Source: a virus. Taken from it: DNA of 64,000 nucleotides. The notes beneath the pieces are model-generated. The model did no database searches and had not been told where the DNA came from. It saw only the letters and a list, made by a program, of their open reading frames with translations. Position numbers and translations under genes: made by a program. The stretch is taken from IMG/VR virus record IMGVR_UViG_3300025000_000053, positions 124,001-188,000 of that record. One strand, 5' to 3'. This document shows, in pieces, positions 1 to 64,000 of this stretch. How positions within the stretch are numbered: the first letter of the stretch is position 1; every line of letters starts with the position of its first letter.

Positions 1-1
1 T

Positions 2-2389
2 ATTGGTTTTATTAAAGAAGATTTTATAGATGAAAGATATAGATTATTGTATAAGAGGTCTGAATTTTTTAATAAAGAATTATCTCTTTTTGATATAGCA
101 AATAATTCAAAAATTTTTATGAAAACCTTTATGGTGTTTATTAATGGTAAATTTTTTGATAATACTAAATTATTATGTAAGGGTGATACAACATATATTA
201 TTTTTGATATAGCTGAGATAAATAACACTAATGGTATTCCTTATGAATATTTTGAAGAATTATTAACTATGGATGCCGATATTAGTATTATTATTATACC
301 AAACTGTGAATATGGTATATATAATACCAATATCAATGTATTACGAGCTAATTCAAATGAATTGGCTTTAAGTAGATTTAATTTAGTTAATAGTTTAGAT
401 ACTGAAAGTCAATATATTACTTTTGTTAATAATAATTCTTTCTTATTTTCCTCTGTTATAACGGATAGTGAAAATTCAGAAAGTCTTTTAAGATTTTATG
501 ATAATACTTTTAGTAATTTTGATAGTGTATTAATTCATATTAATATATTTGGTTTTAGACATTTATTAGACCAAATTGATTTAATCGGAACTGATAAATA
601 CTTCCAAATACCAATTCAAAATATGCCAATACCAATAGAAAACATAATGATTTTTAGAAATATTGATGGTAAAAAGTATTTTGCACATGATATCCAGTTA
701 AAGTTGTATTATCCTAATATTTATGAAGTTCTTAATAATTATAATGATAATGATTTAACATTATATGTATTTTATTCAAATAATACATTTACTTCTGAAA
801 AATATAAAAATGAATTAGAATTATATCATCAGTTGACAGATAATGTTTTAAATAAATATAAAGATAATTCTATTTCAGATATTATTAAAAACTTTCAACC
901 TGATACTCTTGTATATGATTTAAATGATTTTAAAGAATTATCTTCAACACCAACAGAATATAAAATGAACACTTTAGATGAATGGGTTAAACAAAATGCT
1001 AATTTATTACAAAGTTATTTAAATAACCAAGCTAAAAAATCTGATGGCTATTATTTAGATATATCAAAAATTGATTTATCTACTAGATATAGGGAGAATA
1101 ATTATACTGAGATTATTGATGATAATTTAAGAGAGGTTTTTAATGAGCCACGTTATGTATTTATTTTTAGAAATGAATTTAATTCTGAATCTCTTAATTT
1201 AAGATTTTTTATTGATGGTATATTATATATACCCGATAAAGTTTATAAAACCGATAAATATGAATTTTTTTATATTCCTATAACTCTAATTAATGCAAAT
1301 TCTATAGTAGAAATAGAAAAAGTAAATAAAATATTTTTTAATCAAGTAATTAATATAAGTTCAATTGATGATTACATTGAATTAAATTTTCCAATAGAAA
1401 TTTCAGCCAATGATGTTTTTATTATTGATAATAATACTAATGTTTATATAGATAGAGATAAATTTTCTTTATACATCAAAGATGATGAAAATAATTATAA
1501 TGAAATAGTAAATAAATCATTTATTTCGTCAGCTGTATTTTATGTTAAACTAAAAGATGAGAACTTATTATTACAAAATTTATCATTAAATGTTATAAAA
1601 AATAGTTTAATTTATACTTGGTCTATTTTAACAGAAGAAGATAAAACTAGTTCATACACTATAAATAATAGTTTAATAAATGATAGAAGACAATTTAGAA
1701 TATTTAAAAATGAGGTATATATATTACCTAATTATAGCTATAATATAACCTTTGTTGATATTAATACTGTGATAGTTGATATTATCATGATAAAAAATAT
1801 AGGTGATGTTTTTACAATAGAAATTTCTCCAGATAAATTTAAAATGGTTTATGAACAAGATGAAATTGAAAGTAGTGGATTGGTTGATTTAACTGGGTTG
1901 ATATATAAACCTTTAGATTTAAATTGGTATGATATTTTTTTAAATGGTATTAAATTAAATAAAAATAATATAGAAATTTTATCACCAACTAAAATGATTA
2001 TTAAAGGAATAAATTCAACTAAAAATTTAGTTATATTTGAGAAAAATAGAGATAATGAATTTATATCTATAAAAAATAGTGAACCTTCTTTGATTGATAA
2101 TGTAATAAAAAATATAGATGATTTTAAAAATCTTGTTACTAGTGAAAATGAGGATATTGTTGATTCAATGCCTAATAATAAAGATAATGTGTTTTCTTTA
2201 TTATATAATTTACATGAAAAAATATTAAAAGATAGATTCTTAAATCCAGATACAGATCAAGTTTCTGTTGAAAATAGAGAATACTTCACAACAGTTTTTA
2301 CTGATGATAATAGTACATTTATTGTAAATCCTGATTTAAAAAAATATTCTAATATACAAACTGATTTAGAATTAAATCCTAATAAATAA
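2..2389 (+). CDS. Large virion or fibre-like structural protein, 5' truncated
   Basis: The reading frame is open from the first bases of the window, so the true start lies upstream; 795 residues are visible. I do not recognise a family. The protein is acidic, rich in Asn, Asp and Ile, and has several short beta-type modules built around an F-x-N-G or F-x-D-G turn, for example FINGKFF near the N-terminal side, FIDGILYIPD in the middle and FLNGIKL followed by LSPTKMIIKG late on. Such modules are common in phage appendage proteins. Two small genes of similar style follow on the same strand after a terminator hairpin. A virion or tail-appendage role is inferred from size, style and position only. 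Confidence 0.75.
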   Translation: MGFIKEDFIDERYRLLYKRSEFFNKELSLFDIANNSKIFMKTFMVFINGKFFDNTKLLCKGDTTYIIFDIAEINNTNGIPYEYFEELLTMDADISIIIIPNCEYGIYNTNINVLRANSNELALSRFNLVNSLDTESQYITFVNNNSFLFSSVITDSENSESLLRFYDNTFSNFDSVLIHINIFGFRHLLDQIDLIGTDKYFQIPIQNMPIPIENIMIFRNIDGKKYFAHDIQLKLYYPNIYEVLNNYNDNDLTLYVFYSNNTFTSEKYKNELELYHQLTDNVLNKYKDNSISDIIKNFQPDTLVYDLNDFKELSSTPTEYKMNTLDEWVKQNANLLQSYLNNQAKKSDGYYLDISKIDLSTRYRENNYTEIIDDNLREVFNEPRYVFIFRNEFNSESLNLRFFIDGILYIPDKVYKTDKYEFFYIPITLINANSIVEIEKVNKIFFNQVINISSIDDYIELNFPIEISANDVFIIDNNTNVYIDRDKFSLYIKDDENNYNEIVNKSFISSAVFYVKLKDENLLLQNLSLNVIKNSLIYTWSILTEEDKTSSYTINNSLINDRRQFRIFKNEVYILPNYSYNITFVDINTVIVDIIMIKNIGDVFTIEISPDKFKMVYEQDEIESSGLVDLTGLIYKPLDLNWYDIFLNGIKLNKNNIEILSPTKMIIKGINSTKNLVIFEKNRDNEFISIKNSEPSLIDNVIKNIDDFKNLVTSENEDIVDSMPNNKDNVFSLLYNLHEKILKDRFLNPDTDQVSVENREYFTTVFTDDNSTFIVNPDLKKYSNIQTDLELNPNK

Positions 2390-2395
2390 TTTTAT

Positions 2396-2427
2396 AGATA
2401 CCTTTGTGATATAACATGAAGGTATCT
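2396..2427 (+). terminator. Hairpin after the first gene
   Basis: A 9-bp stem (AGATACCTT with AAGGTATCT) lies 7 nt after the stop codon of the upstream gene. No strong U-run follows, so it may be a weak terminator or a processing hairpin. Confidence 0.5.
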
Positions 2428-2470
2428 AAAACATTTAAATAATAAAAAATGAAAAGGGGTGTATTGAATA

Positions 2471-3091
2471 ATGCCAGATCGTATAGCGATATCACTATTA
2501 TCAAGAGAAAACAAGGCCGATGCTTTACCTGAAGAGGTAATGATTCATAAAACCACAGGGCAAATTTTAATTAAAACCACAGCTGGTGATATAATCTCTT
2601 TTGATTCATTAAATAGAATAAAAAGTCATATAGATAATACAACTACCACATGTTTAAATTTAGATATTAGAGGTGATATGTCTTCAATAGAAATAAGTGA
2701 AACTGAATTACCATCTATTATATCATATGATACAAATATTTTAACAAATTCTATAATACTATATCAAAATAAAGAATTTGCCAAAACAATATTATCTATT
2801 GATTTAGACTGTATTAAATTATCAGACACATCATCTTTAACTGGGTTTGATCCTATTGCTAATATAGATTTTGTATTTACAAAAACAGGTGTTACTAAAA
2901 CTTTTAATATACAGTTACCAATATCAGATTTAAATCAAACCGTTATAGATCATATTGCTTTTTTAGATTCTGGTGAAAGTTTAGGGGATTTTATTATTTC
3001 ATTAGATAGTATTAAATTCAATAAGAATATTTTAGACATAGATAATAAGAATATAAGTATTTTATATAGTATTTTGGTTATAACAGAATAG
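2471..3091 (+). CDS. Small structural-like protein of unknown function
   Basis: A 206-residue protein with ATG preceded by AAAAGGGG. I do not recognise it. The N-terminal part contains a short motif LPEEVMIHKTTGQILIKTTAG, which resembles the strand-turn-strand start of phage baseplate or fibre head-binding segments. The rest alternates short hydrophobic beta-type stretches with polar turns, and there is no membrane segment or signal peptide. It lies 13 nt upstream of the next gene and so is probably co-transcribed with it. An appendage role is inferred from neighbours only. Confidence 0.7.
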   Translation: MPDRIAISLLSRENKADALPEEVMIHKTTGQILIKTTAGDIISFDSLNRIKSHIDNTTTTCLNLDIRGDMSSIEISETELPSIISYDTNILTNSIILYQNKEFAKTILSIDLDCIKLSDTSSLTGFDPIANIDFVFTKTGVTKTFNIQLPISDLNQTVIDHIAFLDSGESLGDFIISLDSIKFNKNILDIDNKNISILYSILVITE

Positions 3092-3104
3092 GAGGGTTTT
3101 AATT

Positions 3105-3461
3105 ATGGCTTCTACACTTAAACCTATAAAACAATTGAAACAAAATTCTGCTAATATAAGTGATATTTTAAAATCTTTTGTATTTGGTGATACCGATATA
3201 AAAGAATATAATCCAAACACCATTTATATGAAAGGTAATCTAATTATAAAATTAAATGAAATTACAGGTAAGTATGAAGTTTTACACTGTAAAACTGATA
3301 ACATTACAGGAATATTTAATATTAATAATTGGAGTATAACTATAGTTAATGATATAGTGATACAGGATATAATTAATAATAATTTGATAAAATTATCAGA
3401 AACAGAACCAGATGATATAAATAATCAAATTTGGTTTCAAACAATTGCTATAAAAAGTTAA
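3105..3461 (+). CDS. Small fibre-associated protein with carbohydrate-binding-like pattern
   Basis: A 118-residue protein with ATG after AGGAGGG. The central part reads YNPNTIYMKGNLI, then GKYEVLHCKTDN, then NINNW. This Y-x-x-x-x-x-Y-x-x-G-x-x-I ... G-K-Y-x-V ... W layout is like small chitin- or cellulose-binding modules of the CBM5/12 type, which phages often attach to fibres and lysins. It is the last gene before a strong terminator. The carbohydrate-binding idea rests on pattern only; an ordinary structural protein is equally possible. Confidence 0.7.
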   Translation: MASTLKPIKQLKQNSANISDILKSFVFGDTDIKEYNPNTIYMKGNLIIKLNEITGKYEVLHCKTDNITGIFNINNWSITIVNDIVIQDIINNNLIKLSETEPDDINNQIWFQTIAIKS

Positions 3462-3470
3462 TAAATATTA

Positions 3471-3512
3471 TAAAGAATGATATAAATAATTTTTTTATTT
3501 TATCATTCTTTA
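3471..3512 (+). terminator. Rho-independent-type terminator
   Basis: A perfect 12-bp stem (TAAAGAATGATA with TATCATTCTTTA) enclosing a T-rich loop, just after the stop at 3461 and followed by AT-rich sequence leading to the next gene. Confidence 0.75.
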
Positions 3513-3579
3513 TAATATATTTTATCTAAATTAAACAATATCATAAGTGTTATAATAAAAGGAGGGTTATTATCAAATT

Positions 3580-4110
3580 ATGTTTAATTTTTTTAAAAAA
3601 GAACCATGTGACCTAACGGAACATACATTCTTTTCAAACATTAATTATTGGGTCAACATCGGTATCGACAAAATTCCTATTAATAATCCTATAAAAAAAA
3701 GAGTTGTTAGTAAATTTTTAAAAATCAAATTTCTTTCATATGACAAACACTTAAAAGAGTTCATCAAAAAAACCCTTACTATAACTAAGGAGTGTGATAT
3801 AGTTGAAATACAAAATTTATTGATTAATATTGTAAAAGACTATGAAGATGAGATTAATAAAAAAGGTATTCCTGATATATTTATAGAAAAATTTAAAAAG
3901 CTCCATGAGAATAATCTTCAAATAATATTTGATGCAATTGGTTCTATATGTACAAGTAAATTCTATGATTCTTTACATGAAAAAATGGCAGCTATACTAG
4001 ACATATTATTATTTTCATTTAGAGTTACATTTACAGATGTTGAACAAACTATCAATGAACTAAATGGTGAAATAGAAAGTGTATTAAAAGGTTCTATTTT
4101 TGATATTTAG
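3580..4110 (+). CDS. Hypothetical helical protein
   Basis: A 176-residue protein with ATG after AAAGGAGGG. No family recognised. The sequence looks all-helical, with hydrophobic residues spaced as in a helix bundle and a hydrophobic stretch near residues 135-150 (ILDILLFSFRVTF) that could be membrane-active but is short. It is followed 28 nt later by a membrane-anchored coiled-coil gene, and the two look like a small operon that ends at a shared bidirectional terminator. Given that neighbour, a part in host lysis or membrane action is possible but unproven. Confidence 0.7.
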   Translation: MFNFFKKEPCDLTEHTFFSNINYWVNIGIDKIPINNPIKKRVVSKFLKIKFLSYDKHLKEFIKKTLTITKECDIVEIQNLLINIVKDYEDEINKKGIPDIFIEKFKKLHENNLQIIFDAIGSICTSKFYDSLHEKMAAILDILLFSFRVTFTDVEQTINELNGEIESVLKGSIFDI

Positions 4111-4138
4111 AATAAGATGAACCTTGGAGGTTTTTATT

Positions 4139-4636
4139 ATGGAAAATCTTAATATTGAGGCATTCTTACAATATGGGGTTCTTGGTATTATAGCTTGGGT
4201 TTTTTTAAAAATGACTAGTAAACTTTTCAATTCTCAATTAGAACAATTTAAACTCTTACTTGATACAGTTATTGAAAAAGATGGTAAACCAATAAAAGAC
4301 ATTGAAGAAAGTGTCTCATTAACACAACAGATGATGAATAATCATCAAAAATACCTAATCGAAAATATACATAATTTGACAGATAAGGTTAACAGTTGTT
4401 TAAATGAAAAAGATGATATTTGGAAATTATTTATGAATCATGAACAACAATCAATACAACATATACAAGATATAAATGAACGTTTAAATGAATTTAGAAC
4501 ACTTTTAAATAGTATTGAAAAAAGATATAATATGAAATTGTCATGTGAAAAATTAGAATTTTTGTTAACACAAAAAACAGCATTGACACAATCTGAGATA
4601 AGGGACATAATTGATAATGCTAAAATTATTGAATAA
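4139..4636 (+). CDS. Membrane-anchored coiled-coil protein, holin/BhlA-UviB-like
   Basis: The start chosen is ATG at 4139 because GGAGG lies 8 nt upstream; a TTG at 4124 overlaps that ribosome binding site and is unlikely. The 165-residue product opens with a single hydrophobic segment (about residues 8-26, FLQYGVLGIIAWVFLKM) followed by a long charged, coiled-coil-like region. Small N-terminally anchored coiled-coil proteins of the BhlA/UviB type in Firmicute phages and plasmids look like this and are thought to be holin-like, although this protein is longer than most. Other readings are a spanin-like or signalling protein. It converges on the minus-strand gene at 4684. Confidence 0.75.
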   Translation: MENLNIEAFLQYGVLGIIAWVFLKMTSKLFNSQLEQFKLLLDTVIEKDGKPIKDIEESVSLTQQMMNNHQKYLIENIHNLTDKVNSCLNEKDDIWKLFMNHEQQSIQHIQDINERLNEFRTLLNSIEKRYNMKLSCEKLEFLLTQKTALTQSEIRDIIDNAKIIE

Positions 4637-4643
4637 AAAAATA

Positions 4644-4680
4644 ATATGATAAGATGATTTCTTATATCATCTTATCATAT
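4644..4680. terminator. Bidirectional terminator between convergent genes
   Basis: A perfect 14-bp stem (ATATGATAAGATGA with TCATCTTATCATAT), A-rich on the left and T-rich on the right, so it can end transcription from both sides. It lies between the plus-strand gene ending at 4636 and the minus-strand gene ending at 4684. Confidence 0.8.
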
Positions 4681-4683
4681 TTA

Positions 4684-4935
4684 TTATTTTGTAACCAAAA
4701 TAAATCTATTATCCAAAATTGAATAATGTGGATACTTAGATTTAAATTCAATCGCAAACTTACTTTTATTTAATAGTTCTTGCAATTCATCTGAAATAAG
4801 CTCATCAATTTTTTCTTTAGCATCTAATGATTTCATACATAATTCATAAATTCTACATTCTTCTGGGAGACATGATTCATCCCAAATTAAACAACTTGAC
4901 ATAATTGCTTGTCTTAACTGACCATTTGTAACCAA
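4684..4935 (-). CDS. Hypothetical protein, 83 residues
   Basis: Start is TTG at 4935, supported by AAGGGG 9 nt upstream. Unrecognised. It contains three cysteines in the first 32 residues (SSCLIWDESCLPEECRIYELC) but not in a clear zinc-binding spacing, and its C-terminal half is helical and charged. It is the last gene of the minus-strand run, ending at the shared terminator. Confidence 0.6.
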   Translation of the reverse strand: MVTNGQLRQAIMSSCLIWDESCLPEECRIYELCMKSLDAKEKIDELISDELQELLNKSKFAIEFKSKYPHYSILDNRFILVTK

Positions 4936-5019
4936 TTAAATTTCCCCTTCCTTGTATTTCTTTTAGGTATTTTTATATTTAATAATTACTTTTTTCATAA
5001 AATACCCATTTCCTTTCTT

Positions 5020-5313
5020 TTATAAATTCTTTATCTTTAATGGTTTTATACTAGAAATCCAAACACTGCTAGAACTACCTTCCATAGTATCCCATTCATA
5101 TCTTATTTCAATTTCATAAGTTTCGGTTATAATCTTATAAATTTTAGTATAAAAACACCAATAAACATATTCATCGTATCCTTGCTTTGATGTATAACTA
5201 TTAATTAATGAAACCTTTAAAGGAACATAATTGTATTTCTTTAAATATTCCTTTACTTCTTTGGGTAAAAGGAATATTCTTATCTTCATATATAATTTTA
5301 AGAAATTCACCAT
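5020..5313 (-). CDS. Hypothetical protein, 97 residues
   Basis: ATG preceded by AAAAGGAGG, overlapping the stop of the upstream gene by 7 nt, which suggests translational coupling. No family recognised. The N-terminal 20 residues are basic and hydrophobic (FLKLYMKIRIFLL), and the rest is rich in Tyr with predicted strands and a Ser run (GSSSSVW). Confidence 0.6.
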   Translation of the reverse strand: MVNFLKLYMKIRIFLLPKEVKEYLKKYNYVPLKVSLINSYTSKQGYDEYVYWCFYTKIYKIITETYEIEIRYEWDTMEGSSSSVWISSIKPLKIKNL

Positions 5314-5678
5314 AAGTTATTTTCCTCCTTTTCTAAATAAGGAAATTTAATATCAAATACCTCTTTATTATACAAATCCTTTTTATAACAATCTTTACAA
5401 AAGGGATACTCTTTTTTAGTATCCCTATGTATTAATCTTATGTCAGTCACAGCCTTACATACAACACATTCTTCAAATAACAAAATACTTTTATTATCTA
5501 TTTTTGTTATGTCAATTTCTTCATAACAAGTAAAATATTTAATATTAAACAAATTAATGTGTTTCTCTTTCATATTTATTAGTTTCATACTTAGAATGTG
5601 ATTAGATGAATTAAATTCAGTTACTAAAAAAGTTTGTATTAAACCATTTTTCCAATAAATCGTTAACAATTTTCTCAT
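5307..5678 (-). CDS. Hypothetical zinc-finger-like protein
   Basis: ATG preceded by GTGGAG. The 123-residue protein has a C-terminal C-x2-C ... C-x2-C set (ECVVCKA and FCKDCYKK, about 23 residues apart) typical of a small treble-clef or zinc-ribbon knuckle. The N-terminal 65 residues look like a small beta domain. It is translationally coupled to the next gene and lies 15 nt after the PPK1 gene's stop, so PPK1 and these small genes are probably one transcript. Confidence 0.65.
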   Translation of the reverse strand: MRKLLTIYWKNGLIQTFLVTEFNSSNHILSMKLINMKEKHINLFNIKYFTCYEEIDITKIDNKSILLFEECVVCKAVTDIRLIHRDTKKEYPFCKDCYKKDLYNKEVFDIKFPYLEKEENNLW

Positions 5679-5693
5679 ATTTATTCATCTCCA

Positions 5694-7820
5694 CTATTTT
5701 TTATTATGTTTCAACGACATTTTAGGAATTGTTCGTAATTTATAATTTTTAACTGCTTCTTCCATAAAATAGTTATGAATATTAAATCCATTACTTACAT
5801 TATTCTTTAATAAAGAATATTTACCTTCTTTATTCATAACATATGTGTTTACATTATCTTTAAAATAATATGTTAATATGGATAAAGCTTTTATTTTTAT
5901 GTTTTCTTCTTCTAAAGGAATTAAAATTTCTACCCTTCTATCTAAATTCCTAGTAAGTAAATCAGCACTTGAAATATAAATACCACTATTATGAAAATAA
6001 TACATACGACTATGTTCTAGATATCTACCTATTACACTTCTAATAGTTATATTTTTATTAATAGGTTTCATAGAACAAATTCCTCTACAAATAATATTAA
6101 TCTTTACTCCATTTTCAGATGCAAAGTATAATTTCTTTATTATATCTTTGTCAGACAATGAATTTAATTTTAATGTAATACATGTTTTCTTTTTATTTTT
6201 AGCTTGTTTAATTTCATTATCTATCAACTGGTATATTTTATTCCTTAGATTATATGGAGCAAAATATAACTTATTAATATCTGTAGATGGTTCAGAAAAA
6301 CCTGATAATATATTAAATATATGAAGTAAGTCTTCACTTATTTTTTGATTAGAAGTGAAATAAGACAAATCTGTATAAATCTCAGATGTTTTGTCATTAT
6401 AATTACCTGTACCTAAATGAGAATATAATTTTAATCCTCCCTTATGAGTTCTTTTAACAACAACTATAAATTTACAATGAGTTTTTAATTCATCCATACC
6501 ATAAATTATTCTACAGCCAGCTAGTTTTAGTTTCTCTATTAAAGATATATTTCTATTTTCATCAAATCTAGCTTTTATTTCTAGTAAAACACTAACTTGT
6601 TTACCATTTATAGCTGCTTTACATAAAGCTTCAACTATAGGTGAATCTTTTGATGAAACTCTATATAAAGTTTGTTTAATAGCAACAACATTACTATCAA
6701 TAGAAGCATGTTCAATAAATTTTACTATTGGATCAAAACTTTCATATGGGTGATGTAATAAAATATCATTATTATCAATGGCTGTAAACATATCATGTTC
6801 ACCTATTAATTCTTGTGGATATTGAGAATTAAATTCATTATATTGTAAAATCTGATTTTTAATTGGCATAGATATAAGAAATGAATAATCCAATAAGTTA
6901 TCACTTTTAAATACATGACTTTTATTTAATTTAAACATTTTCATCAATATCTTTATTACTTGTTTAGATAAAGTATCTGTCACTTCCATAAATATAGGTT
7001 CACTATATTCTCTTAATAATAGAGAAGACTTCATTCTATCAACAAGATAAATATCTTTATCATGTTCAATTTCAATATTACCTTCTTTTAAAATTCTCAT
7101 GCATCCTTTATTTAAAATATTTTTATTAACAAATATTTTATTTAAAAATGTAAAAACAATATCCTCAAGGAATATATATTTATTTATTTCATCGTCAGTT
7201 TCAACTTTGTATAATCTTTCAAGATGTTCTATTGGTATTATAGAAATAACTTGAAGATTCTTATTATATTTATCCTCTAATGATACAATTATATTTAATT
7301 GTTTTGATTTAATAGGAGGGAATTCTTTAGTGGTATCATATGACATTGGAGTTAAAAGAGGGTAAATATTTTTATTAAATATATTCTCTATATATTCTCT
7401 TTCTTTCTTTGTTAAATTATCATACTTACAAATATGAATATTATTCTTATTGATAATTTTCAATAAATTTTTATAACTACTATTTTGTAATAACTTAAAT
7501 TCTTTAATTGATTCTAAAACCTTTTCATATTCTTCTTCATATGATAATCCAGATATATCATTATTCCTTTCATTAATAACATTATTAACTAGAGATGAAA
7601 ATCTAACCATAATAAATTCATCTAAATTACTAGAAGAAATGCCTAAAAATTTTAGTCTTTCTAATAAAGGTATTTCATCTCTAATACTTTGGTGTAAAAC
7701 CCTTTTATTAAAATCTAACCAACTTAATTCTCTATTGATATAAAAATGAGATTTATTAAAAGAATTAAATTGTTTTATTTCATTATTTAATAAGGTTGTA
7801 AAATTATCAGTTATAATCAA
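5694..7820 (-). CDS. ppk1: Polyphosphate kinase (PPK1)
   Basis: PPK1 reversibly transfers the gamma phosphate of ATP onto inorganic polyphosphate in the cytoplasm. The 708-residue product is full length for the family (bacterial PPK1 is about 690-720). It starts with the N-terminal signature FYINRELSWLDFNKRVL, then LLERLKFLGISSSNLDEF. The C-terminal catalytic phospholipase-D-like half has YSHLGTGNYN with the histidine that is autophosphorylated in characterised enzymes (about residue 468), EHSRMYYF with the second conserved histidine (about 603), and the conserved LLTRNLDRRVE. No key residue is missing. The start is TTG, with AGGGGG 9-10 nt upstream. A promoter-like motif lies 42 nt upstream. 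PPK1 is uncommon in phages; a host-derived acquisition is likely but not visible in base composition. Confidence 0.95.
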   Translation of the reverse strand: MIITDNFTTLLNNEIKQFNSFNKSHFYINRELSWLDFNKRVLHQSIRDEIPLLERLKFLGISSSNLDEFIMVRFSSLVNNVINERNNDISGLSYEEEYEKVLESIKEFKLLQNSSYKNLLKIINKNNIHICKYDNLTKKEREYIENIFNKNIYPLLTPMSYDTTKEFPPIKSKQLNIIVSLEDKYNKNLQVISIIPIEHLERLYKVETDDEINKYIFLEDIVFTFLNKIFVNKNILNKGCMRILKEGNIEIEHDKDIYLVDRMKSSLLLREYSEPIFMEVTDTLSKQVIKILMKMFKLNKSHVFKSDNLLDYSFLISMPIKNQILQYNEFNSQYPQELIGEHDMFTAIDNNDILLHHPYESFDPIVKFIEHASIDSNVVAIKQTLYRVSSKDSPIVEALCKAAINGKQVSVLLEIKARFDENRNISLIEKLKLAGCRIIYGMDELKTHCKFIVVVKRTHKGGLKLYSHLGTGNYNDKTSEIYTDLSYFTSNQKISEDLLHIFNILSGFSEPSTDINKLYFAPYNLRNKIYQLIDNEIKQAKNKKKTCITLKLNSLSDKDIIKKLYFASENGVKINIICRGICSMKPINKNITIRSVIGRYLEHSRMYYFHNSGIYISSADLLTRNLDRRVEILIPLEEENIKIKALSILTYYFKDNVNTYVMNKEGKYSLLKNNVSNGFNIHNYFMEEAVKNYKLRTIPKMSLKHNKK

Positions 7821-7861
7821 ATTTATTACCCCCTAATATTTTATTTATTAGTATTCATTGT

Positions 7862-7875
7862 TATAATATATAAAT
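7862..7875 (-). promoter_or_regulatory. Candidate phage promoter motif upstream of ppk1
   Basis: Read on the minus strand the site is ATTTATATATTATA, one mismatch from the 14-mer ATTTATATATTATT found exactly at five other places in front of minus-strand operons. It ends 42 nt before the TTG of ppk1. Confidence 0.5.
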
Positions 7876-7919
7876 AAAAAGAAGATAACTATATAGTTAT
7901 CTTCTTTTTATTTATATAT
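7866..7919. terminator. 54-bp perfect palindrome, terminator
   Basis: All 27 bp of each arm match, centred between 7892 and 7893 (AACTAT/ATAGTT at the centre). It overlaps the stop codon of the gene ending at 7912 and the promoter motif of ppk1. On the minus strand the second arm ends in a run of U and A. It most probably terminates the operon above. Confidence 0.75.
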
Positions 7920-8148
7920 AATCTTCATAGAAATATATTATTATATAAAAACCAAATATAATTAATTGAACTATATGATATTCATTTTTTATCAGACTCA
8001 AATTTAAAGTAAATGACCATGATACATTTGTAATAAAAGTAGATAATAGTAATTTCCATCCACCATATTTTTCCCTTTTAACTAAAAGAAAAATTGTTAA
8101 TAATGATAATAATATAGATAGATTACCTAAATAAAATAATTTAATCAT
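7912..8148 (-). CDS. Small two- or three-pass membrane protein
   Basis: A 78-residue protein, almost entirely hydrophobic, with predicted membrane segments near residues 4-22, 32-50 and 57-73. No family recognised. It overlaps the stop of the upstream gene by 8 nt. A small hydrophobic phage protein may be a holin, a superinfection-exclusion protein or a toxin-like inhibitor; nothing in the sequence decides between them. Its last codons lie inside the long palindrome. Confidence 0.6.
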   Translation of the reverse strand: MIKLFYLGNLSILLSLLTIFLLVKREKYGGWKLLLSTFITNVSWSFTLNLSLIKNEYHIVQLIIFGFYIIIYFYEDYI

Positions 8149-8512
8149 TTTTATTTATTTGTAAAATATGACACCATTTAAAAAATCTATCACCATAATC
8201 TGTTGATATATTGACACCTCTCCAAGTAATTGCTTTTACAATACCGTGGTTTAAATTATTTTCATAGTTATAAATAACAGTATCACCTAAATTTATTTTA
8301 TTCCGAAGTAAACCACCACATCGTTCAATAATATGTCCACAATAAATATTTTTAATTATTTTATCTTCTGCAAAAGTTAATAAATCTATTTTATCTTCTT
8401 TTAAATTAATAAATAACGGTTTGGGTATAGATAAATGTATTTTTTTAGTAGAATTTAACTCTTTGATTAAATCAGTAAATTTTTCACCATACATAACTTC
8501 TCTAATTATCAT
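8141..8512 (-). CDS. Hypothetical protein, 123 residues
   Basis: Start chosen as ATG at 8512; a TTG one codon earlier is also possible. GGGGG lies about 10 nt upstream. No family recognised. The C-terminal half (residues 80-115) contains a beta-type LGDTVIYNYEN ... GIVKAITWRGVNIS ... RFFKWCHI segment reminiscent of a KOW/SH3-like barrel, which could mean nucleic-acid or protein binding. This is inference from pattern. Confidence 0.6.
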   Translation of the reverse strand: MIIREVMYGEKFTDLIKELNSTKKIHLSIPKPLFINLKEDKIDLLTFAEDKIIKNIYCGHIIERCGGLLRNKINLGDTVIYNYENNLNHGIVKAITWRGVNISTDYGDRFFKWCHILQINKND

Positions 8513-8581
8513 CAAGAATTTACCCCCTTAAATAAAAATATTAATTTAATGTATGTATTAAAATAAATTTCTATTTTTTCA

Positions 8582-8971
8582 TCAACTATAGATTCTTCCT
8601 TCTAAATCATCACTTAAAATTCCGTTTTTTAACCACCCATGATAACCATTTTGCCCTAAATGATTGATTGAAGGAGTAGCTGTTAAATTCGGTATTTCCC
8701 CTGTAATAATCCAACCGTGTTCTTTTCTTTTTCCATCAACCCCTCCACCAAATCTAGAATCAATTAACCAATGATGACCATTTGGTAAAACAATTATAAT
8801 CGGTAATCTCTTACCATACCAATCTCTAAAATATTCTGGAGAAATTATTTCTTTTTTGTAAACTTCAATTTCTAGTAAATCCTCATCACAATAAAACATA
8901 TCCCCAGGTTGTAATTTTTCACCTTTTTCTAACATCTCTTCATAGTTAATTAATCGGCATTTCCAAGACAT
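8582..8971 (-). CDS. DUF6527-like protein
   Basis: A 129-residue protein, ATG with AAAGGAGAT upstream. The C-terminal part reads GWIITGEIPNLTATPSIN, then YHGWLKNG and SDDLEGR. This G-W-x-x-x-G-E-x-P-x-x-T-x-x-P-S-I-N ... Y-H-G ... S-D-D-x-E-G-R layout matches, from memory, a small family found in phages and in bacterial ubiquitin-like operons (DUF6527). The middle has SPEYFRDWYGKRLPIII, also typical. The His and Asp residues could bind a metal, but no activity is known to me. The gene stands alone with spacers on both sides. Confidence 0.7.
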   Translation of the reverse strand: MSWKCRLINYEEMLEKGEKLQPGDMFYCDEDLLEIEVYKKEIISPEYFRDWYGKRLPIIIVLPNGHHWLIDSRFGGGVDGKRKEHGWIITGEIPNLTATPSINHLGQNGYHGWLKNGILSDDLEGRIYS

Positions 8972-9004
8972 ATTTTTTATCTCCTTTATATAAATAATAT
9001 ATTT

Positions 9005-10249
9005 TTACTTCTCTTCATTAAATCCATACACATCTAACATTAGTGTATTTATATATAAAGCATTAACATATACTAATAATCTATAAGTTGAATATATATT
9101 AACATTTTTTGTTATAAGTGTTAATGTATTAAAATCAATATCATATTCACCTATATCTCTATTTAACATTTTATTATCCATCATAACAGAAAATTTTAAA
9201 ATTGTTTCTAATGGAATACCATGAGTTAAACAATAGTCAATAGATGCTAGTATAGAGTTATTTAATACTTGTTTTATATTCATTAAATCAGGCATAGTAT
9301 CACTTTCAACTTTATATAAAGGATATGCATATAAAGTCCATCCATTAGGCATTTGTTCACTAAATAAATTATTTATTGTAAACATGGGTATTATTTGATT
9401 TTTATTATCAATAATCGACATATCAGTTTGTGTTATTATTCCTGAGGATTGTGTTACATAATAATATAAACCGGCTCCATTAAATTCTGTTGAGATTGTA
9501 AAAGTCGTAGCATATGAATCGGCAACCATTCCTTTCTTGTTACCATCATCAATAGCTAAATTAGAAAAAATTGTATCTATATTAACAGGATAAAATCTAA
9601 AAAATTCATCATTAGATGAAGCGTTCTTTACTTTATAAGTTACTGGATATATAGATACACTATTTATATAATCTAAAAAAGTTTTAATACTTCCATCAGG
9701 AGTATACAAATCAATTCCTATATCTTTAGATAAAAGTTCCATAAGCCCTCTAGGAACATAGCTTTCTAAACATGTTTCTAAAAAAAATGGTTTATCTTGT
9801 CTTATTCTATTCTTCAAATAATTAGCTTGATTTAATTGTTGTATTTGCGTATCTGTTACTATTGTTACATCAAAATACATTTTTATACGATTTAATAAAT
9901 ATTTTATATATACACCTTTTGTTTTATCTTCAATAAATGGTTGTAAATTACTAAAATCTATATCCATAAAATTATCTGTAATTCTAGTAGTTAAGTATGT
10001 TCCGTAGAGAAATGTGTCACTATCATCTAATTCAATTCTTGGTTTAATTATTAATATAGGTTTATTCTTTTTTATAAATTCTCTATTTGAGTTTTGAAAT
10101 ATATTGAATTGTTTATAAGCTATAGTAGAACTAATATGAATTGTTTTAAAATAATTTGGAACAAATAAACCTCTAACAAATTCTGTCATAAAAGAAGTGA
10201 TATTACCAAAAGTATGTGCTAAAGATGTTTGAGCCATAGCATATTCCAT
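9005..10249 (-). CDS. Putative virion structural protein
   Basis: A 414-residue protein, ATG with AGGAGG upstream. Not assigned to a named family. It has no membrane segment or enzyme motif, is rich in Thr, Asn, Tyr and Ile and has the mixed alpha/beta style of phage neck or tail proteins. It lies alone between terminators, a common arrangement for late jumbo-phage structural genes. The virion assignment is inference; mass spectrometry of particles would settle it. Confidence 0.7.
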   Translation of the reverse strand: MEYAMAQTSLAHTFGNITSFMTEFVRGLFVPNYFKTIHISSTIAYKQFNIFQNSNREFIKKNKPILIIKPRIELDDSDTFLYGTYLTTRITDNFMDIDFSNLQPFIEDKTKGVYIKYLLNRIKMYFDVTIVTDTQIQQLNQANYLKNRIRQDKPFFLETCLESYVPRGLMELLSKDIGIDLYTPDGSIKTFLDYINSVSIYPVTYKVKNASSNDEFFRFYPVNIDTIFSNLAIDDGNKKGMVADSYATTFTISTEFNGAGLYYYVTQSSGIITQTDMSIIDNKNQIIPMFTINNLFSEQMPNGWTLYAYPLYKVESDTMPDLMNIKQVLNNSILASIDYCLTHGIPLETILKFSVMMDNKMLNRDIGEYDIDFNTLTLITKNVNIYSTYRLLVYVNALYINTLMLDVYGFNEEK

Positions 10250-10312
10250 AGAATTAACCTCCTATTTTATATATGTATTAAATGAATGTTTTGTTATAAA
10301 GAATAAATGAAA

Positions 10313-10344
10313 AAAATAAAGGTGAATAATTTCACCTTTATTTT
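10313..10344 (-). terminator. Terminator after the gene at 10343-10726
   Basis: Stem AATAAAGGTGAA with TTCACCTTTATT, running into the stop codon of the gene. On the minus strand it is followed by a run of seven U-type bases. Confidence 0.8.
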
Positions 10345-10726
10345 ATCTAAGATTCTCAATATTAAAATTCTCTTTAATATACTTCACTTCTGGTGAAGGT
10401 TGAAATTCACCTTTAGGGATATATATTGCTAACATATCCCTACCATTTGGGTCTTTAGAAGATATAGTAACGACATACTTTGTATTTACATCAAAGTTTG
10501 TTTTACCTTCTCCTTTATAAATAATACTACAATTTTTAGGGATAATTAATGTCACTTTATCCCTAACCAATAAGTATCTATTAAATTTCATAGGGTCATT
10601 TGTCACCCGAATAAGATACTGATTATCTATATCAATTTTATTGATAAGATGCTCCAACTCGTCTTTCGTTAATTCGGGTGCCCTTTTACTGATTATCCCA
10701 ATCAGTCGGGCAACCTTCACCTCCAA
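10343..10726 (-). CDS. Hypothetical protein; start codon uncertain
   Basis: The 127-residue form starts at TTG 10726 behind AGGAAG. However the strongest ribosome binding site, AAAGGAGGAG, lies further upstream and points to an ATT codon at 10754-10756 in the same open frame, which would add ten residues (KRGYFRKIR-type basic stretch). ATT is a rare initiator. No family recognised. The protein is basic at the N-terminus and has a C-terminal PNGRDMLAIYIPKGEF segment. A promoter motif lies 41 nt upstream of the ATT codon, the usual distance seen here, which favours the longer form. Confidence 0.65.
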   Translation of the reverse strand: MEVKVARLIGIISKRAPELTKDELEHLINKIDIDNQYLIRVTNDPMKFNRYLLVRDKVTLIIPKNCSIIYKGEGKTNFDVNTKYVVTISSKDPNGRDMLAIYIPKGEFQPSPEVKYIKENFNIENLR

Positions 10727-10796
10727 ACGAATCTTCCTAAAATAACCTCTTTTAATTTTAAGCTCCTCCTTTAAATTTTTTCTTACTTATCACGCA

Positions 10797-10810
10797 AATA
10801 ATATATAAAT
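10797..10810 (-). promoter_or_regulatory. Candidate phage promoter motif
   Basis: Exact ATTTATATATTATT on the minus strand. The surrounding bases (TATTTCATTTATATATTATT then TGCGTGATA) are very like those upstream of the antisense gene inside RNA polymerase beta intron 3. Confidence 0.5.
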
Positions 10811-10832
10811 GAAATACTAGAATATACGATTT

Positions 10833-12637
10833 TTAAATATTGTTAAATTCATATAAACCAATGATTTGGTCTTTTAATAGATTAAAGTCATCATTAAATA
10901 AACCATCATTTCTAGAAATAAACATAGAGGTTACTGGGTTAAAGGTCTTATTAAAGGCTTTTATATGTTTTTTAGATTTCAGGGATATGATATTTAGCAC
11001 ATCTCCGTCAAAATCTGCATTTAAAACTTTTAATATTTGTATAGGGAGACTCATTGTATATTGATCAATAATATCATTTTTAACATCTATTATCTTCATT
11101 AAAAGCATGGATCCATAATTAATTGTCATTGTGTTCATATTGTTCGTTAGACAATACAGTTCTCTTATGAACTTCCTTAGTTTTCACTAAGATACCAGAC
11201 TATATTATCATCTTTATAATAAGTTATATGAAGAGACACTTATTTCGATTTAAGGGATTTTCACCCACTCACTTGAGCCCTACTCCTAATGCTTATTTCA
11301 AAGCTAAAGGATAGTCGTTGAACCTTTCTCTAATTAATAGAGACTTGGCTGCGGATTACTCAATCCTAAAACCTTATTACTTATACCCTAGATGATTAGT
11401 CTAAGCCACTATAACATCACTATTATAGTTTAGTAGTTTTAGGCTATAAGAGATTTCCCGACAATTAAAGTGTTGATTTTCACTATAAATCACTCTATAG
11501 TGCCCCACAAAGTTTAGGGTTCCTATTGATAAGAACTTTTGGTTCCCATTTCTTTAATAAATATTTCATTATCTCATACAATTTATTATTATATACAATA
11601 GTGCCTTTATACCAATATTCATATGCTTCGTTTTCAGAAATATCATTTATTCTAGAAACATGAGTTATTATCTCATATTTATATAATTCTAAAAATGCTA
11701 AATAACCTATTTTTATTTCATTTGCTTTTAATATAGGGTCGGGAATTACAACGTTCCTAGCAGAAAAATTTAATTTACCACCAAGAATCTCCCACTTAAT
11801 ATGACCTTTTCTTTGATCTATTTGTTTAAATATTAAATAACATAATTCAATTAATTTCTTTTGAATTATACTAAGGATTTTATTCTCGTCAATATCTCCC
11901 CAATCTTTATTCTTTCTAGTCTCTATTAAATCCCTATCCTTTAATAGATTACTTAAAGAAACTATTGGATTAAACTTCTTATCCATAGAATTATAAAAGA
12001 AAGATTCACCTTTAAATTGAGAAGGTCTCAACACAGATGAATAAACTGGAATACATGAAGAAAATATTTTATCTTTTTCCTTATATATTTCATCAATCAT
12101 TTCAATCTTATTCTTTTTCTTAATTCTATAAAAATCCATTATTTCATCAAATCTTTTTTTAAACTCCATAATACCAATACCTTTAAATGGGGTTTTTCCT
12201 TGTTTATCAATTATATGACCATCCTTAGTAAATTCTTTATCATATTCAATAATTTCAAGGAAACCCTTTTCCCCAATTATTGATTTTAACATTCTATAAA
12301 ATATTGGATGTATTATACTATAGTCACCTAATTTAATCCAACCAGTAATTTTCAAATCAACATCTTTAAATTTAACTGTTGTACCACAAATATTACATTC
12401 TTCTTCATCATATAATCTCCCTTTTAATTCACCACATTCACAAGTATATCTTTCAGCAAATGCATCATCATCTTCAAAATCTGTAGCAAATAAAGGAGAT
12501 TGAATACCATATTTAGATTTTTTTTGTTTACCTTTAAAAGCAGGTTCTTTTATTTCAAATCCTTTACCTATAATAAAATCTTTTTCACACTCCTCATCCC
12601 AATTTAATTTTACTAATCTAACTTCGTCATGTTCCAA
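10833..12637 (-). CDS. RNA polymerase beta-prime subunit, N-terminal half, split by a group I intron
   Basis: This encodes the catalytic N-terminal half of the phage RNA polymerase beta-prime subunit. Exon 1 is 12637-11516 (374 codons) and exon 2 is 11126-10833 (97 codons plus stop), joined in phase 0. Exon 1 has a zinc-binding set (CECGE ... CNICG, near residues 67-88), the LRPSQF region, GGKLNFSARNVVIPDP and INRNP. Exon 2 supplies TINYGSM and then NADFDGD, whose three aspartates hold the catalytic magnesium. The protein ends shortly after, as in jumbo phages with split subunits; the C-terminal half is at 22015-23226. Start TTG 12637 is chosen because GGAGG is 10 nt upstream; GTG 12646 would touch the ribosome binding site. 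Confidence 0.93.
11127..11515 (-). ncRNA. Group I intron in the beta-prime gene
   Basis: A 389-nt intron, removed to join INRNP to TINYGSM. The 5' exon ends in CCCU, which pairs with GGGG ten nt into the intron (P1 with a terminal U-G), and the intron ends in G. UUGU just before GGGG pairs with ACAA of the 3' exon (P10). A P2 hairpin CACTATA ... TATAGTG follows. Core stretches TTAATTGTCGGG, AATCCGCAGCCAAG, GGTTCAACGACTATC and AATATAGTC are typical group I P3-P8 elements. There is no homing endonuclease frame. Confidence 0.9.
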
Positions 12638-12724
12638 ATAAAACACACCTCCATTTATTTATCTTATTTAAAAGTTCTTAAGCTTTTAAATCTCTACTAA
12701 AAGATAATATATGTATAAAAAAAA

Positions 12725-12760
12725 TATTGTTTATCAGATTATTATTTCTGATAAACAATA
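12725..12760 (-). terminator. Terminator between the 12769 gene and the beta-prime gene
   Basis: A 14-bp stem (TATTGTTTATCAGA with TCTGATAAACAATA) just after the stop of the gene at 12769. On the minus strand it is followed by a T-rich run. A variant of the promoter motif lies near 12690, before the beta-prime gene. Confidence 0.75.
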
Positions 12761-12768
12761 ATAAATTA

Positions 12769-13428
12769 TTAAGGTTTAATAACTTGAACAACTTTCAAAT
12801 ACCAAGAGTCCTTACCAGTTAAAGCAAATAATACATCTGAATATATACTATAGTCAAGGGAGTGAATAAATTTTTTTATTTCAATCTTATCTTCTTTTAT
12901 TTCTTCGCACTTAATTCTGAGTTCTTCAGCTTTATCAATAATTTCTTTCTTAAAATTCTCCGCTTCTTTTTCATTATCAAAATAAATAAAATTATTTTGT
13001 TCTCTATTTCCCAATAGTGGTAATAATTTTTTGTCTTTTGATATAAATTTACCACCATTCATAAATGTATTATAACCGAATTTAAGTGAATATCCAAAAA
13101 TAACATCTTTAAAATCTTCAATAGTTTTCATACGCATTTCTTCCCCGTATACTCTATCCACATATCTGTAGACCCACTCTGTTGTACCACCGAAGATACT
13201 ACAATTAGTATGTAGGATATCACCATCACCATTTCTTATGGTTTCAATAGCGTCTTTAATTTTATCGCTAAACAATTTAAACTTTCTATCAATTATAAAC
13301 ATGTTTGGTACTGAAAAGTATCCTCTACCATCAGTATCTTTATGAATACAGTAGTCAGTTCCATCTTCGAAAAAAACCCTATTACAATATTCAGGATCTT
13401 CTGGTTTAAAATAAATTTCATATTTCAT
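12769..13428 (-). CDS. Hypothetical protein, 219 residues
   Basis: ATG after AAGGGGTGAAG. No family recognised. The N-terminal 120 residues are mixed alpha/beta with cysteines (EYCNRVFF, DYCIHKD, HTNCSIFGG) but no regular metal-binding spacing. Residues 155-190 form a highly charged, probably coiled-coil helix (EAENFKKEIIDKAEELRIK). It lies in the operon with the AAA ATPase further upstream, which may hint at a shared process. Confidence 0.65.
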   Translation of the reverse strand: MKYEIYFKPEDPEYCNRVFFEDGTDYCIHKDTDGRGYFSVPNMFIIDRKFKLFSDKIKDAIETIRNGDGDILHTNCSIFGGTTEWVYRYVDRVYGEEMRMKTIEDFKDVIFGYSLKFGYNTFMNGGKFISKDKKLLPLLGNREQNNFIYFDNEKEAENFKKEIIDKAEELRIKCEEIKEDKIEIKKFIHSLDYSIYSDVLFALTGKDSWYLKVVQVIKP

Positions 13429-13457
13429 AAAACTTCACCCCTTGTATAATTATTATT

Positions 13458-13685
13458 TTATTCTTTCCAATTCATATTTTCTCTAATTATATTTAATAAT
13501 AATTTTTCATATTCTTTTTTCTTCTGTAAAACTTCTTCAACTGTATCATCTGAATGAATAAAAGCTATAACGATTTCTTGACCAATGGGATTTTTTAATA
13601 TTAATCTAGTCGTAGTTTTTGTTTCAGTACCAATAAATTTATATGAAACATCATATACATCTATAAATAATTCAAAATCCACCAT
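13458..13685 (-). CDS. Hypothetical protein, 75 residues
   Basis: ATG after GTGGGGGAAT. A small acidic alpha/beta protein with a beta-rich N-terminal 45 residues and a charged C-terminal helix (EEVLQKKKEYEKLLLNII). Unrecognised. It sits between the coiled-coil gene at 13710 and the gene at 12769, with short spacers that suggest co-transcription. Confidence 0.6.
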   Translation of the reverse strand: MVDFELFIDVYDVSYKFIGTETKTTTRLILKNPIGQEIVIAFIHSDDTVEEVLQKKKEYEKLLLNIIRENMNWKE

Positions 13686-13709
13686 AATTCCCCCACTTAA
13701 AAAATAGAT

Positions 13710-14297
13710 TTATAACTCATTTTTTCTATTTTTTAATTCCATTAATATACGTTTTAATATTACTTTTTGCATTGCATAAATTTCTTTCATATATTGTTCT
13801 TTTTCAGTTTCATAAAGAACTTCTGTTATTTCTAATTCATTATTTATCCAAATTGATAAATTTTTTATTCTATTGTTAGCTCTAAATAGTTCATTGCTCA
13901 ATCTAACATTATCATCTTGAAAGTGTTGTCTACTACGTATAAGTTGTTCTTTTGAAACATCTTTAAAAAGTTTCTTTTCAAAATCATCTAATTCTATTTC
14001 TGGATAGTCTTCATCCATTATTTTTTCTAATTTATTTTCATTCTCAGATAATGAAATAGGTAATTGTGATGTAAAATTATCATCTCTAAATGGCTGTAAT
14101 AATTTAAGGAATTTATTTATATCATCAGCATTAATTCCTTTTTCTTGAATTTCTTTAGTCTTATCACTAATGTTAATATCACCGGAATTACTATGATTGG
14201 CTAGCATATTAGCAATTTCCTCTGGTGTAAATAATTCCATAATATTTAATTCTTCATCACTTGAAATTTTTTTATCAATCCTTGTAAAATTAGGCAT
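13710..14297 (-). CDS. Hypothetical coiled-coil protein coupled to the AAA ATPase
   Basis: ATG after GGGGATAG, overlapping the ATPase gene's stop by 8 nt. The 195-residue acidic protein has a disordered, Asn/Ser/Asp-rich first half and a helical C-terminal half (residues 105-195) with coiled-coil spacing. The overlap and order suggest that it could be a partner or adaptor of the ATPase; I recognise no family. Confidence 0.65.
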   Translation of the reverse strand: MPNFTRIDKKISSDEELNIMELFTPEEIANMLANHSNSGDINISDKTKEIQEKGINADDINKFLKLLQPFRDDNFTSQLPISLSENENKLEKIMDEDYPEIELDDFEKKLFKDVSKEQLIRSRQHFQDDNVRLSNELFRANNRIKNLSIWINNELEITEVLYETEKEQYMKEIYAMQKVILKRILMELKNRKNEL

Positions 14298-15606
14298 ATA
14301 AACTATCCCCTCTATTTAAATATTTTTTTTGTAATGTTTTATAATTATTGAAATTTTTAAGATATTCTTCTTTACTTTTGATAAGAATATCATATGTTGT
14401 TTTAACTGCTTCTTCAATAGACAAATTTTTATTAACAGCTAATAAATATAAAGTACTAGTTATAATTTCTTTGAGACTAGCCATAGATAAATTATCACTA
14501 TATTTAACAAAAAGTTCTATAATTCCCTTATCAATATTAGATTGATTTTCATCTTTATAAACTTTATAATCAGATAGTAATTCTTCAATATTTCTATTTT
14601 TAAAAAATGCATAACGTGTATTTTCTGATGGATTATCAATCTTATATGTGCGATCAAAACGACCAGATCTATTCATGAAAGCAGGATCAATTTGTTCTGG
14701 ATAATTTGTTGTACCAATAAAATATACACCAGATTGAGTATTAATACCATCAAGAATATTTAAAAATTCAGATCTATTTCTTTCATTAATTAATGAGTCA
14801 ATATCTTCAATTATAATAATAGCTCGTTTACCTTTCAATGACTTAAGTAATATGGATAAAATTTTAGTCATATCATTAATGTTAGGATTTATAACTATCT
14901 TAGTGATAGTTGGTGGTATAATTCTAATAATTTCTCGTATCATAGCAGTTTTACCATTACCAGGTTCACCATATAGAATGGCTCCTCGCTTATATACTAG
15001 TTGTAATTTTTTATACATACCATAAGTCTCTTGTTTAAAAAATAAATTAAAATCTTCTATGACTTCTGTTAATACAGAGTCCTTAGTAAATATGAGTTTT
15101 TCTTTAATAACTTTTTTCTTCACAATATCAACTAATTTTTTTGTATCATTAGAAGAATTAGAAATCTCTACATATTCTCTATCTTTACATTTAAAATCAA
15201 TTTCCTGAAACATATTTGTACCGTTATCTCGCTGTAGTATCACCTTTACTTTTTTTAGAAATGGTTTTAAATATTCAGTGTCAATTAGAAAACTACAATA
15301 GATAGAATACCTATTAGATGTATAAAATACAATAGAATTAATTTTCTTAGATGCAGCAATACATTGAAATACTTTAGAATTATTTGATAACTCATAAATG
15401 TCAACCATTTCTGGTTGAGGAAGATTATCAGGATAATCATAAACAGTACCCATATCTTTAAATTTAAAAGTTCTAAGAATATCTTTAATAATATTTTCAC
15501 TATATACTTGAAAAACAATCTTTTGATATCTTTCTAAACTAATATCATATTTATAAAATTCTTCATTAAATAATTTAATAAGTGCTAATTCCATAAATTT
15601 ATCCAA
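14290..15606 (-). CDS. AAA+ ATPase
   Basis: A 438-residue ATPase of the AAA+ class. Walker A is GEPGNGKTA near residue 215, Walker B is AIIIIEDIDSLI near 265, and sensor 1 with the second region of homology reads GTTNYPEQIDPAFMNRSGRFD near 300, including arginine-finger candidates. This is the BCS1/FtsH-like classic AAA style. The first 200 residues are a specific N-terminal domain that I do not recognise, probably the substrate or oligomer module. The start is TTG, with GGAGG 8 nt upstream. It heads an operon with the coiled-coil gene. Protein remodelling during virion assembly or nucleoid organisation is possible; no substrate is evident. Confidence 0.9.
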   Translation of the reverse strand: MDKFMELALIKLFNEEFYKYDISLERYQKIVFQVYSENIIKDILRTFKFKDMGTVYDYPDNLPQPEMVDIYELSNNSKVFQCIAASKKINSIVFYTSNRYSIYCSFLIDTEYLKPFLKKVKVILQRDNGTNMFQEIDFKCKDREYVEISNSSNDTKKLVDIVKKKVIKEKLIFTKDSVLTEVIEDFNLFFKQETYGMYKKLQLVYKRGAILYGEPGNGKTAMIREIIRIIPPTITKIVINPNINDMTKILSILLKSLKGKRAIIIIEDIDSLINERNRSEFLNILDGINTQSGVYFIGTTNYPEQIDPAFMNRSGRFDRTYKIDNPSENTRYAFFKNRNIEELLSDYKVYKDENQSNIDKGIIELFVKYSDNLSMASLKEIITSTLYLLAVNKNLSIEEAVKTTYDILIKSKEEYLKNFNNYKTLQKKYLNRGDSLYA

Positions 15607-15720
15607 AATATATCCTCCTTTTATATTAATTCACTATATATTTGATAATTCATATTGAATAAACATCTATGAACTTCTTTAAGAATCATAAATAAAACAC
15701 ATTTTAAAATATTTATAAAA

Positions 15721-16188
15721 TTATTTTTGTTTTTTAAATACCTTAACTAATTTCTCTAATAAATTTTGATATTCATACCATTCTTTACAACAATCTTCTT
15801 TTGAATATTTTACTATGCATTCATTCACTCCAGGAATTAAACCTCTGCCACCCATAGGACGTTCATTAAATGATAAACTACAACCATGTTCTGTTAATAA
15901 CATACATTCACCACCCCAAGAAGGATCAACAATACTTGCATTTTTATTTCTTATTCTAAGGTATAGTGTACGATCCCTATTTTTATCAAAAACATCACCA
16001 TCCCACCAATCAATTGATATATGGCCTTTTTTAATTATTTTTTTTAAAGTTTCAAAACTTATATCTTCAAAATCTCTAGGTGAAAAATGACATCCTAAAC
16101 TTTTACAACAGTATCCCTTACATTTAGCACATAACTCAATATTTTCATTATTATCTTGAAGATTATTTTCTATTTGTATATTCAACAT
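15721..16188 (-). CDS. YkgJ-like cysteine-cluster protein
   Basis: ATG after GGGAG. The 155-residue protein starts its domain with ELCAKCKGYCCKSLGC and ends it with GECMLLTEHGCSL, NERPMGGRGLIPG and NECIV. This C-x2-C-x3-C-C ... C-x6-7-C-x-L ... R-P pattern is the mark of the YkgJ/UPF0153 family, thought to bind zinc or an iron-sulfur cluster. An insert IDWWDGD is distinctive. Function in phages is not known to me. The gene is free-standing in the minus-strand run. Confidence 0.8.
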   Translation of the reverse strand: MLNIQIENNLQDNNENIELCAKCKGYCCKSLGCHFSPRDFEDISFETLKKIIKKGHISIDWWDGDVFDKNRDRTLYLRIRNKNASIVDPSWGGECMLLTEHGCSLSFNERPMGGRGLIPGVNECIVKYSKEDCCKEWYEYQNLLEKLVKVFKKQK

Positions 16189-16218
16189 AATATTTTTTCT
16201 CCCATCTTTAACTTAAAA

Positions 16219-16704
16219 TTAAATATATTTATTTATATTTTTTCTAATAAATTCTCTAACTTTATTAAGTTCAATATCGCTTGGTTTAGTTATATTAATA
16301 CTATTTAAAGAATTTATTAAATCTTCCTCATCTAAGCATAATTCATATTGAGGTGAGTTACAATCACCATATTCAAGTTCAACAGTATCACAATTTATTT
16401 TACCTGAAATATCTATACAAGTTCCATCGGGTTTAATACAATAAGCATGTACTAAAGCTTTATCATAAAAAGTTTCTTTATCTTCATTATCAAATTCTGC
16501 TTCTAAATCAAATAAAAGTTTTATGTTATAACCAAGCTCTAAGTGTAAAGCATGTGCGAATATATGACATTTCCTATTTAAATATTGTGCAATAAATTTT
16601 CCACTTTGTCTTGCTTTTATCTCCATTATTTCGATTTGTTCTGTATTGGGTATTCCATAAAATGAATGCCGATTTAATAATTCAATTTTTCTTTTTAAAT
16701 ACAT
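16219..16704 (-). CDS. Putative Cys-His-Asp (papain/transglutaminase-like) phage protein
   Basis: ATG after GGAGG. The 161-residue protein contains CHIFAHALHLELGYN followed by ALVHAYCIKPDGTCIDISG. An invariant-looking Cys at the start of a helix, then a His and an Asp in following strands, is the layout of the papain/transglutaminase-like fold. I know similar small proteins in phages and plasmids, but no proven activity. It could be a protease, amidase or a non-catalytic relative. It is 3 nt downstream of the gene at 16708, so the two are probably translated together. Confidence 0.65.
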   Translation of the reverse strand: MYLKRKIELLNRHSFYGIPNTEQIEIMEIKARQSGKFIAQYLNRKCHIFAHALHLELGYNIKLLFDLEAEFDNEDKETFYDKALVHAYCIKPDGTCIDISGKINCDTVELEYGDCNSPQYELCLDEEDLINSLNSINITKPSDIELNKVREFIRKNINKYI

Positions 16705-16707
16705 TTT

Positions 16708-17115
16708 TTATTTTCCTCCATTATTATCAATCCCTTTAATTTTATCAATATTTAATCTAAAAGGTATTTTAGAATTTTCTAGTAAAAGTTTAACCCTATT
16801 TATAATACTATCAATAATAAAGGTATAAAGTCCATCAATACCATTAAAACCCAATTCAAAACTAAATACTAAGAATGTTTCATTATTATCAATAAAATTA
16901 TCATATATAACTTTTTCAATAGCATAGAATATGTCATCCTTCAAATTAATTTTTTTACCTTCAACAGTATCAAGAACAATAACAAGTTCAGTATTATCTG
17001 ATATACACTTAAAAATATTTCTATTAATAATCCTCATATTAACTAAATAAGATTCTGTATTGGAAAAGTTAAAATAATCAATTTTTTTAAGAAGTTCCTT
17101 ATTCATAACATGCAT
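16708..17115 (-). CDS. Hypothetical protein, 135 residues
   Basis: Start ATG 17115 is chosen over TTG 17121 because AAAGGGGAG is best spaced for it. No family recognised. It is an alpha/beta protein with strands LVIVLDTVEGKK and TFLVFSFELGFNG and a basic C-terminus (DKIKGIDNNGGK). It lies in a minus-strand cluster of small genes between the NrdD operon and the Cys-His-Asp gene. Confidence 0.6.
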   Translation of the reverse strand: MHVMNKELLKKIDYFNFSNTESYLVNMRIINRNIFKCISDNTELVIVLDTVEGKKINLKDDIFYAIEKVIYDNFIDNNETFLVFSFELGFNGIDGLYTFIIDSIINRVKLLLENSKIPFRLNIDKIKGIDNNGGK

Positions 17116-17142
17116 AATCAATTGTCTCCCCTTTATTTTAAA

Positions 17143-17433
17143 TTAATACCAAATGCGAGCATACCAGCCTTTTTCAATATATTTATTTTTAATTTCTTCT
17201 TCAGTTTTACCAGAATCAAATTGATTATCTGACCCAGAATATAAACCAGAATCTGATTTAGTGTAAAGTAAAAAAACCTTATTTATATTATCATAAACAA
17301 TATAGTCAATACATTCCATAAAATCAATATCCTTAAATGTTAATTTTGCAAAAGGTACAAAATCAATTTTAAATTCTTTTCTTAATTCAGTTCGAGTACC
17401 TAAAATTCTCTTAATAAAAATTACTTTATGCAT
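17143..17433 (-). CDS. Hypothetical protein, 96 residues
   Basis: ATG after GAGAGGAG. The first gene after a palindromic terminator and an exact promoter motif. Unrecognised. It has a basic N-terminus (KVIFIKRILGTRTELRKEFK), a Ser/Gly/Asp-rich stretch near residues 60-72 and an aromatic C-terminus (GWYARIWY). Confidence 0.6.
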   Translation of the reverse strand: MHKVIFIKRILGTRTELRKEFKIDFVPFAKLTFKDIDFMECIDYIVYDNINKVFLLYTKSDSGLYSGSDNQFDSGKTEEEIKNKYIEKGWYARIWY

Positions 17434-17470
17434 AATTATCTCCTCTCAACTTTATTTTTTATTCTAGTAT

Positions 17471-17484
17471 AATAATATATAAAT
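17471..17484 (-). promoter_or_regulatory. Candidate phage promoter motif
   Basis: Exact ATTTATATATTATT on the minus strand, 38 nt before the ATG at 17433 and directly downstream of the NrdD terminator palindrome. Confidence 0.5.
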
Positions 17485-17487
17485 TAA

Positions 17488-17519
17488 AAGATATATGATA
17501 ATTAATTATCATATATCTT
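17488..17519 (-). terminator. Terminator after nrdD
   Basis: A 32-bp perfect palindrome (arm AAGATATATGATAATT) following the nrdD stop; U-rich sequence follows on the minus strand. Confidence 0.75.
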
Positions 17520-17534
17520 AATTATTTATATTCT

Positions 17535-19955
17535 TTAAATATGTGTTCCTCTGTCTTTAAGTTCTGATTTTTTAGCACTATTAAACATATTTATTGTACT
17601 TAAATATCCTGTAATTCTTCTTACTCTATTAATGTCTTCAGAACTACAACTCGGACATTCTTTAGGATATACACCTGAATAATTACATGAACGACAAAAA
17701 TCAACTGGGAAGTTAATTCCACCATAACCAACATCACAATCTTTCATATATTTAATAATATTAATTACAGCTTCAGTATTGTGAAGAAATGGGGATGTTG
17801 ACTCAATATAAGTAATATGACCAGCATTACAATATTTATGAAAAGCTCCTTCTAACATAATTTTTTTAAACCAACTGATTTCATAACCTACTGGTATATG
17901 AAAACTATTAGTATAATATTCTTTATCAGTAACACCTGGAATTATACCAAATTGTTTTCTATCAAGTCTTAAAAATCTACCAGATAATCCTTCAGCCGGA
18001 GTTGCTAATAAAACTATATTAATTTTTCTTTTAAGTGTTTCTTTATCAGAAAATTCTCTCATTGTTTTTATAATATTTAAACCAAGTTCATAAATATTTT
18101 TATCTTCTCCATGATGTTTACCAGTTAAAGCTACTAATGCTTCCGCAAGACCAATAAATCCAATTGACATAGAACCATGTTTAATAGCTTCTTCTATTTT
18201 ATCATTATACCCTAATTTATCAGAATCTAGATATAAACTTTGACCCATAATAAAAGGCATATCTCTTACAAGTAGATTCTTCTGTATGTCATATCTATGA
18301 TTAAGTTGATCAAATATAAGATTTGACTTACTTTCAAGTAATGTAAAAAACTTTTCAATACTACCTTTTGCTTCTATTGCAATTCTAGGTAAATTTAATG
18401 TTGTAAATGATAAGTTACCTCTCTTATCTGTAGTTTCAGGTCCATTAATATTACCAATAACCCTAGTTCTACAACCCATATAAGCTACTTCAGCGTCACC
18501 TGTGTATTGCTTATTAAAACTAGAATCCATAAATGAAAAAGTTGGATTTAATTTAGTACCAGCTATTTCACATGCTAATTTAAATAAGTCATAATTAGGG
18601 TCTCCGGGTTCCACATTTACACCATCTTTAACTTTAAAGATAATATTTGGAAAAATTGGATTTTCCCCTTTACCTAAACCTGCTTTATATGCAAGTAAAA
18701 TATTCTTTGTTACTTTCCTACCAGCATCACTCATATCAGTACCAATATTTAAACTACTAAAAGGGACCTGTGCCCCAGCCCTAGAATGCATACTATTTAA
18801 ATTATAAATAAGGGCCTCACAAGCTTGATAAGCTTCATTATCATTAGCATCAACAAAAAAATCAGCCATATCACGATCAAAAAAAGCAAATGATTGACCA
18901 CCATGCATATCCACTGTACCGCCTCTTTCGAGGTATTTCAAACGGGTTAGACTATATCATATACCTATTTTTTTATTATAGGCACCCTGGCACTTCGGAT
19001 CGGGATTTTCACCCTAATTACCCCTACTCTACTCGCTTCGTGTATCAAATTGATACCTTATTTTATACACCAAAAAGTGTATTAGCTTTCGATAGTCGTT
19101 AGCGTTTCTCTACTATTTTTTAAAATATTAGAGCTTACGACGGTATTACCTGCTATCCTTATTTCAGGACCGTAGGCTCTCTTAGAAAGTGTATTCATTA
19201 CTATTATAACTATAATAGTATTTATTTAACTTTTACCGTTAGCCAGATATAATATCCGACACCCATCTATTGATGGTTCACCAGGTTATTCAATGCACAT
19301 TACTGTACAAGGGAACAAATTAATTATTCTGGGCACTTTGTAAAACTATAGCTGCTAATGCAGTTGCACTACTTGTTCTTTTAGGTGGTCTAATCCAACC
19401 ATGTCCATTATCAAAACCTTTAGTTAATATTTCCTTAAGCGGTATTTGTAAACAAGTTAAGGTTTTTCCATAAAAATCCAAATCATGTATATGAATAGAC
19501 CCATCTATATGAGCATTTGATATTTCTTCAGGTATCAATCTAGATAAGTAATACTTTCTTGATGCCTCACTTGCAATTTGTAACATTTTAGCCATTGGAC
19601 CTGTACCAATGTTAGCATTTTCTCTTGAAGTTTCTTTTAATATATCTTCAACACAATCCATCAATTCACTCTGACCTTCTCTAATACGTGTTCTTTTATT
19701 TCTATATAAAATATACGCTTTTGAAGTTTTAGCTCTACCATTATTAATTAAAACAGTCTCAACAACATCTTGTATGTCTTCAACATTATGTATATCTTTA
19801 CCTAAATTTTCTAATCTGTTATAAACTTCTAATGCCAATTTAAAAGAAGTCGAATTATCATTACCACCTAAAGATTTTGCTGCTTTAAAAATACAACTAG
19901 CTACTGTTTCAATACTAAAATCAACTATTCTACCATCACGTTTTCTAACTTGCAT
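17535..19955 (-). CDS. nrdD: Anaerobic ribonucleoside-triphosphate reductase (class III), split by a group I intron
   Basis: NrdD reduces ribonucleoside triphosphates to deoxyribonucleotides under anoxic conditions with a glycyl radical. Exon 1 is 19955-19326 (210 codons) and exon 2 is 18911-17535 (458 codons plus stop), joined in phase 0 to restore SAQN-DMHGGQSF. Exon 1 starts with an ATP-cone-type domain (VRKRDGRIVDFS) and holds GSIHIHDLDFY. Exon 2 has the YMGCRTRV cysteine, a C-terminal zinc site (FCRSC ... CPSC) and the glycyl-radical loop RRITGYLS. All key residues are present, so the enzyme is probably active after splicing. Its activase NrdG is not in this window; the radical SAM gene at 20959 is too long and has a different architecture. 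ATG after AAGGGGGG. Confidence 0.95.
18912..19325 (-). ncRNA. Group I intron in nrdD
   Basis: A 414-nt intron. The 5' exon ends CAGAAU and pairs by GAAU with GUUC ten nt into the intron (P1, terminal U-G); the intron ends in G before GATATGCATGG. Core elements GGTAATACCG, GCTAACGACTATCGAAAG and GATATAGTCTAACCC mark P4-P8. The core differs from the four RNA polymerase introns, so it is of a separate lineage. It has no endonuclease frame. Confidence 0.88.
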
Positions 19956-19989
19956 TTATTTACCCCCCTTAAATTTTTTATTTATAATA

Positions 19990-20556
19990 TCAATAAAAAT
20001 ATTTATAATAAATATTTTTAATTACCTCAGCATCCCATAATGCATTATGTTTAAAGATATTAGATTTAATTGTCGTATCTAATAATTCTTCTCTATTAGT
20101 ATTAAAAGCTTTGCGCATATCCATCTCACTATTATAAAAATTACATATATCTTGATTAATATCATAACAAGCTGGACAAATATTTTTAGGTAAGTCAAAA
20201 GCTGAACCAAATAAATCAATAAGTAATACAAAATCATAATGACACACATCTGAAATAAATAAAATTTCTTCATTACCAAACTTACTTAACCATTTTTTTA
20301 ATTGGTTTGTCATTTCTTTTTTATTACCATGAAAATAATAATCTGGTACCTTTGCCTTTTGATCAGTATTATCAGTCCTACTTACCCATAGTTTATCAAT
20401 AACATTTTTTTGTATCCATTCATCTACTTGTGTTTTGTCATAATCATTAAACTCTAAATATAATTTATCACCATTTTCTGATATAATACCTAATGAAATT
20501 AAAGTAGTATTCTTATGAAGCCCCGTGAATTCACAATCAAAAAATAATTTTATCAT
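19990..20556 (-). CDS. DEDDh 3'-5' exonuclease (Rv2179c-like)
   Basis: A 188-residue nuclease of the DnaQ-like superfamily. Motif I is FFDCEFTGLHKNTTLISLG (Asp and Glu), motif II is in ISDVCHYDF and motif III is HNALWDAEVIK with the DEDDh histidine and aspartate. The sequence around FTGLHKNTTLIS is like the small 3'-5' exoribonucleases of the Rv2179c type that many phages carry. It should trim single-stranded RNA or DNA ends in the cytoplasm. ATG after AAAGAGGG. It lies 34 nt after the nrdD gene begins and may be expressed with the RNA polymerase and radical SAM genes upstream. Confidence 0.88.
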   Translation of the reverse strand: MIKLFFDCEFTGLHKNTTLISLGIISENGDKLYLEFNDYDKTQVDEWIQKNVIDKLWVSRTDNTDQKAKVPDYYFHGNKKEMTNQLKKWLSKFGNEEILFISDVCHYDFVLLIDLFGSAFDLPKNICPACYDINQDICNFYNSEMDMRKAFNTNREELLDTTIKSNIFKHNALWDAEVIKNIYYKYFY

Positions 20557-20579
20557 AATTTATCCCTCTTTTCTTTGTA

Positions 20580-20945
20580 TTAATCATCAAAAGCCTTTTC
20601 AGTTGGTATTTCTTTAATATCCCAATCATCTTTATCTCTATTTTCGTTTATTATTTCATTACATAAATTGATACATTTTTTACATATACTTGCTTGTTCA
20701 GAATAAACAATAAGATTTTCATCCGTATTCTTTTCTCCACAAAAAGAACAAAAGACACCGCTTTCTCTATAAATATTTTCTGAGGAAGCAACAACAATTC
20801 CTTTATAATTAAATTTATTTTCTTCTATCCAATCTCTAAATTTTTTATTAATAACTTCCAAATACTCACTTTCTGGAACTAGAATTTTTGAATCTAAATG
20901 TATTAATTTAGTATTTATAACTTTTTTAATAAAAGAAAATTTCAA
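20580..20945 (-). CDS. Free-standing ClpX-type zinc-finger protein
   Basis: The C-terminal half reads FCSFCGEKNTDEN, then ASICKKCINLCNEII. The spacing C-x2-C-x18-C-x2-C and the following I-N-L-C-N-E-I-I match the N-terminal zinc-binding domain of the ClpX unfoldase, which binds adaptors and substrates. No AAA domain follows, and the first 70 residues are a different basic alpha/beta segment. Start is placed at TTG 20945, with GGAGGTGA 5-6 nt upstream; an ATG at 20966 precedes that site and overlaps the upstream gene. The protein could act as an adaptor or a decoy for host ClpXP. This is inference from the domain alone. Confidence 0.8.
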   Translation of the reverse strand: MKFSFIKKVINTKLIHLDSKILVPESEYLEVINKKFRDWIEENKFNYKGIVVASSENIYRESGVFCSFCGEKNTDENLIVYSEQASICKKCINLCNEIINENRDKDDWDIKEIPTEKAFDD

Positions 20946-20958
20946 AATATCACCTCCA

Positions 20959-22002
20959 TCATTCATTTAACCAATTAATTAATTGGTTTCTTGGTTCTTT
21001 ATTATATAAAAAATATTGAGCTACACATCCACCACCACATCTCATTATTTTATTACAATTATTAATACAAAGTTCTGGTACTTCTCTTGTTCTTAAAAAT
21101 ACAATTAATTTATCATAATACCATATATCATATAAACTTGTTTTTAAAATATTAGTAGGTGATATAAAATCACCCAACCATTTAAATGCTTCACAAGGAA
21201 ATATTCCACCTTTAGCCGATATATTTAATTTGTTAATAGCAACTGAACATGGTTTATTATTTTTGTCATTAATTATACAATTAAATGGACAACCAAATCT
21301 AACAGATATATCTTTATATCTGTTATCACTAATTTTATTATTAATTTCCTTTAATAATAGTTCCATATTGTCTCTACTAACCTCTAACTCATTATTATTA
21401 AAACATCTCCCTTGTGGAACAAGTCTTAATAAACTTATTTTTTTAATACCAATATCATTAATTATATCTATTAAATCTAGAAAATCAAGATAATTTATAC
21501 TCATAGGCACAAAATGAATTTCTGTTTCAATATTATATTTTAGACAACTTTTAATTGAATTTATAATAGTGTTAAAGGCATTTTTAATTTTAACAATTTT
21601 ATATATAGTTTCGTCATTTGACCCATGTAAACTAATCACAATCTTATTAATATTTTCTTTTAAAAATAATAAAATATCTTCCGTTATAGACGATAATTTA
21701 TTATTATGATATATGATTCCACAACTATATATTGTAATATGTAAACCTAATTTTTTAGCAAAAGAAATTATTTTTTTAAATTCAGGATGAAGTAATGGAT
21801 CTCCACCAGATATTGATAAATTTTCAACTCCTTCAGAAACAGCATCTAATAATATATTTTTTATATCTGAAAAAGATAATATATCTTTACTTTTAGAATT
21901 AGCTTTAGATGAACAGTGAATACAATTTAACATACATTTATTTGTTATTTCTATACATAAATTTTTTAAACTAATATCTGGAAATAATTCACACATTCTC
22001 AT
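20959..22002 (-). CDS. Radical SAM enzyme with SPASM-like C-terminus
   Basis: A 347-residue enzyme. The cluster motif is NKCMLNCIHCSS (C-x3-C-x2-C, about residues 23-30), followed by NLSISGGDPLLHPEF, the usual GGEP-like strand, and ISLHGSND. The C-terminal 110 residues have a further cysteine set (FGCPFNCI, PCSVAI, FPCEAF, CINNCNKIMRCGGGC), as in SPASM/twitch domains that hold auxiliary iron-sulfur clusters. Such enzymes modify peptides or small molecules; no precursor peptide is obvious beside it. It is 12 nt downstream of the beta-prime C-terminal gene and just upstream of the ClpX-like finger. It is not NrdG, which is about 155 residues long. Confidence 0.9.
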   Translation of the reverse strand: MRMCELFPDISLKNLCIEITNKCMLNCIHCSSKANSKSKDILSFSDIKNILLDAVSEGVENLSISGGDPLLHPEFKKIISFAKKLGLHITIYSCGIIYHNNKLSSITEDILLFLKENINKIVISLHGSNDETIYKIVKIKNAFNTIINSIKSCLKYNIETEIHFVPMSINYLDFLDLIDIINDIGIKKISLLRLVPQGRCFNNNELEVSRDNMELLLKEINNKISDNRYKDISVRFGCPFNCIINDKNNKPCSVAINKLNISAKGGIFPCEAFKWLGDFISPTNILKTSLYDIWYYDKLIVFLRTREVPELCINNCNKIMRCGGGCVAQYFLYNKEPRNQLINWLNE

Positions 22003-22014
22003 TTAAATACTCCT

Positions 22015-23226
22015 TTATACAATCAAATTATTTAATTCAATACGAGATATTTGTGATGTTGAATTATGAAATTTCTTCATTGATAAATTAACTAATGTAG
22101 ATGATACTCTTGCCGAAGTTAATCCAATATTAGTTATATTTAATTTTTCATACATAAGACCAGCACACACTCGACATAACTTTTTAGATACATTTCCCAT
22201 TGGAGTTCTCATTTTAACTTTATTACCAATATATTTATTTATATTATCATCATCCAATAAAATTAGTTTATTTCTTTCCATAATATATCTATATATATAA
22301 TCATTAATATTTTCTTTAGTTATTTCTACCTCCATTAATGCTTTAGAACCACAGTCACTACCTTTTTCATCCAAAACAACAGCTTGTAAAGCTGCAATAA
22401 TTTTTTTAGAAAAATAACCAGAATCAGCTGTTCCAATAGCTTTAGGATATGCACCCGTTATAATAGCATTTCCGTAAACAGCTAAATCTTCTTTTTTTAT
22501 ACCTTCCATTAAACAATTTTCAACAAAATCAAATTCACCTGTAGATGGATTATATACCGGACCTTTCATAATATTAGTGTTTTTATAGTTATTACTGAAA
22601 GTACCTCTAGCACCTGATTTATATAATTCATATCCAGTGTCATCTTTTAATTCTTCTTCAGCTAATTGTATTAGCTCTTTTTCAATTTTAACTGCTGTTA
22701 TTATATCCCCTTGTTTTAACTTTTCCTTATTTTCTTTTATTAATTTATTCTTCAAATCAATAACTTTAGGAATAGGTTTAAATAATTTCATAGTATATGA
22801 ACCTGAAATAACAATATGAAATTGTTGAGCTAACCATTGAATATCATTAAGATAATTAACCATAATATCAACAGATATTTTATCATTTAATAAAGCTTTA
22901 GAAAGTTTATTTTCTATTTCTGAAAGTACTTTCTTATCTATAGTTTTATTAACATAACCAAGAATATTAACTAAATTTCTTTCAATTATATATTTATTAT
23001 AAATAAATAAACCTATATTAGTTGTAACTTTTTCTTTGTTAAAATATTCATTTGGTTTTAAATCAAATTCATCCCAGGTTTTAAATCTACTATTAATAAC
23101 ACTGACTTTACCGTTATTATCTTTTTTAATACTATCACCAAATAGGTTTAATAATAATTCAAATGTTATATCTTCTGGTTTTAAACTTAATATATATTCT
23201 TTATCCTTTTGATTTATCATTCCCAT
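22015..23226 (-). CDS. RNA polymerase beta-prime subunit, C-terminal half
   Basis: A 403-residue protein that continues the beta-prime chain begun by the gene at 10833-12637. Recognisable blocks are YKSGARGTFSNNYKN, the region leading to the bridge helix and trigger loop GTADSGYFSKKIIAAL, GSDCGS, and a closing VNLSMKKFHNST that resembles the conserved TQLTMRTFH stretch. The two halves are about 10 kb apart, with different neighbours, so the subunit must assemble from two polypeptides, as in phiKZ- and AR9-like jumbo phages. ATG after AGAAGGAGTG. It is likely the first gene of an operon with the radical SAM and zinc-finger genes. Confidence 0.92.
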   Translation of the reverse strand: MGMINQKDKEYILSLKPEDITFELLLNLFGDSIKKDNNGKVSVINSRFKTWDEFDLKPNEYFNKEKVTTNIGLFIYNKYIIERNLVNILGYVNKTIDKKVLSEIENKLSKALLNDKISVDIMVNYLNDIQWLAQQFHIVISGSYTMKLFKPIPKVIDLKNKLIKENKEKLKQGDIITAVKIEKELIQLAEEELKDDTGYELYKSGARGTFSNNYKNTNIMKGPVYNPSTGEFDFVENCLMEGIKKEDLAVYGNAIITGAYPKAIGTADSGYFSKKIIAALQAVVLDEKGSDCGSKALMEVEITKENINDYIYRYIMERNKLILLDDDNINKYIGNKVKMRTPMGNVSKKLCRVCAGLMYEKLNITNIGLTSARVSSTLVNLSMKKFHNSTSQISRIELNNLIV

Positions 23227-23292
23227 TTTATTTTATCACTCCTTCTGTATTTTATTGATTATAAATTTGTTTTGGTTTATATAAAAATAAAA

Positions 23293-23332
23293 AATTTATA
23301 TAATTGATATTATAATATCAATTATATAAATT
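23293..23332 (-). terminator. Palindromic terminator
   Basis: A 40-bp perfect palindrome (central TGATATTATAATATCA) just after the stop of the virion-like gene at 23340. Confidence 0.75.
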
Positions 23333-23339
23333 AATTTTA

Positions 23340-24203
23340 TTATGATGTATATATGCGGTAAATAATAGTTAAGTCTTTAGATAATTGTAATAATTCATTA
23401 CCGATATTTAATTTAGAAAATAGTTTAACTTGTTTAAAATCATATGAACCATCGGCTAATTGACTTCTAATACCAGTAAACAAACCAATGGAATTAATCC
23501 TAGCCTGTTCAATATTACCATTAAGTTCAAACCATTCTCTTACATCAGTTTTATTTATCTTTAAAATAATTTCAATAAATGTTTCGATTGGTTCTGTACG
23601 AGTTGTATCTTGAACACCGGCTTGTACTTCAGTGCCATCCTCATCACCTTCAGCATCTTTCCAAAGAACTTTAATCTCTGGAGTAGCTTCAAATTTTTTT
23701 AAATAATATGCTTTTTTACCATCAACTAATACTTTTTTAAACCAATATTTTTCAGCATCCTGTTCAGAAAGAGTATCTGTAATAACTCTAAAAGGTACCA
23801 TATCAAAAATTTCTCTTTCATAGAATTTAACATCTAAAACAGAAGTTATTGAATCACCACAACCACCAGTACCAACACCGAAAAGACAAATTAATGTATC
23901 TTTAGGATAAATATCAGTTACGGGTGTTCCAGTTGTAGCTATACCCATAATATTATTTAAATAATCAACTGTTAAAGGAGATGCTACACCAAAAATCTTT
24001 TCCAAAACAAATAAAGCTCCACCTAACACTATTTGATTCTCTTCTTCAAAAAGAATTTCACCCAATTCAGTAATACCTTTTTCATTTACTGTAGGATTAA
24101 ATCCTCCTATTATTTTAGTTCTTTGTAAAACATTTGGTTTAAATTCAAAAGATAAAATATCATTTGAATTAAGGTTATCTTTTTTTTTAATAATTTTATC
24201 CAT
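23340..24203 (-). CDS. Putative virion structural protein, 287 residues
   Basis: ATG after AAGGAAG. Not assigned to a named family. It has a long beta-rich domain with a Gly-rich segment (LFGVGTGGCGDS near residue 110), a motif YYLKKFEATPEI and an acidic linker (DAEGDEDGTE), and ends in strands typical of capsid-associated or tail proteins. It follows the 911-residue gene at 24254 by 50 nt. A virion role is inferred from context. Confidence 0.7.
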   Translation of the reverse strand: MDKIIKKKDNLNSNDILSFEFKPNVLQRTKIIGGFNPTVNEKGITELGEILFEEENQIVLGGALFVLEKIFGVASPLTVDYLNNIMGIATTGTPVTDIYPKDTLICLFGVGTGGCGDSITSVLDVKFYEREIFDMVPFRVITDTLSEQDAEKYWFKKVLVDGKKAYYLKKFEATPEIKVLWKDAEGDEDGTEVQAGVQDTTRTEPIETFIEIILKINKTDVREWFELNGNIEQARINSIGLFTGIRSQLADGSYDFKQVKLFSKLNIGNELLQLSKDLTIIYRIYTS

Positions 24204-24253
24204 TAGAATATTCCACTTCCTTCCTTTACTATTCGTTATCTTATTTATTTGTT

Positions 24254-26989
24254 TTATAATTCACGAATAATATTTATATTATCCTTTATCAATAATGATG
24301 TTTTATTTAATAAGAATGCTTCGGCATTGTTATAATTAATGATATTAATATTATCTTTAAAGTCAATATTTTTTATTAAAGATTTAATCAATAAATTAAA
24401 TAATGACTTATCCTTTCCATTCAATATGCTTGTTATTTTTTCTATATCATTTATAGTAAGTTTATAAGATGAATCAATAGTTTTCTTAATAATATTTAAT
24501 ATATCTATTAAGGTTTGATTTGTTTCATATAACATCTCAGAATTCTTAGAACAATTATCATTATAATTTAATTTATTTTGTCCTATCAAATTAGCAGATA
24601 GGAATTTAATTATATCAAAGGTACTAAAATACTTTTTAATAATATTTGTCTTTAGTAAATTCCATATTGATATAGGTTCAAATAAATCACTTTTCACAAT
24701 ATTCTTATTTAAAGATATTATTTTATTATTATTTATTATATTATCCTTAGTGAATAATTCTTTATATAATAAAATGAAATTCTCTATAAGTAATATTTTG
24801 TCTTCATTATTTAATTTAATACTAAATGAAGCATTATTATCTTTATATATAAGATTAAAATTATCTTGAGTATCTAGTATTTTATCAATACTTTTAATAT
24901 CATGAATTAATCTAATCATATTAAAATATCTACTATTCATTAAATAAACTATATTTAATGATGTAATATCAGTAGTATAAGATTTAAAAAAATCTATAAG
25001 TTTTATTAAAGCATTTATTGTACTAGTATTAGAATCATTAAAAAACATATCTGTATATTTTAACTCATTAATTACTTTATTTAATCTAAATACAGTATGT
25101 GTAATATATTCAGATATTTTTTCATCACTAGATGAAAAAATTATATTATACATATTAATATTAACATTTTGTAAATACTCTAAAAAAGTTATAGCTTTTT
25201 CACCATTAGACATTGTAAACATCTCATTGGTTTCATTAGAAATCATTAAAGTATTAAATAACTTCATATATGCTCTATACTCATCTATATTTTGACATGT
25301 TGCTAATTTTGTAATAATAAAATCATTTAAATTTCTAATATTACTATAAAGAGAATTTACATCTTCAGCACTTGTTACATTTAAATTTTCTATAAAACTA
25401 AGAATATTAACATCTATTAAGTCAGAATTGTTATTTATATATTGTCGTATTGTATTAAAATCACTTTTAAAATTAAATCCCATTACAGATAATATTTTTG
25501 ATGGTGAATATAAAATATTACCAACCATCTTATTTTTTTTACAAACTAAAGCTATTAAAAATATTACAACATTAAATATTTCAAATTCAGTATTACTAAA
25601 AATTTTAGGTAATTTAATTAATATATTGGAAACTTCTGTTTTTTTATCTATTAACATTTTTAAAAAATAAATAACTTCAAATAACATTTCAGTCATTTTA
25701 TACATTATTTGTATATTTAAATATTTGGTTTCAATAAAATTAAAATCTTCTTTATATAGTTGGGCTTTCACTTCTTCATCAACCCAATATGGATCATTAA
25801 TAATGACTTCATCATAGTCTAATTTATTATTATTATTTTCTAAAGCTAAAGCGATATTTCTTTCACTTATATCTACTAATTGGAAATATAATGAATACAT
25901 TTTTTCAGCGTCTTCAACTAAAGTAATATTTCCCAACCCGTCATCTTCTTCTTTATAAAGAAATAAAGGATTTTTACTTTCATCTAAATTATGTTGTTTT
26001 ATTAGATAATAAGAAAAAATTCTTACCCGTTCAAAATCTAATAAAGAACAAAGATCATATAATACTTTATCTGTTGATTTATATCTTAAAAGATTATTTA
26101 AATTTTTTAATATAACTCTTTGATGCTCTAAAGATAAATAAGATATAAATGGTACATTATAAGAATCAAACATCATTTTTATTGATTCTAAATCATAAAA
26201 ATCCCTTGTTATACCACTTTTAAATATATCTGAAAAAGTTCTTTGAATTGTCATAAATATTATACATAGAGCAATAAAATTATCATATAAGTCATATGTT
26301 TTGCTATATTCTTTTATATATATTACAGTCATAAAATATTCTCTGGATTGATTATAAAATTCATTAAATTTTATATACATATTATCACTTATATCTTTTG
26401 TCATTTGTAAAATAGAGAAATTTTTAGATTGTCTAGCAAATGAAATATCAATTTTATTTGAACCAAGAAAATTAAGATATTTTTTATTTGGATTGTTATT
26501 CTTTAAAGTTTCTAATAGACCAACATTTTTAATCACATTTATATTTTCTATTGAGTATTCATGAATTGGTACCCCATATTCTAAATTTAATTCAGTACAA
26601 GTTTCTTCATCTAAATATATGAAAGATGTATCAATATCAGGTAAACCATTCAATGTTCTGTAATAATTATTTTTTTCAACATAATTACTTATAATAAGTT
26701 CTCTTTGTTTTTCTATTATTATATCTCTTAAATTATATGGTATTAATAATTTATTTTCAGAATATTGACGCACTAATTCTAAATTAGTAACACCTGCATT
26801 TATTATTGATTGACTATCAAATTGTCTATATGTATTAAAAGAATCTATTTTTAATATAGCTGATACATATCTATCACTTTCTTTTAAAGTTTCTAGTGTA
26901 TCTAATAACTTAGCTTCCTTATCAAATTTAATTGTAAGTGTGGGTATAATTAATTTTATTTCGTTGAAAATATTATCTATTAAATACAT
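24254..26989 (-). CDS. Large putative virion structural protein, 911 residues
   Basis: ATG after AAAGGAGG. The largest complete minus-strand gene here. No enzyme motif, membrane segment or repeat was seen; the sequence is predominantly helical, rich in Asn, Ile and Leu, and has the style of jumbo-phage tail or baseplate proteins. It is the first gene of a unit with the 287-residue protein and diverges from the plus-strand gene at 27073. The assignment to the virion is inference from size and position. Confidence 0.72.
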   Translation of the reverse strand: MYLIDNIFNEIKLIIPTLTIKFDKEAKLLDTLETLKESDRYVSAILKIDSFNTYRQFDSQSIINAGVTNLELVRQYSENKLLIPYNLRDIIIEKQRELIISNYVEKNNYYRTLNGLPDIDTSFIYLDEETCTELNLEYGVPIHEYSIENINVIKNVGLLETLKNNNPNKKYLNFLGSNKIDISFARQSKNFSILQMTKDISDNMYIKFNEFYNQSREYFMTVIYIKEYSKTYDLYDNFIALCIIFMTIQRTFSDIFKSGITRDFYDLESIKMMFDSYNVPFISYLSLEHQRVILKNLNNLLRYKSTDKVLYDLCSLLDFERVRIFSYYLIKQHNLDESKNPLFLYKEEDDGLGNITLVEDAEKMYSLYFQLVDISERNIALALENNNNKLDYDEVIINDPYWVDEEVKAQLYKEDFNFIETKYLNIQIMYKMTEMLFEVIYFLKMLIDKKTEVSNILIKLPKIFSNTEFEIFNVVIFLIALVCKKNKMVGNILYSPSKILSVMGFNFKSDFNTIRQYINNNSDLIDVNILSFIENLNVTSAEDVNSLYSNIRNLNDFIITKLATCQNIDEYRAYMKLFNTLMISNETNEMFTMSNGEKAITFLEYLQNVNINMYNIIFSSSDEKISEYITHTVFRLNKVINELKYTDMFFNDSNTSTINALIKLIDFFKSYTTDITSLNIVYLMNSRYFNMIRLIHDIKSIDKILDTQDNFNLIYKDNNASFSIKLNNEDKILLIENFILLYKELFTKDNIINNNKIISLNKNIVKSDLFEPISIWNLLKTNIIKKYFSTFDIIKFLSANLIGQNKLNYNDNCSKNSEMLYETNQTLIDILNIIKKTIDSSYKLTINDIEKITSILNGKDKSLFNLLIKSLIKNIDFKDNINIINYNNAEAFLLNKTSLLIKDNINIIREL

Positions 26990-27072
26990 TTATATCTTAT
27001 ACCTCCTTTGATAAAAACATACTATTAATGAAATGTACTTTTAAAAATCTTTTTTAAGGGGATGAAAAAATA

Positions 27073-27723
27073 ATGAGTAGTATAGCGAATATTAAATTTA
27101 AAAACACTAAAAATAAACCAGTTATTGATTCAGATACAAGTGCATTTTCTTTACCTTTTTATAAAGATGGTGAATATTTTTCCAATATAGATAATTTTGT
27201 ATCTTTTATTAAAGCAGTTGAAAAACAAGTAAGAAGTGATAATTTTTATAAAAAGTATATTTCATATTTAAAAAATGATATTGGTTTAACTAGGTGTCAG
27301 GTTTTATCTAATATAGATGATGAAAGCGCTGAGATTGATCTTCATCATGGTCCAATACTTACTTTATTTGATTGTGCATGTATAATAACAGATTATCATT
27401 TAGCTAAAAATAAAAAAATAAATACCTTTATTATATCTAATGCTTTATTAGAGGAACATAAAAACAATAATATTCAGATAGTAATGTTATCTAAAAGTGT
27501 TCATCAACAAGTACATGATAATAATATTTTTATTAATCTTAAACAAGCTTTTGGTGATTTAGTTACATTCTTAAACAAATATAAATCAGGAATTCATCCT
27601 GAACAAATTCAAAAAATAAATAAATATATTGAATTATCTGAGAGGTATGAATCGTTTGATAAAAATGTACTTGAATTGAAAAAAAATATTAAATCATGGT
27701 CTAATAATGAAATTATTTTTTAA
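27073..27723 (+). CDS. HNH-like-fold protein, paralogue of the gene at 35298
   Basis: A 216-residue protein, ATG after AAGGGGATG. It shares a clear pattern with the product at 35298-35963: YKKYISYLKNDIGLTRC, then IDLHHGPILTLFD, then VMLSKSVHQQVHDNNIFI and AFGDLVTFL. The paired His block (LHHGP) and the later H-x3-H (SVHQQVH) resemble a degenerate HNH nuclease layout, but the central zinc cysteines are not apparent. The exact role is unknown. It is the only plus-strand gene between 4640 and 50450 and is closed by a bidirectional terminator. Confidence 0.75.
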   Translation: MSSIANIKFKNTKNKPVIDSDTSAFSLPFYKDGEYFSNIDNFVSFIKAVEKQVRSDNFYKKYISYLKNDIGLTRCQVLSNIDDESAEIDLHHGPILTLFDCACIITDYHLAKNKKINTFIISNALLEEHKNNNIQIVMLSKSVHQQVHDNNIFINLKQAFGDLVTFLNKYKSGIHPEQIQKINKYIELSERYESFDKNVLELKKNIKSWSNNEIIF

Positions 27724-27766
27724 AATTATAATACTAATAACTTAATAAGTTATTAGTATTATAATT
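27724..27766. terminator. Bidirectional terminator
   Basis: A perfect 20-bp stem with a 3-nt loop (arm begins AATTATAATACTAATAACTT) between convergent genes ending at 27723 and 27773. Confidence 0.8.
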
Positions 27767-27772
27767 AATTAA

Positions 27773-28405
27773 TTAGCTATCAAATAATTTAACTGTATTA
27801 AAAAGAATCTGACTTAATTCATCAGATATCCCAAATCTTTCTTTATTATCAATTAAACTCTTATAAATATCACCATTCTTATGTCTCATTGAAGCTGCTT
27901 TCCAATCACAAATCATTTCAATCAAATCAATAAGATTCATACCCCTTAATGTATATCTTTCTTTAATTTCAGGATTTGGAGTATTACAATTAGGACATTT
28001 ATTATAATATGGGTGGTTATTTAGATTATTCAATCCAAATCCACATTCAGTACAGTATTTTTCTTTTTCATCATAAAATTCAACATGGTGTCTATTTTTA
28101 GAATAATGTGAATCTAATGCAACTTTCATTTCCTTTAAATACGTTTTATATTCTTCACTTCCATAAGTAGAATCTTTTAATTTAGGTCCATATACAGCAA
28201 AAATATCTAATTCAGGTTGTTCCATTTTACTTTTGTCATGATTCAAAGCTCTTTCATTTAATTCACTTATGATTAAATTTATAAAACCAGCAACTTTATC
28301 AATATGTGTTTTTGTATCACTTATAGATTCTTGTATAAGTTTTCCATCAATATTATTATTTGACAAATTTAATCCCTCTTTTCTTTTTTTATTATCAAAT
28401 ATCAT
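27773..28405 (-). CDS. DUF5662-like protein with zinc-ribbon insert
   Basis: A 210-residue protein whose ATG overlaps the upstream stop (ATGA) behind GGAG. The family pattern is visible in HIDKVAGFINLIISELNERA, LNHDKSKMEQPEL, YKTYLKEMKVALDSHYSKNRHHVEF and LIDLIEMICDWKAASMRHKNG, which I know from phage and bacterial DUF5662 proteins. The many conserved His and Asp residues suggest an HD-like metal site. Between the two halves there is a four-cysteine zinc ribbon (YCTECG ... KCPNC). It is coupled to the CYTH gene. Enzyme activity is unproven. Confidence 0.8.
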   Translation of the reverse strand: MIFDNKKRKEGLNLSNNNIDGKLIQESISDTKTHIDKVAGFINLIISELNERALNHDKSKMEQPELDIFAVYGPKLKDSTYGSEEYKTYLKEMKVALDSHYSKNRHHVEFYDEKEKYCTECGFGLNNLNNHPYYNKCPNCNTPNPEIKERYTLRGMNLIDLIEMICDWKAASMRHKNGDIYKSLIDNKERFGISDELSQILFNTVKLFDS

Positions 28406-29085
28406 AGTTCCACTCCTGTCTGAATGAGTCCTTTTATATTAAGTTCTTTATCAATAACTTTAATAAACCTGTCTATACACCATATATCATCTTTAAGTAT
28501 ATTGCATTTACTAAATAAATCAAAGAATTTATTAGCATTATGGTAATACTTAAATATCTTAACAATACCTAAAGTAGTTGTAATAATTGATTCAATTTGG
28601 TCCTCAGTTAATATTTGTTTAATACCTTCATCTAAATCCATTTCAGGATTTATTGCTTCTACTTCTAAATAAGTATATGGACATATAAATCTACTATTCC
28701 ATTTATCTATTTCATATAAAAAATTATTTAATTTAAAGCTTTTTCTTAATTTATTTCCTACAAAAATAGGAATATATATTGATTTTTCTTTATTATAATT
28801 AATCATAAGTTTTTTAAATACATCCGAATTTATAATAATAGTTCTTTCATTTTGAATTTTATGTTTTTCTGTTCTTTCAACATTAGTTTTTGTTGTATGT
28901 TCATATGTTATAGAACCATCGATAAGAGATAATATTTTTCTTAATCTAATACTTTTATTTTTATATTTAAATATCCAGTTTCCTTGTTCCTCAAATTTAA
29001 CAAATTGACATCCTTTGTCAATCAAAATCTTTTCTATTTCTTCCGCTGTACCGAGATTAAAAATCTTTATTTCCTTTTCTAACAT
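28402..29085 (-). CDS. CYTH-domain triphosphate tunnel metalloenzyme
   Basis: A 227-residue protein that begins MLEKEIKI, the E-x-E-x-K signature of CYTH enzymes. It continues with KSIRLRKIL, ITYEHTTKT, NFLYEIDKWN and YLEVEAIN, the alternating charged strands that line the tunnel. Family members hydrolyse tripolyphosphate or thiamine triphosphate, or act as adenylate cyclase or RNA triphosphatase. All the main Glu, Lys and Arg positions seem present. ATG after AAAAGGAGG; it overlaps the next gene by 4 nt. With PPK1 in the same genome, polyphosphate or triphosphate is the most attractive substrate, but that is inference. Confidence 0.85.
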   Translation of the reverse strand: MLEKEIKIFNLGTAEEIEKILIDKGCQFVKFEEQGNWIFKYKNKSIRLRKILSLIDGSITYEHTTKTNVERTEKHKIQNERTIIINSDVFKKLMINYNKEKSIYIPIFVGNKLRKSFKLNNFLYEIDKWNSRFICPYTYLEVEAINPEMDLDEGIKQILTEDQIESIITTTLGIVKIFKYYHNANKFFDLFSKCNILKDDIWCIDRFIKVIDKELNIKGLIQTGVEL

Positions 29086-29127
29086 TTTTATTATCCTCCT
29101 TTTAACTAACGTAACTAAAAAATATTA

Positions 29128-29889
29128 TTAAATTAAAATACTAATTAAGGGAACTAAGTAATGTATAAAATTATAATTAATATTTATATCATTAACATAA
29201 GCTGTATCTTTAACACCAATTATTTCTTTATTATATTTTAAATCATTTAATCTAAATAATGATTGTGTATTTAATTCTCTATAATATTCAATACATAATT
29301 TTCTTCTTTTATAATAATCAATAAAATCTTTTAAGAATTCTATTACTCTTTTTCTTTTAGATATTTCATTCATTTTAAAAAATGTATGTAAAAAATCCAA
29401 CATATATTGTCTATGACATTCTAAAGTAGTATCAGATATTCCTTTTACATCAATAGTAGTATTATTATAATAAAATTCATTTTCATTTAAATAATAATAA
29501 GAAGTATAAATATTTTTTTCAATAAAAGAAATATTATCTAATTCTGTAACAATACATCTTTTAGTTACTATAATAGCATCTTTTTTTATAGATAAAATAT
29601 CATCATCTTTAAGATTATTATTATTAAAAAACCATTCTCTTACTTCTATAAATTTTTCATTTAATCTCTTAAATAATTCTTTATCATTTTTCATATATAA
29701 ACCTATTTGAACTTGTTTTTGTTTTCTATCTAAAGTTTCTAAATAATTTATTTTACTAGAATCTAAAAGATTGAATTTCTTTATTAAATTAAATCCTGCT
29801 GATTTAATATCATATTCAATTATCTCATTTGAAATCAAATACTCAATATTTTTATTTAAGTAAAAGTGTTTTTTAAATAAAGAACTCAT
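29128..29889 (-). CDS. Hypothetical protein with polymerase-like motifs
   Basis: A 253-residue protein, ATG after TAGGAGATG. I do not recognise the family with certainty. It contains EYDIKSAGFNLIKKF near residue 25 and ILSIKKDAIIVTKR near residue 105, which recall the two palm-motif strands of family A/B polymerases, and a later VKGISDTTLECHRQYML. It is too short to be a full polymerase. It precedes the CYTH gene by 42 nt and is likely in one operon with it. Confidence 0.65.
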   Translation of the reverse strand: MSSLFKKHFYLNKNIEYLISNEIIEYDIKSAGFNLIKKFNLLDSSKINYLETLDRKQKQVQIGLYMKNDKELFKRLNEKFIEVREWFFNNNNLKDDDILSIKKDAIIVTKRCIVTELDNISFIEKNIYTSYYYLNENEFYYNNTTIDVKGISDTTLECHRQYMLDFLHTFFKMNEISKRKRVIEFLKDFIDYYKRRKLCIEYYRELNTQSLFRLNDLKYNKEIIGVKDTAYVNDININYNFIHYLVPLISILI

Positions 29890-29958
29890 AAATTGTCATC
29901 TCCTAAAAAAAATAAGATTCTTAATAATTTGTTAAAATGAAAGTATTTTTCTAATAAA

Positions 29959-29990
29959 TAAAGACCTTAGTATTTATACTAAGGTCTTTA
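29959..29990 (-). terminator. Terminator after the 30000 gene
   Basis: Stem TAAAGACCTTAGTAT with ATACTAAGGTCTTTA, 9 nt after the stop codon, followed on the minus strand by a U-rich run. Confidence 0.85.
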
Positions 29991-29999
29991 CTATTTAAA

Positions 30000-30659
30000 T
30001 TAACAAATTGCTTTCACTATAGTTTTGATAAGATCTTTCTTTTTATCATTTTTACTAACTTTCAACGCATTTGTTTTACAATATTTATATAATTCTTCCC
30101 TTTCCATAGATTTTAGTCTCTTAATAAGCTTATCCTTATTCACATCTGGTGACATTACATCAGATGGTTTTAGCTTATTAACAATATCCGTTAAATTATT
30201 GATAACCTGTTCTTTATTAGGTATCTTAGTAACTTTATCTGTATCTTTCTTTAGCTTCTTATATGAATAAGTCTTTAACTTATATTCATTCTCAATGAAT
30301 TCACATATCATCTTAAGATATTCAAACTCATCTTCTGATTTTGAACATAATAAAACAACATTCATATTACTAAGAGCACCTTTGACAATAGTTGAAATCA
30401 ATAAATTATTATCATCTTTTTTAAGATACTCAGTATATTTCTTTTTATAGGTTTTTGTCATACCATCATTAATAAATAATGATGCAATATGAGGTGGGGG
30501 TATTAATGCTTTAATAGCCATTACATTAGAATATTTTCCTTTCTTTCCTTTAGATGTAATATTATGTGATAATAGTAAAAATTGAAATTTATTTGGGTCA
30601 AAATTTTTTAAAAAATCCCCAATAAATTCTTTTGAATTAATTCTAACTATACAACCCAT
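30000..30659 (-). CDS. Hypothetical protein with SAP-like C-terminus
   Basis: Start ATG 30659 chosen because GGGAG is 10 nt upstream; GTG 30668 touches the ribosome binding site. The 219-residue product is basic. Its last 45 residues (KDKLIKRLKSMEREELYKYC ... VSKNDKKKDLI) have the L-x-x-M-x-x-x-x-L-x-x-x-x-x-x-x-x-x-x-x-x-x-x-x-K-x-x-L-I spacing of SAP or HeH nucleic-acid-binding motifs. The first 130 residues are an unknown alpha/beta domain. It is 15 nt downstream of the kinase-like gene and probably co-transcribed with it. Confidence 0.65.
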   Translation of the reverse strand: MGCIVRINSKEFIGDFLKNFDPNKFQFLLLSHNITSKGKKGKYSNVMAIKALIPPPHIASLFINDGMTKTYKKKYTEYLKKDDNNLLISTIVKGALSNMNVVLLCSKSEDEFEYLKMICEFIENEYKLKTYSYKKLKKDTDKVTKIPNKEQVINNLTDIVNKLKPSDVMSPDVNKDKLIKRLKSMEREELYKYCKTNALKVSKNDKKKDLIKTIVKAIC

Positions 30660-30674
30660 GATATACACTCCCTT

Positions 30675-32486
30675 TTAGTCATTATTAGTTAATCCGAGTT
30701 CCTCTTTCAATTTTTTCATTTCTTCACTTTCATCAGAATAATTTTCTTCAGTTGATTCTATTTTATCTGTTAAAACGGTTACACCATTACCTAAATCATG
30801 AACAGATAATGATGTGAATTCACATCCTCCATTTGGTTCATCTACAGAGATAGATAAATTTTCATTATCATGATAATTAGGTATTGTGCTATCATGTTCA
30901 ATAGGATTAAAAACACCAATAGATAATGAGTCATTATCACATTGATATGTTGTTTCATCAGTTACTGATACTTCTACATTTCTACCATTGTATGCTTTTT
31001 TTAAATCATTTTTAATAATATCATCTTCTATTGTTATACCGTAATCTTCAACCATCATGTTTCTTATTTCTTTTTGAAACTCCTCTTTATTTTTTTCATT
31101 AGATTGTTCTAAAATATCAATATCAATAGTTACCCTTGAAATTGGTTTTTTAATAGTATAATTAAGAATTTCATTATCATCATGAGGGACAATATTTTTT
31201 ACTGTTTCTTGGAGATTTGTTTTAAGGTTTTTTAACATTTCTAATTGTTCTTCAGTTAGAATAGTATTTTTATCTAGACCATCACTATCTGTAAAAATTA
31301 TATCCTCGGGCACATCAGGACAGTTGTAATATTTCTTGTGATCTAAATATATTATATCCTCTTCATTTAATTTATTTCTTAGTATTTCTAAATAATTATC
31401 TTTAGCTTCAATTGAAATAAAGAATAATTCATCAATTGGTACTCTCAAATATTCTAATAACAATAGTTCCTTTTCTGTAAAATCATCAGCATAATTCTTC
31501 ATATTAAAATCTGGATCTTTTTTCATTTCAACCCAGGATTCTTCTTGTCTTTTGTCAATAACATCTATTGGTGATAATATATTTTCATTTCTTATTATTA
31601 CAGGTTTTCTTATATCACTTTTAACAAGTGGGAGAGAATTTAATGCTTCCAAATACTTATCATTAGCCTCATCAGAATCAAAAGTATTCTCGTTTAAATA
31701 GCTATCTTTTTTCATGTTAATTTCCTCCTTTTGTTTATTAGATATAACTTCTTCCATAGAATCACTTTCTACCTCCATTAGAGGTTTAGTTAATTTATAT
31801 GCCATTTGTTTGGCAATATAATTTTCATTTCTTTCAATTTCCATGGAAATTTTCTTTCTTAAATCAATAAAAGTATATTTCTTATTACATTTAGGACATT
31901 TTAAATCATGAAAATTATTATCATATTCAACAAATTGATTACAAGCGGAACATAATAATTCATCTCCATTTATACGATAAATATATGCAAAATCTAATAT
32001 AACTAAGTCACCATTATCTCTATACCCCCAGTTTAAATAATTCCTAGGTACAGTTCCAACATCTCCTAATAAATATGACTCTGCTAAAATTGATAAAATT
32101 GATTGAAGATTTCCTTTTTGTTCAATAAATTCTTCTTTACTTATAACAGTAATATATTCACATGCTAATATAAGTTCATTAGTTTCATAAACTTTAATTA
32201 CATAAGGTTGTAATTCATCTGACATTGTAAATTCATTCAGATTATCCTGAATACCCCATTTATCTAATGCTATTTTAAAAACATAATTATCAATTAAAAT
32301 AGCAAACCTATTAGTTCCTGGTCCTAATTCAACATAATCTAAACCATGTTTATTTAATACTTCAATCATCATATCAGTCTTCTGATTATTATCAGATATC
32401 TTAACAGATTTACACACATCATATAAATCTATTAATAATTGTTTTTTAAAGTGTTCTAATATTCTACTTTTAATAGTTTTTTTCAT
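30675..32486 (-). CDS. Protein-kinase-like protein with zinc ribbon and acidic tail
   Basis: A 603-residue protein, ATG after ATAGGAGATG. The N-terminal 190 residues look like a divergent kinase fold: GPGTNRFAILIDNYVFKIAL resembles a glycine-rich loop with the strand-3 lysine, ILACEYI a hinge, and VILDFAYIYRI a DFG-like segment near residue 168. A zinc ribbon follows (LLCSACNQF ... LKCPKCNKK). Residues 230-603 are acidic and low in structure, with a repeated SLSI/SLSV element. The HRD catalytic loop is not clear (VPRNYLNWG may replace it), so it may be a pseudokinase. It neighbours a large unknown gene. Function unknown. Confidence 0.75.
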   Translation of the reverse strand: MKKTIKSRILEHFKKQLLIDLYDVCKSVKISDNNQKTDMMIEVLNKHGLDYVELGPGTNRFAILIDNYVFKIALDKWGIQDNLNEFTMSDELQPYVIKVYETNELILACEYITVISKEEFIEQKGNLQSILSILAESYLLGDVGTVPRNYLNWGYRDNGDLVILDFAYIYRINGDELLCSACNQFVEYDNNFHDLKCPKCNKKYTFIDLRKKISMEIERNENYIAKQMAYKLTKPLMEVESDSMEEVISNKQKEEINMKKDSYLNENTFDSDEANDKYLEALNSLPLVKSDIRKPVIIRNENILSPIDVIDKRQEESWVEMKKDPDFNMKNYADDFTEKELLLLEYLRVPIDELFFISIEAKDNYLEILRNKLNEEDIIYLDHKKYYNCPDVPEDIIFTDSDGLDKNTILTEEQLEMLKNLKTNLQETVKNIVPHDDNEILNYTIKKPISRVTIDIDILEQSNEKNKEEFQKEIRNMMVEDYGITIEDDIIKNDLKKAYNGRNVEVSVTDETTYQCDNDSLSIGVFNPIEHDSTIPNYHDNENLSISVDEPNGGCEFTSLSVHDLGNGVTVLTDKIESTEENYSDESEEMKKLKEELGLTNND

Positions 32487-32524
32487 ATTTTCATCTCCTA
32501 TAAAATAATTTTCAAAGATTCGAT

Positions 32525-33472
32525 CTAATCATTCGAACCTAAATTACCGGATGTGAAATCCAACATATCATTTTGAAAATCTTCAAAACTATTATAGTTG
32601 TTATCAGTTACAACTCTTGTCATAAAATTATCATTTTTTTTATTTTTCTTATTCCTTTTCTTATTATCTTTTTCTTTATCTCGTATTAATTTTGTAGCCC
32701 TTTTACTAACACCTTTTTCTTTCATAAGTTTAATAGAATTCCAACCCATATCATTAAGATTTTGATAAACTCTTAATTCTTCAGCAGTATCTCTAGTAAC
32801 AAATCTTCCGTTATAATGAATAACTTCATCCTGTACAGTAGTGTCTTGTATCTTATCAAAATATTTACCATTCATTACTTCATTAAGTTTAGGAACATAT
32901 TCTTTTTGTTTAGACTCTTTAATTTTCTCTTTACTCTCAAAAAACTCAGCCAATATATCTATACTATGTATTGACTTTAATTTTTTATCTGGAATTGATG
33001 TAATATTCCCATCTTTAATAATTTCTAAAACAACTTTATCAGTTATTTTAGAAGATTTAAATTCTTGTACCTCTTCCTTAATATTTAAAGCTATTAAATT
33101 ATCAATAACTTCTTCATCAGGATAAAGATATTTAGTTTTACTTAAAATAATTTTATTCTTTATTAAAAACTTATTGGTAAAATTATTACGCATTCTTGGT
33201 TTGGCTGGAATAAATTCATCTATCATTTCATTCCTTATTTTAATTTTCAATAGTTCCATATTACCATGTTTTTCTGCTAGTTTATTCATATACTCATCAT
33301 AAACCCTTAAACCTACCATATAATCATTTATATTTTTATAACGCCTTCTAATCTTCTTTGCAGATCTTTCTAATTCTGTAGAAGGCTCCGAAGAACATCT
33401 ATGATAGTTATCTCCAAAGTCATTTACATAAACTTCAAACAAGAATAAATTTTTATTAACTGAAACTTCCAT
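32525..33472 (-). CDS. Hypothetical charged protein, 315 residues
   Basis: ATG after GGGGGAGTG. No family recognised. The sequence is strongly charged, with a Lys/Arg/Asn-rich segment near residues 265-285 (DKEKDNKKRNKKNKKND) and a helical middle. It heads a probable operon with the kinase-like and SAP-like genes. A virion or packaging-associated role is possible, but nothing in the sequence shows it. Confidence 0.65.
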   Translation of the reverse strand: MEVSVNKNLFLFEVYVNDFGDNYHRCSSEPSTELERSAKKIRRRYKNINDYMVGLRVYDEYMNKLAEKHGNMELLKIKIRNEMIDEFIPAKPRMRNNFTNKFLIKNKIILSKTKYLYPDEEVIDNLIALNIKEEVQEFKSSKITDKVVLEIIKDGNITSIPDKKLKSIHSIDILAEFFESKEKIKESKQKEYVPKLNEVMNGKYFDKIQDTTVQDEVIHYNGRFVTRDTAEELRVYQNLNDMGWNSIKLMKEKGVSKRATKLIRDKEKDNKKRNKKNKKNDNFMTRVVTDNNYNSFEDFQNDMLDFTSGNLGSND

Positions 33473-33510
33473 CTATCTCACACTCCCCCAGTATTTCTTA
33501 TTTATATTAT

Positions 33511-33524
33511 AATAATATATATTT
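33511..33524 (-). promoter_or_regulatory. Variant of the candidate promoter motif
   Basis: AAATATATATTATT on the minus strand, 39 nt upstream of the ATG at 33472, after the terminator at 33544. Confidence 0.4.
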
Positions 33525-33543
33525 GATAATCGGATTATTAAAT

Positions 33544-33578
33544 TAGACATTAGAGTTTAACTATAACTCTAATGTCTA
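33544..33578 (-). terminator. Terminator after the Nudix gene
   Basis: Stem TAGACATTAGAGTT with AACTCTAATGTCTA, 13 nt after the stop of the gene at 33591, U-rich on the minus strand. Confidence 0.8.
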
Positions 33579-33590
33579 TTAAAAATATTG

Positions 33591-34505
33591 TTATATCGTC
33601 GTCATTGGGGCATACTGCTTCTTAAGAGTTAAAATATTATCTATAACTAATTTGACCCATGTATCTAAATTAGGTTTATTTAATAATTTATCATCAATTT
33701 CTAATACAACTAATTTATGTTTTTCTGGTTCACCAGTTTGAATCTTATCTAAAATATCGTTAATATTAGGAACTTTTATTTCATATAATAAACCAAAATG
33801 TTCATTTTCTGTTAATGTTATATACCCATTGTATGTAAAAGTTGGTAACAATGGTATAGGTAAACAAAAATCCTCTTGTATTATTAATTCTTCTTTTATC
33901 TCTCTCATAAGATTTTCTCTTAATATTGTAAATTGATTTTTTAGATAACATGAACGAGTAAAACCAACATGACCTTGAATCATAGTTATTTTATCTTTCA
34001 TTCTCCCATTAAGTGATTCTAAAAGAAGAATATTCTTATTATCAGTTATATAACATGCTACCACTAATTGTTTATAAAGAGGATTATATTCAGCTTCAAA
34101 TCTTGGTAATATAATAAAATCTTCATCATCTAAAAAAGTTTTATCATTCTTAAATAGAGGTTTATTTTCATTCATGAATATACCATTTACAATATTACCA
34201 TCTTCATCATATTTTTTTGATTGAAGTGTCACACCATTATGTTCGTGTACTAAACTAACTAGAGAATTTACTCGTATTATTTCATCATATAATCCATAGT
34301 TTTTATTGTTATTTATAGCTTTTATATTGAATTTACTGGGTAAACAAATTATTCTTTCCCAATATTTATCTTCTGTTTTCAATAATTCTTCTATTCTTAA
34401 TTTTATACTATGAAACCTATCTGATTTTAACGGATAATCGTATAAATGCGTTGTAAGAAATTCAATAGTTTGATTTTCTTTATTAACATTACCTCTTGTC
34501 ATCAT
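33591..34505 (-). CDS. Nudix-superfamily hydrolase
   Basis: A 304-residue protein; ATG pair at 34505/34502 after AGGGGG. The Nudix box is recognisable but stretched: MIQGHVGFT, then a short insert, then ENLMREIKEELII, giving the R-E-x-x-E-E-L metal-binding helix. The 150 residues before it are an unusual N-terminal extension. Nudix enzymes hydrolyse nucleoside diphosphates linked to another group, such as ADP-ribose, NADH, capped RNA or oxidised dNTPs. The phage substrate cannot be told from sequence. It lies 28 nt after the RNase H gene. Confidence 0.82.
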   Translation of the reverse strand: MMTRGNVNKENQTIEFLTTHLYDYPLKSDRFHSIKLRIEELLKTEDKYWERIICLPSKFNIKAINNNKNYGLYDEIIRVNSLVSLVHEHNGVTLQSKKYDEDGNIVNGIFMNENKPLFKNDKTFLDDEDFIILPRFEAEYNPLYKQLVVACYITDNKNILLLESLNGRMKDKITMIQGHVGFTRSCYLKNQFTILRENLMREIKEELIIQEDFCLPIPLLPTFTYNGYITLTENEHFGLLYEIKVPNINDILDKIQTGEPEKHKLVVLEIDDKLLNKPNLDTWVKLVIDNILTLKKQYAPMTTI

Positions 34506-34532
34506 TCCTTTATTCCCCCTATTTATATTTAT

Positions 34533-35120
34533 TTATTTATGTGTTCCCTCTTGATTAATTTTATACTTTTCATATGCTTCTTTAATCGCTCTATCACATT
34601 CTTTATTATTTAAATAAGCACCTAAAAAATCTTCATAACTAATATTACATTTATTAAATTTATTAAAATATTTATGTTGCTTATTTGTTTTATATAAAGG
34701 CATATGTGAGTTAATATGAAATATTCTCACTTTTTTTAATTTATTTAATAATTTAAAAGCTTTAATAATACATTCTTGATTAGCAACTCTAGTTATTTTA
34801 GATGTATATAAAACTCCATTAACAGAAGTTTTTAACCAATTATAAATCCATTCTGTTAATGATTTTACACATAATAAAGAATCTGTGTATAATTCAATTG
34901 TATAATCAACAACTTTACTTACAGTTATGTATTCATCTACTAGTTCTAAAGATTTTTGTATAGAATAGATTTCAGCAAAATTATTAGTTTTATCTTCAGT
35001 AATTATTTCATCACTAAGTAATAAATCATCATCTTTAAATATTCTATATGAAGAAACAGCTGTAAATTTTTTATTAACTTTTTTAAATCCACCACCATCT
35101 GTAAAGATTCGTATTCTCAT
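34533..35120 (-). CDS. RNase H-like nuclease
   Basis: A 195-residue protein, ATG after ATGGGGG. Catalytic acidic residues of the RNase HI fold are visible: IFTDGGG (Asp 7), NNFAEIYSI (Glu near 49), ELYTDSLLCV (Asp near 78) and a C-terminal region with INSHMPLYK whose His and later acidic residues complete the set. It should cleave RNA in RNA-DNA hybrids during replication. It is coupled with the Nudix gene downstream. Confidence 0.85.
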   Translation of the reverse strand: MRIRIFTDGGGFKKVNKKFTAVSSYRIFKDDDLLLSDEIITEDKTNNFAEIYSIQKSLELVDEYITVSKVVDYTIELYTDSLLCVKSLTEWIYNWLKTSVNGVLYTSKITRVANQECIIKAFKLLNKLKKVRIFHINSHMPLYKTNKQHKYFNKFNKCNISYEDFLGAYLNNKECDRAIKEAYEKYKINQEGTHK

Positions 35121-35154
35121 ATTTTATACCCCCATGTAGTTTTTTCTATTTTAT

Positions 35155-35220
35155 TTATATTTTTTTAAACAAATATATAATGGATAATGATTGTGGTATA
35201 CCGCCACATACTCTTATCAC
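35155..35220 (-). CDS. Possible 21-residue peptide
   Basis: GTG at 35220 has a near-perfect ribosome binding site (AAAGGAGGTAGG) upstream and opens a frame for 21 residues (VIRVCGGIPQSLSIIYLFKK plus I) ending in TAA. No family recognised. Part of the frame can also fold as TGTGG ... CCACA, so the segment could be an untranslated leader to the RNase H gene. Low confidence. Confidence 0.3.
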   Translation of the reverse strand: MIRVCGGIPQSLSIIYLFKKI

Positions 35221-35246
35221 TTTCCCTACCTCCTTTATTTTATATA

Positions 35247-35285
35247 TTTCCTTACTAGAAGAAACGGGCTCTTCTAGTAAGGAAA
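35247..35285 (-). terminator. 16-bp hairpin after the 35298 gene
   Basis: Stem TTTCCTTACTAGAAGA with TCTTCTAGTAAGGAAA and a 7-nt loop, 12 nt after the stop of the gene at 35298. It has no strong U-run on the minus strand, so it may be a terminator or an mRNA-stability element. Confidence 0.6.
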
Positions 35286-35297
35286 CTATCTTATCTT

Positions 35298-35963
35298 TTA
35301 TGAAGCTTCATCAATAATTTGTGGAAAAGTAAATCCTTTTATTTCAAGATAAATATATTTTTTCTCTAGAATACTCATATCAGGTTCAATAAGTTCTTTA
35401 GATATTTTAAACTTAGCTTCAAGTAATGATAATAAATCCTTAGATATAAATTTTTCATATTCTTCAATAAAAGATACAAAATTACCAAATAAATTTTGTA
35501 ATGGTATAAATAACTTACCATTATGAACTAATTCATGAACTGTAACACATAGTGGTATTAAACCAACTGTATTTCTATAATGAAGTAGTGTAACCTCTTC
35601 GGCTATTAATAATGGATTAATATCTTTTTCTTCATTAATCCATTTATCTAAAATTATTTGTGTTAAATCAAATAAGGTAAATGGTTCGTGATGAATTTCA
35701 ATAGAAACTCTTTTAGTATCCTTGTTATTAATATTATTAAAAAAAGAACATAAGGTCATATCAATTTCATCTCTTAGATATTGTACATATTGTTTATATT
35801 CCATTGAACTTCGAATTATTCTTTCTATAGTTTTTATAAGTTTAATTTTATCTTTCTCATTCATAATAATAACATTACGAGTTGATGTTGGTAATTCATT
35901 TATTTTTACATATTCAATTTTGTTATTATTTTCATAATTATCAACAACTTTAGGCATTCTCAT
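35298..35963 (-). CDS. HNH-like-fold protein, paralogue of the gene at 27073
   Basis: A 221-residue protein, ATG after GAGGGTG. It shares with the product of 27073-27723 the order YKQYVQYLRDEIDMTLC, IEIHHEPFTLFDLTQI, IPLCVTVHELVHNGKLFIPL and FGNFVSFIEEY. IEIHHEP and LCVTVHELVH resemble the His-rich strands and helix of HNH nucleases, but the identification is tentative. A conserved role in jumbo phages rather than homing is likely, since no intron is near. It stands alone between hairpins. Confidence 0.75.
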   Translation of the reverse strand: MRMPKVVDNYENNNKIEYVKINELPTSTRNVIIMNEKDKIKLIKTIERIIRSSMEYKQYVQYLRDEIDMTLCSFFNNINNKDTKRVSIEIHHEPFTLFDLTQIILDKWINEEKDINPLLIAEEVTLLHYRNTVGLIPLCVTVHELVHNGKLFIPLQNLFGNFVSFIEEYEKFISKDLLSLLEAKFKISKELIEPDMSILEKKYIYLEIKGFTFPQIIDEAS

Positions 35964-36031
35964 TTTATCACCCTCATTTCATATTTTCTTTATTTAATTG
36001 TTAGAAAATAGTGAGAGAGTGATAAAAAATA

Positions 36032-36505
36032 TTAATAATGTCTTTCAATAAATTCCATTACCATTTTTTCTCTATCTAAATAGGTAAATTCACTTTCTTC
36101 TATCCCATAATCTTCTTCCATTATTATTTCTAGTATTCCTATAAATTTTTTAATAGCCTTTTTAACTTTATCCTTTTCATCATTACCAAAATTAAAAAAC
36201 TTAACAATCTCTTTTAAATCTTTAATTGAACTTTCTAAATCTATTAAAAATTGATGAAATGCCTCAGCAAATGCTTCTTCTTCATATTCAAAAACAGGTA
36301 TGTTATCATCAAAGCATATAAGATCATATGAAGAAAAATCATTTAATTGTTTAATACAAGATTTATGTAGTTTATTTTTTTTAATTTTTTTTACCTTATA
36401 ATGTTTTTTACCTCTTTTTTTTAAAAATAATTCTACCAGTTTTTCATCATTAGTAAAACCTAAAAACATTCCTGATTTTTTATTAAGAATAAAATATACA
36501 TACAT
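36032..36505 (-). CDS. Hypothetical protein, 157 residues
   Basis: Start ATG 36505 is preferred, with GGAAAAGAAG upstream; an in-frame ATG at 36538 would overlap the previous gene. Unrecognised. The first 60 residues form a small basic domain (KKSGMFLGFTNDEKLVELFLKKRGKKHY); the remainder is helical and acidic. Confidence 0.6.
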   Translation of the reverse strand: MYVYFILNKKSGMFLGFTNDEKLVELFLKKRGKKHYKVKKIKKNKLHKSCIKQLNDFSSYDLICFDDNIPVFEYEEEAFAEAFHQFLIDLESSIKDLKEIVKFFNFGNDEKDKVKKAIKKFIGILEIIMEEDYGIEESEFTYLDREKMVMEFIERHY

Positions 36506-36509
36506 GTTA

Positions 36510-36746
36510 TCACTTCTTTTCCACTTTTGTTTTATCATTTAAAACTTTCTTAACTTTTAAATATTTACTTATTTCTTTAATAGATTTACTTTTCTTCATA
36601 CCTTTAATATGTTTACTAATTATGTCATTAAGTTCTTTATCTTGAAATTCTTCATTAAAAAATTTAGTAAAATATTTAAATCTTTCATATACATCTTCAA
36701 CTTTATCAACAAATTCATCTATAATAATACTTTTATTATCAATCAT
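36510..36746 (-). CDS. Hypothetical protein, 78 residues
   Basis: ATG after GGAGATGAGG. A small helical, charged protein ending in a Lys-rich tail (KVEKK). Unrecognised. It is 4 nt upstream of the next gene and begins just after the terminator of the 36822 gene region. Confidence 0.55.
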   Translation of the reverse strand: MIDNKSIIIDEFVDKVEDVYERFKYFTKFFNEEFQDKELNDIISKHIKGMKKSKSIKEISKYLKVKKVLNDKTKVEKK

Positions 36747-36770
36747 AGGTCCTCATCTCCCATACTAAAT

Positions 36771-36812
36771 ATAATGAAGGTGTAAAGTATTTTTACTTTA
36801 CACCTTCATTAT
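36771..36812 (-). terminator. Terminator after the DHH gene
   Basis: Stem ATAATGAAGGTGTAAAGTA with its complement, 10 nt after the stop at 36822. The next gene on the strand starts 25 nt further on. Confidence 0.8.
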
Positions 36813-36821
36813 TTATAATTT

Positions 36822-37787
36822 TCAACTATTTAAATACTCTTGTAATATACCAATTATACTGGTAAAAACTTTATCATTTTTTATTGTAAATCCAGCAGCT
36901 TTAGCATGTCCTCCACCACCGAAATATTTCTCAGCCCATTTACCTAAATGGACATCATTTTTATTACTCCTTAAATCAACCTTACCCGATGTTAAATCAA
37001 TCATTAGTGCAACATCAATTTCAGGATATTTTTCACATATTTTATTACCTAGAATACTAATAAAACCTGTAAATGAATCAATAAATACAATACCGGCCAC
37101 ATACCCTTGGATTTCAATTATATGAACTTTTTCCAATTTCTTTTTAATAAATATATCTTCTTTATCTCTCATTCTATTCACTAATATTCTTAACTCAATA
37201 TTAATTAAATCTTCTCCATTTTTAATATTAGTTTTTATATTATTTTTAAAAAGTTCTAATCCCATTAAACTGCACGCTATACTTAAATCATATGCTTCAA
37301 AATTTTTATTCTTATACCATCTATAAGTATCATATTCAGTTACAAGTTCTACAAATTTATACAATTTCCAATAGATCCTACTAAATAATGTTTTATCATT
37401 CATACTCTTATTATAGTATTCAGTTATTAATTCGGTTCCTGATGTTAATCTACCAACCCTTTCACTTATTACTTCAGCCCAGGAATAACGATTTAAAAAC
37501 TTATTCGTATCATGATGATCTCTTAAAACTACTTCAAAATCAGGTCTATTACTTATATATGAATCTATAAGTTTGGCTGTTTCTAATGGAACACCCATAT
37601 CAGTGATAATTAATTTATCAAATTTATCAGCATGATTATTTAAAAAATCCTGAACTATTGTTCCTATTTTGAGTCTATCTACAAATCTAGTATACACTTT
37701 ATTACCTAAAGCTTCTTCAAATATTTCAATAACTACACCACAACCAGCACCATCTAGATCCCTATCAGTAAACGATTGAACATTCAT
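36822..37787 (-). CDS. DHH/DHHA1-family phosphoesterase
   Basis: A 321-residue protein. Motif I is FTDRDLDGAG, motif II IITDMGVP, motif III LRDHHDT (the DHH residues) and the C-terminal DHHA1 substrate loop GGGGHAKAAGF. All metal ligands are present. The family includes RecJ-like nucleases, NrnA oligoribonucleases, cyclic-di-AMP hydrolases and exopolyphosphatases. Length is close to NrnA-type nanoRNases. A role in degrading short RNA or a cyclic dinucleotide signal is plausible; the exopolyphosphatase option is attractive beside PPK1 but not favoured by sequence. A promoter motif lies 41 nt upstream; ATG after AGGGAG. Confidence 0.88.
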   Translation of the reverse strand: MNVQSFTDRDLDGAGCGVVIEIFEEALGNKVYTRFVDRLKIGTIVQDFLNNHADKFDKLIITDMGVPLETAKLIDSYISNRPDFEVVLRDHHDTNKFLNRYSWAEVISERVGRLTSGTELITEYYNKSMNDKTLFSRIYWKLYKFVELVTEYDTYRWYKNKNFEAYDLSIACSLMGLELFKNNIKTNIKNGEDLINIELRILVNRMRDKEDIFIKKKLEKVHIIEIQGYVAGIVFIDSFTGFISILGNKICEKYPEIDVALMIDLTSGKVDLRSNKNDVHLGKWAEKYFGGGGHAKAAGFTIKNDKVFTSIIGILQEYLNS

Positions 37788-37827
37788 TATTCAACATCTC
37801 CCTATAATTTATTTTTATCTTTATTTA

Positions 37828-37841
37828 AATAATATATAAAT
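37828..37841 (-). promoter_or_regulatory. Candidate phage promoter motif
   Basis: Exact ATTTATATATTATT on the minus strand, 41 nt before the DHH gene and directly after a palindromic terminator. Confidence 0.5.
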
Positions 37842-37843
37842 AA

Positions 37844-37879
37844 AAAATATAATGAGTTACATGTAACTCATTATATTTT
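37844..37879 (-). terminator. 36-bp palindromic terminator
   Basis: Perfect palindrome centred on GTTACATGTAAC, 13 nt after the holin gene's stop, running into T-rich sequence on the minus strand. Confidence 0.8.
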
Positions 37880-37892
37880 CATATCATTAATC

Positions 37893-38510
37893 TTATCCAG
37901 TAATTGAACTTTGTATAGAATTTAAAGAACCAGTAATTATTGATAATGATTCTTTAATCATATTATTTGCTGAATTTATTGTTTCAGTTAGAGGTATTTG
38001 ATTTGAATTATCAATTGTTTGTTCTGAGCCATTTAGTGTATCACCATATAATGGTCGTAAAGTTACAGCACTTTCTTGTAAAGTATACATATTAAGTTTA
38101 TTATCTTGTTTTTCTTTAGCAACATAATTTTCAATATGAAGTTTTATCCATTCTTGAATATCACCATATGTCATAGTTAAATAACTTGTTACTTCTGAGG
38201 ATAATGTATTTAACACTGTCTTAGTTGCTTTTTCTGTAAGAACAGCAATATCAGTTTTTGTCAATTTTCCATCTGATGCAGCTAGCTTCAGATCACCAAC
38301 AGTTGTTTGATTTAAAGCTACAACAACTCTTTGAATTGTACCTAGAGCAGAATCAATATATTTATTAACTTTTTCATCCTTAACTTTTTCTTTTACAATA
38401 TTAATTTTTGTATTAAAAAAAGTAGATGCTTGTGCTCCTAAAACTGTAACAAGAATGGTTGTAATACCTAGAATTAATTGTACAATAGGACTATAATTAC
38501 TTAAATCCAT
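37893..38510 (-). CDS. LLH-type phage holin-like protein
   Basis: A 205-residue protein, ATG after AAAGGGGG. One N-terminal hydrophobic segment (about residues 8-28, VQLILGITTILVTVLGAQAS) is followed by a helical region. The stretch VVVALNQTTVGDLKLAASDG, GKLTKTDIAVLTEKA and IQEWIKLHIENYVA fits the LLH (Lactobacillus phage) holin family. The C-terminal 60 residues are an Asn/Ser-rich extension. Holins form membrane lesions that release the endolysin. No lysin gene is next to it, so it may be a structural membrane protein instead. Confidence 0.75.
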   Translation of the reverse strand: MDLSNYSPIVQLILGITTILVTVLGAQASTFFNTKINIVKEKVKDEKVNKYIDSALGTIQRVVVALNQTTVGDLKLAASDGKLTKTDIAVLTEKATKTVLNTLSSEVTSYLTMTYGDIQEWIKLHIENYVAKEKQDNKLNMYTLQESAVTLRPLYGDTLNGSEQTIDNSNQIPLTETINSANNMIKESLSIITGSLNSIQSSITG

Positions 38511-38549
38511 AATTTAAAACCCCCTTTGATTTTTTTAATTAGTTGTTTA

Positions 38550-39884
38550 TTATATATTTTTAAATTTATTTTTCACTTCTTCTGATTTACCACATGTCAG
38601 ATTACCCTCTTTACATTTTCCTTTAACACATGGTGGTTCAGCCTCTTCAAATAATATCTTTGATATTTTCTTTAATTCAATAACTTTTTTAGTTGAATTT
38701 GTTCTTATTTCTGTTTGAGCCGTCATACATAACCTATCCTTTAACATCTCAACATCAGCCCTTGCATTATTACTTATAAAATATTTTATCATATCACAAT
38801 TTAATAATAATGGTAATACTGAAATGTAATTTTTATTTTTAATATATAATTCTAATCTAAATTTTTGTATTTCAGAAATTAAATTCATATATGAATCAAT
38901 AAAAATAGAGTTTTTAATTGATTCAGGAACATAAACTTCCCTATTTTCATTAATAATAATATCAGATAATTCTTCTCTTACTATAGTTGGAATTCTATGT
39001 CTTATTTGTTGATGATAGGATGCTAAACTACATGATAATATGAAAGAACTTCTACTATGTTCAGCTATACCTTTATGACCATAATCAAGAACTCTTTTTA
39101 TAAGTTTCTCTAATTCATCTTGATTGTCTTCATATTTATCAACATATGTTTCCGTTGGTGATTGTTGTGTGCTCGTAAGTGCTGCCAATCCAACATTTTT
39201 ATTATTATATAAATGATTTATATTTAATAATCTACATTCACCAATTTTATTTATACCATTAAATAAATGTAATTTAAGTGATTCAAATAAGCTATTATGT
39301 TTATAATTATCTTGTGTTTTCTTAAAAGTATCTACTGACAGTCCAAAACCAGATAAATATAATTTCTCTATTATTAAATTAATTAATTCATCATTAATAT
39401 AGGGGTATTCCCCTAAATAAAATAACATATCAATCAGTTTATCACCAGTTAATGAAACAGTAATATTTGTTTTAGTCGCTAAAGGTAAGATATATCGTGC
39501 ATCTTCAAATGTGATACCATGTTTAAAATCTTCTACTTTAGGTCTACCAACACAACCTTCTCTCAATTCACTCATTTGTGAATATAAGTTAAAACCTTTT
39601 TCTATTAAGTTATGGGCCTTTTCAGTATCTTCTCTCTCAAATTCTTTTATTTTATTATATGCATCTGAATTCATTTGAACATATCTTTGACTTTGTTGAA
39701 CATAAGAATCTTTACATTCACATATTAAAGTACTCTGAACTCTATTAATACCCTCCAATATAAAAAAAATATTTGTGAATTTTAATAAATCACGTAATTC
39801 ATTCACAGAGGGTTTAAGTTTACTATCCTGTATAAAATGTTTAATATTTAATAAACCACCAACAGATACAACACTAATTTCCAT
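38550..39884 (-). CDS. thyX: Duplicated flavin-dependent thymidylate synthase (ThyX)
   Basis: A 444-residue protein that seems to hold two ThyX-like domains. The C-terminal half is the clearer one: GIAEHSRSSF, ASYHQQIRHRIPTIVREELS (the RHR-type dUMP/FAD motif) and NARADVEMLKDRLCMTAQTEIR. The N-terminal half has a degenerate copy (DSYVQQSQRYVQM, EDARYILPLATKTNITVSL). ThyX normally makes dTMP from dUMP with a reduced flavin and methylene-folate. Usual ThyX is about 220-250 residues, so this is a fused duplication, as known in some Firmicute phages. It lies between holin and dCMP deaminase genes; the deaminase and dTMP kinase make the steps on either side. A cysteine-rich tail (PPCVKGKCKEGNLTCG) is odd. 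Confidence 0.88.
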   Translation of the reverse strand: MEISVVSVGGLLNIKHFIQDSKLKPSVNELRDLLKFTNIFFILEGINRVQSTLICECKDSYVQQSQRYVQMNSDAYNKIKEFEREDTEKAHNLIEKGFNLYSQMSELREGCVGRPKVEDFKHGITFEDARYILPLATKTNITVSLTGDKLIDMLFYLGEYPYINDELINLIIEKLYLSGFGLSVDTFKKTQDNYKHNSLFESLKLHLFNGINKIGECRLLNINHLYNNKNVGLAALTSTQQSPTETYVDKYEDNQDELEKLIKRVLDYGHKGIAEHSRSSFILSCSLASYHQQIRHRIPTIVREELSDIIINENREVYVPESIKNSIFIDSYMNLISEIQKFRLELYIKNKNYISVLPLLLNCDMIKYFISNNARADVEMLKDRLCMTAQTEIRTNSTKKVIELKKISKILFEEAEPPCVKGKCKEGNLTCGKSEEVKNKFKNI

Positions 39885-39924
39885 TTTCTAATTACCCCTT
39901 TTATTTTTTATTTTAACTAATTAA

Positions 39925-41295
39925 TTAGTTAATATTTCTTAAAATTGTAATAATTCTTTCTGCTTCAATTCTATCACTATTTTTTTCTTCTTCACTTAAA
40001 TTTTCATAGCAGGTATCTATTTGTCTAGCCCATCTTTCAACAAATTCTTGAGGTATAGTAAGTGATCCATTTTCATTTGTAATACACTTAGTAAATAAAT
40101 ATTCCATCCAACCTGACCACATTTGATGACATAAATCAGATAATGTTTCTTTTATTTTATATAAATTTTCTGTCATTTCATCAAAATTAATTTTATTAAC
40201 AATATTATTTTCTTTCATATCACCATTTAAAAATTTAATAATATTACTATAAATTTTACACTTTTCTAACTCTTTTAGTTGAAAAGAAATTTCTCTCTTT
40301 TCTTCTATTAATTTAATAATTCTTTCTCTTTCTTCTGTAGCACCCTTCTCTTTATTTAGTTGAGCCAATTGTTCTAATGTATCAATACGTTGTTTCTCAC
40401 ACCAATTAGGTTCTGAATCAGGCAAAAAGTCTATCATCCTTTTCATTTCCTCTATTTTTTCTTGTTCTAATTTAATTAAATCTTTAATTTGAATTAATTC
40501 AATACCTGTATCTTTTAATAAGTTAATAGCTTCAATATCATTATAAAGTTCATCATATATAACTCTTTTAATACCTTTATGAATAATCATTTTAGCACAT
40601 AAAAAACATGGTGAACAATTAACAAACAAGTCGGCATCACGTGCATTATCACCAGCTTTATCTAAAGCTTGAAATTCAGCATGTACTGAATTACAAATAT
40701 CTGCTCTAGTGCCAGAAGGTATATTTTCTTTTTTTCTTCTACATATATCTTTACAATTAATAGTGTAATTATAGGCTTCTGCAATAATCTCATTATTTTT
40801 TACAATAACACAACCAACTTTTCTACTTAAACATGTGGAATTTGTAGATAATTTATAACATTTTTCCATATATTCACTATATTTAAATTTTATTAGAGTA
40901 CTTTGTTTCCGATGTAAATAACAATCTAGTTCTTTTGGTTTATGAATACCAGCACAATCCATTTGATGTAACTGAAAACAATTTTCACATTCTTTATATA
41001 ATGAGGTGTCGTCTAAAAAACATTTTATTTTTATAGGACCATCAAAAATATCACCTTCTCTATTAACAAAAATTCCTATACATTGATGTGTTTTAAAAAA
41101 GTCACAATTATCACATTTTCCTGTTACAAAAAATGTTTTAGTAATTTCCATTTTTTTATCTTTCATACATTCAACTCCTTTAGATTTTTCATAAATAGAA
41201 CCATACTTATTAATATAAAAACCAAAACAAGGATAAGATTTATATCTACACCCCAAACATTTTTCTATTAAATTGTATTCTCTTATATCATCCAT
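39925..41295 (-). CDS. dCMP deaminase with N-terminal cysteine-rich repeats
   Basis: A 456-residue protein. The deaminase domain (about residues 148-265) has NSVHAEFQALDKAG with the zinc-binding His and catalytic Glu, and NCSPCFLCAKMII with the two zinc cysteines, as in ComEB/dCMP deaminases. It should convert dCMP to dUMP for ThyX. In front are three Cys-rich modules (CLGCRYKSYPCFG, CDNCDFFKTHQCIG, CENCFQLHQMDCAG) that look like tandem zinc knuckles, and behind is a 190-residue coiled-coil-like extension. Both additions are unusual for the family, whose usual size is 150-190 residues. ATG after AAGGGATG. Confidence 0.9.
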   Translation of the reverse strand: MDDIREYNLIEKCLGCRYKSYPCFGFYINKYGSIYEKSKGVECMKDKKMEITKTFFVTGKCDNCDFFKTHQCIGIFVNREGDIFDGPIKIKCFLDDTSLYKECENCFQLHQMDCAGIHKPKELDCYLHRKQSTLIKFKYSEYMEKCYKLSTNSTCLSRKVGCVIVKNNEIIAEAYNYTINCKDICRRKKENIPSGTRADICNSVHAEFQALDKAGDNARDADLFVNCSPCFLCAKMIIHKGIKRVIYDELYNDIEAINLLKDTGIELIQIKDLIKLEQEKIEEMKRMIDFLPDSEPNWCEKQRIDTLEQLAQLNKEKGATEERERIIKLIEEKREISFQLKELEKCKIYSNIIKFLNGDMKENNIVNKINFDEMTENLYKIKETLSDLCHQMWSGWMEYLFTKCITNENGSLTIPQEFVERWARQIDTCYENLSEEEKNSDRIEAERIITILRNIN

Positions 41296-41321
41296 TTTAT
41301 TTTCATCCCTTATAATAATAT

Positions 41322-42077
41322 TTAAGTAATTTTAATATCATGAATATAACTGGTATAGTCCACATTAAATTTCTTATTAATAACTTGAATAATCTTTTCT
41401 GTTATTTCTTCTTTATTTGACATTTCATCCTTATTAACTTCAGACATACAATCAATTCTTTCCCATCCACATAATTGAATAACGGTTTCTTTTATTCTGT
41501 TTAAAGCATATTGATGATCTTTCTTTTCATGAATATCATTTATATCTTTAATATTTTCTCCACTACGATTTTCTAAATTTTTTATAACTTTTCTTATATT
41601 AACATCTAGAAATATAACTAAATCAGGTTTTGGTAATTTAAATACTCCGTATTCAATATAATGAATCCAATCAGCATATGAAAATATATCACTTACTATA
41701 CCATTTAATTGTAAATTAGCAGACATATGTAGTATATTTGAAGTTGTATATCTATCACAAATTATATTCATACCTTCTTGTAATTTTTCATAATAACTCT
41801 TAGTATTATTTTTTTTATTGAATAAAGTATATATTCTGTCTACAGTATAAAAACTAGAAGCTTGTTTTATATAAGATAACACATCTAATCCATCATTCTT
41901 ATTAAAATTACCTTCTAAATATTTCTTAACTAAGTAAGATGAATTATCTTCATAATTAGGAAATGATAATAGTTTAGTTTCAACTGATAAGAAATTTAAT
42001 AAATTAGTTAATAATTTAGATTGGGTTTCTTTCCCCGACCCATCAACACCTTCAATAACAATTAGTTTACCTTTCAT
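41322..42077 (-). CDS. tmk: Thymidylate kinase
   Basis: A 251-residue kinase, ATG after AAAAGGAGG. Walker A is IEGVDGSGKETQS, the nucleoside-binding DRYTTSN lies near residue 107, and a lid region with NRSGENIKD follows. It phosphorylates dTMP to dTDP. The order tmk, dCMP deaminase, thyX on one strand gives three consecutive pyrimidine steps. The sequence is slightly longer than usual (about 210). Confidence 0.92.
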   Translation of the reverse strand: MKGKLIVIEGVDGSGKETQSKLLTNLLNFLSVETKLLSFPNYEDNSSYLVKKYLEGNFNKNDGLDVLSYIKQASSFYTVDRIYTLFNKKNNTKSYYEKLQEGMNIICDRYTTSNILHMSANLQLNGIVSDIFSYADWIHYIEYGVFKLPKPDLVIFLDVNIRKVIKNLENRSGENIKDINDIHEKKDHQYALNRIKETVIQLCGWERIDCMSEVNKDEMSNKEEITEKIIQVINKKFNVDYTSYIHDIKIT

Positions 42078-42126
42078 TTTTTTACCTCCTTTTTTATAAA
42101 AAAATAATTATAATATAGTTACCAAA

Positions 42127-42163
42127 AAAATTAAAAATTACTATTAAAGTAATTTTTAATTTT
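42127..42163 (-). terminator. Terminator upstream of tmk
   Basis: Stem AAAATTAAAAATTACT with its complement, in the gap after the gene ending at 42192, followed by U-rich minus-strand sequence. Confidence 0.7.
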
Positions 42164-42191
42164 AATAATATAATGATTTGAGTATATTAAT

Positions 42192-42491
42192 TTACACTAA
42201 AATACTCAGTCTATTTAATTTATTTAAATTTATATTATATTCAACTATAAAATATCTATAAAAATTATCCTGATCGTGTGTTTCTTTATTTATTAGTGCT
42301 TTTCTTATAAAATCTAAAGCCTCTTCTTTAGTTTCAAATAGTTTTGGATTATAATTATTAGTTTTTGTTCTGAAGTCCAATTTATTATTATTATTATATA
42401 AAGTAGTTTGTAGTATTTTACATATAGAAAAACTAATAACCGGAAAACCTTCAGTGTAAAATATCTGTTCAATCATATAATAATTATCCAT
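42192..42491 (-). CDS. Hypothetical protein, 99 residues
   Basis: ATG after AAGGAG. Small alpha/beta protein with a C-terminal FETKEEALDFIRKAL helix such as found in small regulatory or WGR-like proteins. Unrecognised. It is 15 nt downstream of the 42506 gene. Confidence 0.55.
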   Translation of the reverse strand: MDNYYMIEQIFYTEGFPVISFSICKILQTTLYNNNNKLDFRTKTNNYNPKLFETKEEALDFIRKALINKETHDQDNFYRYFIVEYNINLNKLNRLSILV

Positions 42492-42505
42492 TATTTATTT
42501 ACTCC

Positions 42506-42961
42506 TTATTTATAATTTTTAAATAAATCAGATATGTTGGTTTTAAAAATAGATAAGATAAATTCCTTAATATTCAAAAGAATATTAAGTTTTTTTCGTT
42601 TATTAATCTTTATTAATAGTTTAATTACTTTATTAATGTTTTCTCTATCTTTTTTAGATAAGGATAAATAATCACTTATTAATGAAAGATTACTAATAGT
42701 ATCTGTTATTCTACATGTAAATTCTTCTATTGTATTATTAACAACAAATAATTCTTCTGATGTAAGTATAAATTCATCAAATTCATTTAAAACTAATTCA
42801 CTAAATGTATTTATTAATCTCATTATTTCTTTCTTATCTGATATTTTATTAATACTAAATTCATTTATATTCTTTAAAAGAATATATTTAATAATGAAAT
42901 TTCTATCTTCCGATATAGCTATAGTCCTTTTTTTACTATCTTTAAGTACATATAGTTTCAT
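42506..42961 (-). CDS. Hypothetical protein, 151 residues
   Basis: ATG after AAAGGT. The N-terminal 55 residues (MKLYVLKDSKKRTIAISEDRNFIIKYILL) resemble the start of the product of 36032-36505, which also begins with a short strand pair then K-x-x-x-x-x-x-F; the relation is tentative. The rest is helical with coiled-coil features. Unrecognised. Confidence 0.55.
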   Translation of the reverse strand: MKLYVLKDSKKRTIAISEDRNFIIKYILLKNINEFSINKISDKKEIMRLINTFSELVLNEFDEFILTSEELFVVNNTIEEFTCRITDTISNLSLISDYLSLSKKDRENINKVIKLLIKINKRKKLNILLNIKEFILSIFKTNISDLFKNYK

Positions 42962-43015
42962 AATTTATCAAACCTTTAATTTTATTAGAAATTTTTTTCA
43001 TTATAAACATCCCCT

Positions 43016-43624
43016 TTATTTACTTATAATATTGGATAAGATGGAATTATTTACAGTCAAATTTATTTTATTACACAAATTAGAAAGTTTTTCATAATCT
43101 TTCTCTTTAACTAATTTAACTTTTATAACAAATTTATCATTTTCTTCATCATAATAAAGAAAATCATATGATAATATTGTGGCTGATAAATGTTCCTTAG
43201 TGATTAATTCAATAGAATTATATATAAAATCAACATTGAATATACTTTGTAAATAGTTTTCTAAAAATATTATTTGAGCTTTATCTAAGAACTTTACATT
43301 TACAGGATATTCTATTACTATATCATTAATTGTTAATGATATTTCATCACCATTTTCAAATTTATAAATATAAAAATACTCTTCTGTTATACTATTAATT
43401 ATGTCTTTTATAAAGTTATCAAAATTAAGTACATAAAAAGTTTTAAATTCTATTATTTTTTTAATTAACTTATTAATATCTTTATTTTCTTGTATATACT
43501 GATGTAACTCTTTAAAACTTACATTCCTTATTGGTTGTCTTTCTATTTGCTCTTTCTCTAATAAAGTTATAGTCTTTTCAGCTAACCAGTTTAAAAATAC
43601 TTTTTTAATTTTTAACATTTTCAT
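43016..43624 (-). CDS. Member of a row of four similar small proteins (1)
   Basis: A 202-residue protein, ATG after GGAG, overlapping the upstream gene by 20 nt. Unrecognised. It shares with the next three genes the order: helical N-terminus, I-rich strand near the middle (DEISLTINDIVIEYPVNVKFL), an N-Y/I-helix (ENYLQSIFNV), then a C-terminal strand with acidic residues. I infer a divergent tandem family. Confidence 0.6.
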   Translation of the reverse strand: MKMLKIKKVFLNWLAEKTITLLEKEQIERQPIRNVSFKELHQYIQENKDINKLIKKIIEFKTFYVLNFDNFIKDIINSITEEYFYIYKFENGDEISLTINDIVIEYPVNVKFLDKAQIIFLENYLQSIFNVDFIYNSIELITKEHLSATILSYDFLYYDEENDKFVIKVKLVKEKDYEKLSNLCNKINLTVNNSILSNIISK

Positions 43625-44207
43625 CAGTCTCCTTTTTTACTTTATTTATTATAATATCATTTATACTAGAGTCATATTTAGATATTAAATCATAAAATTC
43701 ACTTATTTGTTTAAACTTAAATGGTATTATTATTTCAATATCCTTATCTATTTCTATTCTTATTGGTTCTGATATTAAATCATATTCTTCATATATAGGT
43801 CGTTTATTAGATACACGTAAATCTTCACTTAGTAAATTAGAAATAAAGTTTTTAATATAACTTAATAAATGGAGTTGTTCTATATTATTAAATACTTTAA
43901 TATCAAATAAGCATTTTGGTATAATAAAATTAACATTAATACTATAAGTAATTATACCAAATCTAGATATGTTTTTATTTATTTCCATGTTATTAATTTT
44001 ATATTGAATAATTTCTTTAATTATATTAATATTGATTTTTGTAGTATCAATTTTTGTTAATAAATGATTTAAATATGTTATCATTTCAGATAAATCTCTT
44101 TTTTCAATTCTATTAATAATAAGATTATTCATATTACTAAGTAATAGTTCTTTTTCTGTTAGTTCTTTTGAATCACTAATTGGTTTTAATCCTTCTTTAA
44201 TAATCAT
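43605..44207 (-). CDS. Member of a row of four similar small proteins (2)
   Basis: A 200-residue protein, ATG after AAAAGGAG. It has SRFGIITYSINVNFIIP then FNNIEQLHLLSYIKNFIS, then IRIEIDKDIEIIIPFKFK. The same strand-helix-strand order as its three neighbours suggests a common origin. Function unknown. Confidence 0.6.
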   Translation of the reverse strand: MIIKEGLKPISDSKELTEKELLLSNMNNLIINRIEKRDLSEMITYLNHLLTKIDTTKININIIKEIIQYKINNMEINKNISRFGIITYSINVNFIIPKCLFDIKVFNNIEQLHLLSYIKNFISNLLSEDLRVSNKRPIYEEYDLISEPIRIEIDKDIEIIIPFKFKQISEFYDLISKYDSSINDIIINKVKKETDENVKN

Positions 44208-44222
44208 TTATCATATCTCCTT

Positions 44223-44759
44223 TTATAAATTTTCATCAATAATTTTATCTAATTCATTACAATACCTAATTAAAGTAGTATTTGGTATCATATCTTCTTT
44301 AAATTTAAATAATAAAGATATTTTTATATGACCAATATAATCTAGTGATACTTGTATTAGTGATGGTTCTAATCTTAAATATCCTAACTCATATAAAAAA
44401 TCCTTATCATAAAATATATTAGATAATTTCATTTTGACATATTTATTAATAGAATTAATTTCTATAATATTAATATCCTTTATACTAATTATTAAATCCT
44501 CGTCATTAATACATATCCCATATAATATTTTTTCATTTATTAACATTTCACTTATTTGCATCTTAATCATCTTTTTAAGAATTTTATCTAGAATAATAGT
44601 TTTATTAAAATATTTATCTATTAAAAAATTAATATTATTTAAATCTTTTTTAAAGTCTTTAAGTTTCATTTTATCATCCAACTTTTGTTTAAAAGTTTCT
44701 ATAACATTATCCATTTTTCTCCTTCTATCATTTATTCCAAGTTCAATTATATTTTCCAT
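44223..44759 (-). CDS. Member of a row of four similar small proteins (3)
   Basis: Start ATG 44759 chosen because GGGAG lies 9 nt upstream; ATG 44768 would touch it. The 178-residue product has GICINDEDLIISIKDINI, then INSINKYVKMKLSNIF and LDYIGHIKISLLFKFK, the layout shared by this row of genes. Unrecognised. Confidence 0.6.
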   Translation of the reverse strand: MENIIELGINDRRRKMDNVIETFKQKLDDKMKLKDFKKDLNNINFLIDKYFNKTIILDKILKKMIKMQISEMLINEKILYGICINDEDLIISIKDINIIEINSINKYVKMKLSNIFYDKDFLYELGYLRLEPSLIQVSLDYIGHIKISLLFKFKEDMIPNTTLIRYCNELDKIIDENL

Positions 44760-44775
44760 TATCAACATCTCCCTT

Positions 44776-45204
44776 TTAATGTAATATCATTATTGAACTA
44801 TATTCAATAAAGTTTAGTTTAACTAAAAATTTAATAAAATATTCTTTATTAATATAACCAACTTCTATTTCTTCTATTATACAATCACTTCCTTTATCTT
44901 TTAATATCTTATTAATTATTTCAATTGTTGGTTGTTCATTATTTACTATATAATCTCTTACTAGTATATTAATTCTATTAAGTAAGTTAATATTTAATAT
45001 ATTAGTTTCTTCATTAATTGAAAATAATATTTCTAATCCTACTAAGTAGCCTGTTGGTGTTTCTATTACTTTTATATCTTTCTCTTCACTTTTTCCTAAA
45101 TTAATAAAGAAATCTTTAATTATATTAGTCTTAATATTATATACAATCTTATTGTATATATAGTTTATTAACATATCATTACCAATTGTATTTATTATAT
45201 TCAT
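44776..45204 (-). CDS. Member of a row of four similar small proteins (4)
   Basis: A 142-residue protein, ATG after AAAGGGAG. It has GYLVGLEILFSINEETNILN, then LLNRINILVRDYIV and EEIEVGYINKEYFIKFLVKL. First gene of the row, behind a promoter motif and the terminator of the noncoding region. Unrecognised. Confidence 0.6.
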   Translation of the reverse strand: MNIINTIGNDMLINYIYNKIVYNIKTNIIKDFFINLGKSEEKDIKVIETPTGYLVGLEILFSINEETNILNINLLNRINILVRDYIVNNEQPTIEIINKILKDKGSDCIIEEIEVGYINKEYFIKFLVKLNFIEYSSIMILH

Positions 45205-45266
45205 AATTATTCATTCTCCCTTTTATAAAATTATTCATTATATCTTTTATATAATGTAACTTATAT

Positions 45267-45280
45267 AATAATATATAAAT
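45267..45280 (-). promoter_or_regulatory. Candidate phage promoter motif
   Basis: Exact ATTTATATATTATT on the minus strand, 63 nt upstream of the ATG at 45204 and immediately after the terminator that closes the noncoding region. Confidence 0.5.
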
Positions 45281-45286
45281 AAAAAA

Positions 45287-45342
45287 TTAGTATAAGGATA
45301 AATATATTTTCTATTATGAAAATATATTTATCCTTATACTAA
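45287..45342 (-). terminator. 25-bp terminator stem after the noncoding RNA
   Basis: A perfect 25-bp stem with a 6-nt loop (arm begins TTAGTATAAGGATAAATATA), followed on the minus strand by TTTTTTATTT. It is the strongest terminator in the window. Confidence 0.85.
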
Positions 45343-45960
45343 TCTCAAGATTATTTTTACATATAAAAATAGTGTAACTCCCTCTCCGATGGATATTATC
45401 AAGGGGGCAGTAGGGTGCTTCGTTTATATTTTTACAATATGCTTCGGTAATACTAGTGAATTGGTTTATTAATATTATTATTTGTATGTTTGCGTTAATG
45501 CTCTGTTTTATTTTTTATATTAACGATAAATGTTAATATTGGGCATATCAATTGATATGCCCAATATTTTTATCAATATGCTTTGTATTATAATTTATAT
45601 GTATATAATATTATATACATATTATTATTATTTAGAACCAGTTTAGATTAAATAAATTTATCTTTATGATATGTTTATGTATAAGTTTTTTTTAAATTTA
45701 GAATTAATCTTTCAGATTAATCAATACTTTTACCCTACTGCCCTTGAGCGATTTTCAATTATTGTCTGTTCTCACAGACAATAATCTCAATCATGGCCTA
45801 CAATTCACTCGCGTGAACGCCCCCTTGATCCAAAATCGTCAATATAAATTATGTAACGACGAATCATTACAATTGTAATTTATACTAACGATTTTACACA
45901 TCTTCATATTGATAAAAACATAAAGATGCTGGATTAATTATATGTTCAATTAAATTATTT
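45343..45960 (-). ncRNA. Large structured noncoding RNA candidate
   Basis: About 620 nt without a credible gene, richer in G and C than its surroundings at selected places. Long-range pairing is visible: 45398-45408 (ATCAAGGGGGC) with 45819-45829, a perfect 11 bp; directly next to it 45409-45416 (AGTAGGGT) with 45732-45739, a perfect 8 bp. Between the two right-hand arms lies a branch with two hairpins: 45758-45785 (11-bp stem) and 45804-45817 (TTCAC-GCGA-GTGAA on the minus strand, a GNRA tetraloop). Inside the large loop are a 34-bp palindrome (45535-45568), 45599-45620 and 45704-45720. Outside are 45832-45895 and 45899-45928. Minus-strand sense is favoured by the GNRA loop, the gene direction and the terminator at 45287. 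Size and style recall giant phage RNAs such as ROOL and GOLLD, but I cannot match it to either. Confidence 0.65.
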
Positions 45961-45976
45961 TTAATTTATTAAATTT

Positions 45977-46810
45977 TTAATAAAAAATAAAACCATTAGT
46001 ATCAAATAATTTAATCATATTATTAATAAACTTTCTAGTCATTTTATCTTTTATTTCATAATTATTTTTAAAATATATAATAAAAATCATTGATAAATTT
46101 TTACTATAAGTTTCTTGTAATATTTCTCTAAAAGATTTATCTCTATTTTTAAGTGATATCTCATCCCAATTTTTTATTATTGAATATGAGTATAATCCTA
46201 ATTTTCTTTTTTTCTTAGAAAATCCAGCTAGATGTCTAGAAAATATATAATCGGTATTAATATCACTATTCATTAATTTAAAATTATCAACCAAATTAAT
46301 ATAACTATTTAAATAATAAGGTTTCTTTTTAATATTCCCTATATTAAATGTAAAAAAAATATTATTACATTGACATGTATGTTCCTTATTTAAAATAATA
46401 ACATCTTCTAATATATAATTAGGATAAAATAAGTATAATACTGATAAGAAATTATCTAAAGGTAATTCAATAATAGGTTCACCTATTTCTTTTGATTGTA
46501 AGTTTATTTTAAATAATTTCTTATATTTATTATCTTTAAATAAAGTAAAATAACGATTATTATTTAAATCAACATGACTAATCATATTATTATCTTTATT
46601 TATTATATATTTATCATTCATAAATAAATGAATAAATTCAATATCTCTTAATAAAGCATTAAATATAACATCTAAAGAAGGTAAACCATCTTTTAATGGT
46701 GTAATAGTTATTTTATTATTTTTAATTGTATAACGCCACCATGTATAAGTTCTTCTAGTTAATCTCTTATAAGTAACAACTCTGTCTAAAATTGGATGTA
46801 TAAAATTCAT
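45977..46810 (-). CDS. Hypothetical protein, 277 residues
   Basis: Start ATG 46810 chosen because AAGGGGTG is upstream; GTG 46822 overlaps it. The protein is basic and rich in Asn, Ile and Lys. Its beginning HPILDRVVTYKRLTRRTYTWWRY and a later HLAGFSKKKRKLGLYS are basic patches that could bind nucleic acid. I do not recognise a family. Its stop lies directly before the noncoding region, so it may be transcribed together with that RNA. Confidence 0.6.
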   Translation of the reverse strand: MNFIHPILDRVVTYKRLTRRTYTWWRYTIKNNKITITPLKDGLPSLDVIFNALLRDIEFIHLFMNDKYIINKDNNMISHVDLNNNRYFTLFKDNKYKKLFKINLQSKEIGEPIIELPLDNFLSVLYLFYPNYILEDVIILNKEHTCQCNNIFFTFNIGNIKKKPYYLNSYINLVDNFKLMNSDINTDYIFSRHLAGFSKKKRKLGLYSYSIIKNWDEISLKNRDKSFREILQETYSKNLSMIFIIYFKNNYEIKDKMTRKFINNMIKLFDTNGFIFY

Positions 46811-46831
46811 AATAAAAATCACCCCTTAATT

Positions 46832-47269
46832 TCATATTAATACATCTCTAGCATTTAATATGAATAAAGTATGAATAAATTGAGATACTGTTTTTCCAAG
46901 TAAGTCACAGTACATTTCTTCACCCTTCCAACAATTATTTTCATCTATATAACCTAATATATCAATTTTACCAAATTTCCTCATATATTGAAATATAGCA
47001 TGAGCACATTCATGTGTAATTACATTTATATTACATTTTTCTATAGGAATAAGTATTTCTCCAATTTTATTTAATGTAATATCTCCTTTATATATTTCTA
47101 AGTCTCTACATATTGCATCAAAATTACATTTTCTATACCCTCCAGTATTATTATAATAAACATACATTGATTCATGAGAATTAAATATAAATACTTCATA
47201 ATATTTATCATTTCTTTGCATCTGTTGTGGATATATTTTAAATATTTTAAGTAATCCATTTACATTCAT
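46832..47269 (-). CDS. Small HExxH metallopeptidase-like protein
   Basis: Start ATG 47269 chosen, with AAAAGGAGG 6 nt upstream; the longer frame to 47341 lacks such a site. The 145-residue product has NVITHECAHAIFQYM, an H-E-x-x-H zinc motif, followed by EEMYCDLLGK, where a Glu or Asp may be the third ligand. The layout is like small minigluzincin- or ImmA-like phage proteins. Proteolytic activity is inferred. Confidence 0.7.
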   Translation of the reverse strand: MNVNGLLKIFKIYPQQMQRNDKYYEVFIFNSHESMYVYYNNTGGYRKCNFDAICRDLEIYKGDITLNKIGEILIPIEKCNINVITHECAHAIFQYMRKFGKIDILGYIDENNCWKGEEMYCDLLGKTVSQFIHTLFILNARDVLI

Positions 47270-47359
47270 CTTAATCCTCCTTTTAATATAAAAAAATAAG
47301 AACTTATTAAAAAGTTCTCTAGATTTTAAAAAGCTATTCAAACAAAGATTCAGAATTTA

Positions 47360-47557
47360 TTATTCATCTATAATAAAATTATCACATTTATTATAAATAT
47401 TATTAACTAAAATATGAAAAAAATAATATCTGTGTTTCTCACAGATATTATTTAATATAAAGTTATTCAATTTCATAACAGAAAAATATTTGATTTTTTT
47501 GTAAGAAGCTTCTCTATACAAGTTATATATGAGGATTATCAAAATATCTCTCCACAA
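47360..47557 (-). CDS. Possible small basic protein, 65 residues
   Basis: Start would be TTG behind AAAAGGA. A helical, aromatic-rich peptide with a hydrophobic N-terminus (DILIILIYNLY). No family recognised and codon use does not help, but a promoter-like motif lies 23 nt upstream. Low confidence; the segment may be an untranslated leader. Confidence 0.35.
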   Translation of the reverse strand: MWRDILIILIYNLYREASYKKIKYFSVMKLNNFILNNICEKHRYYFFHILVNNIYNKCDNFIIDE

Positions 47558-47579
47558 TAATCCTTTTCTTATTCTATTG

Positions 47580-47593
47580 AATAATATATATTT
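47580..47593 (-). promoter_or_regulatory. Variant of the candidate promoter motif
   Basis: AAATATATATTATT on the minus strand, upstream of the small frame at 47557. Confidence 0.35.
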
Positions 47594-47609
47594 AGAAACA
47601 CTAAAAATA

Positions 47610-47903
47610 CTAAAAAAGTTTATTATTTATTTTGTAGTTTTTATTAAATATATCACTTTCCCTTTCAATAATATTTAAATACATTAATCTTTTAAAAACT
47701 CTTGATACCTCACCCCTATCTAAATCCAAAGTACGAACTATGTCAGATTGTTCTATACGTTTAAATTCATTATTATTAAGTCTCGGTATTAAATATAATA
47801 ATACTTTATAATCACTTTTAATCAAAAATGGATTTTTTGCTAAGTTCATAAAGAATTCAATATTCTTTATATTTTTTGGATCTACGCTCACCAATACCAC
47901 CAA
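47610..47903 (-). CDS. Winged-helix DNA-binding protein
   Basis: A 97-residue protein with the helix-turn-helix segment EQSDIVRTLDLDRGEVSRVFKRLMYLNIIERE, seen in pieces as QSDIVRTLDLDRGEVSRVF and KRLMYLNIIER. This is the recognition-helix-plus-wing layout of RepL- and MarR-like proteins; the preceding KSDYKVLLYLIPRLNNNEF is the first helix. It is a likely transcription regulator. The start is uncertain: GTG or TTG codons near 47888-47903 all lie within 3-18 nt of AGGGG. Confidence 0.75.
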   Translation of the reverse strand: MVVLVSVDPKNIKNIEFFMNLAKNPFLIKSDYKVLLYLIPRLNNNEFKRIEQSDIVRTLDLDRGEVSRVFKRLMYLNIIERESDIFNKNYKINNKLF

Positions 47904-47913
47904 CCCCTAAAAA

Positions 47914-48309
47914 TTAAAGTGATAAAATTTTTAAATAGTTTTCAAATGAATTATGGTCTAATAACAAAGCTAAGTTATCAAAATTATTATTAACAATATC
48001 TGTTAATTTCCAATCATCTATACGGACATTATAAAAAGTTCTAGAATACAACACAAAGTCAGCATATACACCTTTTTTAAGATTATTTAAAGAATTAATT
48101 CCTGTATTAAAATCATGAAATGTTAAACTATTAATATTATCATTAATTTTATGCATAGATAAAGATGTAAACCTACTAAGTAAAATATTTGCAAGTTTAT
48201 TACTACATTCAGGTATATATTTTATTTCTCGTTTACTGAGTTTCATTTCACCACTAATACATAATTGATTTTCATTACTAAAAACAACTTTAATATTTCT
48301 AATATACAT
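47914..48309 (-). CDS. Hypothetical protein, 131 residues
   Basis: ATG 48309 chosen, with AGGAG 8-9 nt upstream. No family recognised. Alpha/beta with a strand pair at the N-terminus (IRNIKVVFSNENQLCISGEM), a Lys/Arg-rich middle and a helical end. It lies 10 nt from the winged-helix gene and may be co-transcribed with it. Confidence 0.6.
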   Translation of the reverse strand: MYIRNIKVVFSNENQLCISGEMKLSKREIKYIPECSNKLANILLSRFTSLSMHKINDNINSLTFHDFNTGINSLNNLKKGVYADFVLYSRTFYNVRIDDWKLTDIVNNNFDNLALLLDHNSFENYLKILSL

Positions 48310-48330
48310 TGAATTCACTCCTAAATTTAA

Positions 48331-48636
48331 TTATTTTTTATTTAGATATCTACAAAATAGATCATACATATCAACAACACGGTTTATACCAATATCATTA
48401 CTGTCATAAAATTCAACAGCTCTCCAAAGATCACTGATGATATTTATTTTATTATTTATTTCAGCAATTATTTCCTGAACTGCTCTAATATCATCTAAGA
48501 TGTTTTGTGAATAATTAAATGCACGAATACAATTTAATTCTTTAAGTCTATCAATTATATTTATTAAATCCTCTTTATTAACAATAATATCTTCTACCTC
48601 TTTACAATATAAATAATTATAACTTCCACCACTCAT
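48331..48636 (-). CDS. MSGGSYNYLY-family small protein
   Basis: A 101-residue protein beginning MSGGSYNYLYCKEVEDI, a hallmark N-terminus of a small helical family that I know from many phages and plasmids, ending with the usual LWRAVEFYDSNDIG segment. The function of the family is unknown to me. ATG after AGGGGG. Confidence 0.75.
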   Translation of the reverse strand: MSGGSYNYLYCKEVEDIIVNKEDLINIIDRLKELNCIRAFNYSQNILDDIRAVQEIIAEINNKINIISDLWRAVEFYDSNDIGINRVVDMYDLFCRYLNKK

Positions 48637-48665
48637 AATTTTTTCAACCCCCTAAGTAAAATTAT

Positions 48666-49433
48666 TCATTTACATAATTTATCCTTAAATTCTTCAATAA
48701 AATCTTTTGATAAAATTTGATTATGATATATCCATTCCCATTTAACATTATCTTTAAACTCTAGTATAAAATCTTCTGATAATACTTGTTTAGAGCTTAT
48801 TAAATCCCATTTAACATTATCCTTAAATTTCCTAATAAAATCTTCAGATAAAATTTGGTAAAAACTTATGTCAATCCAATCAACCTTATCTTTAAATTCA
48901 CAAATAAATTTTTCAGATAAATTCTGATTACAACTTATTGACATCCAATCAACTTTATTTTGAAATTCTCTAATAAAGTTTTCTGATAAAATCTGACAAA
49001 AACTTATTTCAATCCAATCAACTTTATTCTTAAATTCTCGTATAAATTCTTCAGATAATTTCTGTTCTGAACTTATTGATATCCAATTAACTTTATTTTG
49101 AAATTCTCTAATAAAGTTTTCTGATAAAGTCTGATGATAACTTATTTTATTCCAATTCACTTTATATATAAATTCACGAATAAAATCTTCAGATAATTTC
49201 TGATGAGACCATATTTCAATCCAATCAACCTTATTCTTAAATTCTCGTATTAATTCCTCAGATAAAAATTGAGTACAACTTATAGCTTCCCAATCAATTT
49301 TATCATTATATTTTTTAATAAATTCTTCAGATAATTTTTTATACATAGATATATTTGCCCAATTAATTATATCTTCATTACATTCAATTATATCTATAAC
49401 AATATCATCTTTCTTAATAAGAATATCATTCAT
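48666..49433 (-). CDS. 23-residue tandem repeat protein
   Basis: A 255-residue protein made of nine full and one partial copy of a 23-residue unit, L-S-E-x-F-I-R-E-F-K-x-K-V-D-W-x-x-I-S-x-x-Q-x, starting near residue 35. Such repeats occur in giant viruses and some phages and probably fold as a solenoid for protein binding. The DNA repeat (69 nt) is well preserved in the middle copies, so recent unit duplication is likely. ATG 49433 has GGTGG upstream. A promoter variant lies 45 nt upstream. Confidence 0.8.
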   Translation of the reverse strand: MNDILIKKDDIVIDIIECNEDIINWANISMYKKLSEEFIKKYNDKIDWEAISCTQFLSEELIREFKNKVDWIEIWSHQKLSEDFIREFIYKVNWNKISYHQTLSENFIREFQNKVNWISISSEQKLSEEFIREFKNKVDWIEISFCQILSENFIREFQNKVDWMSISCNQNLSEKFICEFKDKVDWIDISFYQILSEDFIRKFKDNVKWDLISSKQVLSEDFILEFKDNVKWEWIYHNQILSKDFIEEFKDKLCK

Positions 49434-49477
49434 ATTAAACAACCACCATTCATATTTTATTTATATTTTTTCATTAT

Positions 49478-49491
49478 AATAATATATATTT
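49478..49491 (-). promoter_or_regulatory. Variant of the candidate promoter motif
   Basis: AAATATATATTATT on the minus strand, 45 nt before the repeat-protein gene and just below the methyltransferase stop. Confidence 0.4.
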
Positions 49492-50181
49492 TTATTTATT
49501 AATATTTTTTCTACCTATATACATCATTATACCATAATAACCTCCAGTTATTCTTTTTGGTTCCTTCAGATATAAATCATTTAATGCAATAATTTCAAAA
49601 TCATTAAAATAATTTTTCATTTCATTTTTAGTGATAGGTATTTGTTTAAAATTTAAATAATTGATATCATTTTTTGATAATTTATTATCTAATAACATTT
49701 TATTTTTTTGATTAATATTAAATATTGGGTCATTTTCAGAGAGTGTATTAATAAGAACTACTCCATTATAAATTAAACCATTTTTTATATTATTTATAAG
49801 TTTTTTAATATTATTTTTTGATAAATAAGATATTGTCATTGAGCATATAATTAAAGAATATGTGTTTACAGGTATATTAAAAGATGTGATATCTTCTGTT
49901 TTAAATATACATTTAGAATTACAATATTTATTTTTAAGTTCTTCAATTATAACATTAGAAAAATCAACACCTTCAACTGAAAACCCATTTTGTAATAAAA
50001 AATTTACGTTTTTACCAATACCTATTCCTAATTCAAGTGATTTACCTATTGGAATATATTCTAAACATTCTTGTAATAATATATCAGGATTTGGGTTAAA
50101 ATAATGATCTCCAATAGTATAAATATTATTATAGTGGTTTTTAATACTATTTATTTCACTTTCTTCCAATAAAGAAAACAT
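49492..50181 (-). CDS. SAM-dependent methyltransferase (class I)
   Basis: A 229-residue enzyme, ATG after AAAAGGAGG. Motif I is SLELGIGIGKNVNFL, the acidic end of strand 2 is VEGVDFS, and YSLIICSMTISYL holds motif IV. The fold is the Rossmann-like class I type, similar to TehB/UbiE-like small-molecule methyltransferases; no DNA-recognition domain is present, and the NPPY or DPPY motif of DNA amino-methyltransferases is missing. The substrate is unknown. It is transcribed away from the RNA polymerase beta gene. Confidence 0.88.
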   Translation of the reverse strand: MFSLLEESEINSIKNHYNNIYTIGDHYFNPNPDILLQECLEYIPIGKSLELGIGIGKNVNFLLQNGFSVEGVDFSNVIIEELKNKYCNSKCIFKTEDITSFNIPVNTYSLIICSMTISYLSKNNIKKLINNIKNGLIYNGVVLINTLSENDPIFNINQKNKMLLDNKLSKNDINYLNFKQIPITKNEMKNYFNDFEIIALNDLYLKEPKRITGGYYGIMMYIGRKNINK

Positions 50182-50272
50182 TTAATAATAAAACCTCCTT
50201 TTATTTAATATTTTTTTCTCTAATTAAAAGTTGTTGAACAAATAATTAATGACTAATTTTATTAAATTTTTC

Positions 50273-50456
50273 AGGAGGTTACTGATGACAAATGCCTGGA
50301 CATCTGCTCGGTAATAACAAACTTTTGACCTTAATTAATTCTAAAGATAATTTAGAATTTAAGGTTTCTTTTGTTACCACACTCGTAGAGTATTTTTATC
50401 TGTTCACCAACATCTTTATAATAAAAAAATTATAAGGAAAGGTTGGTGAACAGATT
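50273..50456 (+). promoter_or_regulatory. Structured leader of the RNA polymerase beta gene
   Basis: The leader has three parts. First a nine-codon frame (50285-50314) with AGGAGG placed 6 nt before its ATG. Then a long hairpin, 50328-50365 (ACCTTAA ... TTAAGGT) inside a weaker stem 50310-50378 (GGTAA ... TTACC). Last, a perfect 14-bp stem, 50398-50411 (ATCTGTTCACCAAC) with 50442-50455, that flanks the beta ribosome binding site AAGGAAAGG and ends 1 nt before the TTG start. The layout is like a translation-controlled leader or a protein-binding operator. Confidence 0.55.
50285..50314 (+). CDS. Nine-residue leader peptide
   Basis: ATG with an optimal AGGAGG at 6 nt encodes MTNAWTSAR and stops at TAA, which lies at the foot of the following hairpin. 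Such placement is typical of an attenuation leader peptide. Nothing further can be said of its role. Confidence 0.45.
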   Translation: MTNAWTSAR

Positions 50457-53400
50457 TTGATTTTTATTTCTGATATACCACATTTAAAAACCTATAAGCA
50501 AAAAGTTCTATTACCTAAAGATGAGAAGTATCCTAGTATTAATAGTGTAGTTTTTATTATTAATAATAACATACAATCATCTATAGGACTATTAAACCAT
50601 CAATTTATTAAGAATAATAACATGTATCATTTTTATTTTATGGATCACGTATATAACGGTAAATTATTTAATAGAACTTTTAGAGTTTTATATCGTAATG
50701 AAAGAAATGATATTTATAATAATATAGAAAAAGAAGTTCGATTCATACAAACAGTTCTAGATTTACATTCAGTAAATAAGAAAAATATATATGTTGATTT
50801 AATAAAACATAATAGTTTATTCTTTCAATTAAGTAAAAAAGTTAATTTTACAATTCGTATTAAAAATTATATAGATTATCTAGATAAGTTAATTAATGAT
50901 AGTCATTTTAATCAGTATAAGTATAAAACTATTTGTATTGATATTAATAGTTGGGTTAGTGATTTAAAGACTCAAATAAAAGGTAAATTAAATTTTGATA
51001 ATCCAATATTTATTATTTATTATTGTATGTATAAATACCTTGAAAAATTTAAAGAACTAGGGGATATTAATATTATTTTCTATACTAATGATAGTGTATT
51101 AAGATTAAATCCTTCATTATGTGATAAAAGCTCATATTCTTTATTTAAGAAAGAGATTATCAAAGCGTCTCCTAAAAGTTTATTAGATATGAGTGAAGAT
51201 AATATTGAAAAAGTACTAAAAAGAAAAGATGTTGCTGATAAAATAATAGGATATCTTAATGACCAACATAGATTTGTTGGTGATGATAAAACTGAAGAAG
51301 ATGAAAATTTTGAAACTAGTATTGAAGATAAAGTAGATGAAATAATTGATGCTAATAAGTTAGATAATAATAGTAATGATGAGATGTATAGTGAAGTTTC
51401 AAAAGTTATTATTAATGATGATGAAATTATAAAAAAAATTCATATGATGAATCAAGAGAATAAAGTTGGTAGAAGTACAGCTTCTATTAAAAGGGACGAA
51501 GAATTAAGAAAAAGACAAAAAGAGATAATAAAAGATAAAATAGGAATAGATAATATCTATGAAACTAATAAAGAACAACTAGATATTCCTAAATTTGATG
51601 TTACAGATAAAGTTAATACTACTAATAAAAATGTAACTACTATAAGATATCCTCAATTTGAAAAAGCTTATAATGAAGTTCTTCATGAAAAGGATTTACT
51701 TAATAATATAAAATTTTTAAATGAAAAATCTATTCCAGTTTATATTAGAGGTATAGAACGAGTTGATTCATCCGATGAATTAAATTTAAAAGAAACATAT
51801 ACTTTTGATTTAGAAGATGAAAATAGAGTTAGGCATAAATTAAAATTTGATATCCCTAAATTTATAGATGATAAATTTTTATATCTTGGTGGTAATAAAA
51901 AGATTATTATGAAGCAATTATTTATGAAGCCAGTGGTTAAGACTGGACCAGATGAAGTACAGATTTGTACTAATTACAATAAGATGTTTATTAGACGCTA
52001 TGGTAATAAAATATCATCTAAAATAGAAAAAATGAGAAAATTATTATATGAACAAAAAGAAGGTAAAGGTATTAAAGTTAAATATGGTAATAATTTATCT
52101 ATTAATAACAAATATGATACTACTATAGAATATGATGAATTATCTAAAAGCTTTACTTATATCCGTATAGGTAAAACTGAATTTTATTTTAATCAAGATG
52201 ATGCTACAAATATAGTTAAAGATAAAAAAATAAAACTTAATCAAAATGAATTCTTATTAGGTCTTATTGAAAATGGTAAAAATCCAATACCTATTACAAT
52301 TGATAAAAATACTCAAAAAATAGGCACATCTTTCGATATAGTTGACTATATACTTTCTATGTTGACACAAGGATTAGTGCAAGATTTTGATGATACTAAA
52401 AGTGGTAAGAAATTTGTTTACACTAGAGCTTATATAATGGAAAGACATGTTCCAGTAGTTTTGTTAATTTCATTCTTAGAAGGTTTATCTACAGTAATAA
52501 AAAAAGCTAATATTAAACATTATTTTTCAGATAAAAGACCTAAAGATATTACTCATAATGAGGGAATAATTCAATTTAGTGACGGGTATTTAATATATGA
52601 AAAATATCCATTTGAAAATTCTTTATTAATGAATGCATTTGCAGATATTCCAACTAAAACTTTCGAATATGGTGAATTTGATTCAAAAGATGTTTATTTA
52701 TCTTTATTTGATACTTTATATGGTAATAGGATAATTGGTAATGCCTTTCTTAACTCATATGAATTTTTAATTGATCCTATTACAAGAGAAGTATTAGAAG
52801 ATTTAAACTATCCAACAGATTATGTTTCTTTAGTTTTATATGCTAATTCTTTATTAGCAACTAATTCATATATTAAAGAAAATAATATGAATTTATATAG
52901 AATAAGATCAAATGAACTGGTTAATGCCTTATTATATAAAGAAGTTGCTAATGCTTATATTAAGTATAGAACTACTTCTTTAAATAATAATCCTGTTAAA
53001 ATTTCTGTACCACAAGATGTTATTATTAAAAAGATACTTGTTGCACAGACAGTCGAGGACTACAGCACATTAAATCCTATAACCGAAGTCGAGAAATCCC
53101 GTATGATCAGTCCAAAAGGACATTCAGGAATGAACCTGGATGAAGCGTATACACAAGATAAAAGAGCATATGATAAAACGATGCTTGGTATAATAGCTAT
53201 GTCAACTTCACCGGATTCATCGTGTGGAGTAACAAGACAACTTACATTAGAACCCAATATAAAAAATCCGAGGGGATATATCGATATAAATGACGATAGA
53301 TTAGAAATTTTAAAAGATGCAAATCTATTTTCTCCAGCTGAATTATTATCTCCTCTCGGAAATACAAGGGATGAACTTGCTATTGTCCCACTATGTAGAA

Positions 53401-56093
53401 ATATATAGTTAAAAACTCTTCTAATTGTCGGGGACATCCTTAACGCTCTTATTACCAAACTAATATAGTAATATATTAGTGGTGAAGGGTAATGCCTTAG
53501 GTATGGTAACAAGATAAGAGATTGGGTTATCCGCAGCTAAGATTCCTATAAATTTTATAGGAATAAAGTTCAAAGACTATCGAAAGCATGTTTATTATTG
53601 ATATAAAATATAATAAACAGAAGTGAGTAGAGTAGGGAAACCGAAACGGAGAGCATCTGAACACATAATGGTGAAGATGATGATATAGTCTGTCACTTAT
53701 GGAAATCATAGGTGGTTCCTGGATAGCATAAGAACAGCGATAAATAAAACTTGTCGCATTATCTAGTAATAGATAAATAAAAAATCTCCTTAATTGTCGG
53801 GAAATCTCTTAGAGCCTAAAACTACTAAGTTATATTAGTAATAATATAATGGCTTAGTCTAATCAACTAAGGTATAGTAATAAGGTTTTAGGATTGAGTA
53901 ATCCGCAGCTAAGATTCTAATATATTAGAATAAAGTTCAACGACTATCGAAGGCAAACTTATTATAGAAATAAAAATATAATGAGTTTGTTAGTAGAGTA
54001 GGGCTCAAGTGAGTTCTGAAATGGGAGACTCCTTATTATTTAATAATAAGGATGAAGATATAGTCTTATATCCTAAGGAAACTTAGGGAAGTTCATAAAA
54101 GAACTGCATAGATTAACGATCTATGTGAAATAAATGGAGTGTAAAACAATCGAAACATATCGTACCTGTAGTTAAACAATCACCAGTTTTATTATCTAAT
54201 GGAGTTGAACAAGTTATTCAATATCACTTATCTGATGATTTTTCAGTTGTAGCTAAAGATGATGGTGAAGTTGTTGAGATAGATAGTGAAACTGGTTTAA
54301 TTATTATTAAATATAAAAATGGTGAAACTAAAGTAATTGATACAAGTCCAAAAGTTGTAAAAAATGGTAAACTAAATGCCCACTTATATGGTGACATATA
54401 TGTGAATCTTCTTTAATTGTCGGGGAAACTCTTAGAACTTTTTATTATATAATAAAAAGATTGAGTAATCCGCAGCCAAGTCTCATAGTAAAAAAAATAA
54501 AGTTCATGAAGAACTCTATTACAAAGATATTGGAAAATTTTATAAAAAATCAAATACTCCATGGTATTTTATTGTATAACAAAGTTGATGATGAGTTGAT
54601 CTGAGTTCTTTTTTAATAATTTTAAAATCTATATCTATCAAATATTTCTCTAATAAGGGAAGTGTTTCTTCAATGAATATATTAAAAAGTTCTAAGTTCT
54701 TTTTAGCTATGAAAAAGTCACTAATTTTTTTGATATCATTATTATATCTTTTTAGTTCATTTTCATACCTCTGGGTAAAGAATTTTTTAGTTAATTCTAT
54801 CGATATAGGATTACAAAACTCATCACTTAACTCATTAATATTCCTCATTATAATATCTTTGTAATTAATTTCTCCTTGCTTCATTTTATTTATCATTCCT
54901 TTCTTTTTTATATTACGTAAATAATATATAAATGAAAAATAATGAAATACTATGAGAAAGGTTCAACGACTATCCCTTTGGCTTTGAAATAAGCAATAGG
55001 AGTAGGGCTCAAGTGAGTGGGTGAGAATCCCTTAAATCGAAATAGGAAGCATCCTTATGAGATGAAGATATAGTCTAGTATCTTATCGAAAGATAAGGAA
55101 GTTCATAAGAGAACTGCATAGATTAACGACCTATGTGAATATATATCGGCTGGTGGTTTCTTCTTATCAAATAAATTAACATGTAATTTGAAAGTAGGGC
55201 AAAAAATAAAAAAACGAGATATATTAGCTTATGACAGTAACTTTTTTAGTAATAGTAAATTATATGGTAATAGATTCAATATTGGTTCATTACAGAAAAT
55301 AGCGTGTATGTCCTCATACTCAACATATGAGGATTCTACTTTTGTCACTAAGAAATTATGTGAAGATATGGCAACTGAGATTGTTATGGAAAAACCAGTT
55401 GTCTTAGGTAAAAATGCTAATGTTGATTATATTGTTGAAATAGGTCAAAATGTTAGTGTTGGTGATGAACTAATTAGATTTGAAGTTTCTTTTAAAGATG
55501 AATCACTAAATAAATTTCTTTCAAATATTGGAGATGAATTAAAAGAAGAAATTAAAGCAATGGGTAAAACACCTATTAAAACTAAATACTCTGGTGTAAT
55601 TGAAGACATTAAAGTATATTCAACTGTAGATGTAGAAGAACTATCTCCAACATTAAAAAAAATTGTTAATAATTATTATGATAGAATTAATAAGAAGAAA
55701 AAAATTATTAATAAATATAATAAAAGTGATTCTGTATATAAATGTGGTATAATGTTAAATGAACCTGTAACTAAGATTGAAACTAAAGATGGTAAAGTTA
55801 AAAGTCATACTGTTAATTCAGGAGTTTTAATTATATTTTATATTAAATATAAAGATACAGTTGGTGTTGGTGATAAGATATGTTTCTTTACTGCTTTGAA
55901 ATCTATTGTCGGTGAAGTTATCCCTGAAGGATATGAACCATATTCTTTATTTAGACCAGATGAGAAGATTTCTTCAGTGGTTGCTCCAGGAGCAGTAATG
56001 AATAGAATGACCCCTTCTGTTATTCTATCAATGTTCGGTAATAAAGTATTGATAGAATTAAAACGAAAATTAAAAGATATTTATGATGAATAA
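50457..56093 (+). CDS. RNA polymerase beta subunit, four exons split by three group I introns
   Basis: Full-length beta subunit of the phage multisubunit RNA polymerase, about 1369 residues after splicing. Exons: 50457-53372, 53722-53741 (20 nt), 54140-54368 and 55149-56093. Exon 1 has the long N-terminal lobes and ends in MSTSPDSSCGVTRQL, NPRGYID and ELLSPLGNTRD. The joined sequence reads TRD-DSIRTAI-VKQSKHIVPVVKQSP, matching the conserved beta block around RTA-M and KQSKH. Exon 3 ends SPKVVKNG and exon 4 begins AGGFFLSNKL, then LKVGQKIKKRDILAYD. The active-site GDK block is VGVGDKICF and the C-terminal block GAVMNRMTPSVIL. It starts at TTG 50457. Its beta-prime partners are at 10833 and 22015. 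Confidence 0.93.
53373..53721 (+). ncRNA. Group I intron 1 of the beta gene
   Basis: A 349-nt intron. GGGAU at the exon end pairs with GUCCC (P1, terminal U-G), and GCUAUU just before it pairs perfectly with GAUAGC, the start of the next exon (P10). P2 is ACTAT ... ATAGT. Core pieces TAATTGTCGGGG, TATCCGCAGCTAAG, AAGTTCAAAGACTATCG and GATATAGTC follow. The intron ends in G. It is the most divergent of the four RNA polymerase introns. No endonuclease frame. Confidence 0.9.
53742..54139 (+). ncRNA. Group I intron 2 of the beta gene
   Basis: A 398-nt intron. GCGAU pairs with GUCGC 12 nt on (P1, terminal U-G). P2 is a perfect TTATCTA-GTAA-TAGATAA hairpin with a GNRA-type loop. The core carries TTAATTGTCGGG, AATCCGCAGCTAAG, AGTTCAACGACTATCG and GATATAGTCTTATATC. 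The end is placed at G54139, because this restores VKQSKHIVPVV in frame. Confidence 0.88.
54540..54896 (-). CDS. Antisense protein gene inside beta intron 3
   Basis: A 118-residue frame on the strand opposite to the intron. A ribosome binding site (AAAGGA) precedes two possible ATG codons (54896 and 54884). The product is helical and acidic to neutral and ends with LRSTHHQLCYTIKYHGVFDF. It has no LAGLIDADG, GIY-YIG or HNH motif, so it is not a recognisable homing endonuclease. It has its own copy of the phage promoter motif, 24 nt upstream. Function unknown. Confidence 0.65.
   Translation of the reverse strand: MINKMKQGEINYKDIIMRNINELSDEFCNPISIELTKKFFTQRYENELKRYNNDIKKISDFFIAKKNLELFNIFIEETLPLLEKYLIDIDFKIIKKELRSTHHQLCYTIKYHGVFDFL
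54920..54933 (-). promoter_or_regulatory. Candidate phage promoter motif inside beta intron 3
   Basis: Exact ATTTATATATTATT on the minus strand, 24 nt before the antisense gene. The bases next to it (TTTCATTTATATATTATTT then ACGTAATA) are nearly those at 10797. Confidence 0.5.
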
Positions 56094-56101
56094 ATAAAAT
56101 T

Positions 56102-56139
56102 AATAATATCAATAGAGAAAATTCTCTATTGATATTATT
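56102..56139 (+). terminator. Terminator after the RNA polymerase beta gene
   Basis: A perfect 18-bp stem (AATAATATCAATAGAGAA with its complement), 8 nt after the stop, followed by TTTTTATATTATC. Confidence 0.88.
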
Positions 56140-56220
56140 TTTTATATTATCATTTTTTGTTTAATAAAAAAACATTAATTTAAACAATAAACTTTTAATG
56201 AAAGGGGTTGTAATAATAAA

Positions 56221-59200
56221 TTGGATATAAAAAATAAAACTAAAATTAAGACTAAGTCACCCACAGCATTAAATTGGTTTAAAAATGTTGGAAAATCTTT
56301 AGGTTATACTACAACTGAATTAATTGAAGAAATGATTCCTGCTCCAATAGAATTTATTAAAAGTAATACTCAAACATTTAAAAATTTTTATGATGAATTA
56401 CGTAAAAATAAATCAATAAATAAAAAATTGTCGGATCAAATGATAAAGAATGAATATATCAATATAGGTCAAACAGCAATAAAAAATGCTTTAAAAGATA
56501 TTAAATCAGGTAAGATTTATAACAAAGATAGACAAGATGAAATATTTAATGATGATATTGATTTTGAATTTGGTGATGATATAAATTTTGATAATGAAGA
56601 TTATAAAGTTTCATCAGATACAACATCTGAATCAAGTACAAGTAGTTCTTCACCTACTATCAACAGAGTGAATATTACTTCTAATATCAATAGAAATAAT
56701 CCTATGGTTAGAGCTGTAGAAAGACAAACTGAAGCTATATATAATACAACTCAAGCTAGTGATAAAATATCAATATCTTTAGCTACTAATCATATGATGA
56801 TAAATAGAAAAGTAGGGGAAGATATAAATACAGGTTTAAGTGCTATAAATGATAATTTAAGTTTACTTGTTAATTTTCAAAGTGAATCAATGACTAAATA
56901 TATAGGTACTACATTTAAATACTATGAAGAAAGTTTGAATGTATTTAACAATATTCATGAGCAAATGAAAAAAGGTACTATTACTGTAGATGATAAGACA
57001 GGTAAAGAAAAATTTGATCCTATGGAATCAGTTTTTCTTTCTAGAGGTGGGTTAAATCTATCAGGTTATGCTAATTTAATTAAAAAACAGTTTGGTACAG
57101 CTGTAGACCAAGATATGATTTTATCTCAATTAAAATATATGTTATCAGATAAAGACCAATTAAAATTTTTAGCTGCTTCACCTATAAGTTTTTTATCTAC
57201 TAAGATAGTAACTGCATTTATTCCGTCTATGTTAAAACAAACATTAACTAGTATGAATAAAAGTTTTGAAAATTTCTTCCCAGCTTTATTAATGAAAGCT
57301 AATAGAATGGTTGGTTCTCAAAATCCAATACTTAATTTCTTAGGTCAAGTTTTTGGTATAAATGTAAAACAGAAATCATCTGTTGATTTATCTCAATATA
57401 ATAAAGGTAAAACTGCTTTTGATGGTTATACAAAGAAAGCTATAACAGAAGTAATACCAGGATATTTAAGAAAGATTTTAGCTGCATTAAATGGTAAAGA
57501 AGAAGTTGCTTTTGATTATGATAATGGTGTTTTTAAATCTATGGATTCTATGAATAAAGATTTTCAAAGTACTGTTAATAGAAGTATATTAAGTAGTTTT
57601 TCTGATGTTATGAATGAAATAAAAGACAAAGCAAATGCTTTTAATATTCAAAATGATGAGGAACGAAAGAAATTTAATAAAGACTTAGAAAGTTTTTTCT
57701 TAAAACTTCCTAGTTTAAATAAATTAATAAATCCTATAAGAACTAAAGATAATGATGGTAATAGTATAAATGAATTAAAAACTGTACATGATTTTGGTAG
57801 TGAAGAAATGAATAATTTCTTTAGACAATTAGTACTATCACTTGATAAAGGTGATATTCAGAAAATGTTTGGTACAGATGTATTAAATGCTAGAAAAAAT
57901 AAAGAAAAAATATATAATGATGCTGAACTTAATCCATTAAGATATAACGCAGCTTTAATTAATAATCAATTAAATTTTGATGATCATATTAAGAGAAATA
58001 AATATAATAAAAGTCAATTTGAAGTAAAAAAAGGTTTTGGAGTTTTATCTAAAACCGATCAATTTAATAAAATTGATTTGGACTATTTACGTGATATTAA
58101 AGAAATTTTATTAAGAGGTATTAAAGTATTCCCTGTAACTCAGATAATTAATCCAGATGGTTCAATATCTCAACCAAGTTTTGAATATCATGATACACAA
58201 TTAAGAAGAATGAGAAGTCAGGAAAGAGAAAGAGATAGAAAATTTAAAGTAAAACCCCAACAAGATACTGAAATTACACCTGAATTAGAAAGGATTAATA
58301 GACAGCAGGGTAAAAGAATAGTTAATAGATTATCAGATTCAGATATAACTCCTGAAGAAATGAGAGAACAAATTAGAGTATTTGATGAACAAAGAAGAAG
58401 TGATTCAGAAAGAGATAGAAGACAACAAAGTGGTTGGTTAGGAAGTTTTATATCTGGGGATATGCAAACTAAATATAATTTATTAAGAGAAAAAGTAAGA
58501 GATATCTTTAATACACCTGCTAAATTACTTAATACTGTATTTAAAAAAATAGATGAAACTATGTTTAAAATAGTCTTTGGTGATGATGACAAAGGTAATT
58601 CTTCTTTTCTTAATAGAACATGGTCTTTAATGCAAAGTAATTTTCAAAAAATGTCTGAATGGTTTAAAGATAAAATATTTAATCCTATTAGAGAATCTTT
58701 ATTTGGACCAAATGGTTTTATAACTAAATTAAAGAATTCTGAATTATTTACAAAAATTAAATCTAATTTTAGTAAATTAACAGATTTTTTATTTGGACTA
58801 AAAGATTCTACTGGTAAAAGAAAAGGTGGGATGTTTTCTGATACATCTAACCATCTTTTAGATATATTTGATAGTGCTAAATACTATTTTACAGGTAAAG
58901 CTTATATAAATAGATCAGGATTATCTTTTCCTACTAATAATAAAAGTGTATTTGGTGAACTAAAATCAATGTTTTCAGGTTTTAAAGATACTATAAAATC
59001 TTATTTATTTGGTAGAAGGAATCAAGATGGGAATATACAAGAAACAGGTATTCTTTCAACAGCTATTAATAGTATAAAGGATGGTTTTCAAAACTTTTCA
59101 AATGCTATTTTTGGTCCACAGAAAATTGGTGGTAAGGATAATAAAAATTATGTAATAGTTAGTGATTTATTTAAGAAGTTTAAAGAAAGATTACCTAAAT

Positions 59201-62200
59201 CATTATCTTTTGGTATTATCGGAGCTGGTAGTGGGTTATTAATGGGTGGTAAGTTAGGTTTATTAGGTTCATTATTTCTTCCTGGTGGTCCTATTGGTGG
59301 AGCTATTGTTGGTACCACAGTTGGTTTCTTATCTCAATCAGATAGATTTAAAGATTGGTTATTTGGTTCTAAAGATATTAATAATAATCGTATTGGTGGT
59401 TTTATTAATAAGAAAACTCAAGAGTTCTTTAAAAAAAATAAAGTTGGTATCGTTGGTGGTGCCAGTTTAGGAGCTCTTAAATCTATATTAGGATTTGGAT
59501 TATTACCCTCGTTCTTTTTACCTGGTGGTCCTATTGGTGGTGCATTATTTGGTGCCGGTTTATCAATGTTAGTTAGTTCAGAGAAATTTAAGAAATTTAT
59601 GTTTGGGGATTTACAAGCAGACGGAAATAGAATTGGTGGAATAGCTCAAAAAATATTTGGTAAAGTTGATAGAAATAAAGCTAAAAAGATGTTTGGTAAT
59701 GTTAGTGCTGGTATAATAGGTGGAGCTGGTATAGGATTCGTAACTAGTAAATTTGGTTTATTAGGTGCCGCTTTATTACCAGGTGGTCCTTTAGGTGGAG
59801 CCTTATTAGGTGCCGCCGCCGGTATTGCTCTATCTTCTGAAAAATGGAAGAAGTTAGTATTTGGTGAATTTGATGATGAAACTCAATTAAGAAAAGGTGG
59901 TTTATTAGGTAAAGTTATTAATTGGACTAATTTAGAAATTCTTCAACCTATTAAAATTAAATTACAAGAAATAAATTTAAATGTTAAAGAATGGTTTACA
60001 AGAAGTATTGCTAACCCATTTCTTAATGCAATTGATCCAATTAAACATGAAATAAAATTAATGATACGTAGTTTAAAAGATAATTTTGTAGAAGGTTGGA
60101 CTAGTTTTAAAGTTTTTATTGGTAATGTATTTGAAAAACATGTAGGTGCACCTTTTGGTAAATTTATGGAAGATAGAGTTATGAAACCATTAAGAGGATT
60201 TATATCAAAAATATTAGGTGGGATTGGTAGAATTGTTGGTAGTATTGTATCAGCACCATTTAAAGGTATGGAAGGTTTATCAAGAGGATTAAATAGAAAA
60301 CATATGCAAGCTGGTTTAGATGCATATGTTGAAGAAGGTTGGAGTGATTTATTAGATTTTAAAGGTAGAAGACAACGTGGAGAAAAAATAGGTTTCTTTG
60401 GTGGATTAAAGAAATTTAAAGATATTTATTTTAATAGAGAAGCTAGAGAGGACGCTAAAAATAGTAGTAAAGGTGCTCCATATTCTAAGCAATTAGAAAT
60501 TGATAGACAAAAACGTGAAGAAGAGGCTAATACTAAATTTTCCAATGAAAGAGAAAACATAAGAAAAATGTGGAGTTCTTGGAGAGATAGAAAAAGAGCT
60601 GGTGCTGATAATAATTATGATAATTTTAGTCCTGATGGTAAAGTTGTTAAAAACCAGTATTACCCTCCAGATGAACAAAGAGTAGATAGAAATTCACCTA
60701 ATCCAATTAATGATGTTACAGATGATATAACTAGAAGAACTGGTAGGAAAGGAAGAAGAGGTAAACCTAATCCTAAACCTGTAAATGATCAAAGTGTAAT
60801 TATATTACCTGGTTCAGTTCAACAAGATGACACATCAACGATTGTTGATGATGTTACAGATGTTATCTATAGAAGAACTGGAAATAGATCAAATAGTAGA
60901 AGAGGAAAAAAATCAACAACATCCCCACAACCTATTATTAATCAAAATGAACAACAATCTGAAGAGTCATCACAACCAATTATTAATCAAAATCAACCAC
61001 CTAGTAAAAAACCATCTACTACAAGAATTAAATCATCTAATGAATTATTACTACAGATAGCTACTGATGTAAGAACTATTGCTAAAGAAGTTAATGGTCA
61101 ATTAGATGGTGTTGGTGGTAATGTTTATAAAATAAGAAAATTAATTCAATCACAACAAGGTATATCAGATGAAGATTTAAGTGGTGAATCGAATAGAGAT
61201 AGGATTGGATTCTTTGGTAAAATAAGAAGAATGTTATATAGACCAATAGATACTATTAAAGAGAAAGTATTAGGTTCTATTAAATTTGTAACTGATAAAA
61301 TTACTTCTGTAGGTAAAACAATATTTGATTTTAGTAAAACAATATTGGTTACTATACCTAAACAAATATTTTCAACTATGTACAATATAGGTTCTGAAAT
61401 ATTATCAATCGGAAAAGAAACTTTTCTTAATATAATTAAATTACCTGGTCAATTATTGAATTTATTTGCTCAAACCACAAAAATATTTGCTGAATCAATT
61501 AAAATGATATCACCTGCTATTGGGGAAACTCTTAAAGGTGTTGCCAAATTATTCTCAGGTACAATGGGAATGATCGCTGAATCAATGATAGGTGTTGGTA
61601 AAGGTATTGGTCAAGTTGCTTTTAGTATTGGTGAGGCTATTGGCTCAATAATATCTACTTTTAGTAAAGGTTTGATGAGTGTAGTTCCAGTAGTAGGTAA
61701 ATTTTTATTGACATCTAGTAAGATGATTATGGATTTCGGATTTGGTATAATTAAGAATGTTGGTGGTTTATTAACAAGTATTACTAAATCTTTATTTAGT
61801 ATAGCAACATCACCAATTAGATTTGCAGCGGATATGCTTGGTAGAGCTGTAGGTATTAAGAGATCTGAAATGTATATTACAGGTGGTGTTATTGATGTAG
61901 TTAGAAGGATTGGTGATAATACCTCTGACTTTACACAAAAACCAAAAGATGATAATAGAAGTAATATATTTGATAATTCAGATAATGTTGTTATGCCAGT
62001 AAGAGTAGATGGTGTTACTTCAGTTAGAATTGTTGGTTCGGATAGACCAATTCCTATTTATTTTAATATGAATATGAATCAAAATCAACGTAGAAGTAAT
62101 TCATTTAATAATAATATATCAGGATTGCCTAATTCAATTAATACGGGAAATAATAATTATTTAGTTTCTTCATTAACGAATGCACTTGATATATTTGATA

Positions 62201-64000
62201 CAGAAAATGATAAAGAAGAAGAAAATAAACGAATAGAAAAAGAAAGAGAAAAAGAATTATATCAAAACCAACTCGAAGTTTCTAAAAAAACATCAGGGTT
62301 CTTAATAGCTCAAAATAATTTAAGAAATGAAAAAGATTTTACTAGAAATAATGAAATAAGACAGACATCATTATTGCAACAAATTGCAAATATATCAAAA
62401 AATCAACATGAAAGTTGGTTATCACTATTTGGTAAGAAAGGTATTTTAACAGTTGCCTTTTTATTAACACTACCATATTTAGAAAAAATATTTAAATGGA
62501 TTAAGGGATTTTTTGGTGGTGATGATGATACTGGTATTGGAGGTGGTATATCTACTGTTGTTAAAAAGGCATTAGGTTTAATAGAAAAAAACGATGGTAG
62601 TCGTAAAGATGCTGAAGATAAAGATATTATAAATGCTCAGGGTAGAGAAAGTTATATTAAAGGTACCGCTGTTTTAGCAAGAAGATATAGTCCTAAGTTA
62701 GTAAAAGCAATAGAAAAAGGTAAAGATAAAATAGCGAATTCTAATATTGTAAAAAATGTTACTAGATATGGTTCAAATTTAAAAAATGCTTTTAATCCAT
62801 CAAGTACTGTCAGAGGTGGAACTATTGATGCATCTTTCAAGGTTACTGATGATACTGGTAAAATAATTAAAGAAGTTACTGTAAATGATTCAAATAAAAT
62901 TATTCAAGCTATTAAGAATACTTTTGAGAGATTTTTTAATAATTCATTTGTTAAGAAACTATTAGGTTCATCTGCTGGTAAAATAGCTAGTAAAATAATA
63001 AATGAAGTTACTAAAGTATTAAATTATAAGACTATGTTTAATAATATGGCTAAATTATCAAAGGCTTTTTTAAGAACAGGTGTTATTATGTTTGCTGCCC
63101 CTGTAATAATATCTTGGGATTTAGCTACAGGTGCCTATGAAGCATCAAGAATATTTAAAGTTGCAAATGAATCTGTTGATGGTAAAATGCAAATAGCTTC
63201 TTCTGTAACTAAAGCATTAATAGGATTCTTCCCAGTAATTGATATTTTATCAGAAATATTTAATGAGCAGACTGGTATGAGTTTAAAACAATATGTTGCA
63301 ACAACTATTTATTCAATGTTAGCATCAACAGAAGAAATTAAAAAATTAGAAGTAGATAAAAAAGCTTTTGAGCAAGATAAAAATGAGTATAATGAAAAAA
63401 ATAAAACTAAACTATCATTAAATGCATATAATGATATGAAAAATAAAACGTTCTTCCAGAAATTTATTAGTAATCCCTTATCAAAAACTAAAGATTTTAT
63501 TGTGAAAACAGGAAGCAGTATCAGTAATAGTCTATCTGAAAATTGGGATAATTTTAAAGGTGGTTTTAGTAAAGGTTTTAAAATGATGGGTGATGATGTT
63601 TCTAATGCAATGTCTAAAACACCTGAAATGATTAAAACATTTAAGGATACATTATCTAAAAATTGGAAAGAACTAAAAGATAATAGCGAAAAACAATGGA
63701 ATAATATGAAAGGCTTTGTTTCTAAATCTTTAAAGGATACTAATAATACGTTGGGTATATTATTTGGATATAAAGATGAAGAAGGAAATGATGTTAGTTT
63801 TACAGAAGGATTTAATAAAGGATTTAAAGGACTTATAAAAAGCATTAGAGATAGTTGGAAAGATATTGGTGATGGTGCTAAATTTTATTGGGATAATACA
63901 AAAGCATTCACAGAAAGAAAATGGAAAGAATTAAGTGAGAAATTACCAAAGGCATTTGAAAGTTTAGATAACTGGTTAGGTGAACTATTAGGATTTAAAG
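56221..64000 (+). CDS. Tape-measure-like giant virion protein, 3' truncated
   Basis: A frame with no stop from 56191 to the end of the window; at least 2593 residues. The start is TTG 56221, with AAAGGGG upstream; the first in-frame ATG is at 56332. The protein alternates charged helical stretches with Gly-rich hydrophobic ones. Near residues 990-1220 there are three copies of a unit with LPGGPIGGA or LPGGPLGGA, each followed by a basic LFGS-, MFGD- or VFGE-type turn and R-x-G-G. Further LFG and IFG turns occur before them. From about residue 1690 come long helices rich in Ile, Gly and Ser and a proline/Asn/Gln-rich linker (1500-1600). This is the style of tail tape-measure proteins, which set tail length and may enter the host membrane. 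A jumbo internal virion protein is the other option. Confidence 0.85.
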   Translation, partial: MDIKNKTKIKTKSPTALNWFKNVGKSLGYTTTELIEEMIPAPIEFIKSNTQTFKNFYDELRKNKSINKKLSDQMIKNEYINIGQTAIKNALKDIKSGKIYNKDRQDEIFNDDIDFEFGDDINFDNEDYKVSSDTTSESSTSSSSPTINRVNITSNINRNNPMVRAVERQTEAIYNTTQASDKISISLATNHMMINRKVGEDINTGLSAINDNLSLLVNFQSESMTKYIGTTFKYYEESLNVFNNIHEQMKKGTITVDDKTGKEKFDPMESVFLSRGGLNLSGYANLIKKQFGTAVDQDMILSQLKYMLSDKDQLKFLAASPISFLSTKIVTAFIPSMLKQTLTSMNKSFENFFPALLMKANRMVGSQNPILNFLGQVFGINVKQKSSVDLSQYNKGKTAFDGYTKKAITEVIPGYLRKILAALNGKEEVAFDYDNGVFKSMDSMNKDFQSTVNRSILSSFSDVMNEIKDKANAFNIQNDEERKKFNKDLESFFLKLPSLNKLINPIRTKDNDGNSINELKTVHDFGSEEMNNFFRQLVLSLDKGDIQKMFGTDVLNARKNKEKIYNDAELNPLRYNAALINNQLNFDDHIKRNKYNKSQFEVKKGFGVLSKTDQFNKIDLDYLRDIKEILLRGIKVFPVTQIINPDGSISQPSFEYHDTQLRRMRSQERERDRKFKVKPQQDTEITPELERINRQQGKRIVNRLSDSDITPEEMREQIRVFDEQRRSDSERDRRQQSGWLGSFISGDMQTKYNLLREKVRDIFNTPAKLLNTVFKKIDETMFKIVFGDDDKGNSSFLNRTWSLMQSNFQKMSEWFKDKIFNPIRESLFGPNGFITKLKNSELFTKIKSNFSKLTDFLFGLKDSTGKRKGGMFSDTSNHLLDIFDSAKYYFTGKAYINRSGLSFPTNNKSVFGELKSMFSGFKDTIKSYLFGRRNQDGNIQETGILSTAINSIKDGFQNFSNAIFGPQKIGGKDNKNYVIVSDLFKKFKERLPKSLSFGIIGAGSGLLMGGKLGLLGSLFLPGGPIGGAIVGTTVGFLSQSDRFKDWLFGSKDINNNRIGGFINKKTQEFFKKNKVGIVGGASLGALKSILGFGLLPSFFLPGGPIGGALFGAGLSMLVSSEKFKKFMFGDLQADGNRIGGIAQKIFGKVDRNKAKKMFGNVSAGIIGGAGIGFVTSKFGLLGAALLPGGPLGGALLGAAAGIALSSEKWKKLVFGEFDDETQLRKGGLLGKVINWTNLEILQPIKIKLQEINLNVKEWFTRSIANPFLNAIDPIKHEIKLMIRSLKDNFVEGWTSFKVFIGNVFEKHVGAPFGKFMEDRVMKPLRGFISKILGGIGRIVGSIVSAPFKGMEGLSRGLNRKHMQAGLDAYVEEGWSDLLDFKGRRQRGEKIGFFGGLKKFKDIYFNREAREDAKNSSKGAPYSKQLEIDRQKREEEANTKFSNERENIRKMWSSWRDRKRAGADNNYDNFSPDGKVVKNQYYPPDEQRVDRNSPNPINDVTDDITRRTGRKGRRGKPNPKPVNDQSVIILPGSVQQDDTSTIVDDVTDVIYRRTGNRSNSRRGKKSTTSPQPIINQNEQQSEESSQPIINQNQPPSKKPSTTRIKSSNELLLQIATDVRTIAKEVNGQLDGVGGNVYKIRKLIQSQQGISDEDLSGESNRDRIGFFGKIRRMLYRPIDTIKEKVLGSIKFVTDKITSVGKTIFDFSKTILVTIPKQIFSTMYNIGSEILSIGKETFLNIIKLPGQLLNLFAQTTKIFAESIKMISPAIGETLKGVAKLFSGTMGMIAESMIGVGKGIGQVAFSIGEAIGSIISTFSKGLMSVVPVVGKFLLTSSKMIMDFGFGIIKNVGGLLTSITKSLFSIATSPIRFAADMLGRAVGIKRSEMYITGGVIDVVRRIGDNTSDFTQKPKDDNRSNIFDNSDNVVMPVRVDGVTSVRIVGSDRPIPIYFNMNMNQNQRRSNSFNNNISGLPNSINTGNNNYLVSSLTNALDIFDTENDKEEENKRIEKEREKELYQNQLEVSKKTSGFLIAQNNLRNEKDFTRNNEIRQTSLLQQIANISKNQHESWLSLFGKKGILTVAFLLTLPYLEKIFKWIKGFFGGDDDTGIGGGISTVVKKALGLIEKNDGSRKDAEDKDIINAQGRESYIKGTAVLARRYSPKLVKAIEKGKDKIANSNIVKNVTRYGSNLKNAFNPSSTVRGGTIDASFKVTDDTGKIIKEVTVNDSNKIIQAIKNTFERFFNNSFVKKLLGSSAGKIASKIINEVTKVLNYKTMFNNMAKLSKAFLRTGVIMFAAPVIISWDLATGAYEASRIFKVANESVDGKMQIASSVTKALIGFFPVIDILSEIFNEQTGMSLKQYVATTIYSMLASTEEIKKLEVDKKAFEQDKNEYNEKNKTKLSLNAYNDMKNKTFFQKFISNPLSKTKDFIVKTGSSISNSLSENWDNFKGGFSKGFKMMGDDVSNAMSKTPEMIKTFKDTLSKNWKELKDNSEKQWNNMKGFVSKSLKDTNNTLGILFGYKDEEGNDVSFTEGFNKGFKGLIKSIRDSWKDIGDGAKFYWDNTKAFTERKWKELSEKLPKAFESLDNWLGELLGFK

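Follow-up and report, generated by a model that had tools for sequence, protein, structure and literature searches.

A large structured noncoding RNA probably encoded, under a predicted late promoter, by an AR9-like jumbo phage

Results

Locus and gene context

A 64,000-nucleotide stretch of viral DNA (the window; G000:C1:124001-188000 of a 249,853-base virus record) probably encodes a large structured noncoding RNA (~655 nt) that has its own predicted late promoter and intrinsic terminator and would most likely act in trans. The evidence, all of it read from sequence, consists of a promoter match, a terminator, a fold with a preferred strand and the conservation of that fold. The source record is an AR9/PBS1-like jumbo phage, the nearest relatives of its RNA polymerase beta gene being those of Listeria phage LPJP1, Goe21, Staphylococcus jumbo phages, PBS1 and AR9. 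The element was also found in the same gene context in a related phage (G002, here also called L012). The coordinates of all features are given in Table 1.

A coding reading of the element was rejected, since no small ORF on the RNA strand is common to both phages. ATG-started ORFs longer than 22 amino acids are absent from the RNA strand of the window phage and of L012, and the window/L012 indels within the element have lengths that are not multiples of three. The first-pass annotation of this DNA had described the element as occupying the only long gene-free region, which is incorrect: the stretch at 53513-54539, where two group I introns lie at the RNA polymerase gene, exceeds the element's gap in length. 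The two Intron_gpI matches at the RNA polymerase beta gene lie within window positions 53368-54088; further group I introns were found in L105 (four) and L110 (one, L110:152-443). Elsewhere in the window, positions 48666-49442 encode a protein built from repeats of the kind LSEDFIREFKDKVDW, which matches several PHROG families of unknown function.

Table 1. Features of the predicted RNA gene and its surroundings (window coordinates)
Feature	Coordinates	Strand	Observation
p281, gene for a 281-amino-acid protein	45977..46822	-	Upstream neighbour of the element in 3/3 phages
Late promoter AACATATAATTA (AACA-N6-TA), predicted start 45935	45935..45946	-	Matches AR9 late consensus; identical in L012
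Predicted noncoding RNA, ~655 nt	45281..45935	-	Fold z -13, L012 homologue, no shared ORF
P1, 5' hairpin	45898..45929	-	13 pairs kept in L012
P2, long hairpin, UUCG loop (L012: UAUG)	45831..45896	-	Every consensus pair kept in L012; one-sided G-U/A-U exchanges
5' strand of P4, UCAAGG (distal site), paired to 45399-45404	45823..45828	-	Invariant in L012
P5 hairpin GGC-GUUCAC-GCGA-GUGAAU-UGUAG-GCC, GNRA loop	45795..45821	-	GNRA kept in L012
P6 hairpin, GNRA loop	45750..45792	-	Three consecutive double changes relative to L012
CUCAAGGGCAGUAGGG: P7 5' strand (45733-45743) and second UCAAGG (proximal site)	45733..45748	-	Double change relative to L012
Variable A+U-rich linker closed by P7	45417..45731	-	Mostly 67.9% identical to L012, 62 gap columns
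3' strand CCCUACUGCCCCCUUGA	45399..45415	-	Pairs with P7, then P4, uninterrupted
3' tail motif UCCAUCGGAGAGGGA, short hairpin	45379..45393	-	Loop identical in L012
Intrinsic terminator, hairpin 45287-45340 and U-rich tract	45281..45342	-	Near-perfect hairpin in window; kept in L012
Early promoter TATATATTAT of next gene, outside the RNA	45268..45277	-	Matches AR9 early consensus

Promoter, terminator and transcription unit

Late promoters of AR9 have the consensus AACA-(6N)-TA/G, the last base being the transcription start, and its early promoters the consensus AAATATATATTAT-(6N)-G (PMC5312081). A late-type motif was found at the 5' end of the element (45946-45935) and is kept in L012. In this genome the late and early motifs both occupy the positions expected of promoters. 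Gene-free late-motif sites in the window are located 37-58 nt ahead of an ORF start in 11 of 21 cases, and in the rest of this genome 33 late sites lie 25-80 nt before ORFs versus 13 at 80-135 nt (29 versus 9 and 42 versus 8 in two relatives). From the element's late promoter to the next ORF start the distance is 742 nt. More late motifs lie within the RNA span, two of them on the minus strand and a third, at 45917, on the plus strand. At the other end, the terminator differs from that of L012 by double changes at alignment columns 609/666 and 619/656. Early-type TATATATTAT sites in the window are all (9/9) outside genes, six of the nine being 46-81 nt before an ORF.

Late promoter, ~655-nt RNA and terminator hairpin thus appear to make up a complete predicted transcription unit. 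We infer that the RNA would be transcribed late in infection, from its own promoter, by the phage non-virion RNA polymerase, and that transcription would end at the intrinsic terminator, before the next operon. The first-pass annotation had proposed a stand-alone minus-strand RNA, about 600 nt long and ending at a terminator of its own; this proposal is supported by the terminator, by the conservation of the late promoter, by a homologue in which pairing is preserved and by the lack of a fitting Rfam family up to E = 10.

The p281 stop codon is ~30 nt ahead of the late promoter, and because no strong terminator is apparent between the two, the RNA could be a 3' UTR: the tail of an operon that ends in p281, protecting or processing the mRNA, and not a separate gene. 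That the element directly follows p281 in all three phages (3/3) agrees with such a tail. We nevertheless regard it as unlikely, since a conserved late promoter is located exactly at the 5' end of the element and a branched structure of 655 nt exceeds what mRNA protection needs.

Predicted fold of the RNA

The minus strand folds with -161 kcal/mol, versus -98 +/- 5 in shuffles (z -13.1); for the plus strand of the same region z is -11.5. In the examined parts of this genome, no other gene-free gap of at least 350 nt folds as strongly. According to the prediction, two 5' hairpins would be followed by a four-way junction of P4, P5, P6 and P7, presumably formed in three dimensions, and then by a short 3' hairpin. 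P7 would close a long A+U-rich loop, free to vary in the way expected of a linker. The linker of the window phage contains a 34-nt perfect palindrome (45535-45568), which is absent from L012. The P5 hairpin has a predicted probability of 0.81-0.99, its basal GGC/GCC pairs of only 0.33-0.37.

Long-range pairing was scored as a composite, i.e., two helices sharing one uninterrupted strand, with 200 dinucleotide shuffles as the control. In the element, positions 45398-45408 (ATCAAGGGGGC) pair with 45819-45829 over 11 bp and positions 45405-45416 with 45732-45743 over 12 bp. The strongest composite scores 49, while the shuffles average 32.5 and reach a maximum of 43 (n=200). An equally strong single helix arises in 2 of 200 shuffles, so it is the composite that is the unusual part. 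The 3' strand of L012 can pair as well at 17 of 17 positions, one of them as G-U. Most structural details of the first-pass annotation hold: the 11-bp branch between 45398-45416 and 45819-45829 was given with correct coordinates and pairing, the 8 bp noted with 45732-45739 are contained in the 12-bp helix, the GCGA tetraloop is present on the minus strand, closed by TTCAC/GTGAA, and the region is indeed highly structured, as the minus-strand z and a composite pairing unmatched in 200 shuffles both indicate.

Conservation of base pairing in the related phage

The 5' and 3' cores of the element are 88% identical between the window and L012, versus 68% for the linker. A consensus structure of 128 pairs was chosen using both sequences; seven of these pairs are double-changed and kept, and none is broken bar one that is gapped, a lack of broken pairs that is biased because both sequences were used in choosing the fold. 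When the fold was predicted from the window sequence only, 28 substituted pairs were broken versus 49.7 +/- 4.3 expected (0/5000 shuffles), and 7 double changes were seen versus 5.0 expected (P = 0.23). With a fold from L012 only, the corresponding numbers were 23 broken pairs versus 49.2 expected, and 9 double changes versus 4.4 expected (P = 0.02). The count of double changes is, on its own, a weak indication of a conserved fold, but the deficit of broken pairs is a strong one, with the qualification that the pair shuffle spreads substitutions evenly and so overstates the significance, because the core evolves slowly and is perhaps conserved for other reasons.

Compensatory changes, the absence of which from homologues had been named beforehand as speaking against the RNA, were found in L012 at three consecutive P6 pairs and at one P7 pair; the latter is a change from G-C to A-U (columns 198/539), and a further P7 pair is G-C in one phage and G-U in the other. 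The P6 loop is GAGA in the window and GUGA in L012, still a GNRA loop, and the P5 loop changes from GCGA to GAGA. The 40-nt segment of P1 is only 57.5% identical, with five one-sided changes, all of which pair through G-U on the minus strand. Pairing is thus kept despite sequence change in the two sequences compared, as would be expected of a conserved structured RNA.

Alternative pairing at the junction

The first-pass annotation had also pointed to an alternative pairing of CAAGGG with CCCTTG, and this pairing is present (45401-45406/45741-45746). Neither UCAAGG copy differs between the two phages, and either can pair with one and the same CCUUGA. Distal pairing makes up ~98% of the predicted ensemble for the window, and proximal pairing 99% of that for L012; the distal P4 pairing has a predicted probability of 0.90-0.98 in the window versus 0.003 in L012. 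As modelled, the two-copy arrangement permits a strand-exchanging junction.

Because two UCAAGG copies compete for one CCUUGA, the RNA may have two conformations, and its junction could act as a switch that exchanges between them, possibly upon binding something. The invariance of both copies and the predicted preference for a different copy in each phage would fit a switch. We think it improbable, however, given that the opposite preferences may reflect model error, that invariant copies yield no covariation and that no expression platform is evident.

p281 and the counterpart in a third phage

Of the phages searched, only the window phage, G002 (the L012 phage) and a third, more distant phage, G003, whose RNA polymerase is 66% identical, were found to carry p281. 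The protein has no match in Pfam or the PDB, and structure prediction for it gave a poor model (mean pLDDT 51). In G003, a late-promoter motif lies within 9 nt of the p281 homologue and is followed by a structured stretch of ~260 nt (z -6.0) and then by a terminator. This element (L085:18311-18585) carries a 12-nt direct repeat, GGGGGACCGTAC. It was rejected as a recognisable homologue, as its sequence is different and its covariance score (5.5 bits, E 0.69) is not significant; it could be either an orthologue that diverges fast or an independent RNA.

p281 could bind the RNA, the pair acting together in late infection as a dedicated RNA-protein module, as is suggested by its occurrence in just three phages, in all of which a structured element with a late-promoter motif lies directly downstream. 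We consider this quite unlikely: only three genomes are involved, the third element differs in sequence, and p281 has neither a recognisable domain nor a well-predicted structure. A more specific form, a lineage-specific and so far undescribed ribonucleoprotein made of p281 and a fast-evolving late RNA at a syntenic site, whose junction exchanges between two pairings, appears quite doubtful too. It is very improbable that the element acts as DNA, in a replication or packaging site where the hairpins matter as such; perfect palindromes and inverted repeats would suit such a site, but one-sided changes keep pairing only via G-U on the minus strand and give A-C mismatches on the plus strand, GNRA loops are kept, and a promoter and a terminator frame the element.

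Distribution and comparison with known RNA families

Two gapped patterns searched for in viral contigs matched the L012 phage alone; L001-L003, from an exact 17-mer scan of viral contigs, are unrelated chance matches. A pattern scan of 84,980 bacterial and archaeal genomes gave no further member, its one match (L141) being a chance match within a coding gene in DNA of 62% GC. A looser pattern gave at least 119 stretches, with no covariance match among 80 of them. Blast searches against phages and plasmids yielded short weak matches only. The covariance search of 50 phage records recovered L012 only, with other weak matches in apparently coding DNA; AR9, Goe21, LPJP1, S6 and JD-Fnp1 were among the records without a real match. 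An antisense role toward another phage gene was rejected, no long complementary stretch being found elsewhere in the genome.

A covariance check against ROOL, GOLLD, OLE and HEARO, as the first-pass annotation had proposed, gave no match over 44800-46200, either at gathering scores or at E <= 10. Intron_gpI did not match there either (E <= 10), and at gathering scores no Rfam family fits the element. Weak Rfam matches to Plastid-psbA-2, VrrA and microRNAs were discarded as A+U-rich hairpins far below gathering scores; large phage RNAs are absent from the weak matches up to E = 10. Type III toxin-antitoxin RNAs are tandem-repeat RNAs adjoining a ToxN-like gene; this assignment was rejected, as the direct repeats here are limited to two short ones of two copies each, of which one lies outside the RNA, and p281 is without a family match. 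The suggestion that the RNA represents a new class is reasonable, but it draws on two sequences. From its sequence, the element is a real candidate for a structured noncoding RNA of narrow distribution, new in family and familiar in kind.

ROOL forms an octameric RNA-only cage. Like the element, ROOL RNAs are borne by phages and prophages, have a similar length (659 nt for env-120) and combine a conserved fold with a variable linker (PMC12286853); unlike it, they are often near tRNA islands, whereas ARAGORN found no tRNA genes here, either in the window or in the parts of this genome searched beyond it. GOLLD, likewise large and found in phages, also combines a conserved part with a variable one, and its expression rises at lysis (PMC12286853), the element being under a predicted late promoter; many GOLLD RNAs are, however, longer than 800 nt, as against ~655 nt here. 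Intergenic noncoding RNAs were also found by Grad-seq for phiKZ, another jumbo phage from this broad group, though a candidate described there is ~100 nt, with no stated relation to the element (PMC8545117). AR9 late transcription units have the same promoter motif and operon-end terminators (PMC5312081), but AR9's own genome has no match to the element. Of the possible modes of action, the RNA would most likely work in trans, as a folded scaffold or a ribonucleoprotein in the manner of ROOL and GOLLD.

Implications

A second structured noncoding element is present at L101:857-1460 and L110:1183-1767 of this virus, outside the window, and at L135:13745-14085 of G002; its copies share 87-91% identity, a terminator and a core, GGATGGGGACACTATCGGTTTAGAATA, that does not vary, and have no Rfam match. 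In a more distant relative (G014), a gene-free stretch, L122:7783-8483, is strongly folded (z -17; -5.9 for 7800-8300) and gave no Rfam match at E <= 5. The second conserved candidate in the same genomes suggests that such RNAs are more numerous in jumbo phages than database listings show.

To our knowledge, few large structured phage RNAs are known, and the best studied of them, ROOL and GOLLD, are still without a function. A new RNA of this kind, under a recognisable late promoter in a jumbo phage that has an RNA polymerase of its own, would provide an independent case for the timing of expression, together with a candidate partner protein.

Follow-up and report, generated by a model that had tools for sequence, protein, structure and literature searches.

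Comparative sequence evidence that two group I introns flank a 20-nt exon in an AR9-like jumbo phage gene for RNA polymerase beta

Results

Comparison with related genes showed that, in an AR9-like jumbo phage, the gene for RNA polymerase beta contains two predicted group I introns separated by a 20-nt micro-exon (GATAGCATAAGAACAGCGAT, 53722..53741). The window analyzed was a 64,000-nt stretch of DNA (positions 124,001 to 188,000 of virus record IMGVR_UViG_3300025000_000053); coordinates refer to this window unless a phage or contig is named, and features lie on the plus strand unless stated. We are highly confident that two autonomous group I introns, each with its own P1 and P10, were inserted 20 nt apart and that this spacing is a by-product of an insertion hotspot, with neither a dedicated mechanism nor a fixed splicing order. 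Both introns are presumably removed from the RNA.

The gene was assigned to the multisubunit RNA polymerase beta subunit on the basis of PHROG beta families, homology to phage proteins over its length, and the presence of the DDxxRxxM motif block. Its AR9 homologue is annotated as virion RNA polymerase, which suggests that this is the virion rather than the nonvirion enzyme. Exon 1 (50457..53372), for which the ORF list gives a putative TTG start, was defined by the PHROG beta-subunit families and by alignment with intronless homologues. It is followed by intron 1 (53373..53721; 349 nt, phase 0), which lies between two conserved Asp codons, and by the micro-exon, which specifies D-S-I-R-T-A plus two bases of the Met codon and lies in the DDxxRxxM block (E. 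coli RpoB, about residues 674-681), part of the active-site region of the polymerase. Intron 2 (53742..54136; 395 nt, phase 2) lies within the conserved Met codon. Exon 3 (54137..54368) was defined by alignment with homologues, spliced alignment, and the allele of the related phage L009, and exon 4 (55149..56093) by alignment with intronless homologues.

The Rfam group I model (RF00028), for which the cut-off is 50 bits, gave scores of 61.0 bits at 53368-53713 and 60.4 bits at 53732-54088 and so exceeded the cut-off at both places. The Rfam alignment contained a long insert between P7 and the 3' strand of P3, the place of P7.1/P7.2 in group IA, without a helix assignment. Across the whole 249,853-base virus record, the model returned 16 matches, 12 of them above the cut-off.

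The intron limits were derived by aligning the DNA, with splicing allowed, to a beta profile built without introns, under the rules that exons end in T and introns in G. In a first alignment, which gave no bonus for P1 pairing and penalized introns more heavily, the micro-exon went undetected, and the parameters were adjusted after that result. The second alignment, with the P1 bonus, returned introns at 53373-53721 and 53742-54136, giving the micro-exon exactly the limits proposed in the initial annotation.

Both introns could form a P1 with a U.G pair at the 5' splice site: GGGAU (53368..53372) is complementary at 5/5 positions to GUCCC (53385-53389) in intron 1, and GCGAU (53737..53741) pairs 5/5 with GUCGC (53753-53757) in intron 2. 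The pairing computation also revealed a P10 for intron 1, in which the intron strand GCUAUU (53379..53384) pairs 6/6 with the exon strand GAUAGC (53722..53727); a 6-bp run with this guide occurs at 0.27% of the G-preceded positions in the window, and this rarity, together with the recurrence of the 20-nt exon in a divergent genome (L040, below), exceeds what chance would give. These three helices had been proposed earlier and were recovered unchanged.

The downstream end of intron 2 required correction. The initial annotation had placed it at 54139, 3 nt too far downstream; an exon 3 start at 54140 was rejected by the alignment with intronless relatives, the L009 allele, and the pairing computation, all of which place the intron end at 54136. 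The conserved beta block that the earlier joined protein (DSIRTAI-VKQSKHIVP) was meant to restore is present, but that protein was one residue short and converted the conserved Met into Ile. When exon 3 (GAGTGTAAAAC) starts at 54137 with G-AGT-GTA-AAA (Met-Ser-Val-Lys), the junction protein reads TRD-DSIRTA(M)-SVKQSKHIVP (DDSIRTAMSVKQSKHIVP). It aligned without gaps with five intronless phage proteins, the kind of comparison with related beta subunits that had been suggested as a check, and it also aligned, again ungapped, with a bacterial RpoB of solved structure, including RDDSIRTAM, at a weak overall score. The 54137 junction further yields a 4-bp P10 for intron 2 (ACUU, 53749..53752, with GAGU, 54137-54140), adjoining P1; a P10 of this 4-bp length was not matched in L040, L037, or MarsHill. 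A Pfam search of the spliced beta protein did not recognize this part, and the two candidate junctions were indistinguishable in it. The last intron bases are G53721 and G54136; the spliced alignment presupposed a terminal G, so the L009 allele, which fixes G54136, is the one independent test of this feature.

Natural alleles of the region were then compared among related phages. L009, which is 93% identical to the window over the upstream 358 residues, carries intron 1 at the same base, and its intron-2 site is empty, reading GCGAT/GAGTGT; its coding sequence runs unbroken through the second site as GATAGCATAAGAACAGCGAT directly followed by GAGTGTAAAACAATC. L010 (70% identity) is without introns throughout. 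L040 (63% identity upstream) carries introns 1 and 2, each at its respective site, around a 20-nt exon (GATAGTACAAGAACTGCGAT, L040 7115-7134) that is the same exon as that of the window. Because L040 shows the same arrangement, an assembly artefact is unlikely. In the P10 of intron 1, the sixth pair differs between the window and L040 by a compensatory change (C to T in the exon and G to A in the guide). The intron-2 site is occupied without intron 1 in L037, MarsHill, and PALS_2, and P1 of this intron covaries in the last two phages: its second pair, counted distally, is C-G in the window and G-C in these phages. The contig fragment L365 starts within intron 2 and has an identical acceptor. 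Searches for further copies with DNA patterns lacked specificity, and the 239 stretches that they retrieved included no beta gene. As read from the DNA, these alleles settle the predicted intron boundaries. The limits of intron 1 are those proposed earlier, with the site occupied in L009 and L040 and empty in L010.

The same alleles bear on whether the 20 nt form an exon at all. In favor of one large intron, the stretch is too short for gene prediction to recognize. However, two complete group I cores are present, omission of the 20 nt breaks the reading frame, and the direct fusion of these bases to exon 3 in L009 refutes the proposal, to which we give practically no credence. Nested introns (a twintron) were likewise rejected, since other phages have an intron at one of the two sites and none at the other, and this holds for either site.

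We next consider whether the two splicing reactions would interfere with each other. The P10 of intron 1 occupies micro-exon bases 1-6 (53722-53727) and the P1 of intron 2 occupies bases 16-20 (53737-53741), leaving nine bases between them. The initial annotation had correctly assigned the micro-exon a part in both helices, but its bases are not shared in a manner that would force a conflict: the two helices use different exon bases, and their pairing is therefore predicted not to be mutually exclusive. A fixed splicing order, also raised in the initial annotation, could be argued from the location of both helices on the same 20 nt, and a steric clash of two such close ribozymes is conceivable. 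Against this stand the nine intervening bases and the related phages in which one site is occupied without the other (L009 for intron 1; L037, MarsHill, and PALS_2 for intron 2). With each site occupied alone elsewhere, the sequence implies no fixed order, and we consider such an order improbable.

Competition or exon skipping is possible because each intron's guide matches the 5' splice site of the other intron at 4/5 positions. The predicted exon-skipped product would undergo a frame shift and reach a stop at codon 985. These two features would suit a splicing switch, in which skipping (exon 1 to exon 3) alternates with inclusion and the truncated beta regulates the amount of functional polymerase; moreover, exon skipping is known for the tandem group I introns of Twort and SIOphi. 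However, P10 favors the proper partner for both introns (runs of 6 vs. 2 for intron 1 and of 4 vs. 2 for intron 2), and close relatives lack one or both introns, so the gene would not require a switch to function. A regulatory switch thus seems very unlikely, and we retain the reading of two autonomous introns.

To place the two introns relative to others, an intron tree was built from 288 columns with moderate supports, which leaves the insertion history uncertain. Intron 1 of the window grouped with the site-equivalent (site-47) introns of L009 and L040 (support 0.985), intron 2 with further introns from its own genome and from sister genomes, apart from intron 1, and intron 2 of L040 with intron 3 of L040. 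Introns 1 and 2 of the window are 66% identical over 337 aligned columns, as might be expected if intron 2 were a local duplication of intron 1 rather than a separate insertion. Intron 2 is nevertheless closer to a uvsX intron of its own genome (76% identity), and the tree separates it from intron 1, which joins the site-47 introns of the other phages. The tree thus argues against a simple local duplication, which we regard as having only a slight chance of being correct, and is compatible with independent gain or exchange within genomes. No endonuclease gene was found within intron 1 or intron 2 of the window.

The conserved block appears to be a preferred insertion region. Across related phages, introns interrupt the DDxxRxxM block at approximately nine positions spread over some fifteen codons, a count for which whole genes were surveyed in only some of the phages. 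The upstream part of the beta gene aligns in one unbroken piece in several of these phages, and therefore the choice of region searched does not by itself account for the clustering. In PhiPA3, a group I intron lies directly after the second Asp of the block, which its authors equated with E. coli D675 (PMC11620839). We confirmed this position; intron 1 of the window lies one codon upstream of it.

Other short exons were found in beta genes of this group. The Staphylococcus phages AH12 and LY01 have a 24-nt exon between introns, and BpSp has a 33-nt exon, whose upstream boundary was shifted six bases by hand, restoring two residues. In AR9 and PBS1, an 11-nt exon was inferred further upstream than the exon of the window, and the AR9 gp188 record, which gives the gene in six pieces, agrees with it. 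The predicted micro-exons of the beta gene recur through different insertions.

Several side observations accompanied this survey. The 11-nt exon of AR9 (AAAGTTGGGGT, L011 6526-6536) lies between two group I introns. The beta genes of Staphylococcus jumbo phages contain 165-nt introns, candidates for unusually small group I introns (L024 4060-4224, L025 4057-4221, L026 4060-4224, and L017 6153-6317), which keep the core motifs GTTCAACGACTA and GATATAGTC and gave no Rfam match at E up to 0.5. In the virus record of the window but outside the window, a UvsX/RecA-like gene on the minus strand carries a 15-nt exon (GGTGGGAATGCACCT, GGNAP; record positions 85347-85361) flanked by group I introns of 356 and 348 nt. 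This exon is shorter than the 20-nt beta exon of the same genome, and BpSp UvsX aligns without gaps through its place.

Intron 3 (54369..55148, approximately 780 nt) was seen by the Rfam model as two fragments, and its boundaries are less certain than those of the other two introns. The 3' end of exon 3 was set by comparison with KNGAGGF of L010, and the resulting junction, KNG/AGGFF, matches this intronless gene; the spliced alignment did not fix this junction. An antisense ORF of 118 aa lies within intron 3 (54540..54896, minus strand). Its homologues were found only in introns of related beta genes, namely intron 1 of L009 (7300-7644), intron 3 of L040 (7815-8180), and L365. Four helices were predicted for the product. 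Neither PHROG nor Pfam gave a family match above its curated cut-off, the phage collection contained nothing similar, and fold searches gave no significant match. In L009, intron 3 instead contains a sense-strand HNH endonuclease gene (8285-9040, 251 aa), and intron 1 of L040 carries a different antisense ORF on its minus strand (6461-6904, 147 aa) without a family match.

Discussion

Our preferred explanation is that the two introns entered the DDxxRxxM block at points 20 nt apart, probably in succession, with homing endonucleases as the likely drivers of insertion. Each intron would recognize its own 5' splice site through P1, which has a U.G pair at the cut, and the exon on its 3' side through P10. 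If both introns are excised precisely, exon 1 and exon 3 would be linked through the micro-exon, and an intact beta subunit would result. The tight spacing would then follow from the intron-homing hotspot, making a dedicated mechanism or a fixed order unnecessary.

A broader proposal is that AR9-like and Staphylococcus jumbo phages have repeatedly and convergently acquired micro-exons between group I introns in conserved core genes (five sizes in two genes: 11, 15, 20, 24, and 33 nt), perhaps since an intron that inserts next to the homing site of a competitor shields that site or takes it over. We offer this suggestion only tentatively and consider it rather doubtful at present.

The natural series around one 20-nt exon, comprising genes with neither intron, with either site occupied alone, and with both, provides controls for the fidelity of tandem ribozyme splicing. 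The findings also indicate that standard annotation of polymerase and recombinase genes in jumbo phages will miss exons of 11-33 nt. The homing hotspot in this polymerase block includes the PhiPA3 intron, which has been studied experimentally.

Closely similar cases of a tight group I intron pair with a tiny exon are already known, and the comparative support in the present case is unusually good. The nearest is orf142 of Staphylococcus phage Twort, in which a 23-nt exon lies between two group I introns (introns 2 and 3; PMC10136302). The window shares with it an exon of a few tens of nucleotides flanked by two phage group I introns; however, the Twort gene encodes a tail tube protein rather than beta, its exon has 23 nt rather than 20 nt, and both skipping and inclusion were observed there, whereas the splicing of the window's exon is predicted from its DNA. 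The same report describes a 34-nt exon flanked by group I introns in the 23S rRNA of Coxiella burnetii, a likewise short exon, but in a bacterial rRNA gene, with introns of different subgroups and with skipping observed. In Bastillevirinae, a small exon in the rNDPL gene of phiNIT1 and exon skipping in SIOphi were demonstrated by cDNA sequencing (PMC11878797); these cases differ from the window in gene and phage. The mitochondrial cox1 gene of placozoans contains an even smaller group I micro-exon, explained there by the insertion of the second intron (PMC5436844); in contrast to the window, it is a single nucleotide between group IB introns of an animal mitochondrion and is supported by RNA sequencing. 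Among jumbo phages, PhiPA3 has the conserved DD block of its virion RNA polymerase beta gene likewise interrupted by a group I intron, but this is a single intron and it carries gp210, a functional HNH nicking endonuclease (PMC11620839). The related Bacillus phages AR9 and PBS1 resemble the window in having a multi-intron beta gene with a very short inferred exon of 11 nt, although their introns occupy other insertion sites.
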